Assembly (NCBI RefSeq): GCF_001625215.2
Contig: NC_030381.2
Span: forward strand, 54,547,214-54,611,213
Direction: 5' to 3'
Length of the DNA stretch: 64,000 nucleotides
Source: Daucus carota subsp. sativus
Taxonomy: Eukaryota > Streptophyta > Magnoliopsida > Apiales > Apiaceae
Part shown: positions 1 through 64,000 of the stretch, in pieces
How positions within the stretch are numbered: position 1 is the stretch's first letter
How the letters are laid out: every line of letters starts with the position of its first letter
Made by a program: the position numbers and the translations under genes
The notes under the pieces: generated by a model
What the model was told of the DNA's origin: nothing
Seen by the model: the letters and a program-made list of their open reading frames with translations, nothing else
Database searches by the model: none

Positions 1-350
1 ACATTCACCAATATATTTTCAACATATATACGAAAGTCGGAATGTATGTTCATCTTTTAATGTATACTGCAGAGTATGTAGCCTAATTGTTGTTCAGATT
101 CTAGTATTCCACACATATATTGATTACTGTCAAAAGATCGTGGTCTCTCCTACATATTAAAATATATCATTTTCTATGGTTATATAGGTATCTTAGTTAT
201 ATGATTTATGTAATTTACAAATATCTATTGTTTTCTGCTTAAAAACATAATATTTTATAATCTACAAAAAAACGTGTCCTACAGTAAAACCAAACAACAC
301 ATTGTGTTCTCCAACAGAACAAATTGATTAGTCTAACATATAATTATAAA

Positions 351-353
<3 letters not shown>

Positions 354-411
<58 letters not shown>
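354..411. repeat. (TA)n microsatellite
   Basis: Uninterrupted TA dinucleotides for about 58 bases, inside the unfinished intron of the G-patch gene. The rest of 1-683 shows no coding exon that I can support. Confidence 0.95.
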
Positions 412-413
<2 letters not shown>

Positions 414-683
414 GACATCATTAGTCTAAGGCCGATATTGATACCCACATAAATATTTGTCTAAACGATTAGCCTAACATATAACTATAACTCTATAAGT
501 TATACCATTTGATCATAGTTTCAAAGCACAACATTGTGTTCCCCAGTACAAATTACATTATACATTTTATAAAATTGTTAGATAACTTAAAATTATATTC
601 TATTGGCTAGAAGAAAATTATTCTATTGGCTAGAATGGAAAAAAAGAAAAAAGAAAAAGCATAAAATTATAATAAATGCATAC

Positions 684-2535
684 TTGAACGAGATTGTACA
701 GGTTTTCCTGATCCTCCTCATGAAAAGCAATCCTTTCATGAGGATTGCGAGTATGTTCGGCTGAAACAAGTTTCCTTTTCTTGGACTGAGCTCCAAGAAA
801 ACCTCCCGAAACAAATCCAGATTTGTAGCCCCACCAGTCTACCGGCATTTCCTTTGGCACATTAACTGATTCAAAATAATGAGAGCCTGTCACTTTACTG
901 ACAACACAAAACAGCAAAATAACAGAAGGCCCTCAAGGTATGTTATAATTCAATTAACTGAAATGATATAAAGCGAATGTAGTTAGGTAATCTGTAAACT
1001 CATAATATATCACGAAAAATAATTTACTTTTGGTATAGACGTTCATATATGCATATAGCCTGTATAGCTCAAAATTACTTAAATGATAAACTAGTAGGGA
1101 ACTTTGGAATTTAAGAATCTAAGGAAGTTTTTGCAATATCTATACTAAAATCTGAGAGGGGAAAGTTTATATGATTTAGATATACCTTCAGCAACTAAAA
1201 CATCACTTTCCAATTGTTCTACAGTCTCCAATCGTCTATCCTGATCACTCGCAGAAGACTCCTCCGATTTTTTAACCTGCATGATAAGTATTTAGATGAG
1301 TTACAACCATTGAAGTGATTAAAAAAAAAAGAATCTGGAACAAAAACTGAATCAGGAAATATTTCCAAATAAGTCCTAATATCTGACAAAGACGGTCCTC
1401 CAGTGTCTAGCTTTCCTCTAGTGTAACTACATCGTATTAGCAGAAGATCTCACCCTAATAATACACCAAACACATGCCTCTACTGAGGATGCAACATTCA
1501 CTATCAAATAAATACAATACAAGAATGGGGATAAATATAATTTCTACTGCGAGCAACCATAACACGCATTCATGAAAGTGGGCAAACATTAAGAGTTGAT
1601 ATATCACTTATTCCTTTATTGGTTGGAACACTTAGGGTAGTTATTCTTTAGTACAATCAGCAATGTAAATTGGATTCAGTTACTGTATCGCATGAAACAG
1701 GAGTCATAGTTCAGGTTTCTACACCAAATTTTTAATTGAGGAGATAATACAGGTTTGCAAACAAGAAAATGTTAATACTGTGCATCACTGCATCTGGTCA
1801 TTGAGCAAAAGTACAAGACTGCATTTCATGCAGATGATCAGGAAAACCTTTACAAACTTGTACACTTCTCATGATAGGTAAAAACTACTATGTCACACAA
1901 GCATAGTGGAACATTGTAAATAGTCGCATCAGTAGCTATCTAAGCATGGTGAATCATGCATACTGAAATATGTATGAGACAGAAAATATGCCAAAAGCTA
2001 GTTAATGAAGAAAAAGATGATCAATAACTCTGTATATTATAGGCCCCTTGCTATATTACTTAAATAAATTCAATTTATTGTCATAACCAGTATGATGAGG
2101 TTCATTATGCACCACAGTGAAACTAACATTGACACTATAAACATGTGGCATAGCAATCAGCAATGGTAACATTGTCACCAAAGCTGAGGATTCATATAGG
2201 ATGCAAGTGTGTTTGTGCATGTTTGTAACTTAGTTTTCCGAACATACCAGGATCCCCTCCAGGTCCTTGGAAGTATACGACTGAACAAGTTTTCCCTTTT
2301 CTCTTCTCTTGTATCTGGTAGTTACGAAAGTTAATATACATGCACAAAATACCCTTTTTATCACAAGCTTACTATAAAGTATAACCAGAAACTAGATGTT
2401 GGATATAGTCAAAGAGTAAATAATTGTATACCTTCCTTGTGGCCGGGTAGACTTGACAACTGGAACTGGATCTTGATTCTCATTAGATGTTTTGGTTTCC
2501 TCAGCTTCATCCTCTTTTTCAACAACTGTTAAAAC

Positions 2536-2615
<80 letters not shown>

Positions 2616-3745
2616 CCACCAAACCGAGCAAGAATGTAACAGAAAAGTATTGCTATCAAATATAAATACAAAAACTTAGTATACCTTCTGCATTTTTGAC
2701 TTCTGTTGCTTGCTACCAAATCACAAACAAAAACGGTATCAGCAAAATGGAGTGCGAACAACCTCTTCAATTATTAATTAAATGCTAATTCATCGTATTT
2801 CAACGCCTTACCACTTTCAACTTTTTGAGAATACTATCAAATTGTGCCGTATCAAATGCCCAAGGATTAGGCTTTTCCAATCCAACACCTGAACAACATT
2901 TTTCCATTTCCATATAAATAAATATAATAATCTCACATGAGAGATCTAACAAATAAGTACATTCAATTTTACATTAACATCCACTTACAAAAGAAAACGA
3001 CCATATTACTCTATATCCATGTATAAGAGGAAGTAAAATTACCAAGGGTGTCCTGCTTGTTCTTAACCCTGACATGACCTTTGATCCCTTGCTTGTCTTT
3101 CCCAAGTCCCTCTCCTTCTTCCCATCCCTGCACACCCACACATGGTAACTCCAATGTTAAGAACCACCGCAACTACTTACACTTAGACAATACATACAGT
3201 GAAACAGTAAACTCACATTATAACTCTGTCTTTTACTCTAATATAAACGAAAATGCCTCTCAAGTTCTCACAATATATTCATTCTGACGAAAACTATCGA
3301 TTTGATTCCACAAATCAAAACATTTAGCATTCCACAAGATTCACATCCATTTCACATAATTACACATAATGTATAACTAAAATCACTTTCAAACACAAAC
3401 AAATAAACCTCCGTAACAAATTTCACAAACAATTGATAAAATCTCCGTAACAAATTTCACGTAACACGGTCGGTTACTATTTATCCTTCCTCATTCAGTA
3501 ATTCGCTCAACACAAATCATACATTCATTCAATTCACACTATGAACACCATAAATTCTCGATACATTAATATTTATCATCTCGAGCTCTTGTGACAAGCC
3601 TACGCACACAATTACACATATATACACACAATTTCAAATCATAGGCGACGAAAATATAGAACAATACCATTTGTTTCATGAGGCGAAAGGCGGGGGACTT
3701 TTTGACGATGCCGACGTAGCAGAGGGGAGCTTCCGGCGAGGCCAT
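684..3745 (-). CDS. G-patch domain protein, GPATCH4/PINX1-like (5' part; continues past left edge)
   Basis: Exons read on the minus strand: 3745-3668, 3127-3043, 2888-2812, 2712-2685, 2525-2432, 2314-2248, 1276-1186 and about 892-684. Frame is kept across each junction. The start is the first ATG, giving [12 protein letters not shown]. The G-patch (about residues 22-66) contains [19 protein letters not shown] and then [10 protein letters not shown], typical of the nucleolar GPATCH4/PINX1-like group that binds RNA and may stimulate DEAH helicases. Later exons are charged and contain [10 protein letters not shown] and then a [13 protein letters not shown] block. The last visible exon ends at CAA|GTATGC, so the 3' part lies outside the window. 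The acceptor of the last exon is uncertain: AAAG|TGAC at 892 keeps frame, and a site about 45 bases upstream also keeps frame but adds a hydrophobic stretch. A (TA)n tract sits just inside the intron before the 2525 exon. Family assignment is firm; partner and RNA target are unknown. Confidence 0.85.
1815..1865 (+). pseudogene. Inverted copy of a G-patch-gene exon fragment
   Basis: The plus strand reads [17 protein letters not shown] and then stops. This matches the minus-strand exon end at 684-735, which encodes [17 protein letters not shown]. Roughly 80 percent of about 47 bases agree by eye. It lies in opposite orientation inside an intron of the same gene, between the exons at 1276 and 2248. 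It looks like a fragment of a paralogous exon inserted backwards. It has no splice sites or ORF of its own. Confidence 0.75.
2537..2611. repeat. (TA)n microsatellite next to a splice acceptor
   Basis: About 75 bases of TA repeat lie immediately upstream, on the minus strand, of the acceptor TTTTAACAG at 2526. The tract therefore occupies the usual branch-point and pyrimidine region of that intron. Open frames across the tract are repeat translation. Confidence 0.95.
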
Positions 3746-5306
3746 GCCGGAAATTGAAGAGTTCCGATCTTCAATTTCGTGGATCGCCGGCGATTAGTAA
3801 ACCCTAGCCGTCGACTTGTGTGTAGTCGGTGGCGCAAAAGAGGGCTTTGAGGTTGTTGAGCTCAACGTTTATATTAGTCTAGTTTGCAGTGCTTGTTTAT
3901 ACGTTGTCGTTTTGGAGAGTTTGGTTGGAAGTGATTGGGCTTTATAGACTTGAGCTTTTGTTGTTCGTGTACATATTGGGTTTCTCCGATCAGCCCAACT
4001 AGTGAGAGTTAAGGCCCAACGGCTTAAGTCTGATACGTCTCATATAATTTTTATAGATTATTATTATGCCTTGTTTTTTTGTTTTTTTTTTGAAATAATT
4101 ATTATGCCTTGTTAGAATTTTTTTTTTATCAAAATACTATATAATTTTGTTTATGATAAAATTTCCATAAATCCAATTATTTGGAGAAAAATGAATTATG
4201 TATATGTATGATTTCGAAAATTCACATGTAAAAATATAGTTATTGTCATACTGTAGATTATATTTGTTGCATAATATATATATACACCAACAGTTTAGTG
4301 TTTATATATTATTATGACCGAGGTCCCATACAAATATATAATATTACTTTTTGTAAAACATTGAATACTGAATTTTACGTCATATTTCTGCCTGTATAGC
4401 ATGAGTACTATGTAAAAATATCGAAAATATTAATAGAAAATATTAATATAGAAGAGCTTAAATAGAATTTTTTTAGCATAATAAGCAGATCCTCTTTAGC
4501 CTAATTTATTGTTGATGAAATTTTTCTCTAATATTATCCAAGTTTCTTCTAAAGTGATCAAATTAATATGATATTTAGATTTTAATAAATTTCATGAGGT
4601 TGACAATATTTATGGATTTAACGGAATAGCTAATTTTACTTACAGACAAAGTCCAGTGAAATAATTATTTTTGGTTAATGTATCTTATTTGGACCATTAC
4701 CAAACTGTGGGCTATTCGATCAATAGGATATAAATAAGTTTCTTTAAGTTATTCAATTAATATCATAAATTATACGATTTCTGGAGTTTAGTTAATATTT
4801 TGTAAAATATATTAACTTTGAAAGTGGGATTAAATGTTCAAATAAAAAAAATTAAGTGATACTGTATATACGGGAAAACTAGCAGCACATAATACCAGAG
4901 AAACTAGTGGGGGCTGCTAATTTAGAAGTTCTAAAGTAGAACCAAAGGCCAAATTAAAACACATTGTTTTAGTACAGTACTACTTGAGGAGGCAAAGTTT
5001 CAATATTTTGACTTCCAGGATTCTAATTTTGACAAAGAACGAAAAAAATGTAGCAAATGGATGGACACAGTCACACAGACACAGCCAAGCCCACATGCTA
5101 AGTTGACTAAACTTTTGTTTTTCTCTATTCCATTTCAATCTCTTCCTCGTTGCTAATTTTTGCAGGTGTTTTGTTCAACTAGTTGCCAAAAAGCCACTCC
5201 AAAGAAAAGGGACCAAAAATCACATCTGCCCTCGCATAATATATCTTTAATTTCATGGAGTCGAGTCGAATAGTGAGAAGTTGTTGCCTTAAAATCCTTG
5301 TTTAAT
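3746..5306. other. Intergenic: G-patch 5' UTR/promoter, then AT-rich spacer
   Basis: About 100 bases next to the G-patch start are GC-richer and probably hold its 5' UTR. The rest is AT-rich with no ORF, RNA gene or clear repeat boundary that I can support. Confidence 0.6.
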
Positions 5307-5578
5307 ATGGGGCTGTTTGTTTGAAAGACGCGAAAGCATTTTTAAAAAACTAAGAATGCTAGCTAGTTTCTCTCTCACAGTTTTACATCTTTTCCAAACA
5401 CTTTATTATGGGGGTTTTGTCTCGGAGAAGCAAAAGCTGCTTCTGATTTCTGTTTTTCTTCATCTATTTGTGTAAATAAGCAAAAGCACTTTTAAGCTTG
5501 CCCAAACAACCCCTAGTTTTCACTTCTAATTCACTTTTTTTTAAAAAAAAAATATATTTTTAAATATTATCCAAACGG
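5307..5578. mobile_element. hAT-like MITE remnant(s)
   Basis: The left side starts GGGGCTGTTTGTTTG and an inverted partner CCCAAACAACCCC lies at about 5502-5514. Internal sequence is rich in AAGCAAAAGC and AGCACTTTTAAGC motifs, typical of hAT-type MITEs in plants. A second end of the same type, CCAAACGG, is cut at 5578 and resumes with GGCCC at 7256-7260, so an insertion split it. Exact boundaries and a clean 8-bp duplication are not resolved. Confidence 0.55.
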
Positions 5579-7243
5579 GTTTTTCACGTATCTTGCCATC
5601 AATTACCTTGATCGCTTTCTCTCCACCGGGGCCATTCAGGATGGGAAACCATGGATCTTGAAGTTAGTGGCAGTTTCTTGTGTTTCCTTGGCGTCAATTC
5701 CGTTTCGATGGTGATTTTTGGACTTTATTTTAAAATCGGTAATATCTTTCCTTTTATTTTTTAAATCAAATCCTCTCCGTCTCTTGTATTTTATTATGAT
5801 TGTAGATGTACATTATTGCATGTTTGTTTCTCTTCTCTTCTGATATAGAAGTTGTATAGGGTTTTTTCGGTGATCAAATTCATTTGTAACTTCGTTGGAA
5901 CTTGTTCGGATTAGGTTGTGAATTTTGTTGAGTGTAGTAGTCTATATTTTTCTAACTTGATTTATCCTAGCCGGATTTGATGTGGTTGTCGGTCACAATA
6001 TTAGTCGAAAACGAGGTGTGTTTTAGTTTTTAAGTGTTCTTTGTGTTCTTCGTAGTTCTTGATTTGTTGATGTGTTTCGTGTGTGTTTGATCTTCTACAT
6101 TATAAATTTTAGTTTTCAAAATTGTTTTTAGCTGCATGTACGAATAAATTATTGATTTTTATGATTTGAATATGTATTATTTTAATTATGGTATAAATTT
6201 ATATATTGTGCATATATATATGTTAGTGTGCAATAATTTTGGGTAGGAAGGAATTAAATACTTCAGTTATTCATAAGGAATTAAATTTCATATAAATGCG
6301 ATTTATATTTACCCAAATTAGGGATTAATTGATTCCATTCATGTTTTTTGAAAAATTGTGTGTTTGGTAAGTGTTTATGTGCATTTATTCCGCTTAATTG
6401 GCATATTAAATTTGTTAATTCATTAATATTTATGAATATTTATTGGGTGCCATAATTGATGGCTTTTATTAGGTCTTGATAACGTTCAAGAAGTTTGTAC
6501 CAATTTTGGTGGCCATAATTGGTGGCATATATTTTTGGACCAATATTGGTTGGCATGATTATCGTCCTATTGTCCTAAATGAATATTTTGCGGTTAATTT
6601 TGTTCTTGGATTAATAATTTGATTTTATTAATTCTTATACTTTGTGATGTTATGATAACCCTTTTATTGACTAGTTGGATAATTAAATAATTAATTTACG
6701 TTGATTGGGATATAAATATGATTTAATTTGTAATTTTCCTCTTTTCCTAACAAAAAACTTAAATTTTTGTTTATGTATTTTTGTTCCCACAAGAAAATAT
6801 TAATATGTATTACGATTTCTTTATATTGCGTGTCTAACCAAAGTTCTTACTTTGGTTAGACATTATCACTTTTCATATTTGTATCGTATTTTTATTAGTT
6901 CTAAAATTTTTATTTTTGAATAAGATGTTATATTATTATATTTATTTTTGTCAGGATTTATATGTCATAATTGGGTTTATTTTCCCCAAAATACTTTTTT
7001 TCTTTAATTTATCATTCTTATGTTTGTTTTTGCTTGGTTTGTTTTTCAGGATCTTGGAGGGAGACCTTACGGGTTTTCTTATCAGACTTTAAAGTCTTAT
7101 TATCTAAACGTCCGGAGATATCTTTGCGTATCTTTCGGTTAGATGATAAACTTTATTGGATGAAAGTAATCCCTGATGCGGCTATTGTATCTATGATACA
7201 ACTCATCTACGAGTATGTAGATCCTGACAAAAAAAAAAAAAAA
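5579..7243 (+). mobile_element. Poly(A)-tailed retro-insertion inside a MITE
   Basis: The segment is flanked by direct copies of TATTATCCAAACGG (5565-5578 and 7244-7257). It ends in a run of A at 7229-7243. A 14-17 base target duplication plus 3' poly(A) is the mark of LINE-driven retrotransposition. The body of about 1.66 kb starts with a GC-richer piece (about 5600-5740). It has AT-rich sequence in the middle and a possible acceptor TTTTTCAG before GATCTTGGAGGG at 7050. No reverse transcriptase was found. The ORF at about 7048-7220 has no recognised domain. Source sequence unknown; it may be a non-autonomous or 5'-truncated element. Confidence 0.65.
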
Positions 7244-7257
7244 TATTATCCAAACGG

Positions 7258-8408
7258 CCCTATATATCGTAAACGGTCATTTTGTAGATACATGCATAGT
7301 ATCATTAATGTGAGAAAAGAAAGCAAAGGCAAGCAACTCTATTCTGATTCTAGCTTCGAGCATGATAAAAATGTGGTTCTATGAATTAGGTCAATAAGGC
7401 CAACATGTACATAACTATAACATTGCGTGCCTAATTTTAATCTTTATCGAGCCTAACAATTACTTTGCTTTCGAGAACTAAAGTGAGTTACATTTATAGG
7501 ATTAGCAAATCAAAAGTTTGACACACTTTATACTTTGTGCGATATTATTTTCGGTAGTATATATCTGTAGGTTTGTCTAATATCTAAAACATTGCATGTT
7601 TCAAATATAAAACACACATGCATAATTACTTGCATCCTGTTTGGCTGTTTGTACTACTTTAGGTGCAACATTGTGCGTTGGTCCAAAAGGTGGTATATAT
7701 AAGTGGTCTATTTGAGGACGGTTTATCTTATTAATTGTTACTAAATAAATATAATTATCATATAAAGTACGGGTTAATTTTTAATAATTTATAATTTAAT
7801 AATAACTAGCTTATAATCAATATCATCGACCATTTATAATATTTTTTATTTTATCATATATATTTTTCAGTATTTAATTTTATTATATATAAGTTAAATT
7901 TATAAAAATCTATTGTCATATTTTTTTAAATATTATATATATATTTATTTATTATAATTTAGCCGGTAGTTTTATGAGATAGAGACAGAGGGACAAGTGG
8001 ACAACTAACAGGCCATGCTATATATTTTCCTTTATTCTAGAAAGTTCCTATTTTCGACTTTTATTTTAATACTAAGGGCCATGGCATTATGGCAATAACA
8101 AAGATGCTCCTCTAAATTATAGATCACCAAAAATCTTAATTTTAGTTCCTTCTAGTTCAATTATAAATTTGAGACTTCTTCCTATGAACAGTGACCCAAT
8201 TTGTTATTTTGTTCAAGACATCAGATATTCAAACCAGAATATGTTCGTGTGTTTGAACCTTCCAGAATGTGATTATTTAGGATTTTACTATATTTTAAGT
8301 CGATAATCATTGCTTTTATAATTTGTTTGACCGTTCACACAATAATAGAGCACCAATCAAATAAGGTTATTACTTATTTGTCTGAACCCTACTCTATATG
8401 TTAATTTA
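7258..8408. other. Intergenic AT-rich sequence
   Basis: After the end of the split MITE, no ORF, RNA gene or defined element can be supported up to the next MITE. Confidence 0.6.
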
Positions 8409-8714
8409 TACTCCCTCTGTCCCTCTCATTTGTTTACAGTTACTATTGGGATGTCCCTCTCATTTCTTTACATTACCATAAATAGTAAGTTTTTCTCATC
8501 ATTACACTCACTATCTTCCCCCACTATCTCATATTTAACAATAAAAACTACTATTACACCCACTACTTTCCTCCACTATCTCAAATCTATTATTAAATAT
8601 TGATAGGTCCCACCACTTTACCCATTTTTCATCTAACTTTACTCATTTTTCATACATTGTCTTGGTCTCCGTGTCCCCCTCCAATGTAAACAATTGAGGG
8701 GGACGGAGGGAGTA
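8409..8714. mobile_element. Stowaway-like MITE
   Basis: Terminal inverted repeats TACTCCCTCTGTCCCTCTCA and, at the other end, GAGGGGGACGGAGGGAGTA, flanked by TA. Length is about 306 bp and there is no coding capacity. These are the hallmarks of Tc1/mariner-type Stowaway MITEs. Confidence 0.85.
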
Positions 8715-9239
8715 CTCCTTATAAGCTGTAGTGTAGTGTTCAGCCCTGATCAACCCCCATTCACCGCCTTACAATTTTATAACCATAAAAGTTTCTTGCT
8801 GACAGAAGACAAACTAACAAAATCTTTTGGTTGATAATATATAATTATGGATTTTCATTCTTTTATAGTTGTTTAAATTAGACGTCTGGTTTGAACCAAA
8901 AAAAAATATTTTTAGACTTTATAAAATGATGAGAATTGATAAATATTAAAAAATCAATTCATATTCAACTAATATTCACCGGATGTCAAAAGAATTTAAA
9001 AATTGTGTTTCTAAGTGACGTGACTCCTGTATTCACAGTATGTCATAAATTATCATAAAAGCGGTTGTCAGGAATCCTCATCGTCCGTTTAATAAAATGA
9101 TGAATTTAACAACAATTTTTATATAGTATGAAACTAACTAGTTTCAGAATCGAAACTGAAATTCAAACATTTTGAATAGTATTAATACTTGAGTCCACAA
9201 GACTCTAAACAACTTTTCATGAAATCAACCACTATGCTA

Positions 9240-9592
9240 GACATCTCCAGCAGCATCTTAGCCCATTCCTTAAATATAATATAAAATATTGGATCCTAGT
9301 GACTTAAGATAATAATAGGTATTCTCACCTCCAACAATATTCCTTATATTCATTCCTTATATACTATTTTATTATTAAAAGTTACCATTATTGCAATAGG
9401 TGAAGAGAGAGAAAATGCTTGTATTCAAATTTATTATAAAATAAGATTTAGGAGAGGAAAGAGGTTACCTAAAGCTAGTGGATCTTAGTGATTTAGGGAA
9501 TCACTAAGATACTGTTGGAGTGAATTATTTTCGATATTCCTCATATTTTGGTTTAAGACTCCAAATAGAGAAGCTGCTGGAGTTGCTGTTAG
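9240..9592. mobile_element. MITE, CATCTCCAGCAGC family
   Basis: Inverted ends ACATCTCCAGCAGC and AGCTGCTGGAGTTGC bound about 350 bp of AT-rich sequence. The interior (AAATATAATATAAAATAT, TTTATTATTAAA, AGAGAGAGAA, TTATAATAAAAT types) is shared with the element at 49690-50076, so this is a dispersed family. Confidence 0.65.
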
Positions 9593-9997
9593 AGTTTATT
9601 GATACACTTACAATCCAAATATCAAGTTTACTAACAACTACAAACTCGTGTAAGATTTTTGAGTCCAAATGTGGACGAAGACAACTATATTAATCTTGGA
9701 ACTACCTGTCTAGTAAACGAACTTGTAATAATACTCTTTAGGAAAGCCTTGAATTCCATGGCACAAGTATTGATTTTATGGCGATCTATTCATTTCGGTG
9801 AATAGTAAAAGTGCATGGCTGTATGTTATTCAAATTTACACAAAAAGTCAGTTTAGTCAGTTGTGTGTTCAATTGTGGACCGTATATTTTTCTAGCTATT
9901 TTATTGACTATATTTATTAATTAAATCCTACTTGTAATAGTTAAAAAAATATCATGCAGTCGTATTCAAAATGATCAATGAAATTAATATATATGCG

Positions 9998-10037
9998 TGG
10001 CCGCCTGCGGGGCCAGAGTTCGATTCCCCGCACGAAC
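9998..10037 (+). repeat. tRNA-like B-box fragment (possible SINE remnant)
   Basis: GCGGGGCCAGAGTTCGATTC with downstream CCCCGCACGAACC resembles a tRNA T-arm with a pol III B box. No full tRNA fold, A box or poly(A) tail can be seen, so this is at most a SINE remnant. Confidence 0.35.
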
Positions 10038-10101
10038 CTTCATCTAGTACGTACTCATAAATGTTGTTACTAGAAAACAGAGCTTGCTTAAGAGTTATGT
10101 C

Positions 10102-10110
10102 TATATATAT
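10102..10110 (+). promoter_or_regulatory. Candidate TATA box of the ACC synthase gene
   Basis: TATATATAT lies 120 bases before the chosen ATG, a usual distance for a short 5' UTR. It was chosen by position only. Confidence 0.45.
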
Positions 10111-10174
10111 GGTGAGCAATCTTTGAAGTTTCATAACAAAATTTGTGCAAGTGATAAGTTGATCTCGGAACATA

Positions 10175-10222
10175 CACTACAAGAAACAGGGGTTTTAATC
10201 GTTTAAGACGAAAATTCGGAAA
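10175..10222 (+). mobile_element. CACTA-type terminus remnant at the ACC synthase 5' UTR
   Basis: CACTACAAGAAACAGGGG is followed by GACGAAAATTCGG. The first part matches the CACTACAAGAAA terminal repeat of CACTA (EnSpm) transposons, and the second resembles their subterminal repeats. An element with this left end would extend right, but ACC synthase coding sequence starts at 10230. So either only a terminal scrap remains or the match is chance. Confidence 0.4.
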
Positions 10223-10229
10223 TTTGGAA

Positions 10230-12296
10230 ATGGCATTTGTGAATAATTTGTTGTCGAAGATGGCTATTAGTGATGGACATGGCGAAAATTCGCCGTATTT
10301 TGATGGTTGGAAAGCGTACGATAGTGATCCGTTTCATTCGGTGGAGAATCCTCAGGGGGTTATTCAGATGGGGCTTGCGGAAAATCAGGTAATGTTTTTA
10401 TTTTTTTATCTCGTGGGAGGGTAAGGTGTACGCAGACTTGATTAACGGGTGCATGTTCTGACTATGTTTGCTACCGTTGCAGCTTTGTTTTGACTTGATA
10501 CAAGAATGGATTCTGAAGAATCCGAAAGCTTCCATCTGCACTTCTGAAGGAGTTGATGAGTTCAAAGATACTGCAATATTTCAAGATTATCATGGCTTAC
10601 CTGAGTTCAGAGATGTAAGAGAACTTAAAATTTTCACTTTACCAGCAACTATTTTCGGCATATTTGCCTTGTTTCTTAATCCTTCATTTTCGGAATTTTC
10701 AGGCTATTGCTAAGTTTATGGCAAAAGTGAGAGGTAATACAGTGACATTTGATCCTGATCGAGTTGTTATGAGCGGAGGAGCTACCGGAGCTCATGAAAC
10801 GATGGCCTTCTGTTTGGCAGATCCCGGTGATGCTTTTCTGGTGCCAACTCCCTACTATCCGGGGTAAGTCATAATAAGTTTAATTATCCAGTCAAAAGAC
10901 TTAGAAATGTGTGATAAAAACCGATGGAGTAGTATTTATCATAAACATAACTGAACCACTAGTTTGTTAGTTAATTCGGTTTTTGTAAGATTATATGTTT
11001 GGTGCAACAATACTTAACTACTAAACTGCAAGCAGTCAATTTTTTGCCATATAAAGAAGTATATTAATAGATGTATTAATTCATGCAGTTAGTGATAATA
11101 CAGTCATTAATATTATTGGTGAGGTGGTCCTGTTATTGATAACCACTTGACTACACAATTATATACAATGAGTCAATGACAATGACAGACAATTGCAGAA
11201 TGAAATATTGAAGGAAATTGCTTCGTGCACAAAATTTACGTTTGTATTGTGATATGTTTCCAGATTCGACCGTGATCTGAGGTGGAGAACTGGAGTGAAA
11301 CTTCTTCCGGTTGTCTGTGAAAGCTGCAATGATTTCAAGATCACCAGAGAAGCTTTAGAAGAAGCATACCAGAAAGCAGTGGAGTCGAATATCAATGTTA
11401 AAGGCCTGCTGATTACAAATCCGTCGAATCCATTAGGCACGATTCTAGACCGTGACACATTACAAAGTCTAGTGGATTTCATCAATGAGAAGAATATTCA
11501 CCTTATTTGTGATGAGATTTATGCAGCTACGGTTTTTACCAAGCCAATGTATGTCAGCATTGCTGAGATTTTGGAGGAGGACAAGAAATGCAACCGTGAT
11601 TTGATTCATCTGGTGTACAGTCTGTCCAAGGACATGGGCTTTCCGGGGTTCAGAATTGGAATCATCTACTCTTACAATGACTCGGTTGTGAATACTGCTA
11701 GAAAAATGTCGAGTTTTGGACTTGTCTCCACTCAGACTCAAAGACTAATCGCAAACATGTTATCTGATGACACTTTCATTGATCAGTATGTATCCGAAAG
11801 CAGGAAAAGACTAGCTGCACGACATGGAGTGTTCACGAGAGGCCTAATGCAAGTCCGCGTTGGGAATTTGCAGGGCAATGCAGGGCTTTTCTTTTGGATG
11901 GATTTAAGACGCTTACTCAAAGATTCAACAGTTGAAGCTGAAATGGAGCTCTGGCGCGTAATCATCAATGAAGTTAAGCTCAATGTCTCGCCTGGCTCAT
12001 CGTTTCATTGTTCAGAACCTGGTTGGTTTAGAGTTTGCTATGCAAACATGGATAACGAAACAATGAGGATTGCTTTACGACGAATCAAGAAATTTGTACT
12101 TCAAGCTGATGAACGTCAAGTCACTGCCAAGAAACAAACATGGCACAAAGATTTAAAACTAAGTTTATCATTCAGAAGGTGTGATGATACGATCTTGATG
12201 ACACCGAGAATGGTAACTCCACATATGATGTCTCCACATGTTGTAGTTTCTCCTCATTCTCCTCTGGCATCACCTCTGGTTCGTGCTAGAAATTAG
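10230..12296 (+). CDS. ACS: 1-aminocyclopropane-1-carboxylate synthase (type 1 ACS)
   Basis: PLP enzyme turning S-adenosylmethionine into ACC, the committed step of ethylene synthesis, in the cytosol. Exons 10230-10388, 10483-10614, 10703-10863 and 11264-12296 give 494 residues, the normal family length and the common four-exon layout. Family landmarks: GLAENQ at the end of exon 1, [12 protein letters not shown] at the exon 3/4 junction, NPSNPLG at 203-209, DEIY at 234-237 and [12 protein letters not shown] with the PLP lysine at about 273. The long C-terminus has LSLSFRR followed by several SP sites ([19 protein letters not shown]). This is the type 1 pattern, where CDPK and MAPK phosphorylation slow turnover. 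Start is the ATG at 10230; a TTG two codons upstream was not used. Looks fully functional. Which numbered ACS it is cannot be told from here. Confidence 0.96.
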
Positions 12297-12858
12297 GTCA
12301 TCGTACTTGGTGCACAAGGCCCGGCATCAGCAAACATACGAGATATTAAGTCCTTATAACTCAGATGTAAAAGTAATATAGTTTTCAGGAAAAATTTCGC
12401 TTTCTTGTGCTACAACTGCTGGCGAATTAGCAACTTGATTAACATCAATTTTTTTAGCCAGGAGAGTTGAGGCATTTATATGCTAACTATCTATTTGTTT
12501 CATTTGAATACTTTTTGTAATTTGTAATCATCTGTATGTTGTTCAGTGTTCTGGTAAGATGTACTTTAAATGTTAAAGTTTTACATCAGCCTTCAAGTAA
12601 AGCAATTTGTTTTAAGCTGTGTTTTTATTAGCCTTCAAGTTCTTGTAATTTGTAATCATCTGTAGTAGTATTTACTTTCAAGTGTTTTGAGCGTGTAATC
12701 TTCTTTAATATTGAAGAGAACGTTAGCGTATTCCGGCCAAAACTAGATAATAACGCCTGATCATTCCTACTCAATCGACCAAAAATATGTTCCATCGCTA
12801 AGAAACTGGTAATGTTTTCCTGAGCCGATATCTTCAAGGCAAGTAGGCAACCAGGGCA
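12297..12858 (+). other. ACC synthase 3' UTR and spacer
   Basis: Non-coding sequence after the TAG, probably including the 3' UTR to about 12.55 kb. An antisense open frame at 12628-12969 has no recognised motif and runs into a dispersed repeat. Confidence 0.5.
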
Positions 12859-13235
12859 GTAAGTCGGGTCACGCGAGCTGAGTTTTGAGCCCGGCGTATT
12901 TCGAGCCAAGGTTAGTCGAGTCCGGCGAGCTAGCTCGTTTAACTTAAATCGAGTCAAATCTCTGCCCAAACTCGACTCGTTTAATTTAGCTAACGAGTCC
13001 GTTTAACAAGTCGGTCGAGCCGACTCGTTTAATTTCATACTTAATCAAGTCCAAACCTCTACACAAACTCGACTCATTTAATTTTCCGAATCGAGTCAAG
13101 TCGAGCTGGCTTGCTTAATTAAATGAATAGAAAATCTTGTTCTAGTTTGGCTCGTATACAAGTTTGAGCCGGATCGGGTCTTATTAAAAGAGTTCAAGCT
13201 GCTCGCAAGCTGCCCGACTCGAATTACAGGCCTAT
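12859..13235. repeat. Dispersed repeat rich in GAGTC/GACTCG motifs
   Basis: Repeated variants of CGACTCGTTTAATTT and GAGTCAAGTCGAGC occur at least four times over about 375 bases, in both orientations. The motif pattern is like known plant dispersed repeats with CTCG-rich ends. No coding content; element class not assigned. Confidence 0.55.
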
Positions 13236-14232
13236 AGGCAACTCTGTAAACAGTTGAAGTTAAAATCTTGCTTTTTAATTCTTTATTTGCCTTTCTTACC
13301 CTTCTTTACGGCAATTATATACTTGGTTTGATGTGATATCGACAAAGGGACAGCTTAAGCCTATCAATGACAACATTGTATCGCAATCATGCTAATAAAA
13401 ACACAGCTTAAAACAAATTATAATCAAGCACAGATATGAATTATCAATCAAATGCATTGTAAATATCACAAGCTACTGACAAAACATCATAAATTTCACA
13501 TCAGAATGCACGTTAAGTTCAGCACTTCATAAAAAAGGCGCAAAAAGACAATATTGCAGTGTGCTAAGCTGAAATGCTACTGCTGTTGTAATGAAAGAGA
13601 TCGGGTGATAATGAAATATTGAAATCGAATAAATTAAATTAGCAAATAGTCGACGTGAATATGATATTCTAGAGACCCAGATGCCAGATAATTAAGCATT
13701 TTGATTTTTGGAAGAAAATATTATATCGCGTTGCGTTTAGGTATGAAAAACACTACAAAACAAAACACGAATTAACATTTTAGGAGTAAAACGCTACATG
13801 AAATAGCGGAAAAGAGGATAAACGCTGCACGATCTAGCGTTTTGGATTGCAAAATGATAGGTCGGGGTCATTTTCTCCGACAGTGATATTTGAGACCATT
13901 TTCTTGAAAATTGTGACACTGAGGACAGCACGCCATGGTTTGTCATTTTGAGTACCTTTACAGAAAGTCTGCAATGTTAAATTCTCACTCTCAACATTTG
14001 TCATTTAGAATTAATTCGCAAGAAATTCTTTCTCCGTCACTGTAAATATATCACGTTCACGTACCAGATTACTGGCAAATGATCGATAAAGATCAATCAA
14101 ATTACTGGCAAATGATCGATGAAGATCAATCAACTGAACTCAGACCGATACATAGTAGACGAACAACATTTTCTACCTTAAACATACAAATACACATAAT
14201 TATCTTTTACAGACAAACCTCGAAAAGAATAA
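13236..14232. other. Intergenic spacer / HMA-gene 3' region
   Basis: AT-rich and without a supported gene. Around 13780-13850 there are AACGCT/AGCGTT motifs in both orientations that may be the end of an unrecognised repeat. The part near 14200 is probably 3' UTR of the HMA gene. Confidence 0.5.
14067..14133. repeat. Tandem duplication, about 34-bp unit
   Basis: ATTACTGGCAAATGATCGAT with AAGATCAATCAA is present twice head to tail with one visible mismatch. It lies just beyond the stop codon of the HMA gene, probably in its 3' UTR. Confidence 0.9.
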
Positions 14233-14881
14233 TTAACAGATAACACATGAATTAGGATCTTCCTCTGCCCTGGGAACAACATATTGAGGTTGGGACATCA
14301 TATAAGGATAATAGTTATGATAGGCTTTGAAAAGATCTTGCATCTGCTCGTTTTTCTTCTTTTCTTCGTCTAATTTCTTCTTCTTCTCGTCTTCCTTCTT
14401 CTTATCTTCTTCCTTCTTTTTATCGTCGTCTTTTTTCTTCTCAGGCTCTTTATCAGGACCAACCGTTAATAATTCTGCATGCCATAATTTTCTCAACTTG
14501 TTCACCACAGCAATCGGATCAATATCTCCGACCACAGTTAACTTTCTATCTTTCATATCTATTGATATGGACTGGATTCCTACATAGACAGTGTTACGAA
14601 AGAAATTTAGACCAGTACTCACCCTGTTACAGAGTACGACGTAAAATACTTATAGTTTTTAGTACCTGAGAGACTGGAAACTAATTTTAAGGCCTTCTTC
14701 TTTTCTTTTTCATCAAATATTTCCAACTTCACTACAACTTTCTGCAACAAACCAAAATCAAAGTTAAAGTGGCTTAAAAAGTCCATAAACAGTGCACAAG
14801 ACTCCGGCATCACACAATAATCATGATGTAACAATAATCCATCATAGTTTTGTTCAAAAAGAGCAAATAATTTACCTTCAT
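14233..14881 (-). CDS. HMA-domain isoprenylated protein (HIPP-like), degenerate metal site
   Basis: Exons 14881-14876 (only ATG AAG), 14741-14666 and 14579-14233 give 142 residues. The N-terminal 70 residues form a ferredoxin-like HMA domain: [20 protein letters not shown], then [20 protein letters not shown], then a [11 protein letters not shown] segment. The usual metal-binding MxCxxC is absent; its loop reads IFDEKEKK. A Lys/Glu/Asp-rich linker (about 80-110) follows, then a Tyr/Pro-rich stretch and a C-terminal CVIC. CVIC is a CaaX box expected to be isoprenylated, tethering the protein to membranes. Family members act in metal homeostasis and stress and as pathogen effector targets; without the cysteines, metal binding here is doubtful. 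The start was chosen because the two-codon exon has a perfect AAG|GTAAAT donor and matches the family N-terminus MKKVVVKLE. Confidence 0.88.
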
Positions 14882-14983
14882 CTCTGACAGAGTCTTGATT
14901 CTTTGATTTATCAAGTGAATTGAGTTTCAATACGGAACGATATCGACCATAGAAAATTGAGAACAGAGACAGAGGTTCTGCAG

Positions 14984-14994
14984 AATATATATAG
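14984..14994 (-). promoter_or_regulatory. TATA box of the HMA gene
   Basis: CTATATATATT on the minus strand lies about 100 bases upstream of the ATG at 14881. Confidence 0.6.
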
Positions 14995-15062
14995 ACAGAG
15001 GCAAAGCCGTACAGCGACATTTCCAATTTTGTAATCGAGAATGTTGCTAGCTCCGAAACCAA

Positions 15063-15677
15063 ACAAAAGCTAGATGCATATTAAAATACATATTTATAAT
15101 TTTTTTGTTATCTTGTGAAATTATTGCAGTTTAAAATAAGTTATATTTCGCAAACTTATGGAGTTATTGACAGGATGAGATTCAGTAGAGTTTGGTTTGG
15201 ATAGAAAGGACTATAATATTTGAATGAAAAGAGTAGCTAGGGAGAGGTGGTGATAGCTTTTTTTTGAACAATCGTTTTTATTGTTCTCACGTTAAAACTG
15301 TTCTTTCGTTAGAAAGAGCTCGACTATGCTAGTAGATGAAATGAATAGTCATATGTAGGTACAACTGATAAGATATATTTAAATCTATTGTCGTCACAAG
15401 ATCATAGAGCGGCATGACACAGCCCGTCCTAATGTCAACCTCTGACTTGAATTACATTAACTAGTTGGTAAGGATCTTATTCCGATGAGTTAAAATATAA
15501 TATGATCATCGTAAGCTCTCGTTTGAAATCTTGAGGTTTCAGAAGAACTGTTAACTTAACACAGGATCTGGAACAGGCCGATACATTTGATAAGTGATGA
15601 TAAGACCCGATCAAACAAAATGAGGAACTCATATAAACAAGATAATGCATGAAGTTCCATTGATTTGGTTACTAATC
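15063..15677. other. Intergenic spacer
   Basis: Between the HMA promoter and the 3' end of the ROH1-like gene. No supported gene or clear element; the right part is probably 3' UTR of the ROH1-like gene. Confidence 0.5.
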
Positions 15678-17224
15678 TTAATTTGATGCAGCAGTAATGA
15701 AGCCTGCCTGCTCAACAAGATCCATTAGCTCACCCCTGCTTCTGACAAGCCTATGAAAAATCTCCCTCACTTGTTGCTGCAGCGGTCCTAAGCTCTCCCC
15801 CATTCTCTTACAAATATCCGACAATTCTGCCACCTGCGCCTCAACCTCTTTCACCTTCTCTTCCTCTGCTGGAAACTTAAACGCTTCCGTGAATTCAATC
15901 AATGACGTTACCACCTTCTCCATCTTCTGCAGCTCATCCAATAATCCTCCTTTTCCTTTCTTCTCCTTCTTCTTCCATTCCTCGCCTATCTTCTCCTGTA
16001 GACACAGTCCGTGGCCAATAATTAGGATTACTCATCAAAATTTCGAACATTAGAACTCAATAAATAGGATCAAACTTTTAATCTGATTTCATATATTTGG
16101 AGACCATTTTTGCCAAGAATCTCTTATAAATTTGTTCATCATTTTTTTCAAAAATACCCAATTTACAGAAATAATTTTCAAACATACGGTGCAACCTCAT
16201 TTGCAACGCCAGTAACATGAAAATCAACTGGGTTGCAACCTCAGTTGCAACTTTAACTATATTTTTGAAGATAAGTTTGAAAACATTGGTACTTTTGCAA
16301 ATTTCCCAAAAATCTATTAATATAATTTTCGACAAAATTATGCCAAAACGTAAATGATAGCATGGTAACTATGCTTGCCTGCAAAGAAATTAACGACTGA
16401 GTCCAGTTCAAATTTTTCGCCACAGGAAAATGAGTAGGCAATCCATTCCTCTCCTGGCAAGGAAACGCTGCTACAAGAGCCCACATCGAAAAAACCATCA
16501 CACTACTCATGACATAAACCGGCATTGCCAATCCATTCGCCTCTTTGCCTCGTGGCTCCACCAGATTACTCGCCATTGCCTGAATCTCCTTGGCCGAAGA
16601 CCATGACTTAGCAAAACACATATTCAAGTACCTAAAATTTTTACTACTCTGGTCCTTGGAAACCGAGGCCCCTGATCCCCTCCGGCCAAATGACCAGCTC
16701 CTCTCTGTAGTTTTCTGCTCCTTGTAATCTTCAGTAATTAACACCAACAACGCGTTCAAAACCTTCTTGGCACGAGCCACCTGTCCGTCTCCAATAGGCC
16801 TTTCTTCTAAAGATGTCACAACAATCTCCGCGAGCTTCTGCCAGTAATGTACCATATCAATTGCATAAGTTATCGCATTACATATGTCCAAGGCCTTAAC
16901 ACACCTGTCCTGAAGCTCTGCACTGACGCGATCAAGAGGCGGCTTAATAAATTGAGTTGGATCACGATCAATGATCAAAACGGCCTTAAATTCCGCCTCA
17001 CAACAGAGGAATGCGTCTAAAAGGCTTCGGAACCAGGCAATCGAGAGGAACACATTGCTCTCGTCGCCTGACGACGCGAGCTCAGCTAGGCGATCAGCCA
17101 CGTGTTTTTGGAATAGCTCAATGTCTTCTAGCTCTTGATCATGGTTGTTCTCCATCGTGGATACTTGATTACGACGGATGCTAATCCGGTTGAGAAATGA
17201 AGATTGGTGATCTGTTGGCGGCAT
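15678..17224 (-). CDS. ROH1/BPS1-like protein (DUF793 family)
   Basis: Exon 1 is 17224-16379 and exon 2 is 15995-15678; together they give 387 residues, near the family norm. The start MPPTDHQSSFLNRISIRRNQ and the following ELEDIELFQKHVADRLAEL are the signature N-terminus of plant ROH1-type proteins. In Arabidopsis, ROH1 was reported as an exocyst (EXO70) interactor in polarized secretion, for example seed-coat pectin deposition. A hydrophobic segment, VYVMSSVMVFSMWALVAAF, lies near residue 245. The second exon is helical and charged (EKIGEEWKKKEKK; QQQVREIFHRLVRSRGELMD). The intron uses a GC donor, CAG|GCAAGC, and a normal TACAG acceptor; the join SLISLQ/EKIGEE is in phase and fits the family. 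A TATA-like AAATATATG lies about 115 bases upstream. Confidence 0.9.
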
Positions 17225-17663
17225 TGTTGATCAATTTTCGACGTTCTAATTGATTTATTTTTTCTTGCAGAATTAAAACGAGGAATTGAGAAGTAAGATT
17301 GCAGAAGTTTATATGTTCGTATGGTTTGATGAGGCATATATTTAACGTTGTTTTTGGAGGGTCATACGTTTGTCTATGGACCAGAATTTTTCTGATCTCT
17401 TCTCGTTGCAGCTGACTTGGCATATTTCATTTTATCTTAGAGTTTGTTCATGTTATCAATTCAAAATTAATCGGAATTTTTTTTAATAAATCAGAAATTT
17501 TTATTAAATTCGGATTTTTTAAATCAAATCAGGTAAAATATTTTTATTAAATTAATCAAGAATTTTTTAATAAATCAAAATTTAGAACGCTGACTAAGAT
17601 TAACCAAATACTATATTTCAGACCAGAAAGGAAAAAGAACCATCGAGAGTATTTATGTTTGTT

Positions 17664-18780
17664 AGAGCATCTCCAAAGTGATGTTAGCTATAATGGTTAG
17701 CTATATTTTAAAATTCTGTTAATTTTGTTATTTTCAAATAATAAAAATAAGCAAAAGTGCTTCTTTTGAGAGCCAGAAATGCTAGCTTTTTTTTTATCTT
17801 TTTTAGTGATTTGCATTTTATTATGAAGTTTTAAAATTTTTAATATGTAATAAACTTTATTTATTGATAAAGATTTTTTTATTTTAATGATTTGAATTTT
17901 TTTTAAATTTATAAATTTTAATTACCCAACACTCGGTTAACTTATAAGCAAAAGTTATCCAAACACTTTTAATAACTTATAATTCAAGTTCACTTATCAC
18001 TTATAATCCACTTCGTTACTTTAAGCAATAAGTCACTTTTTTTAAGTTTTGCCAAACGGCCCTTATATGTTATTTAGTTAATTAAAATTTTATTTTAATT
18101 TTATAAATTTAAAAATTAGGTACCAACAAGTGTGTACACGTGGTGTAAATTTTACGCTGATTTTTTTTATACAAATATATATTTTATTATGATAATTAAA
18201 ATAATATTATCTGACCAACTTATATGTTTTTCACCTTTTATTCTTATTTTGAAATAAACTTTTCTATTTTTTAGATAAATTAACATATAAAATTATTTTC
18301 ATATCAGAAAATACTTTTTCATATAGCTCAAAATTGATGTAAATTTTAAAAATGAGAAATATATATTGTATCTAAAAATATAATATATATATATATATAT
18401 ATATAAAAAAAAATTTTCATATAACTTTAAGAAGTTATAATTATGTTTACTTTATTAACTTAATAACTAAATTTATTAAAATACACATTTAAATTTAAAA
18501 GAAATTTTAAATATAAAACTGAAATAGTAATATACTTAATATAATTATTAAATATAAGAATATATGTAGAGATTTGAGAAGAAGGCTGACGTGGATGTAA
18601 TATAGATGATCGTCCTTCATTCAACATATGACATATGTAGCGTCACTTCTTTTGCGGTAGGTAAAGTATACTTACTGTAACAGGCAGCCCGTTGGAGTGG
18701 TCCATTTTTAGAGCTATTAGATATATAGCATGCCAGCTAGATAATATAGTTAACAGATGCATCGGGTTGGAGATGCCCTT
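17664..18780. mobile_element. Degenerate element with GAGCATCTCCAA ends, with nested hAT-like end
   Basis: GAGCATCTCCAAAGTG at the left and GGGTTGGAGATGCCC at the right are inverted ends of a common plant MITE type. Both ends carry TAGCTAT/ATAGC subterminal motifs. Inside, the stretch about 17900-18065 ends GCCAAACGGCCC and resembles the hAT-like MITEs at 5307 and 47233, so it is a nested insertion. No transposase coding remains. Confidence 0.5.
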
Positions 18781-19109
18781 AACTCAGTAACTTGAGCCAG
18801 TATACAGAAACCAAACAAGTGTTGCAACCGGTTTTTTTTTGTTTTTTTTGCTAAAAGTGTTTCAACCGGTTCTTTGGTGTTCAAGAACCAATGAATTAGG
18901 AGAGTAGATCAGTAAAAGTGTAAAACATGTATGTGTGAATTATTCGAGCTCGAGTTATTATAATATAATCCCAGCAATTACCACATTTCTTTTCTAATTA
19001 TTGTGTATGATACATTTTATAATATAAAGCATATTTTCTTCGGACCTCGATATATTTTAATCTTTTTGTAGAATATATGGCCTGCTCCACTTGGAACTCT
19101 TAATCTAAG

Positions 19110-19302
19110 AATCAGGGATGACAATTTTAGCCGACCCGATGGATACCCAATTCGTCCCGACCCGATTGGATCTATCTGAACCTGTTTTTTTAAATTTGGA
19201 TTCGGATCTGCATCTTATTTCTAAACCCGAAAAAATTTGGATCTGAATTTGAATATCAGGTATTCAAAACTGAGACCCGATCCGAAACCCGATACAAAAA
19301 AT

Positions 19303-19343
<41 letters not shown>

Positions 19344-19799
19344 TAAATGTAAAGTGTGTATATATATATTGAAATATTATGTTATTATGGTTTTATTTTA
19401 AACACTGGTTCTCTCTTGAGCGCGACCCTAGGTATGTATATTAACATTTTACTTAATTTTATATGCGCCATACATAATTTACTTCATTTCGTCAATATTT
19501 TATTTTTCATCATTATTGTGTATTAAATAAACAAAATATAATAAAAATATAAACGATAAATTGAATGATTGTATATAAATTTATTTTTTTGACAGAGAAT
19601 GATTGTATATAATTAAATTAACATGTTTCACGTGTTTATTGCACTAAATGAAACCCGTGAAACTCTTTTTTATATTCTTAAATTTTAAAAAAAAATCATC
19701 ACCCAACGGATATCCGGACCCGGACCCGACCCGAAATATAATAGATCGAGTCTAGATCTGAAGAAACCTGACCGAGCCGACCCGTTGTCATCCCTACTA
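19110..19799. mobile_element. Element with GGGATGACAA inverted ends
   Basis: The left end reads GGGATGACAATTTTAGCCGA and the right end reads GAGCCGACCCGTTGTCATCC. Near both ends are motifs of the GACCCGA/CGGACCCG type, a widespread plant non-autonomous DNA transposon pattern. About 690 bp and non-coding. A TA/TG microsatellite (19303-19345) and AT-rich filler sit inside. Confidence 0.65.
19303..19345. repeat. (TA)n(TG)n microsatellite
   Basis: TA repeat passing directly into about eleven TG units. Confidence 0.9.
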
Positions 19800-20159
19800 A
19801 GAACCCTCGACATTATTTCTAGTATTAATTAGGGTTATGCAGCAGAATTACGCATGTAAAAAATGTCGTATTTATATATTATATTTTGAAATTGTTTTTG
19901 AGCACACACTACGATGGAAAAAAATATAAAATTATTTTTTAACACAAACGACGATGCAAAAAACAAGTATTTATGTTTAGATTCTAAAAATTTATTTAAA
20001 ATTTAGGATTTTACCTCCAATATCTTATTTTAAGGATTAGTTCACTTTTGAGCGTGATACTAGATTAAGTTTTTATTTTCAAATTAAAGGAAATTTTAAT
20101 TCGAAGTATATTGTCCAACTATATTGTCCCGGTCAATTTTATATAATTTTGGAGAATCG

Positions 20160-20325
20160 TTCACCGAAATGTGAAGGGGTATCTCATACCGTCCTAGACC
20201 TACCCACATTTCATAATGGGCTTTCGTTTACGGTCCAAAATGTGAAAGGGTATCTCATACCGTCCATGATTATATCCCTATCGACATTTCATAATGGGCT
20301 TTTGTTTACGGTCGAGAATACACGA
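20160..20325. repeat. Direct tandem repeat, about 83-90 bp unit, two copies
   Basis: Both copies hold GTGAA(G)GGGTATCTCATACC, then ACATTTCATAATGGGCTTT, then TTACGGTC. The small ORF through this region (20149-20367) is repeat translation and was not called. Confidence 0.85.
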
Positions 20326-20679
20326 TGCATGACAAAATTTGACGTAGGGCTCAACCCGTTACGATAACAAAAGTCACCATCCCGCTCCTCATTAAATTAT
20401 TCTTGTTTGGCCCAATCTTTTTTTAAATTCTCAACTGTTATTGTCCACAATCATATTAATTTTCAAATTTTACAACATTTTACGGTTTTTATCTATGTAG
20501 ATATCTTGGGGATTTTTTAGAACGTACATTTTTATCTTTATGACAGTTAGATATTGAAATCAAGATTTTGATTTAAAATGTAAATATTGTTAACATTCAT
20601 ATTGTTTCATCTTGCCTTAATCAGTAGATATTGAAAGATTACATAATATTTAAACGTATCAGATAAGTTACCAATACTT

Positions 20680-21070
20680 AGAGCATCTCCAACCATGAAG
20701 AACCTTTAGCTAAGAACCGAGTTGGCATACAAAAAATAAATCAATCACTTCAAAAAATGACACTCCAACCATACCAACTCCTTGTTTATAATTATAGTCA
20801 ACCTTCTATGGATAGTTATATTTGTCGATTCACTACAAGTCTGTAAAAAAATGTGCAGGAAGATTACACGTCACTTATTACCATATTAAAATGATATATT
20901 CTATTTATAACAATTTTAAATATTAATAACATACTAATTTTAAATTAAAGCCAACCAATAAAGTCAATACCACCAAAGCAAAATGTCTTACAAGCTCAGC
21001 AAATTTTATATAATATCCTACAGGTCCAATTTAGCCAACCATTATACCCAACCCTATTGGAGATCCTCTT
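20680..21070. mobile_element. MITE with GAGCATCTCCAACC ends
   Basis: GAGCATCTCCAACC at the left pairs with CCCTATTGGAGATCCTC at the right, about 390 bp apart, with AT-rich non-coding interior. Same terminal type as 17664-18780. Confidence 0.6.
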
Positions 21071-21504
21071 ATATCACTCCTAAATTATTAACAATAGTTT
21101 ACTGTTTGCTTGTAATGATAAAGGTATAATTGAAAGTTTAGACAATAATACCTTCAAACAAACTAATATCCAAGGATTTAATTAAAAAAACAAACGATTT
21201 ATTATCATCCTTGTTAGTTGGAAAACGTTAATTGTTATTATTAAGATTTTTTATAAATACAAATCCGCCCACCGTATAACTTATACCGCAGGTGTGTTAC
21301 AGTTGTATAACATATCTGCGGATTTTGTCAAGATACGAATGGTATTCACTCAATTGTAATATCCTTTTTATAATTAAGAAAAACAAAACACATAACAGAT
21401 TTTGTTATGATACATTATCTTTAACTTTTGAAATTTATTAATATTATATACAGCTAATTAAAAATATAATGAATGCAGATATCAAAAAATTCACACGCGT
21501 GTGC

Positions 21505-21511
21505 TATAAAA
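21505..21511 (+). promoter_or_regulatory. TATA box of the RRM-like gene
   Basis: TATAAAA in GTGCTATAAAAGCAG, 84 bases upstream of the ATG at 21589. Confidence 0.7.
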
Positions 21512-21588
21512 GCAGCTATCTTGAGAGTTTTACCATACAGAACTATACAAAACAATTACAAGCTTTCAAGTTTTCTCTCTGATCAAAT

Positions 21589-22979
21589 ATGGCTGTAAAT
21601 TTTCTTTCATCACCTTACTAAATTTTGTTATGTATATAGTTTGATATACATATACACAAAGGCACACACACATATAATTGTTCATATATACAGTTATAGG
21701 GATATATTTCTTGTTACTAGAAATCAATTACATTCATATATCATCTGCTCTCTTCTCAACCATTTTAATTATTTCAATTTAATACTTAAATTCTTAAATC
21801 ATTGTCATGATCTCATGAAATGTTCAAAATGTTTAGTCATTTCTTCTTCACCAAGTATTTGATGTTTTTATTGCGTCCATATATACTTATCTGTTGACCG
21901 ATGCTAAAATTCATATATTGAATTAGTTGTAATTTTTATTATTGTTTCAATAACAAAAAAGATATTCGATCTTTTATGTGTACTTTTATTTTTGTTTTAT
22001 TTAGTAAATCATATAGTTTATAAAAAAAATATATGGTATCTAATATTTTTTTTCTTGCTTAATTTTTCAGGGAAGGTTTTTGAACAAAGATTCCTTTGAA
22101 GGTTTTCCTGATCTCCCCAATTCGCAGATGGAAGTGCAGATCTCTCAAGAAGAATTTCGCATGTTTCATTCACTTGATCGGAGGCTGTACTTGATTCTTG
22201 TGACAGACTTGTTGCGCGAACCATTGGAAGCAATGCAAGTCATGGCCTTGTGGTTGTGGTTGGAACGAGCTGGATTCTATAATATAGTAAAAGGGATCCT
22301 TGATTTTCCTGTTATGTTAATCAATGATCTTGTGGAAGAGGCTATCATATGCCTCATGTTAATTGAAAATCCTGTTTCTGTATTACTCAATTCAGAAGCT
22401 GCTGAGATTCCTCTCACACAAAGTGTGATACAGAAGAATTTTTCGCTTTACTATTTGCGACAAAATCAAATGGCTGCGAAAGCTGGGGTGGAAAAGACCC
22501 GGAAGACTATTTGTAAGCGGGCTTTCGAGGATCTGATGCAGCAAGCCATGTTGCGAAATGAGGCTCAGAGGGTGGCCGAGAGCCAGCAGCAGCTTCTTAT
22601 TCATCAACAGACAATCCTCACTAATAGCTTTGCTAACAATGTGGTGGTTCCGGCTGATGAGCGAACAATGTTTGTTACGTTTTCGAAAGGCTATCCGGTG
22701 GCTGAGTGGGAGGTTCGTGATTTTTTTGTGAAGATTTTTGGACACTGCATTGAATCATTTTACATGCAGGAAGTGAAGGATGCGAAGGATCAGGCTTTAT
22801 TTGCTCGAATCGTGTTCTTTCGAGCTGACATAATTCATATGATACTTAATGGTGTTGCGAAGGCCAAATTTACCATCAACGGAAAACATGTCTGGATGCG
22901 CAAGTTTGTCCCAAAGAGAACGAGGCCAATTGTGATCGGTCAGAGCTCACATAATATCAATACTAATCATGCTGTCTAG
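21589..22979 (+). CDS. Plant-specific protein with RRM-like C-terminal domain
   Basis: Exon 1 (21589-21594) encodes only Met-Ala and ends at GCT|GTAAAT. Exon 2 (22071-22979) follows TTTTTCAG and continues GRFLNKDSFEGFPD, for 304 residues in all. The N-terminal half is helical and begins with EEFRMFHSLDRRLY, a signature of an uncharacterised plant family. The C-terminal part (about 205-290) resembles an RRM fold: RTMFVTFSKGYPV, VRDFFVKIFGHCIESFYMQE, ARIVFFR and FTINGKHVWMRKFVPK. RNA binding is inferred from fold only; RNP1 aromatic residues are not obvious. A Gln-rich stretch (AESQQQLLIHQQ) links the halves. The start was chosen because the two-codon exon lies just below a good TATA box; the next ATG in exon 2 (MEVQISQEEF) is the alternative. 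Confidence 0.75.
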
Positions 22980-23030
22980 CTGATTTGGATTCATAATCTA
23001 CTAGTTAGATTGTGTCTGATAGGGTGGGTT

Positions 23031-23210
23031 GTTTAGCGTGTGTTCATGAACACATGCTAATCACTAAATTTCATGTATTTAGTTTATTTTGATTGTCGTA
23101 GTCTTTTGTATGGGTAGGGATTCACTATTGTTAAGAAGCAGGAGCTCATCAAAATAAATTAAATATATGAAATTTAGTGATTAACATGTGCTCATGAACA
23201 TACACTACAA
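23031..23210. mobile_element. Foldback MITE in the 3' UTR of the RRM-like gene
   Basis: The left arm (about 23031-23092) contains TGTTCATGAACACATGCTAA and ATCACTAAATTTCATGTA. It is inverted as ATATGAAATTTAGTGATTAA and CATGTGCTCATGAACATACA in the right arm (about 23148-23210). The arms of about 62 bp are nearly complementary and surround a loop of about 55 bp. The element begins about 50 bases after the TAG and is probably transcribed with the gene. Confidence 0.8.
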
Positions 23211-24940
23211 AACCGTTAGATGATATTTTTTTTTTAAATATATTATATTATATGTTAAACCATAAAGAGTTCATACACAGACATTTAAAACAAGAACAAA
23301 TCATATTATTTTTATATTTATGGTGTTTTACTAAGATCCGATCTAATTAAATTGGTCGGACGTTCGATATTAGAAAAAAAGAAAAATGTTAACTATATAT
23401 TTATAAACATCTCAAACTACGCTGTCGTCGTCGGCTTGAAAAGTTAAAAAATATGTAAAGCCCAATAGAGAAAATAATGACTTATAATTTAAAATGATAT
23501 GATATGACAAAACCTGAAATAAGTATTTTATATTGTTATATATTGTAAGTTTATATAATGGAGATTAGTGCTTTAAAAAATGATTATGACTTATGTGATA
23601 GGCGATTTCATGTGATATGTAATCATAAACTCAGTCAAACACACATCTGCACATTTTTTGGAAAATAAATCAACAAATTAAACTATTTTCGTGGTTATTT
23701 TATGAATAAAACGTTAAAAAGATGAAAAATTAAAAGATATGATAACTTCTGAGTAAAAACATATCAGTCGCTTTTTTATTTTATTTTATTGTGTTAGTAT
23801 ATTTACCCTCGATTTAAATATATAAGTACTTGTCTTTTTTTTACTAATTTTAATAAAATTATAAATGTATATTAAAAATTATTATTCTATTTTTTTATAT
23901 AAATAAAAATATTATAAACAATAATTTAAATATTAAATAATTTAATCTGTTCAAAAAAAAATTAAAATTTAAACTCTAAAAATCACGTATAAAAAATTAA
24001 GAAATTAACATATAAACAAACCGAATATTTACTCACCCAAATAATGTTCAGTTATATTGACGTAACACTCCTCGATAGTACAAGAACCTTCTGGACAACA
24101 AGTGACTTTTCTTTTCCCTTGAAACTGCAAAATAATAAAATTCACATTTCCCAATTTACAGGTGCTTCTCTTTTGCAATTTAAAGGTACCAAAATTTTCT
24201 TTAATTTTAATTTAATACTCATACTAATTCTTGTTCTTGATCTCGCTGTGTGTATCTATAGGTTGTGTATATGTATATATTTTTCTTGGTATTGAAGAAA
24301 ATTATAAAGTTTTAATTTTTGTTGTTGTGATTATGTAGTCTAGGTTCAAGAATTTGATTTTGCAAATGGGTAGTAAAAAAATTTGAATCTTGATTATGTT
24401 CTTGAATCTTTCTCGGTTGAATTGACTGTTAGAGTTGTTATAATTTTAATTAATGTATTTGTTTTGGTGAATTGTGTTGTTTTGAATTTGAATATGAAGT
24501 GATATTGTATAGTGTTTATATGTAGTCGAATTTGAGCTTGTTGGTTATCTGGTGTTAAGTAATATATGAAGTTTGTGTGTTTTTTTTTGTCGAAATTTTG
24601 TGTTTTTGTGATGTAGTGTTTAGGGTTTATGGTATGTGAATTTGGGCGTATTCATGTATATATTGGATGGTTTTTGCAAGTGCTGATAGCTTAATACTGG
24701 CAATGGAGTTTTGATTGTGTTCCTGTATCTTGATTGAGAGAATCGAGTGATCGAGCTGTGATAATTGATGCAGTAGTCTTTGCGCAAGATGTTGTGTAGT
24801 CGTGTTTGTTTGCAGTTTTGAGTGTTTTATATTGTGTTTAGCTGTCTGCAGGGTTGAATATGCAATTGTGGTATTGGTTAATAAATTGACTTCATTTTGT
24901 TGATTTGTTTTTGTAGATTGAATTTGAAGAGTAACCATAT
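23211..24940. other. Intergenic; probable promoter and 5' UTR intron of the small gene
   Basis: AT-rich and without a supported gene to about 24.04 kb. From 24.04 to 24.94 kb the sequence looks transcribed. A candidate UTR exon ends TTTAAAG|GTACC at about 24186, a T/G-rich intron-like stretch follows, and an acceptor TTTTTGTAG is at 24916. The frame at 24044-24295 cannot be spliced in frame into the downstream exons, so it is not called coding. Confidence 0.4.
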
Positions 24941-25282
24941 ATGCGTGGAGCAGCTACATTTTCTTGTGTTAAGAATAATTTTAATCCGATAAGAGTAAAA
25001 TGGGGTACTCTCACATTCCTTTGTGTTCAGTTCTGAAAAATTATTGTTTATAACGTTTTTCACCGTTGACAAGTAATTGTGTTCTGTTGAAAACCAGGGG
25101 CGAAGTCGATATCAGTGCCAAAGAAGACACTGAATAATGATTCTGGGGAAGTAATGATAGTAAAGGAGAAGGTTGATCCGATTGTTGCTTTCAGCAAGCC
25201 CCCTCCACTCCCACCTGTTATCGGGCCACTGGTTGTTCTTTCATTGCTGGATTCGTACTTTAGCCGCGACAATGATGACTGA
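24941..25282 (+). CDS. Small uncharacterised protein, possibly plastid-targeted
   Basis: Exons 24941-25004 and 25098-25282 join in frame (TGG G|GG GCG) to give 82 residues. The N-terminus MRGAATFSCVKNNFNPIRVK is poor in acids and rich in basic and hydroxyl residues, like a short transit peptide. The mature part has VDPIVAFSKPPPLPPVIGPL, then a short hydrophobic segment VVLSLLDSYF and an acidic end. An in-frame TAA six bases upstream of the ATG supports this start. I do not recognise the family with certainty. The PPPLPPVIGP motif and terminal hydrophobic helix suggest a small plastid membrane protein, but this is inference. Confidence 0.6.
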
Positions 25283-26222
25283 CTTGATCAAATGGGGTCT
25301 ATCGAGTTGTAGATATGTGATAAACTTAGTAAAATGTCTTGCATGAATCTGATCTGGTTTGGAATATTTGGTATGTACTCTACTTGTTAAAAAGTTTTGT
25401 AGTCTGGTTTTATATGTTGATGCCAACACGGACTGAAGGCACAAGCTTTATAGTCTGTTAGTGTTTGTAATAAACGAAACTTGAGGAAGTTTATATTTTC
25501 AATACATACTAGTAGTCTCCGCCGTGCATTGGATAGTGAACTTGCAATCTTCAACATATCCTGCACTTCAGAATGTGGAAACATGTATAAGCCCTAGTAT
25601 AAAGTTGGGTGAAACACACCTCGAGCTTTTTGGCTCAATTCATCCCTAAGACCAGGTTGGGGAAGTTTAAAACGAACCCGTACTCTGAACCAATATTTGA
25701 TTGTGTATTGTATTGGAATAGAGTATCAGGATGAAAATGCTGAAGCTTTAGGTGAAAGGGATCTGAATGTCATTCTGAATAGTTCATAGTTTTATGAATA
25801 GGCCTTTCTGGGAACTTGGTTACTGGGGAAAGTTTTTTTTTTTGTCAGAAAATGGACAAGTTCTTCAATGTACACTAAATAATAAGAAAATCATGTAGTA
25901 CATAATTGAGAAGGTATTAGTGTGCTAGTTGTAAGCGACAGTATTGTAAAACTGGGAGCTGGTTTTGAATAAAAGGAGTGGTGCAGACTTGCAGTGGTTG
26001 ATAAATGGGAGGATTGTTAGTAAAGTAGCCAGGCTGTGAGTAAACCTACTGATTATAGTTTAGACATTTTTTACATTAAACAGCTACAGAGGTTTTTGAA
26101 GTTGTAATGAGTTGACAGTATTCAAAACCATGGGGTTGGTTTCGAGCAACAGAGAAGTTGAAGTTGAAGTGGATGTACTTTAAATATAGGCTTCATGCCG
26201 AAATTTGAAATCGGATTATTTT
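25283..26222. other. 3' UTR and spacer
   Basis: Follows the small gene. No further exon, ORF with family features, or defined repeat was seen. Confidence 0.5.
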
Positions 26223-26472
26223 TTACTCTTTTCGTCTCAAATCTTTTATTTTATTTAAATTTTTATTGATCAAATGTTGACCAAATATTGCACGTAAAAT
26301 AGAAATAGAGATATAATAAGATTTGTACTACTGAAAAAGTATATTTTATCTGTTTTAATATGTATTTTTCAAATCTTATAATTATAAAAGTATAGAAAGT
26401 AAATCATAGTCAAAGTGCGGTCATTTTGATCAAAAAAAGAAATTAAACAAAATATTTAGAACGGAGGGAATA
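26223..26472. mobile_element. Stowaway-like MITE
   Basis: TACTCTTTTCGTCTCAAATC at the left and GAACGGAGGGAATA at the right are diverged Stowaway termini next to TA, 250 bp apart, with AT-rich non-coding interior. It lies about 180 bp upstream of the promoter of the first small-protein gene. Confidence 0.7.
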
Positions 26473-26654
26473 TGATTTTCGATCATTTTAGATGTACTAG
26501 TAGTGTTCCCAAAATTTTAGATTAACCTTTAAACATATTTTATCAATTTATTTGATTATATTCTGATTTGAGTAAAAATTCCCGTTTTATCATAAAAATC
26601 TCCGATAAATCTCTCTGAATCATCCGTCAACCCACACCACACAAAACCTTAATT

Positions 26655-26780
26655 AGCTGTCATGTACTCGTGTCCCTCAACCCACAAAGTGAAGAAACAA
26701 AGACTAGAAATAATTTATGCTCGTCCCGAATCAACTTTTAGTATGCAGCCACTGGTATTCTTCCTCTTCTGCTATATATA
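26655..26780 (+). promoter_or_regulatory. Promoter module of array gene A
   Basis: AGCTGTCATGTACTCGTG with CCCTCAACCC (a diverged form of the shared block) at 26655-26690, GCCACTGGTATTCT at 26748-26761 and TATATATA at 26773-26780. Same order as in the other array genes. Confidence 0.6.
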
Positions 26781-26857
26781 CTCCCTTCCCCTGCATTAAA
26801 CAAAATGCAAAGCAACTCATTTTTCTTCAACAAAAAGATACTCAAACTTAACAAGCT

Positions 26858-27043
26858 ATGGAAAGCAAGGTGGCAAAAGCTTATGGAGCAGCAAGTGCAA
26901 AAGGATTCCCCAGAAGAGGCCAAATCAAGTCGAGAATCGCAGCAAATGCTCTTCATTCTATCGTTTCGGTGCTGTTAAATGCTTCTTTGGATCACCATCA
27001 GTCTACTGGGAAACTCGGGAAGCTTCTCTTTCGAGAGATTTGA
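26858..27043 (+). CDS. Array gene A: small basic RGQIK/LHSI protein
   Basis: Intronless, 61 residues, starting MESKVAKAYGAASAKG. The conserved core begins PRRGQIKSRIAANALHSIVS at about residue 23; the His-rich DHHQSTGKL tail follows. It has its own C-terminal extension, GKLLFREI. The core is predicted to be a cationic amphipathic helix: I, A, L, I and V on one face, K, R, S and H on the other. No signal peptide, transmembrane segment or cysteine. The start is the first ATG, 78 bases after the TATA box. This is the first and most diverged typical member of the same-strand array. Family not recognised, function unknown. Confidence 0.78.
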   Translation: MESKVAKAYGAASAKGFPRRGQIKSRIAANALHSIVSVLLNASLDHHQSTGKLGKLLFREI

Positions 27044-28180
27044 TCTGTTTACTACGTACCATATGATCAACTGGTGGTTTTGTCGATCTTATTTTTGTAA
27101 TATTCTTTAGTTTTGTTGTTTCATTTTGTCTGTAGAGTAGTGAACGTAGAACTTTGTAAGCTTTCAGGCTCATCGTTTCAGAATTTATCAAATTTTTTTT
27201 GGATAAATGGGATTTTTTAGGCAAATCATAGTGTAATTAATAAATCGATGAAATATTTTTTCGGGAATTAATTAGAGAATTTTTAATGAATTAGGGACTT
27301 TCACAACACTGATTATTACTCCCTTTATTTTTTCTATTCGGCGATTTAAATTTTGGTGCATACTTTTTAAGTGTTGTGACTGGGCAGTTAAAAATATTAA
27401 TTTTTAAATTTTCTTTTTCTAAATAAAAATATAAAATCAAAATTTCAATTTACAAAAAATATCAATAAAAAATAATAATTTTATCATCCGGTCAACTGAA
27501 CTAAAGATGTTTATCAAAATTAAAAACATCAAGAAAAAAATACATAATAATAAAAAACTAAATACCTAAAGATGGATATTATATTTCCGCTTGGGCTGGA
27601 CTCCTCGAATTAGCCCCGCCCGGTTCCGTCACCAGAAGGAAACAATCTTTACAGCAAAACAAATTTCCACTAACACGATCCTCCCCTGTCTGTTTCTCAC
27701 CAATTAAAAAACGACACTCGAATTATTATGTTTTTTGTTCTCAAGGAGTTTGTAATCTTGCAAGTCACAATGCGACATGTTAAAACCACAACTGCGAGAT
27801 CAATAAGATTGTTTAGTATTTAAAACCAGGGTTCATCAGTGCATACTGATTTTATTACAGTAATGCACATTTCATATTTCCATGTGCCCAAGCCGCCTGA
27901 ATCCGCAATTCTGTGCGTCCGACACTGCAGAAATTCTTAGCCATGTGACAAGATAGATATCTCGTCGACAAAGCCTTCCTGCTTATATTTTAGTTATCTG
28001 CCTTCTCACAACCGACGTGGGACAACTCTTAACAGCATGATACAGGTAACATTTTATTGATCTTTTGCCTCTGCAGTCACGATACCAGAATTCAAATATT
28101 CTTCAGGTCTCAATAATGTTGTTCCGAAATGGGCTATAAATCCCAACACTGATAAAATATGCTGCAGCTCATAACATAAT
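27044..28180. other. Array spacer A-B
   Basis: Gene A 3' UTR, then AT-rich sequence with one Stowaway-like end (TTACTCCCTTTATTTTTTCT at about 27316). A block at 27840-27960 (CCATGTGCCCAAGCCGCCTG) has a diverged copy at 29255-29375. Confidence 0.55.
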
Positions 28181-28303
28181 CAGCTGGCATGTTCCTCAAC
28201 CCCCGCCAAGGCGCCATTAAAAGAAGAACAGACTGCAAATGAAATTATTCTGTTTGATATCGCGACTTAATTTGGATTTAGCTTCTGTCGTGCGCTATAT
28301 AAA
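28181..28303 (+). promoter_or_regulatory. Promoter module of array gene B
   Basis: CAGCTGGCATGTTCCTCAAC followed by CCCC at 28181-28204, and CTATATAAACTCC with the TATA at 28296-28303. The ATG follows 76 bases later. Confidence 0.7.
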
Positions 28304-28378
28304 CTCCTTACTAAAGACGTAGCAGAGCAAACTTTTCAAGAAAGCAATACGAAGCCAAAGAATAGCCTTAAGAAAACA

Positions 28379-28558
28379 ATGGAAAGCAGGATGAGGAAAG
28401 CAGCAAGTGCAAAGAGTTCAACAAGTAGCAGAGGGCCCTTACCGAGAAGGGGCCAGATAAAGTCCTTGATAGCGTCAAATGCTCTTCATTCTATTGTTTC
28501 CGTTCTCTTAAGAGCCTCGTCGGATCACCATCACACCACTAGAAAACTGTATTCTTGA
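28379..28558 (+). CDS. Array gene B: small basic RGQIK/LHSI protein
   Basis: Intronless, 59 residues. The N-terminus MESRMRKAASAKSSTSSRGP is shared with genes C and D. The core PRRGQIKSLIASNALHSIVS is followed by VLLRASSDHHHTTRKLYS. Very basic, with Ser-rich linker, no cysteine and no signal peptide. It differs from C and D mainly at the C-terminus, where STGK has become TTRK. The last codons lie in a 171-bp tandem duplication that runs into the 3' UTR. The start is the first ATG below a strong TATA box. Function unknown. Confidence 0.8.
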   Translation: MESRMRKAASAKSSTSSRGPLPRRGQIKSLIASNALHSIVSVLLRASSDHHHTTRKLYS

Positions 28559-28874
28559 GAGACTGATCTGTATACATGCATAATGAAAGTTGTTATCTCG
28601 GTTTAGCACAAAGAAAATGATGAGTTAGTTATTTCTGTTTCGACTTGTTATTTTTGTACTCGGAATTTTGAAATCCACAAAGAACAGGATGCTGAATCGA
28701 AAAACACCACTAGAAAACTATATTCTTGAGAGACTGATCTGTATACATGCATAATGAAAGTTGTTATCTCCGTTTAGCACAAAGAAAATGATGAGTTAGT
28801 TATTTCTGTTTCGACTTGTTATTTCTGTACTCAGAATTTTGAAATCCACAAAGAACAGGATGCTGAATCGAAAA
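28533..28874. repeat. 171-bp tandem duplication over the gene B 3' end
   Basis: Unit 1 is 28533-28703 and unit 2 is 28704-28874, both starting ACACCACTAGAAAACT and ending ACAGGATGCTGAATCGAAAA. Only a handful of mismatches are visible, so it is recent. Unit 1 carries the last eight codons of gene B; unit 2 repeats them as non-coding sequence. Confidence 0.95.
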
Positions 28875-30637
28875 ATCTCTCACATTGGTCATGTACAAAC
28901 TTACAAAAACATGTGTTTTTAACCCAAAAAAAAAACTAATCTAACTTTGAAAGATTCGTAGAGAATATACAAATGCCATCGTACCCATGGAGCATGGCAA
29001 TCTGCACGTGTCACTACATGCAAATCCGGAAGGATAGAAATTTCAACCGATATTTCTATTGAAAACTATAAACTTAATCTAACTGATGATGTGAATCGAT
29101 TACCTGTTGTGCTGGGAAAAGAATGTGTGGATCAGAACATCTTCGCTGGCATGATCCTCGACACTGTGATACAATTGTTGAATTGTTGAGACATCGATAA
29201 GATTTTCTAGTTAAAAAACTAGGCTTACCGCTGCAGCCTGCAAACATTATCAAATCCGTAATGATATTCTTGCAGTAGTGCATGTTACATGTGCTAAAGC
29301 CGTCTGCACTCTGCATGTCTGCATCCGTACCTTCGACAAAGCACATGTTATCAGCCATGTGTTGAGATATCATAAGCATGTGCATTCTGCAAATTCAATA
29401 AGAGGATCTCTGAAAAATACGGGAAGCCCTTTCACAGATAGCTGTCAATCTAACAAATACTTAATTACAGTGGTAAGTAAGATTTGATATACACGGGGAT
29501 GTCTGGATCATGGTTAATGAGTTCAGTTAACGGGAATCGGAATCTCAAACCCATGTGTTGGTGTTTAGATTAGCAAATTTATTGTATGGAATAGGAATCT
29601 CATTCCCATTTGGTGGGTAAGTCATTCCATTCACAGTCCATGGGATAACTATTCCCATACCTCTAATTCTCATTCCCGACCACAATCCAAACGCCCCCAC
29701 AGTTTTTTCTCTTTTTTCGTATTCATGGAAATGCAGTACATTTTCTTTCCATGAAGAAGATGTTTTCAGAGTCGGAACATGTGAATCTGTTACCCAGAAA
29801 AAGCCTGTTTTCACTTCACAATCATGCCAAATAAGGCATTTCTTATTTTCAACCAGTAAACACGACATAAATAGTAACTTTATATAATTCTGTTGAAATT
29901 AAGGTGTTTTTAATCTTATCAACTACTAGGAAGCTAGTTAGATCCTTCTTCAGACAACTGCTTGTCAGTGAAGAAGCAACACAGTTTCGACATTGTGTTA
30001 TGCAACGGCGTTTTGTCAAGTGCAACAGAAACAGGTTCTTTCTATAGCTAGGCAGGGCAGTGGGGAGGCACGCCAGCGGTAGCGTGACTTGATAGATTCC
30101 TTTGAAATAGTAAAAGTCAAATTTGCAAACATGACTCAACTACTGGTATTGTTATAATGTATACAAGTCAAAAACTAGGCATGTGAACGCTAATTTGTGA
30201 TTGTGTTACGAAGGAATATCTTTTACATTAGTAGAGGTTTTTTGTAGACAAGTTGTTAGCATAAACTATTAACATAAAGCGTAATAAATTCTTAAATATT
30301 TTGACCAATTGAAGCAGCCAAAGAAGAAGAAGATGGTACCAGAAATTTTTCTGCTTCCTTGGTAGTTCCGATTTGAGTAGCCATGTCATGAATATATCTT
30401 AAGGAAGTTGTGCCACGAACAATCCTCTGTCCTTAAGCTGCACTGAGCTGACTGAGAAAGATCTCATGCCTCTGTTGATTTTAACATGATATCAGAGCTC
30501 TTTTGAACCAACAGAGTCTTGTCTAGAGACTCTAATATTCTCGAATATTTAATCCAGACACTAAAATGAGTCTTGCCTCAAAGATAGACTCCTGTCATCC
30601 ATTCTTCAATAGTAAAAAATGCTTGAATGTGCTAAAT
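28875..30637. other. Array spacer B-C with orphan promoter-like block
   Basis: No ORF of the family. Contains a TGCACGTGT motif at about 29002, the orphan GCTGGCATGATCCTCGAC at 29145, a copy of the 27840 block at 29255-29375, and a GGAATAGGAATCTCATTCCC-type AT-rich repeat at 29560-29700. A block at 29930-30130 is duplicated at 32410-32630. Confidence 0.6.
29145..29162 (+). promoter_or_regulatory. Orphan array promoter block
   Basis: GCTGGCATGATCCTCGAC matches the block before genes B, D and F, but no TATA box at the expected distance and no small-protein ORF follow. Probably the remains of a lost unit. Confidence 0.5.
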
Positions 30638-30749
30638 TAGCTGTCATGTTCTTCAATCACCAACAAAAGAAACATAGACTGCAATTATTTAATCTGTCTT
30701 ATACTATCAACTTTTCGCCAGCCACTGGTATTCTAATGTGCTATATAAA
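30638..30749 (+). promoter_or_regulatory. Promoter module of array gene C
   Basis: TAGCTGTCATGTTCTTCAAT block at 30638, GCCACTGGTATTCT at 30721-30734 and CTATATAAACCCC with TATA at 30742-30749. The ATG lies 97 bases below the TATA. Confidence 0.7.
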
Positions 30750-30845
30750 CCCCCCATTAGGAAAAGAGCAAAGCAAGTCATCTCTCTTCATCAAAGCAAT
30801 ACAAACCACCATCAGTTTTCAGACATTAAATTCTTGATAAAAACA

Positions 30846-31025
30846 ATGGAAAGCAGGATGAGGAAAGCAGCAAGTGCAAAGAGTACCAGAAGTAGCAGAG
30901 GGCCTCTACCGAAAAGGGGCCAGATAAAGTCGATAATAGCATCAAATGCTCTTCATTCCATTGTTTCTGTTCTCTCAAGAGCCTCTTCAGATCACCATCA
31001 CTCTACCGGAAAACTTATTATCTGA
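30846..31025 (+). CDS. Array gene C: small basic RGQIK/LHSI protein
   Basis: Intronless, 59 residues: MESRMRKAASAKSTRSSRGP, core PKRGQIKSIIASNALHSIVS, then VLSRASSDHHHSTGKLII. Nearly identical to B and D, and the best match to the array consensus. Basic Ser/Arg N-terminus, predicted amphipathic helix, His-rich end and no signal peptide. The second Met (residue 5) lines up with the start of gene E. Function unknown; confidence that it is real rests on conservation between copies while flanks diverge. Confidence 0.82.
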   Translation: MESRMRKAASAKSTRSSRGPLPKRGQIKSIIASNALHSIVSVLSRASSDHHHSTGKLII

Positions 31026-31975
31026 AGGATTGATCTGTACAGATGCATAAATGATCCTTGTTGTCACTATTAGCAAAAAGTAATACAAAAGATTATTTTT
31101 TTCTGTTTCGAATTCTTTGTTGTTCAAGTACTCTTTTGTAGCGAGGTTGAATATTTAAACTCCACAATGAAAGAAGTGCAGACTATTGATAGCTCTATCA
31201 CATTGATCATCAGCTACGAACTAACAGACGTACATTTCTAACCGAAAACAAAGAAACAACCAATATATTAATGAAAATGAAGATAAGAGGAAGCATTTTA
31301 CAAAATGAAGATGCAAAATAACCTTGTCATACACAAGAGCTATATAAATATAATTTTTTAATTATCACTAAATCGAAAACATGGGACTTTCAGCTGTTGA
31401 ATCTTGAAAACAGAATAGTCATTGCTTAAAGCAAACCACTAGCTAATAAATATTATTTACGATGAGAAATTTTGCCTTCAATGTATCATCTTTTCGGTCA
31501 TTTCTTAACAGAGTTTAGTAGCATGCAAATCGCTGCAGTTGGACATGGTAGAAGCAGACAGAGATGAAACAAAATGCAGGGTTTAACTCTCGAAAACAAG
31601 AATAGTCCTTCCAATTTCTGAGAACAAAGAACTTAAATAAATGCTAGTTGCTCTAACTGCTCTTTGGCTAATTGCATTAATTTTTTCAGTATTAGCTGTC
31701 GAAACTGCAGAACATATAAAAATGGTACCATAAGATCCATAATAATGTGTCGCAGCTCCATCCTCCCTCCACTCTTCTTACCACACTGATGGCTGAAACC
31801 TGCACGTGTTTAATAGCAATATGATACTGCAAGATCATTATTGTTCAATTATATAAAGATTTATAGCGAGAAGTTGCGGGTTTTTTTTTTAGTTTACCAA
31901 AATAAGTTGTGCATGGCAGATCACGATCAACTTGTTTAAAGCCAGGAAGATAAGATTCTGATATAGCTTGGTTTC

Positions 31976-31988
31976 GCTGGCATGATCC
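31976..31988 (+). promoter_or_regulatory. Orphan array promoter block
   Basis: TTTCGCTGGCATGATCCCAGC, followed at once by CACGTGT. There is no TATA box or family ORF downstream at the expected spacing. Confidence 0.45.
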
Positions 31989-32116
31989 CAGCACGTGTAT
32001 CATACAGATGGACCCATATTCAATCCCCACGGACAAATGCAACCTGCACAATTTTACCACAAATCTGAAATGTTCAACCATTATTTTCATATGAACTATA
32101 TGTTATCAAAACTCGG

Positions 32117-32255
32117 TTCAGGGAGGGGTCTCGGGATTGTCTATCTGTTTTTGTCTACTGTGCTCAATCATACTTAACACTATAAACTGAAAATATACGT
32201 AAATTTCAGGGAGGGGTCTCGGGATTGTCTATCTGTACGTAAATTATCATGCTGT
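32117..32255. repeat. 32-bp direct repeat, second copy flanked by 9-bp duplication
   Basis: TTCAGGGAGGGGTCTCGGGA and the following TTGTCTATCTGT occur at 32117-32148 and again at 32215-32246. The second copy is flanked by ACGTAAATT at 32208-32216 and 32247-32255. This fits a templated filler insertion. Confidence 0.85.
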
Positions 32256-32799
32256 AGCATGCGATATTTCCAAATCCCGAAGGAAGATATCTGAACTCTG
32301 AAGACATGGATATTCCTAAACACAACAGAATGATAATTTAATAACATGAATCATTGTATGATATATTTTGTTGTAAATTTCAGACCTCTACAACTATACG
32401 ATGTTATCAACTAACAGGAAACTCGTTCGATCCTTCTTTAGACCATTGCTTGTCACTTTGTCAATGAAGAAGCAACACTGTTTAGGCATTAAGATTTGGT
32501 ATCCAGCGGCGTCTTGTCGAGTGCAACAGACACAGGTTCTTTCTATATCTAGGCAGGACGGTGGGGTGGCACGACAGCGAAATTATTTGACTTGACAAAG
32601 ATTCTTCAGAATGATATAAGTCAATTTTGTGGAAGGAGCTTTAGGACAAATATAGTTATAGCCTATAATTTATACCCGTAGGAACGAGACACACGTCTAA
32701 GGAGAGTTGGTAACTTATCATGTCACGAGGCTCAACTGGTTCAAAATAGTGTCATCGGGCTAAAAATGAAACCTTACTAGAACACTACACCTAACACAT

Positions 32800-32890
32800 G
32801 TTCGTGAGAGTCGGTAACTTATCATGTTAAAGAGTTTCTTTGACTCGACAATCTCGGGTTCGAATCCTAGGAACCCGAAATTTGTTGAAA
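32800..32890 (+). repeat. tRNA-like sequence (SINE-like remnant)
   Basis: GGGTTCGAATCCT at about 32866-32878 matches a pol III B box. About 60 bases upstream GAGAGTCGGTAACTTATCAT repeats GAGAGTTGGTAACTTATCAT at about 32702. No poly(A) tail or target duplication was seen. Confidence 0.35.
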
Positions 32891-32952
32891 TATGGTTTCT
32901 AGTGATCAAAATGCAAAATATATTAGAATGTGCTGCAACACCTAACTCAATT

Positions 32953-33065
32953 TAGCTGGCGTGTTCCTCAACACCCCACCAATACAAAAAACATACTTGA
33001 AATAATTTATTCTTGTTTTATATTAACAACTTTCCAGCCACTGGTATTCTGCTGTGCTATATAAA
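32953..33065 (+). promoter_or_regulatory. Promoter module of array gene D
   Basis: TAGCTGGCGTGTTCCTCAAC block at 32953, GCCACTGGTATTCT at 33038-33051 and CTATATAAACCCC with TATA at 33058-33065. The ATG lies 113 bases below. Confidence 0.7.
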
Positions 33066-33177
33066 CCCCCTATTAGAGAAGGAGCAAAACAAGCCATTCT
33101 CATCATCAAAGCAATATTACAGCAAAAGAACAACCAGGTCTCAGATACTAGTTTTCGGAAAAAAGAAAAAGAAGAAA

Positions 33178-33357
33178 ATGGAAAGCAAGATGAGGAAAGC
33201 AGCAAGTGCAAAGAGTTCCGCAAGTAGCAGAGGGCCTTTACCGAGAAGGGGCCAGATAAAGTCAATAATAGCAGCAAGTGCTCTTCACTCTATTTGTTCT
33301 GTTCTCTCGAGGGCCTCTTCAGATCACTATCACTCTACCGGAAAAGTTGTTTTCTGA
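33178..33357 (+). CDS. Array gene D: small basic RGQIK/LHSI protein
   Basis: Intronless, 59 residues: MESKMRKAASAKSSASSRGP, core PRRGQIKSIIAASALHSICS, then VLSRASSDHYHSTGKVVF. The core has one cysteine (IVS to ICS), the only Cys among the four typical members. Otherwise it follows B and C closely. The ATG at 33178 was chosen to match them; reading upstream stays open but adds sequence not shared by the array. Function unknown. Confidence 0.82.
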   Translation: MESKMRKAASAKSSASSRGPLPRRGQIKSIIAASALHSICSVLSRASSDHYHSTGKVVF

Positions 33358-34578
33358 TTTTTGAACTTATCTGTATATGATTCATAGCGTAATTGATAGT
33401 TGTTATCTCAGTTGGAGAAAAGATAGCTGTGATCTCTTTTCATTCTATCTGGACTTCTTGTTATTCCAGTGCTCTTTTATAGCGAGGTACAATCTTGAAT
33501 TCCTTAAAGAAAAAAGTGAGCAGATTGCAGAATAAGTATGCTGTCTTGTACTGACCAGCTACATACTCGTAAAATTTATATATTCAATTCGAAACAAACA
33601 ACAACTGATCTAATATGAAAATGGCAATTCGTACTTGCAATTAAATAAAAATAAGATGATGCAGGTAAAGAATGGAGTAATCTTTTCATGCACCAGACCG
33701 TACAATGTGAGGTATGAACTGTTAATTCTAAAAAATGAAAGAGTCAATGCATAAACTATGCAACTTACCAATGAATATTATTTAATTGAAATATATTTGT
33801 AGTTTTCATTTATTAATATATATAAAAGAAACAGATTCATTGCATTAGGTGGGAGATGAACCCAAGTCTAGCATCTTTGGGGCATAAATATGCCTTTGTG
33901 TCCATAATTAAATATGAAAATATCGGGGATCGCAGGAAGAAGTCGTATTCGAGTCTCCTGAAAGCTCTCATACCATTTTAAGTGACCAGTCCTCATGAAA
34001 CCTTAAATTCTAGCAGTTATTTTTGTAAATTGGTGATTTCAACATCCTTATGTTAAGGTACGAGTTAATACTAAGCCTATTATAAACATTTAATGATATA
34101 ACATGGAGACTTTACATATTTTCTGGGCACTACGCAGCTATAGGAAAATGGTAATATGCTTGCTGCAGACCTGCAGTAGCACATGGCTCAGAAGAACACA
34201 AAGATGGAAGAAAATGCAGCGCTCAACTCTTGGAACCAAGGATAGCCAGTCCAGCAATAAAAAACAGCACACAGATGCAAGTTGCTCCTGATTGCATTAT
34301 CTTTTTTCAATATTAGCTGTCAAGATTCTTAAAAAATGAAATTGTACCAAATTGTGCCATCGGATCCATTAGGTATTATCGCTTCATCCTCATCAACTCC
34401 CCCCACACGGACGGCTGAAACCTGCACGTGTACATTATCAGCATACACGATACTGCAAGACCATTATTGTGCGTGTTACATAAACACATATACTATATGT
34501 AAAATTGTATCGGTATTTCCAAGGAGCAAGAAAATAATGCAGAAAGCTGGCAAATTAGAAATCTGATAAACCGATAGT
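33358..34578. other. Array spacer D-E
   Basis: Gene D 3' UTR and diverged duplicated sequence, including GGCTGAAACCTGCACGTGTA at about 34412. A short frame at 34103-34291 has no family motif and was not called. Confidence 0.5.
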
Positions 34579-34636
34579 TTAGCTGGCAGATTATTCCTAT
34601 TTAAAATTATAATGAGAATCACCCTGTGTATATAAA
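34579..34636 (+). promoter_or_regulatory. Promoter of array gene E (decayed upstream block)
   Basis: TTTAGCTGGCAGATTATTCC is a weak form of the shared block, only about 45 bases from TATATAAACCCC (TATA 34629-34636). The usual spacing is over 100 bases, so a deletion is likely. Confidence 0.5.
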
Positions 34637-34720
34637 CCCCTGTAGTAAAGCCATTGTTCTCTCCGAATCTTCAATAACAGTGCACTATATTGGCATAGAA
34701 AGGTGGTTATTCGAAGCAGG

Positions 34721-34996
34721 ATGACTAATGTCTCTGCAGTAGTACCAGCAGAATGTTTAAGAAGTAGAAGGTCTCCACCTAAGAGAGGACAAATAAAGAT
34801 GAGGATAGCAACTAATGCTCTGCATTCAATTGCATATGCACTATCAAAGACCTCCAATCACCAACCATGGACTGGAAAACTTACTGCAGGAACTTACAGA
34901 AGTAAAAGATTTATACCGAGGAGGGGACAAATAAAGTGCAGGATAGCAACTAATGTTCTTCATTCAATTGTCTATGCACTATCAAGGGCCTCCTAA
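34721..34996 (+). CDS. Array gene E: double-core RGQIK/LHSI protein
   Basis: Intronless, 91 residues. Core 1, PKRGQIKMRIATNALHSIAY, is followed by ALSKTSNHQPWTGKLTAG. A short RSKRFI linker leads to core 2, PRRGQIKCRIATNVLHSIVY, ending ALSRAS. It is a tandem duplication of the core inside one ORF. The ancestral first ATG is gone: the region aligning with ATGGAAAGCAGGATG reads TTCGAAGCAGGATG, so translation probably starts at the old Met5. The end is also shortened by a stop where the others read the Ser of SDHH; sequence resembling the lost tail continues after it. Both cores keep all invariant residues, which argues for selection rather than decay. Confidence 0.78.
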   Translation: MTNVSAVVPAECLRSRRSPPKRGQIKMRIATNALHSIAYALSKTSNHQPWTGKLTAGTYRSKRFIPRRGQIKCRIATNVLHSIVYALSRAS

Positions 34997-37071
34997 AATC
35001 ACCCACCGGTCTGATCAGAGAACTTATAACTGAAATGCTTTTACTGTATCGTAAAAGTTCTCTGGTTTCTTCTCCCTGTACTTTCAGTTGATCATTGGTA
35101 TTCAAAATTAGTGATTATGAACTGAAGAAAGTTTAATAAAAAGGATCTCTTAATTTCTGTATCTAGGGAAAATTTCAGATGTTTGCTGCATTTAATGGCA
35201 GGGTGTGCCCACGTGTTCATCTGCTAAAGAAGTCACATTCACATCCAACAAAAATAGAGTACATAGCTGATCGATGACCCCAAGATAAAAACTAGAACAA
35301 GAATAAGAGTTTCTAATATTATTTACAGAGTTCAAGCAACCCATACAGAAGACACTAAAGCAATATCAGATGATGTCAAACTTCCCGGAAAAAAAAACAG
35401 AACATGTACAGCTTCAGTCTGTCATATACTGCCTCCCAGTACAATCTACTTACTATGTAGATAGTTTGTTCCGTTTTATCAAAATTACCGAAAAATGGAT
35501 AGAAGAATCATCATTTAATTTTAGATGCTAACAACCGCAGAAAGAGCCAAAAAAAGGAAAGTATAATGCAAGTGTTGCCTGCTTGGTGGTTCTACAATCA
35601 TGATCAAGATAAGCACACTGGTTAGTTAAAGGCTTGTTAGAGGATGGTTGAGACAACAAAATAAATAATGTTCCAGCATAGTAGGATGGGCATGTACAGC
35701 AAGACTATAAGACTTTTAAAGTATGAAATCAGCATTACAGTTAAAAAGGTAAGGTACTTTAAAAGCAACACAACAATTAGCAATTAAAAGGCAAAGGCAA
35801 GGCAAACAACTATAAGTAAGTAAACCCTACAAATTTTTACAGTTTTCTTCCCTTATTTTTTTACCTGTCTCTGATACTAATGCCAACTAAAAGAAAGAAT
35901 ATATCATATGCCTGCAAAAATTATATAAAACCTCTCCTTAAGTGCATATTTAAGCAAGTGGCTGCTAATTTAAAGAAGAAAAAGAGACAATACCGCAACT
36001 TGCATAATGATTAGGATTATCATGGTTTCATCATTGCAAACATCATCACTGCAGAATGATTCCCCCTAAAGTAATTTAATGTACTTCCTCTCCATGTGCT
36101 GAAGCCGCATTCGTAAATTTGCAAAGCACGGGGGCTTGGCATGTAGCTATTAAAGAAAGCCTATTCGTGATTTCCAATGATAGATCCCTGAGAACATGGA
36201 TAGCCCTTGTGTATATAGCTGTCAAAATTAACATAAACATATAAATAGTTCTCACCAGTAGATCATTACCATTGTGATCCTCATTTGAATTTTCCACTGA
36301 TCCAATTACCTGTACAAATCCACACGTGTGATTGTGGACCAAGAAGCCAGTATGAAAATTAACTACAATAATGTATAATGGCATATTAATAATGCCAAGA
36401 AGCAATGCAATGAAATCAAGTTGTCTCAAGTTGGGGAGAAAGGAATCTTCTGCAGCAGACACTATTGCTGGCATGCTCCTAACCCCCATAAACTATAAGA
36501 ATATATAAGAAACCGAGCCAGATTGACAGTTTCAAAGCCACTGAGGAGTCACACTTCTGTTGTATAATATGTGCAGTGGATTATGATTCACTTATTATAT
36601 ATCAACAATGTGGTGTGTATCTATTATTGAGTTCTTATTCCATATTTTATTGTCAAATGTTTTATGTTTGATAAATAACTGATAGTATAGTTGTATTTAT
36701 AATGCATAGTTGATGTTTTACTTGCAAACATAGATGGCCTTCTTAACATCATCTATATAACGGCTAGTTACTCGATGAGTTCTTGCCTAGATGTATGCTG
36801 TTAAAGTTACCTGTCAAATGTACACATAAAACAGAACTGTTCTTACAAAATTTTCTCTGAGCACTGCTAAGTTCTCATCCTGTTTGTTCATCAATACTCC
36901 AGATTTCAGTACATGTACCTGCAAAGTCGTGCACATTCACTATAAGCAAATCAAAACAAGTATTCAGTCACATTAGCTAGATTAATCTACATTGAAATTC
37001 TCAATAAGTCAACTCATTACTAAATAACCAAATCGTCTCGGGAAAAAGGAATCTTCTGTAACAGACAATTC
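34997..37071. other. Array spacer E-F with orphan promoter
   Basis: No family ORF. The part 36430-36520 closely matches the gene F upstream region. The antisense frames at 36076-36489 and 37009-37257 are reverse translations of these promoter copies. Confidence 0.55.
36466..36509 (+). promoter_or_regulatory. Orphan array promoter with TATA-like box
   Basis: TGCTGGCATGCTCCTAACCC and, 25 bases on, GAATATATAAG. The preceding GGAATCTTCTGCAGCAGAC matches GGAATCTTCTGTAACAGAC before gene F. No small-protein ORF follows, so the coding part of this unit is lost. Confidence 0.55.
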
Positions 37072-37186
37072 CGCTGGCATGCTCCTCAACCCCAACCAAT
37101 AGAAATAAATAAATTTCAAAAAATACATATGCACCAGATCAACTCTTTCCCACTTGTATTTGGATGAGTCATTTCTACTATATAAA
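37072..37186 (+). promoter_or_regulatory. Promoter module of array gene F
   Basis: CGCTGGCATGCTCCTCAACC followed by CC at 37072, and CTATATAAACTCCCC with TATA at 37179-37186. The ATG lies 104 bases below. Confidence 0.7.
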
Positions 37187-37289
37187 CTCCCCACAGCACA
37201 AGCAAAAAACCTACTGGTGTTCATTTGTAATAACTGATATTTAGAGTCCAGATACAACTTTTATCAGTTCCAGAGGGGTGACATTAAAC

Positions 37290-37472
37290 ATGGGAAGCAA
37301 GATCTTTAATGTACCAGAGGCAGCAACTGCAGATAGTTTCAGAAGTAGAAGGCCTCTACCTAAGCGGGGGCAAGTGAAATCAAGGATAGCCGCTGTTGTT
37401 CTTCATTCAATTGTTTCCATGCTTTCAAGAACCTCTTATGATCACCATCAATCCAGTGGAAAACGCTTTTGA
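37290..37472 (+). CDS. Array gene F: small basic RGQVK/LHSI protein
   Basis: Intronless, 60 residues. The N-terminus MGSKIFNVPEAATADSFRSR differs from B-D, but the core PKRGQVKSRIAAVVLHSIVS and tail MLSRTSYDHHQSSGKRF are clear. It is the last copy in the array. It has the same basic charge, predicted amphipathic helix and His-rich end. The strong conservation of promoter and core but not of the first 20 residues points to the core and tail as the functional part. Function unknown. Confidence 0.8.
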   Translation: MGSKIFNVPEAATADSFRSRRPLPKRGQVKSRIAAVVLHSIVSMLSRTSYDHHQSSGKRF

Positions 37473-38814
37473 TAGGTGAAAGTCATTCAAGATTGTTAAT
37501 GTAGATAAAGTGGTTGTAAAAGTTGTAATTCTCTTCTCCTTTATGGTTTTTTGATATATTCTCTTCTATTTCTTCTTCTTTTTTCCGGTTTCTTCTTCTG
37601 CCTGTAATTCAGCTTATATCAGACATACAGGTATAGTTTTGATAGGGAACTAGCAAAACAAGGAAGCACATGAGAGTACATGTAGTATCTAAGAACTAAC
37701 ATCTAACTTTGGATCACAAGAAGACAGCAAGTTCTGTAATTGCACCACATTACTAACTTTGATCCCATGCATATTCACAGTCAGGTTTATACATGCACAG
37801 ACTCCAAATAGTATACTTAAGTTAAATATATGTTCATATACCTTTTCCCACTTCTCAGACTGGCCAAATCATGTGTCACAACAAGAATGGTCATGGCACA
37901 CATACAAAATCGATACATGTATCTAGAACATCACCAGGTTATGAACCTCCCTGATATACATCATTTCACTATGCTGCAAATAATACGTGGTCAGTCTTAA
38001 TTATTAACATAGTGAATGATAATTGGGTCACCAATAATATTATCATCTTAATTGGTGAAGAAGTATCTTATGAACCAAGGAATACCTGAATTACTCCCAT
38101 TTCTGGTTATGCGTTACAGCTCAAAACAAAACATAACAATTACCTATTTTTAAATATGCATTGGGAAGAAAAAATATTCTTTATTCAAATAGGAGCATGC
38201 TGTATATTAATTGACAGGTGAAAAAAAAAACGAATAACAGAAAGATTAGAGAACCATGGTGCTGGGGGTTCAAAGATGGGTTTACATTGCACTGTGGCAT
38301 TTGCCAATCATATAAGATAAAATTTCTAACATGCAAAAATTGATGTTTAAGCTCTATGCCCAATCAAACTTTACGGAGAAAGTAACAGCCCCCCCCCCCC
38401 CCCAGACACACACCCTCCCATAACAAATGTGAGCTCATGAGTATCCGACTGGCGGTAGTCAAGTATCAACTTATCCTTCCTATTTACATATTTACAGAGA
38501 TTATATTTGTAATTCCTTGCTCAAGGATTTTGGAAAAGTAAAAACTCTAAGTTACATAGATACATCTGATCAATTCAATAACCTGATCATTTAACGCCAC
38601 CCTTCTGTACTCTATAAAACCACAAAGTTAATTTTACAATGGCCATCTCCTCATTTCTTGCCATTTCATGCATACTCCCTGACCAAGTTAGAGCCTTTCT
38701 GCATGTAGCATCATATATAAGATGCAGTTCAGTTCATTTCCAGACTCGATAATATGGAATCTCACCAGAACTTCCTCCTGGCCTTCTAACAACTATCCAA
38801 GTGAGTTATTAATA
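37473..38814. other. Spacer between array and PPR gene
   Basis: Gene F 3' UTR, then non-coding sequence; the right end is probably PPR 3' UTR. A run of 15 C lies at 38389-38403. No gene supported. Confidence 0.5.
38389..38403. repeat. Poly(C) homopolymer
   Basis: Fifteen consecutive C, unusual in this AT-rich region; its length may be uncertain from sequencing. Confidence 0.9.
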
Positions 38815-41253
38815 TTATTCAATGTCTGCATAGCAACTTATGCCATCTTCCTTTTCATCAGGTATTTCCGCCATCTGATTACTCAAAAGTTGCAGATTGA
38901 AATAAATTTCCTTACACTCAGGATGAGATGCATCAGCAGCAAAAAAGTAATGAATGGCCCCTTTAACCTGAGTCCAACTCGAACCAGGTTCCTTGTCCAC
39001 TATTTTTGCCTTCATTCTCCTTCTCAATTTACTAACAACATTCCACATGCCAGCAGAAGCATAGAGATTGGAGAGAAGAACATAAACAGAGTCATTTTCA
39101 GGCTGCAGCTCAAGAAGTTTCCTTGCCGCAACTTGTCCTAGATCAATGTTTCCGTGAACATGGCATGCTGATAGAAGAATTTGCCATATTTGGGCATCAG
39201 GGACAATAGACATTTGAGAAATAGTCCTTTCTGCCTCTTCAAGCAGACCAACTCGACCCAGAACGTCAACTACACAAGCATAGTGTTCTAAACATGGGAC
39301 CACTCCATGAAGATCGAACATGGAACTCAAGTGATATTTTGCTTCATTCACCAGTCCTGCATGACAACAGGAACTAAGAACACTAAGGTAACTTATCTCA
39401 TCGGGTTGCACCCCACATTCAGACATTGTGCTTAATAAATTGCAAACTTCGTGATATCTGCCACATTGAGCATATCCCATCATCATAGCATTCCAAGCTG
39501 CTAAATTGTGTTGATCTTTATCTCTAAGAGCCTTCTCTGCATCATTTATACTTCCACACTTGCAATAAGCATCTATAACAGCACTCTTAATAAATATATT
39601 CTTATCCATGCCCAATTTCAGAATCAGAGAATGGATAGTTTTCCCATGATCTAAATTTGTCAAAAAGCCACAAGCTTTAAAAAGCACAGTAAAAGTCACA
39701 TGATCAACTGCCAAGCACTGGCTCCATCTCGCTTGGAAAAATTCCAGCACATCAGCATGGCAGCCAGCATGAATACATGTGCTTAACATTGCATTGAGAT
39801 GTACAGTATTCACACGATCAATCTCAGAAAACAGCCTTTTTGATTCAGTAATAGCATTGCATTTCCCATACGTTGTCATTAAACAGGTCTGCATGGATTC
39901 ATCTGACACGAAGCCAAGCTTGACTATGATTGAATGGATTTGCATTGCCTGCTTTGAGGAATCAGAACGCGATGCTGCTCTAAGAACACTGGCAAGAGTA
40001 TATTTATTAATCTCTACTCGAAACTTTTGCATTTCAGAAAACAGTGCAATAGCTTGATCTTGAAGTCCATTTTCAGCATAACAACTTATCAAAGCATTCC
40101 AAGAAACAGAGTCTTGAAACACCATTTCGTCAAACAACCGTTCAGCATCACTCATTTCCCCACACTTCCCATACATAAATATCAAAGCACCACAAACAGA
40201 TGACTCAGTCAAATACCCATCCTTGCAACAAAGACCATGAATTTGTTTTCCCCATCCTAACACATCCGCTCCTCCCACCACTGACAAAGTATTAGTAATA
40301 CAAAACTCATTAATCTCCAAACCTCTATCAACACACATTTTAAACAAACTATAAGCCTCCAGTCCATCATAAGCAGCATTAATCCTCCCCGACCACGAAA
40401 CCACATCCGGTCTCGGATTTTCATCAAACACCTTAACTGCACATACCCTATACCCAAACCTACTATACATATTCATAAGTGCATTATTAACATGACTTGA
40501 ACACCCACATAAAATTCCCATCTTCACTAAAAACCCATGAATTTGCTCCCCCTCAACAACATCAAACAACCCACCAAGCATACCACTCAAACAGAACTCA
40601 TTAATTTCCAACCCTAACCATCTCATTTTCAAGAAAATCTCCCTAGCCTCACTAAACCACCCATTCACAACAAACCCATTAATCATAGCAGTCCAAACAA
40701 CACAATCAACCACCGCACACTCCTCAAAACACCTCTCCCCCTCTCTCACAAACCCTAATCTACAGTAATTCTCAATTAGCCCACTAACAAAAAACACATT
40801 ACAAAAAAACCCTAATTTCAAGAACACACAATGAGCCACCACATTTTCTTGAAAACTCACACAAGCACTAATCAAGCAACTGGGTGTGTAAGAATCACAA
40901 AAAAGACCCATTTTCCTCAACCTCCTGAACATCCCAAAAGCGGGTCCGGGTCGGGCATGTTTGGCAAACCCGGAAATCAAGGAGTTGAACACAACAGTGT
41001 CAGGGTGGTGAGTGTCATTGAGGTAAAGGGTGGCCCTTGAAAAGTCACCAGAGAGAGAGAAGTGAGAGATAAGAGTAGAGGCTAGAAAGTGGTCAAGAAA
41101 TGAGCCTGATTTGATGAAGAGGGCGTAGATTGAGTCAGTGAGGAGAGGGGTTTGGTGGGAGAGAGATGATTTGAGGGCTTGTGAGTAGAGGTTTTGGTGG
41201 AGGAGAGATTTTAAGGTGGTGGGAGAGAGTTTGTGCGAGAGAGAGAGTTTCAT
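38815..41253 (-). CDS. PLS-class pentatricopeptide repeat protein (E-type, no DYW)
   Basis: Single exon, 812 residues from the first ATG (MKLSLSHKLSPTTL). The longer frame upstream to 41304 begins at a non-ATG codon. The N-terminus is Ser/Leu/Lys-rich and suits an organelle presequence. At least a dozen P, L and S repeats follow, for example VVFNSLISGFAK, VVWTAMINGFVVNG, VSWNALISCYAENG and AAWNAMMMGYAQCG. The E region follows (ILLSACHVHGNIDLGQVAAR, VYVLLSNLYASAGMWN), then KEPGSSWTQVKGAIHYFFAA. It ends soon after, without the DYW deaminase. Such proteins bind organelle RNA and usually serve C-to-U editing, recruiting a separate DYW partner. The editing site and organelle cannot be read from here. 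Intronless, as is usual for the family. Confidence 0.93.
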   Translation of the reverse strand: MKLSLSHKLSPTTLKSLLHQNLYSQALKSSLSHQTPLLTDSIYALFIKSGSFLDHFLASTLISHFSLSGDFSRATLYLNDTHHPDTVVFNSLISGFAKHARPGPAFGMFRRLRKMGLFCDSYTPSCLISACVSFQENVVAHCVFLKLGFFCNVFFVSGLIENYCRLGFVREGERCFEECAVVDCVVWTAMINGFVVNGWFSEAREIFLKMRWLGLEINEFCLSGMLGGLFDVVEGEQIHGFLVKMGILCGCSSHVNNALMNMYSRFGYRVCAVKVFDENPRPDVVSWSGRINAAYDGLEAYSLFKMCVDRGLEINEFCITNTLSVVGGADVLGWGKQIHGLCCKDGYLTESSVCGALIFMYGKCGEMSDAERLFDEMVFQDSVSWNALISCYAENGLQDQAIALFSEMQKFRVEINKYTLASVLRAASRSDSSKQAMQIHSIIVKLGFVSDESMQTCLMTTYGKCNAITESKRLFSEIDRVNTVHLNAMLSTCIHAGCHADVLEFFQARWSQCLAVDHVTFTVLFKACGFLTNLDHGKTIHSLILKLGMDKNIFIKSAVIDAYCKCGSINDAEKALRDKDQHNLAAWNAMMMGYAQCGRYHEVCNLLSTMSECGVQPDEISYLSVLSSCCHAGLVNEAKYHLSSMFDLHGVVPCLEHYACVVDVLGRVGLLEEAERTISQMSIVPDAQIWQILLSACHVHGNIDLGQVAARKLLELQPENDSVYVLLSNLYASAGMWNVVSKLRRRMKAKIVDKEPGSSWTQVKGAIHYFFAADASHPECKEIYFNLQLLSNQMAEIPDEKEDGISCYADIE

Positions 41254-43540
41254 GCATGCACAGCTTGTTTTGTTTGTACTTTTTGTTTGGATTTTTAAGA
41301 TCAACTGAACTTCAAATAGAATTCACATGATTTCAGGTCGTCTATCGTTTTTTCGAGAGAAAACTGGATTTTGTGTACCCATATTTTAGGGTGTTTTGCA
41401 CTTTCAATACTTAGACTTCTAATCTGGCACTTGCAATACTAACATATTAAAATTGTATTGTTTCTGTCCCAATGAATTGTGGCAGCTTTTTACGACTCTT
41501 CTCAAGTATAGTTACATAATTTTTCTTTAATAACATCAACAAAATCATCAAATAATAAAAGTAATAATATTTTGATATTAAAAAAATTTAGATCAGTAAA
41601 TAGTAGTGATCCAAATTTGGACCAGTACTATTCACTGATTCAATTTTTCCAATTTTTCAAGAATTGCGAAATATTTTTTGAGATGCACATTTCAAGACGA
41701 GTATTTAATTATATCAATTTTAGAAAAAGATATCTCACACTTTTGAATGTTTTCTAAAAAAACATATTCTCCTGAAAAATATTAATAAAATATTTTTTAA
41801 AGAAATGAGTATATGATTAATAAAATTACTCTAAGCCGTTGTCACTTTCGCCTATTCTAAAATATTTAATATCATATTTTAGTTTTTATTGAGGGACTAA
41901 CATCACAAGTTATGCATATATAATTTGTTGAAAATTTAGGGATGATTCTCAAATATTTGTAGAAGATTGTATATCTGTGAGAATGACTACCTGCTTATAA
42001 TTGTTTTCAAAAAAAACAAAGGTAAATGTGAAGTAGAAAGTACCGAAATAGTAAAAATGGATATTTTTGTTACATGAAACTTTTTTTAAATTTGTCACCT
42101 CTTTTTATACGTTACACAATTTCAATTATACGATTTCTTTGGTTTCTTACTTTAAAAAGAAAAAAAAAGTCTCTCGTATAATAAATTCAATTCAAACTAA
42201 GTATAATTAAATAGGAATATTTTGGTTGATAGTGAATATTAGACAAATATGTCAAACATATGTTTTATTTATTTCAAAAGATTATAGAAATCCAACTTAA
42301 CATAAAAATGAAAATAAAGTTAATGAGAACAAAATATACCATTTTAATATACATGGTACTAGTACAAAGCAATGACCAATCAACAAAGCAATTAGTGAGA
42401 GATTTTTGATTAAGGGACCAAGATAATCTGGAGTCAACGAAGATAACTTTGAATAGACTTTACCAAAAACAGAAGTCCAATAATTTCAACGCATTCAACA
42501 CTGTCAAATCCTGCATCGAACGGCGTGCATGTCCTGACTCCTGCATAAGCAATTACGCTACTACGTTTTTTTTTTTCAAATTAGAAAACCTCATAATTAA
42601 TTTTATTATCTTTTTAATAAGCACATTAATCAATTTTTAGTTATTTGTTCATTAATTTAATAATTTGAAAAATATATGTTGAAATAATTTAAAAATTATT
42701 TTTAATAAAAAATATCTCTATATTATTTTAATTATTTAATATATATATATATATATATATAATCTATTAAATTTTGATCTTTGAGCCAACTAACTAGAGA
42801 TATGCTTCTTTTTTTATGGAATTTTGTTTTGATAATATTTTCTCAATTTTTTGTCTGAATGTGACTTCACAAAAAAATTTAAAGAATTGAGTCTGTGAAA
42901 TAAAAACAAACAATTACTAAATTTGTTTAGTTAAGAAATATTATGTAGAGTATGACGGGGTATAGTTCAGAGAGTCGTTCATCTCGAGTTAATATAATAA
43001 TCGATGTTACTGGCCAGCTTCCAAGGGAACATCTGGGAAAGGTTCTTTTAGTCCTAATAAATAATATCACAGATTCGGTATAAATAATTCTTTCACTTTT
43101 TTCTCTTTATAAAAAATTTAAATTATTATTCTGGAATTTACTATTTTCGAATTTACGTAGTTAATAACTTGATATACATGTGAGTATGTGACCATGTGTG
43201 CACGACTTGTTTATACTAAATTTTATTCAAGCTAAAAAAAGCCATTGGTGACACAAGCTTTCTGCAAAGGAGTTTGCTACCTGGCAGCTAACTAATGCAT
43301 CTCTCTCTGTCTCTCTCCATCTCTCCCTCTCTCTCTCTTTCATTCATACATCATCATAACTACTTTGTAATCTATTTTGCTTTGTACATTCATTAGCTTC
43401 CTTAAATCTTCATTTGTAACTTCCCATAAGGTACCCATCCTTTTCTTTCTGCTAAAATCTATGAAAAGATTGAATCTTTACATCAAGAACCAAAATTTAT
43501 AACAGCCCTTTTACAAGTTTTTGAAGTTTGATTTGGTACC
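41254..43540. other. Intergenic AT-rich spacer
   Basis: PPR 5' region to the left. The middle is AT-rich and contains a (TA)n run at 42738-42761. A tRNA-like GGGGTATAGTTCAG lies at about 42957 without other tRNA features. A CT-rich tract at 43298-43340 lies in the probable promoter or 5' UTR of the glycosyltransferase gene. Confidence 0.5.
43298..43340 (+). repeat. (CT)n-rich tract in the glycosyltransferase 5' region
   Basis: TCTCTCTCTGTCTCTCTCCA and further CT units, about 200 bases before the ATG. Y-patch or CT-rich leaders are common near plant transcription starts. Confidence 0.7.
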
Positions 43541-46021
43541 ATGAAAATTACTATGAAAGATTCAGAAAGAATGATATGGGATCAGATCAAAAGCCCCCCA
43601 GGAAATGCAAGAGCTTTACCAAAACTAATGCTTTGCCTGGTCTTGATTGTTTCTGCAACTTGTGTAGTGTTTACTGTCAAGTTTGCTGCAAATTCCCCTT
43701 CTTGTGGTGGTGAAAAATTGTACAATTCAGTTCAAAGGAGCCTCTCTGGTCAAGATGTATCAAGGTTTTTGAGTCAGAACAAAACCCTTTTGGTTAAACC
43801 CCCAGAAAAAACTGAGCTCAAACACATTGTTTTTGGCATTGCAGCTTCAGCTAAGCTGTGGGAGAAGAGAAAGAATTACATTAAGTTATGGTGGAGAGGT
43901 GAAAAAATGAGAGGGATTGTTTGGTTAGATAGTCATGTTGATTCGAAGAAAGATGAGGCCTTGAGCTTGCCTGAGGTGAGGATCTCAGGCAAGACGGATC
44001 AATTCGCCTATAAGCACCCGAAGGGGCATAGGTCTGCTATTCGAATTTCAAGGATTGTATCAGAGACTTTGAAGCTGGGAATGCAGAATGTGAGGTGGTT
44101 TGTGATGGGAGATGATGATACATTTTTCTTGACAGAAAATTTAGTGAGGGTTTTGAATAAGTATGATCATAATCAGTATTATTACATTGGGAGCTTATCC
44201 GAGAGTCATTTGCAGAATATTTATTTTTCGTATGGAATGGCTTATGGAGGGGGAGGTTTCGCAATTAGTTACCCATTGGCAAAAGCTCTGGAGAAAATGC
44301 AAGATAAGTGCATTCAGAGATATCCCAATTTGTATGGTTCTGATGAGAGAATTCAGGCTTGTATGGCTGAACTCGGTGTTCCACTTACTAAAGAACTCGG
44401 ATTTCATCAGGTCTCATTTTTACTGTCTCTGACCTTTGCCTTGTTTGTTCTTCATATATCTTGCATATGGTATTTCCCCACTAGGCTATCATTGAATCCT
44501 CGTGTTTTAATTTTTTTTTGAAATCTGTATGGTATTGTATCATGGTTTGCCGACAGAATAGTAACAGAGTCAGGGTGTCTAGTGTCTTGAGAGTACTTGT
44601 TCATGGTATAAAACACAGTAAAATGTTAGTAAAGTCTTAATAATCCTGTACTTCAAATTTCTGTCATTAAGTCACAAGCTGAACAATTGCTACAAAAATA
44701 TGTATGTACTGAACTGAACCAACATCTTCGATCATGAATTACCTGTAGACTATTTCGCGTGCAACTTTAAAAACTCTTCTCCCTATATATAAGTAAATAT
44801 TGTATCGAAGTAGTTTTGAAGCCTAACCTTTCCGGCTTCCAATTATTTACCCGATATTGACACTGTCAATTGGACCGAGTTGTTAGTGTTAGGTTTCTGA
44901 GCCAATAAGCTAATGACATGTATTTTTTTTTTTTTAAAAGTCCAAAAGTGTGTTGCTATCGAAGCATTATTCATGTATAGTGATTGTAGAAACAGGTAGG
45001 GTAGGTAATATGCTTGATGTTTTTAATTTCTCAGTTAAACATAAGGCAAACACTTAACTAGTTACTGTCCTGTAAACTTGCTGAACAACTTTAACTGAGA
45101 CATGTTCTTTGCATTTGACTATCCAGTATGATGTTTACGGGAACTTATTTGGTCTTCTTGCTGCACACCCTGTGACGCCTTTAGTGTCGTTGCATCACCT
45201 TGACGTGGTGGAGCCTATATTCCCAAACGCGACTCGGGTTGAAGCCTTACAACGGCTGATGATTCCAATGAAGCTTGATTCAGCAGGTCTCATACAACAA
45301 TCCATTTGTTATGAAACGAAAAAGACTTGGACCATTTCTGTGTCCTGGGGTTTTGCTGTTCAAATCTTTCGTGGAGTCTTGTCTCCTCGCGAGGTAGAAA
45401 TGCCTTCTAGGACATTTTTGAATTGGTATAAGCGAGCAGATTACACTGGTTATGCTTTCAACACACGTCCAGTTGCACGAATCCCTTGCCAGAAGCCCTT
45501 CGTGTTTTACTTGTCAATGGCCAGATTAAATTCCACCACCAATGAAACAGTGAGCGTATATAATCGTCATCAAGTTCCTCATCCTGATTGCAAATGGAGG
45601 AAGATGGTATCTCCTGCAAACATCGACAAAATAGTGGTTTACAAGAGACCTGATCTGCATCTATGGGATAGGGTAAGCATTATTCTATTTACCATTGCCA
45701 TTCACTCAGCAACTATAACCAGTGTTCTAAAAATCTCCCGATTAATCCTTAAAAAATATTTTACCGATTTACTGATTAATTTGACTAAAAATCACTAATA
45801 AATCCCGAATCGGCAACCTGATTAGTTCTGATTCCCGATTTCTACAACCACGACTATAGCCATTATAACTGTAATCTTTTTTTTTTTTTGTCATCGTGGT
45901 TCATTTGTATCTTTACTTGCAGTCTCCAAGGAGAAACTGTTGCCGGATTTTAGAGTCGAAAAGAAAAAGCCTGGTGTTGGATGTTGGTGTTTGCAGGGAA
46001 GGCGAGATTGCTGAAATATAA
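43541..46021 (+). CDS. DUF604 / Fringe-related glycosyltransferase (GT31-like)
   Basis: Exons 43541-44410, 45127-45672 and 45923-46021 give 504 residues with all junctions in phase 0. A short cytosolic tail is followed by one membrane anchor (about 28-48, LPKLMLCLVLIVSATCVVFT): a type II Golgi enzyme. The luminal domain has HIVFGIAASAKLWEKRKNYI, WRGEKMRGIVWLD, the metal-binding MGDDDTFFLTENLV (DDD at 191-193), YGGGGFAISYPLA and YGSDERIQACMAELGVPLT. These mark plant Fringe-like beta-1,3-glycosyltransferases. Exon 2 carries HPVTPLVSLHHLDVVEPIFP and the basic C-terminus has a short Cys pair (RNCCRI). Acceptor and sugar donor are not known for this group. The start is the first ATG, just after GGTACC. 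Reading through the first donor gives a truncated 326-residue product and is not taken as the gene model. Confidence 0.92.
45725..45860. repeat. Repeat inside glycosyltransferase intron 2
   Basis: AAAAATCTCCCGATTAATCC and, inverted further on, GATTAGTTCTGATTCCCGAT with several CGATTTACTGATTAAT-type motifs suggest a small degenerate MITE. Boundaries not resolved. Confidence 0.35.
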
Positions 46022-47232
46022 GGACCAAGCACAGAACAAGTTTTGTCTCTCTTCTTGCAATCCACATTTGTTTATTAAGTTCTTTATTTTTCAATTCTTC
46101 TGCGTCCAATTTTCGCCAATGTACCTATTCCAGTCTCAATGTATGTAAAACGTTGTAGGACAAACCATACAATAAATTTCATGTTTAATGATTTTCCACA
46201 ACATAGTTTCCTGAACTTTTCTGATCTAAACCGACATATCCGGTACACAAGACTTCCCGCAACAGCAAGTTCCGGTGCTAAATATATTTTGATTATTGCA
46301 TGATTTTACAAGTGTAGAGGTCCAAATCAGGTAGCTAGGTTGAACTACTTTGGTACCTACTCATCTCTTCAATTTTGAATCTGATTGTCGGTTGCATTAT
46401 TGATGCTAAACTGTTGGTGGTAGTTATTTTCAAGACTTCGAATCTCTGTAGTAGGTTTTTTTTTTTTCTTTTTTCAATTTCTCACTAATGCTTTTTTAAT
46501 TATTGGAAAGCTTAAGAAATGTCATTATGTCGGGCTTTCTTTGTCCTAACATGATTGGAATTAATACACGTGTAAAAAGGTGTAGGACATTGATGTTCTT
46601 AATTATTAGTACTGGTTTAAAAGATGGCAACTTTAAACGAGCATGTGGCTTGTTTCTTCATTTTTTCTTTCCCCAAGTCTCAAAACATGTGCCTTTTTGC
46701 ACTTTGGTGGAGTGGTCTGTATAAAACAAGCTTGCAGGTGAATATCTTTTTGCCGATAATCACCCGAACCCGTTTTAATAATGATAATATTTTTATAATA
46801 AAAATAATTATTTTTAAATTTAAATATATATAATAATATAATTTAAAAAACAATTATTTTAAAAATTGTTTGGGTCAAAATGCATTACAAGTGAATCGGA
46901 CACTGAATAGATCGGATTCAGATTGAAATTTTCTAACCTATTACAGGTTCAGGTTGATCCACAAATCTGGATTCAGATTGAAATTTTCTAACCTGTTATA
47001 GGTTGATCCAAAAATCTGGATCAGATAAGACGACCTCACCTCTAAATCCGACATCTTGTTATTTTGTCCCATATATTTGTAACCTGAAAAAATGACGATA
47101 ATTATTTTAAAAGATATATAGGCATATTATCTGGTGACATTATTCAACAAATTTTTCTTCGTATATCTTTCTATTTGTCCCTTCTGCAGCAAATAGCATT
47201 AAAGACACTTGCAAAATACTAAGCATATATTT
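46022..47232. other. Glycosyltransferase 3' UTR and spacer
   Basis: A probable 3' UTR to about 46.2 kb, then AT-rich sequence. No gene supported between the two convergent genes. Confidence 0.5.
46913..47025. repeat. Imperfect tandem repeat, about 55-60 bp unit
   Basis: GGATTCAGATTGAAATTTTC followed by TAACCT(A/G)TTA(C/T)AGGTT occurs twice, each followed by TTGATCCA(C/A)AAATCTGGAT. Confidence 0.85.
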
Positions 47233-47477
47233 GGGCCGTTTGGGTGGGCTTAAAATAAGTGCTTATTGCTTAAAATAAAAAAGTGAAGTAGAAGTTAGAA
47301 GTTAGTTAAGACTTATAAGTGATTAAAGTGTTTGGGAAAAAAACAGAAGTCATGAAACAAAAGCTAGGAATCGTAGCTTTTTATAAGTGCTTCTCGACTT
47401 TTTACACAAACGGTACGAAATAAGTGCTTCTAACTTAAAAGTCTAGAAGCGGGGCTTAAAAGCCCCGCCAAACAGCC
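47233..47477. mobile_element. hAT-like MITE
   Basis: The left end GGGCCGTTTGGGTGGGCTTA pairs with AAGCCCCGCCAAACAGCC at the right. The interior holds repeated AAGTGCTT/AAGCACTT-type and AGAAGTTAGAAG motifs. 245 bp, non-coding. An 8-bp duplication is not clear. Confidence 0.75.
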
Positions 47478-47762
47478 ACATTGTTATTTGGAGTGTCGGT
47501 CCAACATTACGGGAAAAAAATATTTGAGCCTTAAGCAACCTCTTGATTTGAAATGTTCATTGCTGAAAGTCTCATTGGCAAGAAAGTAACTCCAAGATTA
47601 TTGTGAGTCAGGATTGACTTTGGAAGCCTACAAGTATAGGTCCAAGAAAGAAGCTAGAATCTGTGAATCATATTTACAATTAACCAATATAATGTACAAA
47701 GATTAAAAGCAGTAATTGGCTACCATTAAAAGAAGGAACAAGTAAATAGGGAGATTACGCGG

Positions 47763-50700
47763 TTAGGCTTCATCGCTTTCGTCGTCTTCAGGCAACTCCG
47801 CGTCCTCTCCAATACCTTCAAGCAATTGATCAACGTCTTCACCCAACTCTGTTAACCTTGAACTCAGTTTCTCGACTTTGCTCTGTTCTTGCCCGAGGCA
47901 CACAAGCAAATCATTCAATTCTGCTTCGCTCTCCTTCTGGCTTTCTTCCTTTGCTTCTGCCTTTATGGACTCGATATCTGGAAACGGCGTAGCTCCTCCG
48001 GCCTTTAAGGCTTTGATCTCGTTTTCTAATTGGTAGTTTGCCTGTTCTAAGCTATTGTAGGCATCGGATAAGCTCTTCAGATCAGACTCGGTCTGGCTTT
48101 TCTCCATATTGACCATTTCCAATTGCTCTGATACCTCTTGAAGTTGTTTCCTAAGTGTCTCTTCTGAATTTCCAACCACTTTTTGTTCAGAGGGGGGTAA
48201 GCCAGCAGCATCACCTGTCTTCGATGAGTTGCCGGTTGCAATCCGGTTAAGAAGGTCCTTTTGTAAAATAGAGAAAAAAGAAAACAAATGTCAGACGACA
48301 TACTACATGTATGAGTTCCAGCACTATAGTTCCTCGAACAAATCCTGAAACCACAGTACAAACTACAACGGGGTCCAATTTTGTGCAGATACAAAAATCA
48401 GAATGCTGACTGACTGTACAGGGCAAATCCCGTTAACTTATTTTATGATATGCACAACATATATACATTAACAAAAAAAAGGTGTATCAACTACCTGGAT
48501 TTCTGAATGTTGTTTCCTAACAACTGCTTTCAGCCTTTTGGCATAATCAGCATCATTTTCAGCATTCTTTTGTTCCAGTTCTGCTGGCATTACTGCTACA
48601 CTACTCTTTGGTTGAGTATAGATCTGTAATGTGCTTTCCTTGATATCAACTTCCAAACTCTTAATAAAGTTTACAAATTTAGAATCAAATATTGATGACA
48701 GTACAGAATCTTCCTCATTTCTTTCCTCAGTTTCTTCAATATCATTATCAACATCTTCTATCTCTGACATACTTGCAGCATTGGATCTTGACAGAGGTTT
48801 ACGTGGCTGGTCTGGCTTTGCAGATGAGAAACGAAACGTCTTCTGCATGTCCTCAAACTTTAATAAGTAGGATGTTAGTCCCATTTTCTGGTTAATGGAA
48901 TCAACTATGCTATATGAATCCTTTCCTGTATCAGAATTATTATTAAAAACAACACATTCTCCCAATAACACTGCAGCCATCCCTCTTATCCACATAGTTG
49001 TGTCTGGATTGGATACTAGCTCAAAGAGATAAGTAAGGTGAGGACGTGAATCTAGGAAGCATTGCACTGCGCTTGGAAAATTAAAAAGCCATGTGATCAG
49101 CAATTTCAAGATGATTGTTTGACAGTGAAAATTTGACAAGATACTTGACTTCCCATCACCCCCTTTCAAGGAAGAAGCAACAGCCAAGTATTTCATTGTC
49201 TGATGCAACAAGGGCTCTGGTGTTCCGAGTGGGGACATTGCTGCTTCAGTTTGAATTTTTAAAACCTGCACAAGGTCAATGACTTTGATTGAAGAGGAGG
49301 TAACAAAAGTCTCAGACTACCATTTTTAGATCTGAGGAACCATGTCACCGGAGTTTATTATTATTATTATTTATTTATTAATTTATTTTTTGGTGGGGAG
49401 GGGGGATGTAACATGGTATACTATTAGTAAGGAACACATAGGTGACAAAACGAGACTCAAGGCATACCTTCTCCTTGCAAGATATGTTATCCTTTATTAC
49501 ATGGGTAAGAACACTAGCAGCTCTGCAACATGTCTGCAGTCAAAAACATTAGCTGGGAAGGTAATCAACAACTTCATGCAACGAAAGTGCTACTTATAAT
49601 AAAACTTTAAGCCCGCGAGTAGAACACATAATTTATAAAAGTAAAAATATATGATGATATGGATGACCATCCAAACAAGGCATACCATTAGAGCAAGTCC
49701 AAGAGTGTCCTACTTCAAGCCCCAAATATAATATAAAATATCATGTCCTAGTAATTTAGGACAAATTTTAATAACTTGAACTCCAACAATGTGCCTTATT
49801 CTCACAATATGTCTAATATTTTATTATTAAAGACTCTCGTTCATCATTAAAGCGTAATATATAAGCAGACTAGTAGAGAGAGAAAGAGAGTGTTAATTAG
49901 AATTTATAATAAAATATAGAATAGAGCAAGGAGAGACGTGCCCCAAAAATAGGGCTTGAGGAGGTTGTCCTAGTGATATAAGGCATCACTAGGACATTGT
50001 TGGATCAAGTTTTTTCATCAATTGCCCTAAATTATAACTTAGGACATGATGTAGGGCATCTCTTCTGTTGATGCAGGACAAGTTGTAGAATGATGGATAT
50101 AGAATAGAAAACCAAGAATAATGATAAACTTGGGTGAATGAACTGCAGAACTCCCCTTACCCCAAGGGTTTCCCTACCGCAGAAGAAAGAAAAAGATATG
50201 TACCGCAATCCATACAAGAGAGACCCAATTGGATAATTCAATAATATATCAATAATCAAGCCAAGATAAATTGCTTTTATAGAGAATATAAACCCTTAAA
50301 TATAACCTAATAGACTAAGGCCAAAACAATTGGGCTTATTTTCAATAACTTAAATAGAATCTACTAGCCCCACATATATAATTAAATAAATAAATGCACC
50401 AACTTCCAAACACAAAATAGGATTAAACTATATACTAATGAAAATAAAAAAACTCCTTCTATTTTCTTTCCCGTTTCTCATCAACTGTTGGTCAACAAAA
50501 AACCTGGTGGAAGTAAATCATTGTGTACACATAAAGAATGTGAATATCTATTAAAAAAGGACAATCAAAATATAATATCTGTACTAATTATAATTACCTC
50601 AAGATCACCATCATTTTCACTGAGGGTAAGACCACGTAACAGCATGCTGTCATTAAAAGATTTAGTCAATCATAAGTCTCCTCACATTCCAGCAAAAAAT

Positions 50701-53700
50701 TGAAAATGAGAAGACCCATGGAGTTGATTGTGGATATTGTACCAGTTGTATAGAAGCTCAAAAATTTTTAGTGTACATATCAGCGATAATGTAATACAAT
50801 GCGAACATTAAAAACTTACCTTCCAAAGGACATGTTCACATCTTCCTCGTGTGGAAAATGTGCCACTTGATGTGGCTGAGGGATTATAGTGGACGCCAGC
50901 ATCATTTGACCATCAGGGTTATTCTGTAAGATATAGGTGTATTTTAGCATTTAAGATATAGCAATAATAGATTACAGAAATTTAAAAGAAAAAAACTCAA
51001 ACACATCTCTAAAACAAAATCCAAGGAAGCAACTCAGTAAGGAAATAATCTACAGCGACAACCTCACAGAAGCACTTGAAGATATAGTCAGCTGCTAAAA
51101 ATTCTTGTACGCTGGAAGTTCGTAAAACAATTCGGAGAACAGAGTTTAAGGCAGATTCTTCGTGTGGCTTTTCTCCAAGAATTTTTCTTGCAAGAGCCTC
51201 AAGATTCTTCCCATGTCCAGCTATCAGATCACCGATGCATCGAAAGGTCTGGAGAAGTAATTTTTTGATTCTTAAATTTGAATAATAATGATCTATATTA
51301 AGCCTGCATTTAATCAAATATCAATCTTATACTTATTCTTATAACTTATTTAAGTTTCTCTTCAAAAACTCATATAATTTCGCTTGGTAGCATTCTCTTT
51401 TCGTAAGGACAAGGTGCAGAAGATAATAAATATTGCCGGTCTACTTGAGAATATGCTGCTGTGTAAAAGAGATAATTTCTTTTCTTCTTTTTCTTACCTT
51501 CTCTGGGTAACATGACATGATCACATAGTGTAAATAGAAAATAAGGTAACATCTTACATTAAGGTAATCCAAAGCAAGCTATCTTACCGCGCACCGCACA
51601 GCAACAGGAGCCCACTGGCTTTCAACTCCCAACAATAAAAGATTGTCCAGCACTTTTCTCTATTAACATCGAAAATAGTCAATAGAGTGAGATGATGCAT
51701 CAAAAAAGTAATCCATACAGGTCAAAAAGGGTAACCCTTTCTCTTTATGAATCATTGATAATGGCAAAGTGGTAGTATATTCGAGTGTTCAGTACTTTAG
51801 TTATCATTGACAAACCTGAACTAGCACCGTCTTATTTGTCAGAATATTAGCATCTTTTCCTGGCACCATTTCTGGACCACCCGCTATCAACAAACTAATA
51901 GTTTCCAACACACCGAGTAGATTTATCGTCTACTGGTTCCAAGGACAACAGAAATTAATCAGTAACACTTCCGCAAAACCATGAAACTACATATGGCTCA
52001 TGCACACATATTATAGTGGTAGTAACATGCTAGGAGGGATACTATAACAAACAGGCAAACAACTGAAAAACAATTAAAATCTAACCTTCTGTTGGGTAAA
52101 GCTGTATGCACTTCCTCTCAGCTTCAAAATAGATATCAAAGGCTCAAAACCTATTGTCTCCCTCAGCGATACCTATAACACATCCCACAACATTAGTTGG
52201 CTTAGCTAATATCACATTATTTCTATACAATTCTCTCCCACAATCCATATTATAAACACACACATGCACAGTAACAAACAGTAGCTTCTTGTTCTCTTAT
52301 CTAATTAATAAAATGTATAATTTTAACCCAAATTTTTTTACGAACACTTTGTACTGCCTCTGCATCAGTGAGAAGTTATTCTATTACTGATTCAGTTAAT
52401 TTTTCAACAAGGAATAATTTAGTGTAAAAATGTTGGCACAAAATATGAAACGTGTTAAACATGTTATGCTGGGAGGTGTGATGGATTTTTTTTGACGAAT
52501 AATTGATTATTAATGTTAAATGACAGAGGCGGGAAAAAAGTTGAGGGTGAACAAGATTTTATCACTTGACCCCAATTTTATGATCAAATTAATCATGAAT
52601 TTGTAATAGAAATTATACTTATATAGATATTACTCCCTCCGTCCCAATGAATTCTTTACATTGGGATTGGGCACGGAGACTAAGAAAAATGTATGAAGTA
52701 GTATAGAGTAATAAGAAAGAGAAAGAAAAGTCGAGAAAGTGGTGGGACCCATCTATATCTAATGGATAGATTTGAAAAAGTATATGAAAGTAGTGGGTGA
52801 GATTGGGTTTTATATTATAAAACTTTACTATATTTGGAAAGTATTTTAATGTAAAGAAATGAGTAAGACATCCAAAAAAAGGAAACAGTAAGGAATCCGG
52901 TGGGACCAAGGGAGTATGTAACAAAAATAAATGAAGGAAACTTACATTTAATCTATTGTGGATTTGCTAAGTGGTAGATTTTAGTTATTAGATGTATTCA
53001 AAAATTGAGAATGTAAATTCAAAGGACACAATTTTATATTTGAGGATACATCAAATCAAATATCTTTAAACACGCCAAACTAAAAAAATATTGAGAAGAA
53101 ATAATATGTTCACACACAAAAAAAGAAGAAGATAGTTTTTAATCGTCTTGTTTTTTTTGTCATTCAAACTTATCTTCTTTATTCATTTAATAATAGTTAT
53201 CACATATAAAATTCTAAAATTCAATTACTCCCCCCAGACTTTTAACCCGTAGACACTTTGCACCCTTTCCGTTAATTTCTGCCGGTACCGCTAACTTTTG
53301 CAGGGGCATTTTTGGAAATTTAATTATATTTAATTAAAATCAGACCTTTATTTAAATTTTTTGACCATCTAAACGATATTTTTCGGAAAAACTTAAAGAA
53401 CGAAAGTTGTAGAGAATGAAAAGATCTTCTTAGAACTATAAGGTTCGAAATTTTCGTCATTCTTTTTATAATTATTCTAAAAAAATTCAAAAATTAGCAA
53501 TCTTGTAAAAATGAACAATCGTTTTTAAATAATTATTTAAATTTTGAACCTTATTGTTCTAAAAAGATCTTTTTATTCTCTACAACTTTCGTTCTTTAAG
53601 TTTTTTCGAAAAATATCGTTTAGATGGTCAAAAAAATTAAATAAAGGTCTGATTTTAATTAAATATAATTAAATTTCCCAAAATGCCCCTGCAAAAGTTA

Positions 53701-56700
53701 ACGGTAACGGCAGAAATTAACGGAAAGGGTGCAAAGTGTCTACGGGTTAAAAGTTTGGGGCTGCAAAGTGTATTTTCCAAAACTATTAGGTGCAATGTGC
53801 AATATGCTGAAACCAAAGGGGTGCCAATTGCAATTAACTCTTAGTATTAAATATAAAAACTTCACCGTATTAAAGTACTCCTAAATACAAAACCAGCAAG
53901 ATCACTCATGACTATATTTAGTCTTATAAATTAGAAGTAAATTAGTAATTTGTCTCATGTTATGAACAGTCCCGACATATCAAACAAGAAAAGCTTTTTG
54001 ACACGGAGGGAGTATAAACTATATTCAAAATATAAAACATAATAATAAAGCCAGTGGTTTAGGTTAAAAAGTCTCCACATTGACATTATCACTTATGCAA
54101 TGACACTGAGTAAGCTGTTGCTGTTGGACTGTTAATTTTTAAAAAAAATAAAAATTAAGCAGTTTCCGAATTCAGGGTAGGAGGGCATCTAGGCTCGGTA
54201 CGACATGGCTCCGCCCCTGTTAACATTACCATCCTATAATGGCATATAGATAAGAATGAAATGGCAGACCTGATTAGATGTATTATTCCGGAGAAGATTG
54301 TTCAACAACTCAAGGCAATCCTGGATAGTGACCAAAATGAGCAAAGTTAGAGATTTTATTTGTATAATTTCTCAAATCAGGCTTTCGTGCTATCACATGC
54401 ATATATATGTACCAAAAGCAGAAGTAAACAACCAAATGAGGAAGTGTATAAATATTATGCAAACACATAAATATTGGTGCAGATTGCATACATCTAACTA
54501 TCTAATTTTACTGTCCTTGCATAACTTTAAGGATCTGATGGCTAAATTTTGGATGGCTAAATTTTGGAAACACACAGAGACAACTATACAAAACTCCATG
54601 TATCTCTACTAAAGCAATAACACAAATTTGGAGAATTCAAAAGTCTTAAGAAGTATGTGTAGTTCTCATTCCAAGTAAAAAGGTCATCCTGACTGGAACA
54701 GTCAACTAGAGGACACAAGGTATATAAATATTATAGACTGACTGAATGCACAGGAGTCTTATATCATGTGTTCTACAGTCTAAGTTTTACAGTCACCAGT
54801 ACTCTAACCCTCATAAGCATCACAGAGATGATAAAAATTCACATGCACACCACGTCAAAATAAAATTCGAAGAACAGAAGGGTCCTACCATCACCTAATC
54901 ATTTGCGCCATAGTAAGCCAAACACGAGAATATAGTAGTGTCTATGCAAGTAGACACGATCAACTACTAATGTAGTGGTGGCAATGACTATAAAGATGGC
55001 AGGTAATCCAAATAAGAGCTGGGTCTCGCATAACAAAAATTATTCTGAATCATCATTTACGAACGTAATGTTCAATTCAGACATACTTGAATTTGTAGCC
55101 AGTTGATGGGTTGAAGCTATCACTAGATACATTCACAAGTGAAGGCAGAACTCTTACTATTTTTATTAGAAAGAACCCATTGCCCAACTTTCAAGAATGA
55201 AATAAAAAAGTCTAAACACCATATGTTGCATTCTGCACGTGAAACTATTTTATACCAAAAGCATGAAATACTAGAGAATGCCACAAAGATAGGAACTTGT
55301 GCATTTCTCTAAGCAGACATGTGGGTAAATTAAAGTTAAGTATTTCAAATACCTGCACAACAACACCACCTTCTGAACCTCCTTCCTCCTTAATAATACT
55401 AAAAATCTTTTCTAAAGCACCTTCGAAGACAAGAATTTTTTGAATTTCCTACAGTTTGACAGCTAAAACATCAGGTCTGCTTAATCAAAGCAAGTGATAT
55501 AAAAAATAAAGAACAATCATAAGAGTAAATTAGCTTACCTCAGCATCCCGCGTCAAGTACGTAAGAAGTAACAATGCCTCATTTCGTATAACCTAGTGGA
55601 AAACCCCAAATTGTCCATTAAGATCTAATGCGGACCAGAAAAATATTAAGGCGTTGATTAAGAATACCAGGTTCAAACCTCACGATCCATAAGCATATCC
55701 ATAAGGCGAGTTATACCACGAGGAGTGGTGAGAATAGCTTCCTGCAACCTGATAAAGAGGTCAACTATCACCCAAATATTGCCAGAAAATTTAAAGAAAC
55801 AGAATTTTACGCAGCAGCAGAAAACGGCTCTGTATAAAATTACCTATTCCTGGAATTTGTGAGAAGGGCAGTCAAAAGCTGCAGCGTATAATACCGGACA
55901 TAAAAATCCTCCTCTGACTGACAAGGTACATAATCAGTTTTACTTCATCTACATGTATGATCAACACAAATTTTATGCTTAATTTGTTCGCACTACAGAA
56001 AATAATAAGGTCCCTTACCAGCAAACTCAAAAGAAGGGAAATGCTGTCTGCTTCTCTTGATAGCAAATCGGTATTCATTATATCTGGTTGAACCTCATTT
56101 GGAGGACCTTTTGCATGAGCAATTGGAGTTAATGCACTCACAAAAGTTTCAAGAGCCCCCCGAACCTTCACTTGAAAGAACAAAAATATATTAGCATGGC
56201 AAATGTGAATAAGGAAGAGATCTATTACTTAATATACATTGTCCAAACATGTTCTTCATCTACAATCAGGAATATGGCAATTGTGAATAAGGATCTGTTC
56301 CTTGAGACAAATGGAGGTGTTTTTCAGGGAGATTTCCTCCCAAACAAGTGATTCTTTAGGAAGATTAACTAATGTTGGTATTAATATTTTACACTGGCAG
56401 TTATATGTGCAATTTATGATTCAGCCAAAATCTTTGCTACAAAAACCACAATGGGCGGGACAAATTATAATCACATAGAAGCTGCTACAAATTTCTTCTA
56501 AGACTCCTAAGTGGTCGACAATCTGAATCTCATCTTTGTAACTTGTAAATTCAAACCTTGAACGGTATCAGAATAAATAACACAAATATTTATTATTTCC
56601 AGTAACTTATACTATAAACTAAAAAAATAAGTTCATTCCACATATTTGCAAAACTTTCTGTCATCAATATACTCATTTTCCTTCTGTTCAAATCCTTGAA

Positions 56701-57759
56701 TATCAACACAACGAATCACTGCAATTCACTTGTTATTATCCAGACGTCTATTCCAGATATACATTCACCAACTTGTAAAGACAAGGGAGTTAAAAAACAT
56801 AATTTACATTTAATGCTGCCAGGTCATACCATTTCAACATCGTCACGTTCTTCCTTCATGACATTTAAGAGTACAGGAAAGCCTGCAATAGAAGTGGACA
56901 AGTCATCTTAAAAAAAAAAAGCATTCAATATAAGTCATATAACTGCAACTCATTTTTACAGAAAGTGTACCCATTGCACCAAAAGCTAGCTGCGCAGCAC
57001 GGGTTTCTGCCACAACCGATTGCAATTCAATAATTGCATTTCTCCTGTCTTCTGCCAGGACCCCATTACTTATCCGGTCAAGCAACCGTTCAACATAGCT
57101 GTTAAGTGTTAACAAAGTCCATGATTAGATAATCCTAAATTTTTTTTACATCAAGCTCATATGAAAAGTGTATTTCTATTATGCAACATAACTAATGAGA
57201 TGACACGAAAGAGGACACATAACCTATGATAGATAACACCCTACCTTGAGTGCAATAAAATTGAAAATTTTCTACGCTAATGTAGAAGAGGAAAATATAT
57301 TCACCGAGTGATGCTAACTCTTCAGTAAAGTGGTGAAATCATGTCAGGCACTACCTAAAAGTTGCACACAAATACCAAGGGCAAATGCACTACTGTTACG
57401 ACATATTTCTGGTAATTCCATGATATACAAAGTAAAAATGTGTAACCTAAACTCTATTCAAGTTCAGTTTCCTAAAACGAACCATCTACTCAAACTAAAT
57501 TCTCGCATAAGTCAATATTATACTTCTCAACCAAAACAAACAACACAAAACATTTGCAGAAAAAGAACATTACCTATCCTCACTTGACCCCGAGTTCTCA
57601 TTTCCGAACATCCGCCCAACAACCCCCTGCACATAATCACCCAAATAAAAAAGTCAAGACTAAATCTTTCAACATATACGATAACGATACTAATCATATC
57701 CTTCAACTAATACCAAAACAATTCCGTAAAAATACCTTATATCCGGAAACCAAATCCAT
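47763..57759 (-). CDS. GC6: Golgin candidate 6 (p115/Uso1-type vesicle tethering factor)
   Basis: Nineteen coding exons, all phase-consistent, giving 897 residues: 57759-57736, 57626-57574, 57098-56971, 56882-56830, 56165-56019, 55917-55844, 55748-55679, 55592-55539, 55448-55353, 54320-54270, 52172-52086, 51929-51816, 51659-51588, 51248-51063, 50923-50820, 50646-50598, 49533-49468, 49265-48495, 48257-47763. The start MDLVSGYKGVVGRMFGNEN matches Arabidopsis GC6 (MAG4). The first two thirds is the armadillo-repeat globular head (TTPRGITRLMDMLMDREVIR; LNNLLRNNTSNQVSLRETIG). A coiled coil follows near 750-860 (LKSLSDAYNSLEQANYQLEN), then an acidic tail. It tethers ER-derived vesicles at cis-Golgi and acts in storage-protein and general secretory traffic. 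A 5' UTR intron is likely, with a donor CT|GTAAGT near 58175. Intron 10 (2.1 kb) holds a MITE and a long-inverted-repeat element. Looks complete and functional. Confidence 0.95.
49690..50076. mobile_element. MITE in GC6 intron, same family as 9240-9592
   Basis: It shares AAATATAATATAAAATAT, CTAGTAATTTAGG, CTCCAACAATGTGCC and ATTTATAATAAAATA types with the 9.2-kb element. The ends GAGCAAGTCCAAGAG and GGGCATCTCTTCTGTTGATG are diverged. Lies in the intron between the exons at 50598 and 49533. Confidence 0.6.
52631..52916. mobile_element. Stowaway-like MITE in GC6 intron 10
   Basis: TACTCCCTCCGTCCCAATGA at the left and GGTGGGACCAAGGGAGTA at the right, flanked by TA, 286 bp. The minus frame 52619-52924 is translation through this element. 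Confidence 0.85.
53230..53842. mobile_element. Long-terminal-inverted-repeat (Mutator-like) element in GC6 intron 10
   Basis: Left arm 53232-53454 is near-perfectly inverted at 53548-53760, for example ACTTTTAACCCGTAGACACT against AGTGTCTACGGGTTAAAAGT. The arms are about 210 bp around a loop of about 90 bp. The right side continues to TGCCAATTGCAATTAACTC at 53842, the typical outer end of this repeat type, with no partner on the left. So the left outer end has been lost. Non-coding. Confidence 0.85.
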
Positions 57760-58823
57760 TCCTCAATGTCAATAGCACCACTACAACTTATCTAAAAAAG
57801 CCACTGCAACACATCAAGAAACACACATAGAAATCACTCCACACACAAAAAATAATAAAAAAATAAATCAAACGCATCATCATAAAAAGTCGATCTTTGC
57901 CCAAACCAAATTATTAGGTCAATCATAAAAAAATCACAAAAAAAAAAAAAATAGCTTACAAATAACTACCTTTAATTGAGTCAATTTATACTCAATATTA
58001 AGATAAATCAGGGTCAACTAATTGCAGTAATAATAATACAATAAAATAAACCCTAATTTAATTGATAAGCTAATGCGAAATTAAAATGTGCGTGTGTTGT
58101 GTGTGAGAGAAAATGAGCAAACAGGGTTGTAGGATACGTAAATATAGAGATGGGTGTGTGTATACAGGCGTATACTTACAGCCCAGTTGCCGGAAAAGAT
58201 GAAACAAGATCGGATCGCCGGAGTGATAGAGATACAAAGAGTGTTGTGTTGTATGTATAAAAAACTCAAACTTCCAGCTCAGACTTCAGAGCCCAACTTG
58301 GTTGTCAACATTGAATTTTCGGCTTTACAGATTAAATCTATAAAAAAAATTTGTAAAATAACAAATAGGAGTATATTTTTCAATGAAAACTTGTAATTGA
58401 ATATAGTTTTTATGTCAAAATATTAAAAAAATTCAATTTAAATTATTAGTGAGTCGAGATTTAAATGATTGGTTATATTGATTCGAAACAAATTATTATG
58501 TTAAATTTTATTAAAAGGGACCGGTTATATTTCATTGACTTTGTTTATAATTATACTCATGTGAAATTATATCTAAGAGCTTATTTATTTGATAAATAGA
58601 ATAGTCAAAAAAATCATAGAAATAAATTTAGTCAATGAAATATGATAGATTATAGAATTGTTTGACGTAATTTAAAAATGATTTTTTCACAGTAATATTT
58701 CTGAAATTTTTATCGACTTTTCCATGCATTATAATATGACTTAATGAACAAAAATCAATTTTCAAATTTTATTTGACCTTGATCAATTTCACTTAGAATG
58801 TATTTCAAAATCTTTTGTACATA
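57760..58823. other. GC6 5' UTR intron and promoter, then spacer
   Basis: A probable non-coding first exon of GC6 lies at about 58176-58250 on the minus strand, ending at CT|GTAAGT. The sequence to the SINE is AT-rich and has no supported gene. Confidence 0.5.
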
Positions 58824-58951
58824 GCCCGCAAGGGTTGGTTCAGCTGGTTAAAGAGGTTCGACTCCCGAAAGGAGCAAAGTTTGTGATTATGCCTCCTGGA
58901 TCGCTATTGCTATTCCGTGAGCTCGGATTCCTACGTTAAAAAAAAAAAAAA
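58824..58951 (+). mobile_element. tRNA-derived SINE with target-site duplication
   Basis: AATCTTTTGTACATA occurs at 58809-58823 and again at 58952-58966. Between them is a 128-bp unit starting GCCCGCAAGGGTTGGTTCAG. It has an A-box-like TGGTTCAGCTGG, a B-box-like GAGGTTCGACTCC and a run of about 15 A at the 3' end. The perfect 15-bp duplication means a fairly recent LINE-mobilised insertion. Confidence 0.9.
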
Positions 58952-58966
58952 AATCTTTTGTACATA

Positions 58967-60417
58967 ATGTTAGAAATGCGAAACTTTTTATACATAATAT
59001 TACTAATGAGTTATTCACATAGAAGGTGAATGCCTGAATTTGAATTTTTTTTTGTTGCTGTTGATATTTTTTGTGTTTTTAAAAATTGCAAACACAAAAA
59101 TAAGAACAATTTATGTTTTTCTTCATGGAAAACTCAACTTCCTTTTCTTCGAACTTAATATCTTCTTAAATACTTAAAATGTTACCGCTATAAAAAAAAT
59201 GAGTTGATGGCTTTGTACAATAGCACATGCACCTCTTACAATATTTTCTTAAAAAAACTAATCAGAATAGCATTTTTGATTTGAGAACTACAATCATGGT
59301 ACATACTTACATACCACCTTTCTCTAACTTCGTCTTGTCCGGCTTTCTCATCTTCATTTATATCTGAGTAAGTTCAAAATCTGAAAATAAATCTCAGACA
59401 ATAGTACTGATGGTTTGATTTGCTTATCTCTGTAACTTCGAAGAAATTTTGTGTCGAGATTTGACTTCTCCACAAGTGAATGCCGACAGAGTACTACTCA
59501 TGGCTTAGACTCTTTGACATTACTCAAAGTTCACAAGATTTTTTTTTAACTAAGCATAACTGCATAATCTAAACAGAACAAGTAAAATGGTATACATGTT
59601 GAAGTTGAACAAAAGATTGGTAGCTCACACAATCACTTGACAGGTACAAGAAGATCTGGAGCTAGTTATTTCTTGTGAGAGAATGCTTGAAGATATTTTA
59701 GATAAAAATAAATGGTTCTACAATATTCCAAGGAAACCACTGTTCTGACTTATAACTTGATAACTTGATAAAGTTGGCAAAAGAACTAATTGATCAGTAG
59801 ACAACATTTCTGTGACCATCATGATTTATGTACAAAAGGTTAGTGCTTATAGACCATAACCTGTAGGTGTGTACGTAAACATCACTACGAAACACGTCAT
59901 ATTGGTTAATACTTAATAAGCAATGGAGGCTGACCAATACATACCAGATCTTTTAAACATCAAGCTTAATCGCTGGAAACCCTCACTTCTACTAACCCAT
60001 AAGACCTAGACATAGTGAAAACACAAGAAGTCATTAACCACACCCATTTAGTCGCATGGTTTCAGAGGTTCTAGCTTTTCTGTTTTTCATGTTTTACAAC
60101 CAATTCTCCATGGATTAAGGTACATGCAGATTAACTTAACCCTATGCTCCCTCTGGTTGCAAATGACAGGCAAGCAGAGTACAACAAGAATGTTTAACAT
60201 AGGTATTTCAATTAGCATCACAAAAATTAGCGTCTGTTTAATAAGCATAAATGGTTACCCTCCTTCAAAGAGATTTGCTAGAAAGCTTTTACAGATTCAG
60301 AAGAAACATATAACTTAAGAGTAACTACACATTTGATAATAGTATCATAATTAAAATCCTCCATTAGTCCCACACCTTCCAAATGACCGGTAAGGCTTCA
60401 ATCCTTCCTGCCCCATG
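58967..60417. other. Spacer and probable F-box 3' UTR
   Basis: Only short frames without motifs. The part nearest 60.4 kb is probably 3' UTR of the F-box gene. Confidence 0.5.
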
Positions 60418-62227
60418 TCAAACATGCAACACTGATTCAAATTCCTTAGACAACACTTCCATCCTATGTGCAAAATTCAAGTCAGACAAAAGATACAGCC
60501 ATTTCAAGAAGAATTAACTACTTTAGCACAATAACGCAAGGCCAGCAGAGAAAATATATATACTTATACTTGTGCTGATATGTTAAACATTTAGAAGCTA
60601 AAAAGAATGTAACCACATTGTACAAGGCATGAAAGTTTGTTATATTTCCCAAATTTGCAAGGAAGCAGCTAAAACCCAGTCACCACAGAAACCACCCTAT
60701 AATGAATTTAAAACGTACTTCTTAAGTAGCATCAATTGTCAAAGTAAGAGTCTGTTCTGGAAAGTTATTGGTGCTTCTATTTCGTAAGGATCATATAATA
60801 ATGGACTCCACAAGTTAGTCTACTAGGATCTGTAACGATTTAAAACATGAAATTAGGGGGGAAAATTATAGTTAAAGAAGATACCTGTTAATCTTTTTGG
60901 GTTTGTTTTTCTTGTTTTTGTTTTCCCTCCCAATCAACTCCATCCCTTTAACAGAAACTAGGCTCTCTGTGTGACTGTAAGACTGCATCCAAAGTGGTTT
61001 CAAACTGTCGATTCCAATGAGGCTGCTCACATAACTAGCTTCAGGATCATAGAGGTACAAGTCCCGAGTATGTAACTGCTCCTCAATTACTATCTCACCA
61101 GTTTTAAAGGACTGTCGAGGATAATGAAATTCTTTATAAGGGAAAGGCCCAATAGCGTACATCTTCGTCCAACTGGCAGTGTCGTCATCCAACACATACA
61201 AATCAATCATTGGTTCATCAAGTAATCCAGGAGTAGATTGAACCATTACAGCAACAGAGTCCTGATATTCAAAAGGTTGCACCCAAGTACTCATCTCCCT
61301 AAAATGTTCTGGATACTCGACCTTCTTATAAAACCCAGTACATGGATCAAATCGTGCCAAAATCTCATGCTGAAATGCTACCGCACTATCCGGCATGACA
61401 TCCATTCCAACGAAATAAGGAGCACCTTTTACAATAAAGTTGCAATGATACTGACGAGGCCAAAACAATAGTTCACCCTCATGATCAACACCTTTCCAAC
61501 AACCCCGATTTGCTGAGTAAATCTCAACCCGAGCCCACTTAAAACCCGCAATAAACTCATTCATACAACTAGACCTAGTAACAACCCTAACAATCTTAAT
61601 ATCATCATTCCCCTCATCATAGCCCAACCCAAAAGCCGACCGCTCAATATCATCACCCCCTAAATCATCAAGCTTAACAGCCTTCCACTGGTTAATCCCC
61701 GGGTTCCACAACGCAACAAACCTCCCCATCATCTCATCAATATGCATAACCAACACAACCCCATTAACCGAGCCCGCAACATGCATCTTCTTCGAAAAAT
61801 CCACAAAATTAATCTTCCTAGGATACCCATCCCTATCTTTAGCACTAGTATCAATATCAAGCAACCTAACAGGCTCCTTATCAACACGCAACAAGACGAT
61901 AGACTTTCCACAACCACCAGCATTATTAGCATTGACTATAACATGACTATTGCTCTTGTTACTAGTACTAACAGAGAGATGCTTTTTGACAAACATGGGG
62001 TGGTTGATTAGAGCATACCATGACCTGGAAACACACTTGAATCTCACCAGAGCCTTCACTTCAGTGCGGTAGAGGATTTGTAGCAGGAGCTCTGGAGGTA
62101 GTGTTCTTGCTGTGAGGTGGGGTTTTGGGGGTTCTGAGGTGGTGGGGTCCACTAAATTGTGAGAAGGTAAAATGGGTTTGGTTCGCCGGAGGTGGTTTCG
62201 CCGGCCGCCTCTTCCGGTGGGAGGCAT
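60418..62227 (-). CDS. F-box protein with F-box-associated domain
   Basis: Main exon 62227-60885 and probable last exon 60463-60418 give 462 residues. The F-box (about 42-85) reads LPPELLLQILYRTEVKALVR with FKCVSRSWYALINHPMFVKK, the SKP1-binding part of SCF ubiquitin ligases. The rest is the F-box-associated beta-propeller-like type with VALWNPGINQWKAV, FGLGYDEGNDDIKIVRVV, VEIYSANRGCWKGV and DLYVLDDDTASWTKMY. These bind the substrate to be ubiquitinated; the substrate is unknown. The long frame would end RYLL at 60872. However, AACAG|GTATCT at 60885 is a good donor, and CACATAG|GATGG at 60463 continues in frame as MEVLSKEFESVLHV and stop, so splicing is favoured. The N-terminal extension is basic and Pro-rich. 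Confidence 0.85.
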
Positions 62228-62610
62228 CTCGTAGTGAGAGAGTTAGGGTTTTGTTGTAGAGGACTAGAGGGAGTAAAGGTGAAGTATGGAGTATGGTTTC
62301 CAAATGGGAGGTCATAGTTAATTAGTTAAAGTTATTTCTAAAGTTCGGGTTGTAACGGGTCGGAAATTCTCTCTCAATCTGAAATTTAATGTTTTCAGTT
62401 TTCACTTTTCAGTCTCAAATAAATGTATTCAATATGAAATTCAATGTTTTGATTTAAAAATAACTAAAGAAGAGTTGATTGTAATTTTTAGCTAGAATTT
62501 GATAAAATTGATAGTGGCAGATTAGACAAGTAAACTAATCTGGAAGGGAGCATTAAAATTGCTAAAATTAAACAAATAAAAGAATAAATTATAAAAAGTA
62601 GCTAAATTTT
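62228..62610. other. F-box promoter and spacer
   Basis: 5' UTR and promoter of the F-box gene, then AT-rich spacer. No gene or defined element. Confidence 0.5.
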
Positions 62611-63279
62611 ATTAGGGTTAATTATCAACTCGATCATTTATTCCAGCTCAATGTATCATGTGCATCACTGCGAAAATTTTGGTCTCACATAAATCACTCA
62701 ACAGACTAATGGTTGCATGCCGTAGAATCAAATTGAAAAAGATGTTAAAGTTAATTTTTTCCGTTAAGTTCAGGTGACATGGCGCTTACGTGGATTGAAG
62801 GAATAAAATAAGTTTAAAGCTAACGAATAAATTAAAAAAAATTGAAAGAAAACAAAAGAAAAACGGTGATCAAAAGAAACAACTAGATTAAGCGTAAACT
62901 ACAAACAAGGCGCGAAGTTGCAGAGGATGATCCAAATTATGTGGCAGAGGGCCATGATTCTGAGAGTGATGAGCCTGAGTTTTACGCTTAATCCAGTTGT
63001 TTCTTTTGATCGACTGTTTCTCTTTTATTTTCTTTTAATTTTTTAGTTTATTTTTAATTTATTTGTTAAGTTTAAATTTATTTTATTCTTGGATCCATGT
63101 AAGCGCCATGTCACCTGGACTTAACGAAAAAAGTTAACTTTAACGTTTTTTTTAATTTGATTTAACGGCATGCAACTGTTAGTCTGTTGAGTGGTTTGTG
63201 TGAGACCAAAAATTTTGCGGTGATTCAGATGATACGTTAGGCTGGAATAAGTGATGAATTTGATAATTAACCCAATTTT
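62611..63279. mobile_element. Long foldback (Mutator-like) element with small unique loop
   Basis: The outer ends AGGGTTAATTATCAA and TTGATAATTAACCC start arms of about 290 bp. The arms match through GGTGACATGGCGCTTACGTG (left) and CATGTAAGCGCCATGTCACC (right) and close at AAGAAACAACTAGATTAAGC and GCTTAATCCAGTTGTTTCTT. The loop is only about 80 bp (about 62902-62981). In one frame it reads VAEDDPNYVAEGHDSESDEP and a little further to a stop. No transposase. Confidence 0.85.
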
Positions 63280-64000
63280 ATTATTATTTTTTTCTTTTTT
63301 GTGACTGAAATTTCAAATTTATAAAATAGTGGTCAAATATTTATTTTTGACCAAAATGCAAAAATTATAAAGTTCGGTCACAATTATTTACGAGTTTACT
63401 TATTTTCAAGACGAAACACAAAACTAATATAACAAGCTATTCCTCACAAAAAAAAAAAAAAAAAAAAATCTTTGAGATCCAACTTCAAGACTGCCTTCCG
63501 TGACGGTTATGATTCCAGACTCCAGTGGCCGTGGGAGGAGGGTTTATACCCCATGGGGCATAGTCAATGCGCACGAGAGAGATTTCAAGTGTGTTTAGCA
63601 TGTTCTTGTTTTTTACTCCTGCTGTGTAAACGGTATTTTTACATACCAGGCCATTTAAAAGCCAAATGTTTGTTTCGAAAAAAAAAAAAAAAATGTTTGA
63701 TGATACATAAAACCTAGACTTTCTTCCCCTTTCCCCCGCTGGAGTTGGGATCATCTTTATTCTTTCATCTTCTTGCACTTCTATTTGGTAAGTTTTGTTC
63801 AGCTGAAATATTTGTTGTGCATACCCTCCCAAGATAATTATACTGCAATTTATATATTTCGCTCAAAAGCTATAATTAAACTTTTTGATATATGGCCGTG
63901 CCGGGAATGGGTTTATGAATGCCTAAGAAATTAAATTTGTAATGCTTCTGCATAAATCTTGCGGCTTTCCGGCATTGTTTAGTTCAGATTTACTAGTACA
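63280..64000. other. Right-edge spacer with two poly(A) tracts
   Basis: A runs lie at 63449-63468 and 63680-63694. The intervening sequence (about 63470-63680) is GC-richer, like the 3' part of a retroelement, but no target duplication clearly bounds it. The antisense frame 63485-63832 has no recognised motif. Confidence 0.4.

Follow-up and report, generated by a model that had tools for sequence, protein, structure and literature searches.

The window analysed here, a 64,000-nucleotide stretch of carrot DNA, contains at 26858-37472 an array of six ORFs on one strand, encoding proteins of 61, 59, 59, 59, 91 and 60 amino acids (Table 1). An initial annotation made from the sequence alone had described six same-strand, intronless small genes of 59-91 residues; on rechecking, its coordinates and strand were right for all six, and each is a single-exon ORF with a TATA box ahead of it, 83-120 nt before the ATG. 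The array originated by tandem duplication, with further block duplication, and its units align across up to 868 columns (the g3 and g4 units).

Table 1. Features of the array, and related sequences on other parts of the genome. Positions are those of the window unless a chromosome is given.
Feature	Position	Strand	Remarks
g1	26858..27043	+	61 aa; RGQIK-helix module, DHHQSTGK tail, longer C-terminus
g2	28379..28558	+	59 aa; tail DHHHTTRK
g3	30846..31025	+	59 aa; tail DHHHSTGK; modelled as one helix, residues 24-53
g4	33178..33357	+	59 aa; tail DHYHSTGK
g5	34721..34996	+	91 aa; two modules in one frame, repeat spacing 138 nt (repeat family D3); second module stops before tail
g6	37290..37472	+	60 aa; tail DHHQSSGK
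TATA box of g1	26773..26781	+	85 nt before ATG
TATA box of g2	28296..28304	+	83 nt before ATG
TATA box of g3	30742..30750	+	104 nt before ATG
TATA box of g4	33058..33066	+	120 nt before ATG
TATA box of g5	34629..34637	+	92 nt before ATG
TATA box of g6	37179..37187	+	111 nt before ATG
Upstream element of g2	28183..28203	+	1 mismatch to GCTGGCATGCTCCTCAACCCC
Upstream element of g3	30640..30660	+	5 mismatches
Upstream element of g4	32955..32975	+	3 mismatches
Upstream element of g6	37073..37093	+	exact
Extra upstream-element copy	36467..36487	+	2 mismatches; family ORF not directly after; counterpart retained in duplicate block, C1:2.0495 Mb
Extra upstream-element copy	29145..29165	+	4 mismatches; family ORF not directly after
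Tandem duplication	28533..28874	+	171 nt, 98%; spans g2 end and g2 3' flank
Non-coding stretch	36083..36233		82% identical to duplicate block near C1:2.0499 Mb
Distant ORFs (Mb)	C5:39.095, 39.110; C2:36.735, 36.742, 36.765; C3:5.906, 5.915, 5.932; C4:31.271; C8:17.778, 17.786

Alignment of the six ORFs gave invariant columns that include P, R-G-Q, K, I-A and L-H-S-I, and the core proposed in the initial annotation, P-[KR]-R-G-Q-[IV]-K-x-x-I-A followed by L-H-S-I, was found in every one of them. The cap motif P-[KR]-R-G-[QE]-[IV]-[KQ] is likewise present in all six, including both modules of g5. One cysteine is found in g4 and two in g5; the alignment has no conserved cysteine column, as had been noted. 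The C-terminal tail is of DHH type in four genes, DHY in one and NHQ in one, so the earlier count of five DHH- or NHQ-type tails was correct and the sixth is DHY. The tail is missing from the second g5 module and from the duplicate gene h6.

Duplicated material also lies outside the window: a duplicate block at C1:2.05 Mb retains two genes of the array, and broken copies are present on C9. The loss of the h6 tail and the broken C9 copies suggest that some members may be decaying. Within the array the repeated sequence extends beyond the genes, since the TATA region recurs, as do a 21-nt upstream element and the stretches 29913-30163, 31533-31865 and 36358-36508. The 21-nt element occurs with five or fewer mismatches at four of the six genes, and its extra copy at 36467..36487 may be a relic promoter or enhancer. 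A 16-nt upstream element has five exact copies in the genome, every one of them at the array or its duplicate; with one mismatch allowed there are 31 more matches, 29 of them outside these two loci. Near matches at C3:8.148-8.160 Mb, considered as a second array, showed no family ORF and by eye look like the coding sequence of other genes; nor did near matches L075-L077 show one, in an inspection that covered six of the 29 outside places. The hexamer CACGTG occurs six times within the array (12,501 bases) as against five times in the remaining 51,499 bases of the window. Duplication of the units carried the CACGTG boxes and the upstream elements along with it.

The coding sequence is under purifying selection. 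Among comparisons of the array genes, h5 and h6, three pairs with no rows in common gave pN/pS ratios of 0.26 (g2-g3, P 2.7e-4), 0.27 (g6-h6, P 8.9e-4) and 0.50 (g5a-h5, P 6.8e-3), with a combined P of 3.7e-7. A ratio near 1 across the array, the outcome that the initial annotation had set against its own reading, was therefore not seen; the exceptions are g3-g4 (0.65, P 0.26) and the two g5 modules, g5a-g5b (1.07, P 0.65), which are not significantly below 1. In the six pairs tested, coding identity (71-89%) exceeded that of both near flanks in every case, the values being 54-79% for the 220 nt before the start and 50-64% for the 200 nt after the stop; unrelated 220-nt pairs (n=15) averaged 44%, with a maximum of 49%. 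The annotation had argued that cores are conserved while spacers diverge. The first part stands, but the second does so only partly, as proximal promoters and some spacers are also repeated. These measurements make it very unlikely that we are dealing with a decaying gene cluster in which duplication keeps the ORFs going and little or no product is made. Such a cluster would fit with the broken C9 copies, the tail loss in h6, the upstream elements without a gene and the two pairs lacking significant constraint; however, it sits poorly with three significantly constrained pairs, with coding sequences more alike than their flanks in all six comparisons and with a TATA box before every gene.

No Pfam family was found for the six ORFs at E up to 10, or for C5, C2:36.735, h5 and h6. 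In NCBIfam the only match for the six was to g5 (E 0.03; 13.2 bits, where the cut-off is 604), which we judged to be chance, and PDB sequences gave no match for g5 or for the array-type profile, so the description of the family as unrecognised holds for these three libraries. For the 11 distant ORFs described below, NCBIfam gave no match and Pfam matched one row each to a phage lysis protein and a rhomboid N-terminus (E 0.02 and 0.023); these, a designed helical barrel matched by the distant profile among PDB sequences (E 4.9) and two Agrobacterium places found by plasmid tblastn (E 0.6) were all judged to be chance. Rfam at gathering thresholds had no match within the window, and in bacterial and archaeal genomes 11 stretches fitted a pattern, with no relative confirmed. 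Among the literature records retrieved, mostly titles and excerpts, the longer motif strings were unmatched, five- and six-letter forms matched papers whose titles concern other subjects, and at the level of the concept nothing on this family was found.

Elsewhere in the same genome we found 11 further ORFs with a [KR]-R-G-[QE]-[IV]-K type cap, a helix with a hydrophobic face of similar phase, and different tails. They resemble the array genes in being short, in carrying the P-[KR]-R-G-[QE]-[IV]-[KQ] cap, in the phase of the hydrophobic face where tested and in that copies adjoin one another on C2, C3, C5 and C8; at C2:36.735, however, the cap reads Y-R-G-Q-I-K and its proline is missing. They differ from the array in lacking L-H-S-I and DHHxSTGK, and their tails are very short, acidic, or rich in glycine or serine. 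Identity of the distant rows to the C5:39.110 row is 20-42%, with varied N-termini and tails, and R-G is common to all rows compared, array and distant. A profile comparison of eight array-type with the 11 distant rows gave a probability of 95.8 and E 7.8e-9; the C3, C4 and C8 rows (six of the 11) were recruited by the motif pattern only and the two C2b rows by tblastn at weak E values (0.06 and 0.15), so neither the motif residues nor a large part of this score counts as independent evidence. The cap pattern itself has 25 matches in the genome, as against four for a backward control, and on reading all 25 by eye we judged 19 to be family modules. The six matches not counted were L058, L063, L064 and L067, which have S for R before G, L045, whose ORF stops right after the motif, and L062, in which the motif is present with another helix phase (-5 degrees). 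Genome matches L022, L024 (which has an internal stop) and L027-L032, together with two further places, were mostly low-complexity and were also left uncounted. On these comparisons the array looks to be one place where a larger set of small proteins, apparently without a name, has expanded locally in tandem.

A cationic amphipathic helix had been predicted for the core. The helix is borne out by an AlphaFold2 model of g3 (pLDDT up to 92 in the best 10-residue block) and the charge by a net +7 to +9 per array-type module (n=9); amphipathicity, in contrast, is weak in most of the sequences taken singly and emerges clearly only when the set is viewed together. Single-sequence moments mostly lacked significance: six of 11 sequences were at P 0.05 or less in a phase test and only two of 17 in a separate run, where the C8 pair was lowest. 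The phase test took the 17 residues after the cap in 11 sequences, omitting as near-duplicates g2, g4, both g5 modules, h6, one C2, two C3 and one C8 sequence. In all 11 the hydrophobic face points to between -56 and -102 degrees (-56 to -65 in g1, g3, g6 and h5; -65 to -102 in the seven distant rows). The summed moment was 4.41, compared with 0.77 +- 0.40 after shuffling, a value that none of 20,000 shuffles reached, and for five distant rows alone the figure was one of 20,000; as four of the rows come from relatives of the array and C5a, C5b and C2a are mutually alike, the 11 cannot be counted as independent. Among five pattern matches judged to be unrelated, one, L058, was also in the family phase.

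A basic N-terminus followed by an amphipathic helix could be a mitochondrial or plastid targeting sequence, the proteins then being organelle-directed and the helix acting in or on the organelle. The charge, the position of the helix inside the first 55 residues and the N-terminus having the highest pooled pairwise pN/pS (0.76, as against 0.52 for the tail and 0.28 for the core) are all compatible with this. However, the helix comes after the conserved P-[KR]-R-G and varies least of all segments, an unusual pattern for a targeting sequence, and N-termini and tails vary among the distant members; we regard organelle targeting as improbable. We give still less credence to the proteins being small nucleic-acid-binding proteins whose basic cap contacts RNA or DNA, as the positive charge and universal R-G would allow, because the six ORFs match no Pfam family and the hydrophobic face points to docking on something non-polar.

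The array proteins are probably soluble. The highest 19-residue hydrophobicity mean is 0.20-0.47 over the nine array-type modules, the sole measure by which a signal peptide and membrane segment are judged absent. The lack of a strongly hydrophobic stretch, the retention of the tail in some form in all six genes and the fact that tandem expansion is common among defence-related genes would each suit precursors of signalling or defence peptides that are released without a signal peptide, with the C-terminal DHHxSTGK end as the active part. That end is not the most conserved segment, the core being more constrained in pooled counts: tail pN exceeded core pN in 0.93 of bootstraps over all pairs and 0.97 over three pairs, which is suggestive, not firm, evidence that the tail changes more than the core in these sequences. 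Moreover, the tail is lost in h6 and the second g5 module, and DHHxSTGK is absent from all 11 distant rows compared. The initial proposal that this end is a released peptide is thus less supported, and we consider it unlikely. What is shared across the set is the cap with its helix and not the DHHxSTGK tail, and this favours a small helix-docking regulator.

Our preferred reading, held tentatively and with a confidence approaching one half, is that the array encodes six very small, strongly basic, probably soluble proteins, a local expansion of the wider set, that serve as helix-docking adaptors or regulators. The basic cap would start a single helix, and the hydrophobic face of that helix would dock on a partner protein or on the surface of a membrane, making the docked protein a small peripheral adaptor or regulator; the proteins may thus be membrane-binding regulators, as the initial annotation had suggested among other roles. 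The clade-specific tail, here DHHxSTGK, might tune partner or stability, and the TATA promoters with nearby CACGTG boxes may indicate regulated expression, perhaps stress- or light-related. A broader version, which we think rather doubtful, is that these are an unnamed plant micro-protein family in which an R-G-Q-I-K cap and amphipathic helix form a transferable docking unit, with repeated tandem expansion and tail exchange, the carrot array being lineage-specific, inducible and DHHxSTGK-tuned. Should the helix prove to be a docking device, these proteins would form a compact regulator class, and one open to testing in a crop. Small single-exon genes are readily missed by annotation, and no library searched holds a family model for those of the array; the cap-plus-helix signature, with 19 modules in one genome, offers a direct handle for finding relatives in other plants. 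Together with its broken duplicates, the array illustrates the expansion and decay of such genes.

Several known systems can be set beside the array. It differs from cysteine-rich secreted defence peptides in having no conserved cysteines; hydrophobicity, averaged over 19 residues, is low along the chain. The VQ, DVL/RTFL and wound-induced (DUF3774) proteins are small plant proteins without a signal peptide, but the six ORFs have no Pfam match. Plant elicitor peptide precursors and prosystemin also lack a signal peptide. Systemin, according to an excerpt of one source, is cut out of prosystemin (PMC11756074). In the array, by comparison, conservation is higher in the core than at the C-terminal end. 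Small auxin-up RNA (SAUR) genes are small intronless plant genes in tandem arrays; the SAUR domain was not detected in the six ORFs, given the empty Pfam result, and what SAUR arrays and the carrot array have in common is that both are small, intronless and tandem.

The six array ORFs (g1 to g6) lie, as in the initial annotation, on one strand and encode 59-91 aa, and alignment bears out a common core in which P, R-G-Q, K, I-A and L-H-S-I are invariant. Here P-[KR]-R-G-[QE]-[IV]-[KQ] is termed the cap, and the DHHxSTGK-type end the tail. The g2, g3 and g4 units repeat at spacings of 2467 and 2332 nt, and g5 contains two modules (g5a and g5b) in the same frame, spaced 138 nt apart. That the spacers diverge had been overstated: in six pairs compared, the 220 nt upstream of the start are also alike (54-79% identity), below the coding sequence (71-89%); identity was 50-64% over the 200 nt downstream of the stop and 34-60% from -520 to -220, the baseline from 15 unrelated pairs averaging 44%. 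The end of g2 and its 3' flank carry a 171-nt tandem duplication that, at 98% identity, is a recent event.

The initial annotation had proposed dN/dS between copies as a check, and this was mostly well below 1. Nei-Gojobori counts on nine modules (36 pairs, including h5 and h6, the counterparts of g5 and g6 in a duplicate block at C1:2.05 Mb) gave 0.16-0.46 in 32 pairs; the exceptions were g3-g4 (0.62) and g5a-g5b (1.09), and two pairs were undefined, with dS saturated. For three pairs without shared rows, one-sided Fisher tests gave P values of 2.7e-4 (g2-g3), 8.9e-4 (g6-h6) and 6.8e-3 (g5a-h5), combined 3.7e-7; the same test found no significant constraint for g3-g4 (P 0.26) or g5a-g5b (P 0.65). 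A rival and less likely reading is that the array is decaying; the last two pairs and the broken copies described below would favour it, the three significant pairs speak against it. Pooled over all pairs, pN/pS was 0.28 for the core, 0.52 for the tail and 0.76 for the N-terminus (0.29, 0.41 and 0.41 in the three pairs alone). In column bootstraps, tail pN exceeded core pN at a frequency of 0.93 over all pairs and 0.97 over the three, and N-terminal pN did so at 0.999 and 0.72. By these regional values the core is under the strongest constraint, its contrast with the tail being suggestive rather than firm. Three things weaken a reading of the proteins as peptide hormones: the tail varies more than the core, is lost in some copies and is not seen in the distant rows (11 ORFs elsewhere in the genome sharing cap and helix).

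Each of g1-g6 has a TATA box 83-120 nt upstream of its ATG. A 21-nt element near GCTGGCATGCTCCTCAACCCC (0-5 mismatches) lies upstream of g2, g3, g4 and g6; at the aligned place g1 and g5 have only its start in common. Genome-wide, GCTGGCATGNTCCTMA is matched exactly five times, each time at one of the two array loci: three upstream of h6, g2 and g6, and two with no gene directly after. Allowing one mismatch raised the number of places to 36 (control, 3); of the 31 with one mismatch, 2 belong to the window array and the other 29 lie outside the two loci. CACGTG boxes, which are associated with ABA, light or jasmonate control, number 6 in the array's 12,501 bases versus 5 in the remaining 51,499 of the window; since the units were copied the array boxes are not independent, and such control of the array is a guess from them.

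A search of the genome (441,086,747 bases, 11 contigs) with g3 returned 11 places: 7 in the window, 2 at C1:2.048-2.051 Mb (h5 and h6), one on C9 that contains a stop, and a weak match at C5:39.110 Mb. The non-coding stretches between h5 and h6 also match the array, and an HMA-like gene at window 14206-14756 has a 75% match at C1:2.0608-2.0613 Mb, in inverted collinear order. The heavy-metal-associated (HMA) match is itself partial (E 2.8e-4, 21.6 bits, below the Pfam cut-off of 24.8). We read the C1:2.05 Mb locus as a probable block duplication retaining two array genes, for which the HMA-like gene is the one support outside the array. Several shorter matches out of order or orientation are perhaps repeats. 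h6 stops short of the tail, by a frameshift as judged by eye. In the C9 copy ATT replaces the start codon ahead of the internal stop, and a piece of tail with 3' flank lies about 0.9 kb before it. The tree joined g6 with h6 (100/99) and g1-g4 (93/93), the remaining forks being weak. A tRNA-Gly gene adjoins the duplicate block; a tRNA gene search of the window found none.

Searching with the C5 relative gave matches at C5:39.095 and C2:36.735 Mb, and the next query added C2:36.742 (E 0.15) and C2:36.765 Mb (E 0.06), both weak. A degenerate DNA pattern for the cap hit 25 places in the genome against 4 with the pattern reversed. Individual reading accepted 19 as family modules, of which 7 lie in the window, 2 at C1:2.05 Mb and the other 10 in the rest of the genome; six were discarded as non-family. 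With the C2:36.735 ORF, which has no cap proline, as the eleventh, the set holds at least 11 ORFs elsewhere and at least 13 outside the window including h5 and h6; those on C3 (three) and C8 (two) are neighbouring near-copies. Comparing a profile of 8 array-type rows with one of 11 distant rows gave probability 95.8 and E 7.8e-9 over 35 columns, but six of the distant rows were chosen by motif alone. Helix phase is the more independent test: in all 11 sequences examined, the hydrophobic face of the 17-residue stretch that follows the cap lay between -56 and -102 degrees. The summed moment was reached by 0 of 20000 shuffles, and by 1 of 20000 for five distant sequences alone. Three points count against this test. 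Four of the 11 sequences are array relatives. Among five pattern places judged unrelated, one (L058, -66 degrees) shared the phase; the others lay at -5, -42, 64 and 131. Over a 22-residue stretch that takes in the cap lysine, 0.05 was reached in only 2 of the 17 sequences tested. AlphaFold2, given six window rows, predicted a single helix at 24-53 (mean pLDDT 70.3, pTM 0.39). The set, we conclude, consists of micro-proteins that are basic, have a single helix and are under selection, their genes having TATA-type promoters. Judging by its hydrophobic face and the basic cap, the helix would dock on a membrane or protein; rival readings would have the proteins directed to an organelle or acting on nucleic acid.

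Coordinates of the window and of features in and beyond it (C, contig; L, locus found by searches; L009, locus at the duplicate block)
Feature	Position	Strand	Remarks
Window	C1:54547214-54611213		
CACGTG boxes in array	window 29005, 31803, 31992, 34425, 35210, 36323		
Protein with sub-cut-off partial HMA match	window 14236-14622	-	K/D/E-rich stretch
g2 tandem duplication	window 28533-28874		
Shorter matches to duplicate block, out of order or orientation	window 7075, 15492, 27191, 47225, 63250		
Non-coding element CATGTGCTGAAGCCGCATCCGTAC	window 36093		2 mismatches
Non-coding element CATGTGCTGAAGCCGCATCCGTAC, three copies	L009 3895, 3957, 4001	reverse complement	0, 6, 0 mismatches
tRNA-Gly (tcc)	L009 7155-7226	+	
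L069, 1211-residue open frame beside duplicate genes	C1:2056232	+	resembles a retrotransposon polyprotein on visual reading
L055-L057, three near-identical small ORFs	C3:5906408-5931567	-	~59 aa from likely ATG; PPKRGQVKVKI cap, acidic EKETE[PA] tail
L065, L066, neighbouring pair of small ORFs	C8:17777774-17785837	-	RRRSIP[RK]RGQVKAGIV[IL]GLAQSVASVFSP; helix after cap almost uncharged, in contrast to other members

The family had been called unrecognised, and neither the array nor the distant rows had a convincing match in Pfam, NCBIfam or PDB sequences. The longer motif letters were not found in the open-access papers searched, which carries little weight as most papers print no such sequences. 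In plants, where tandem groups of small genes without introns are well known, similar 'hypothetical' proteins may occur; the array is an uncharacterised variety of this kind.
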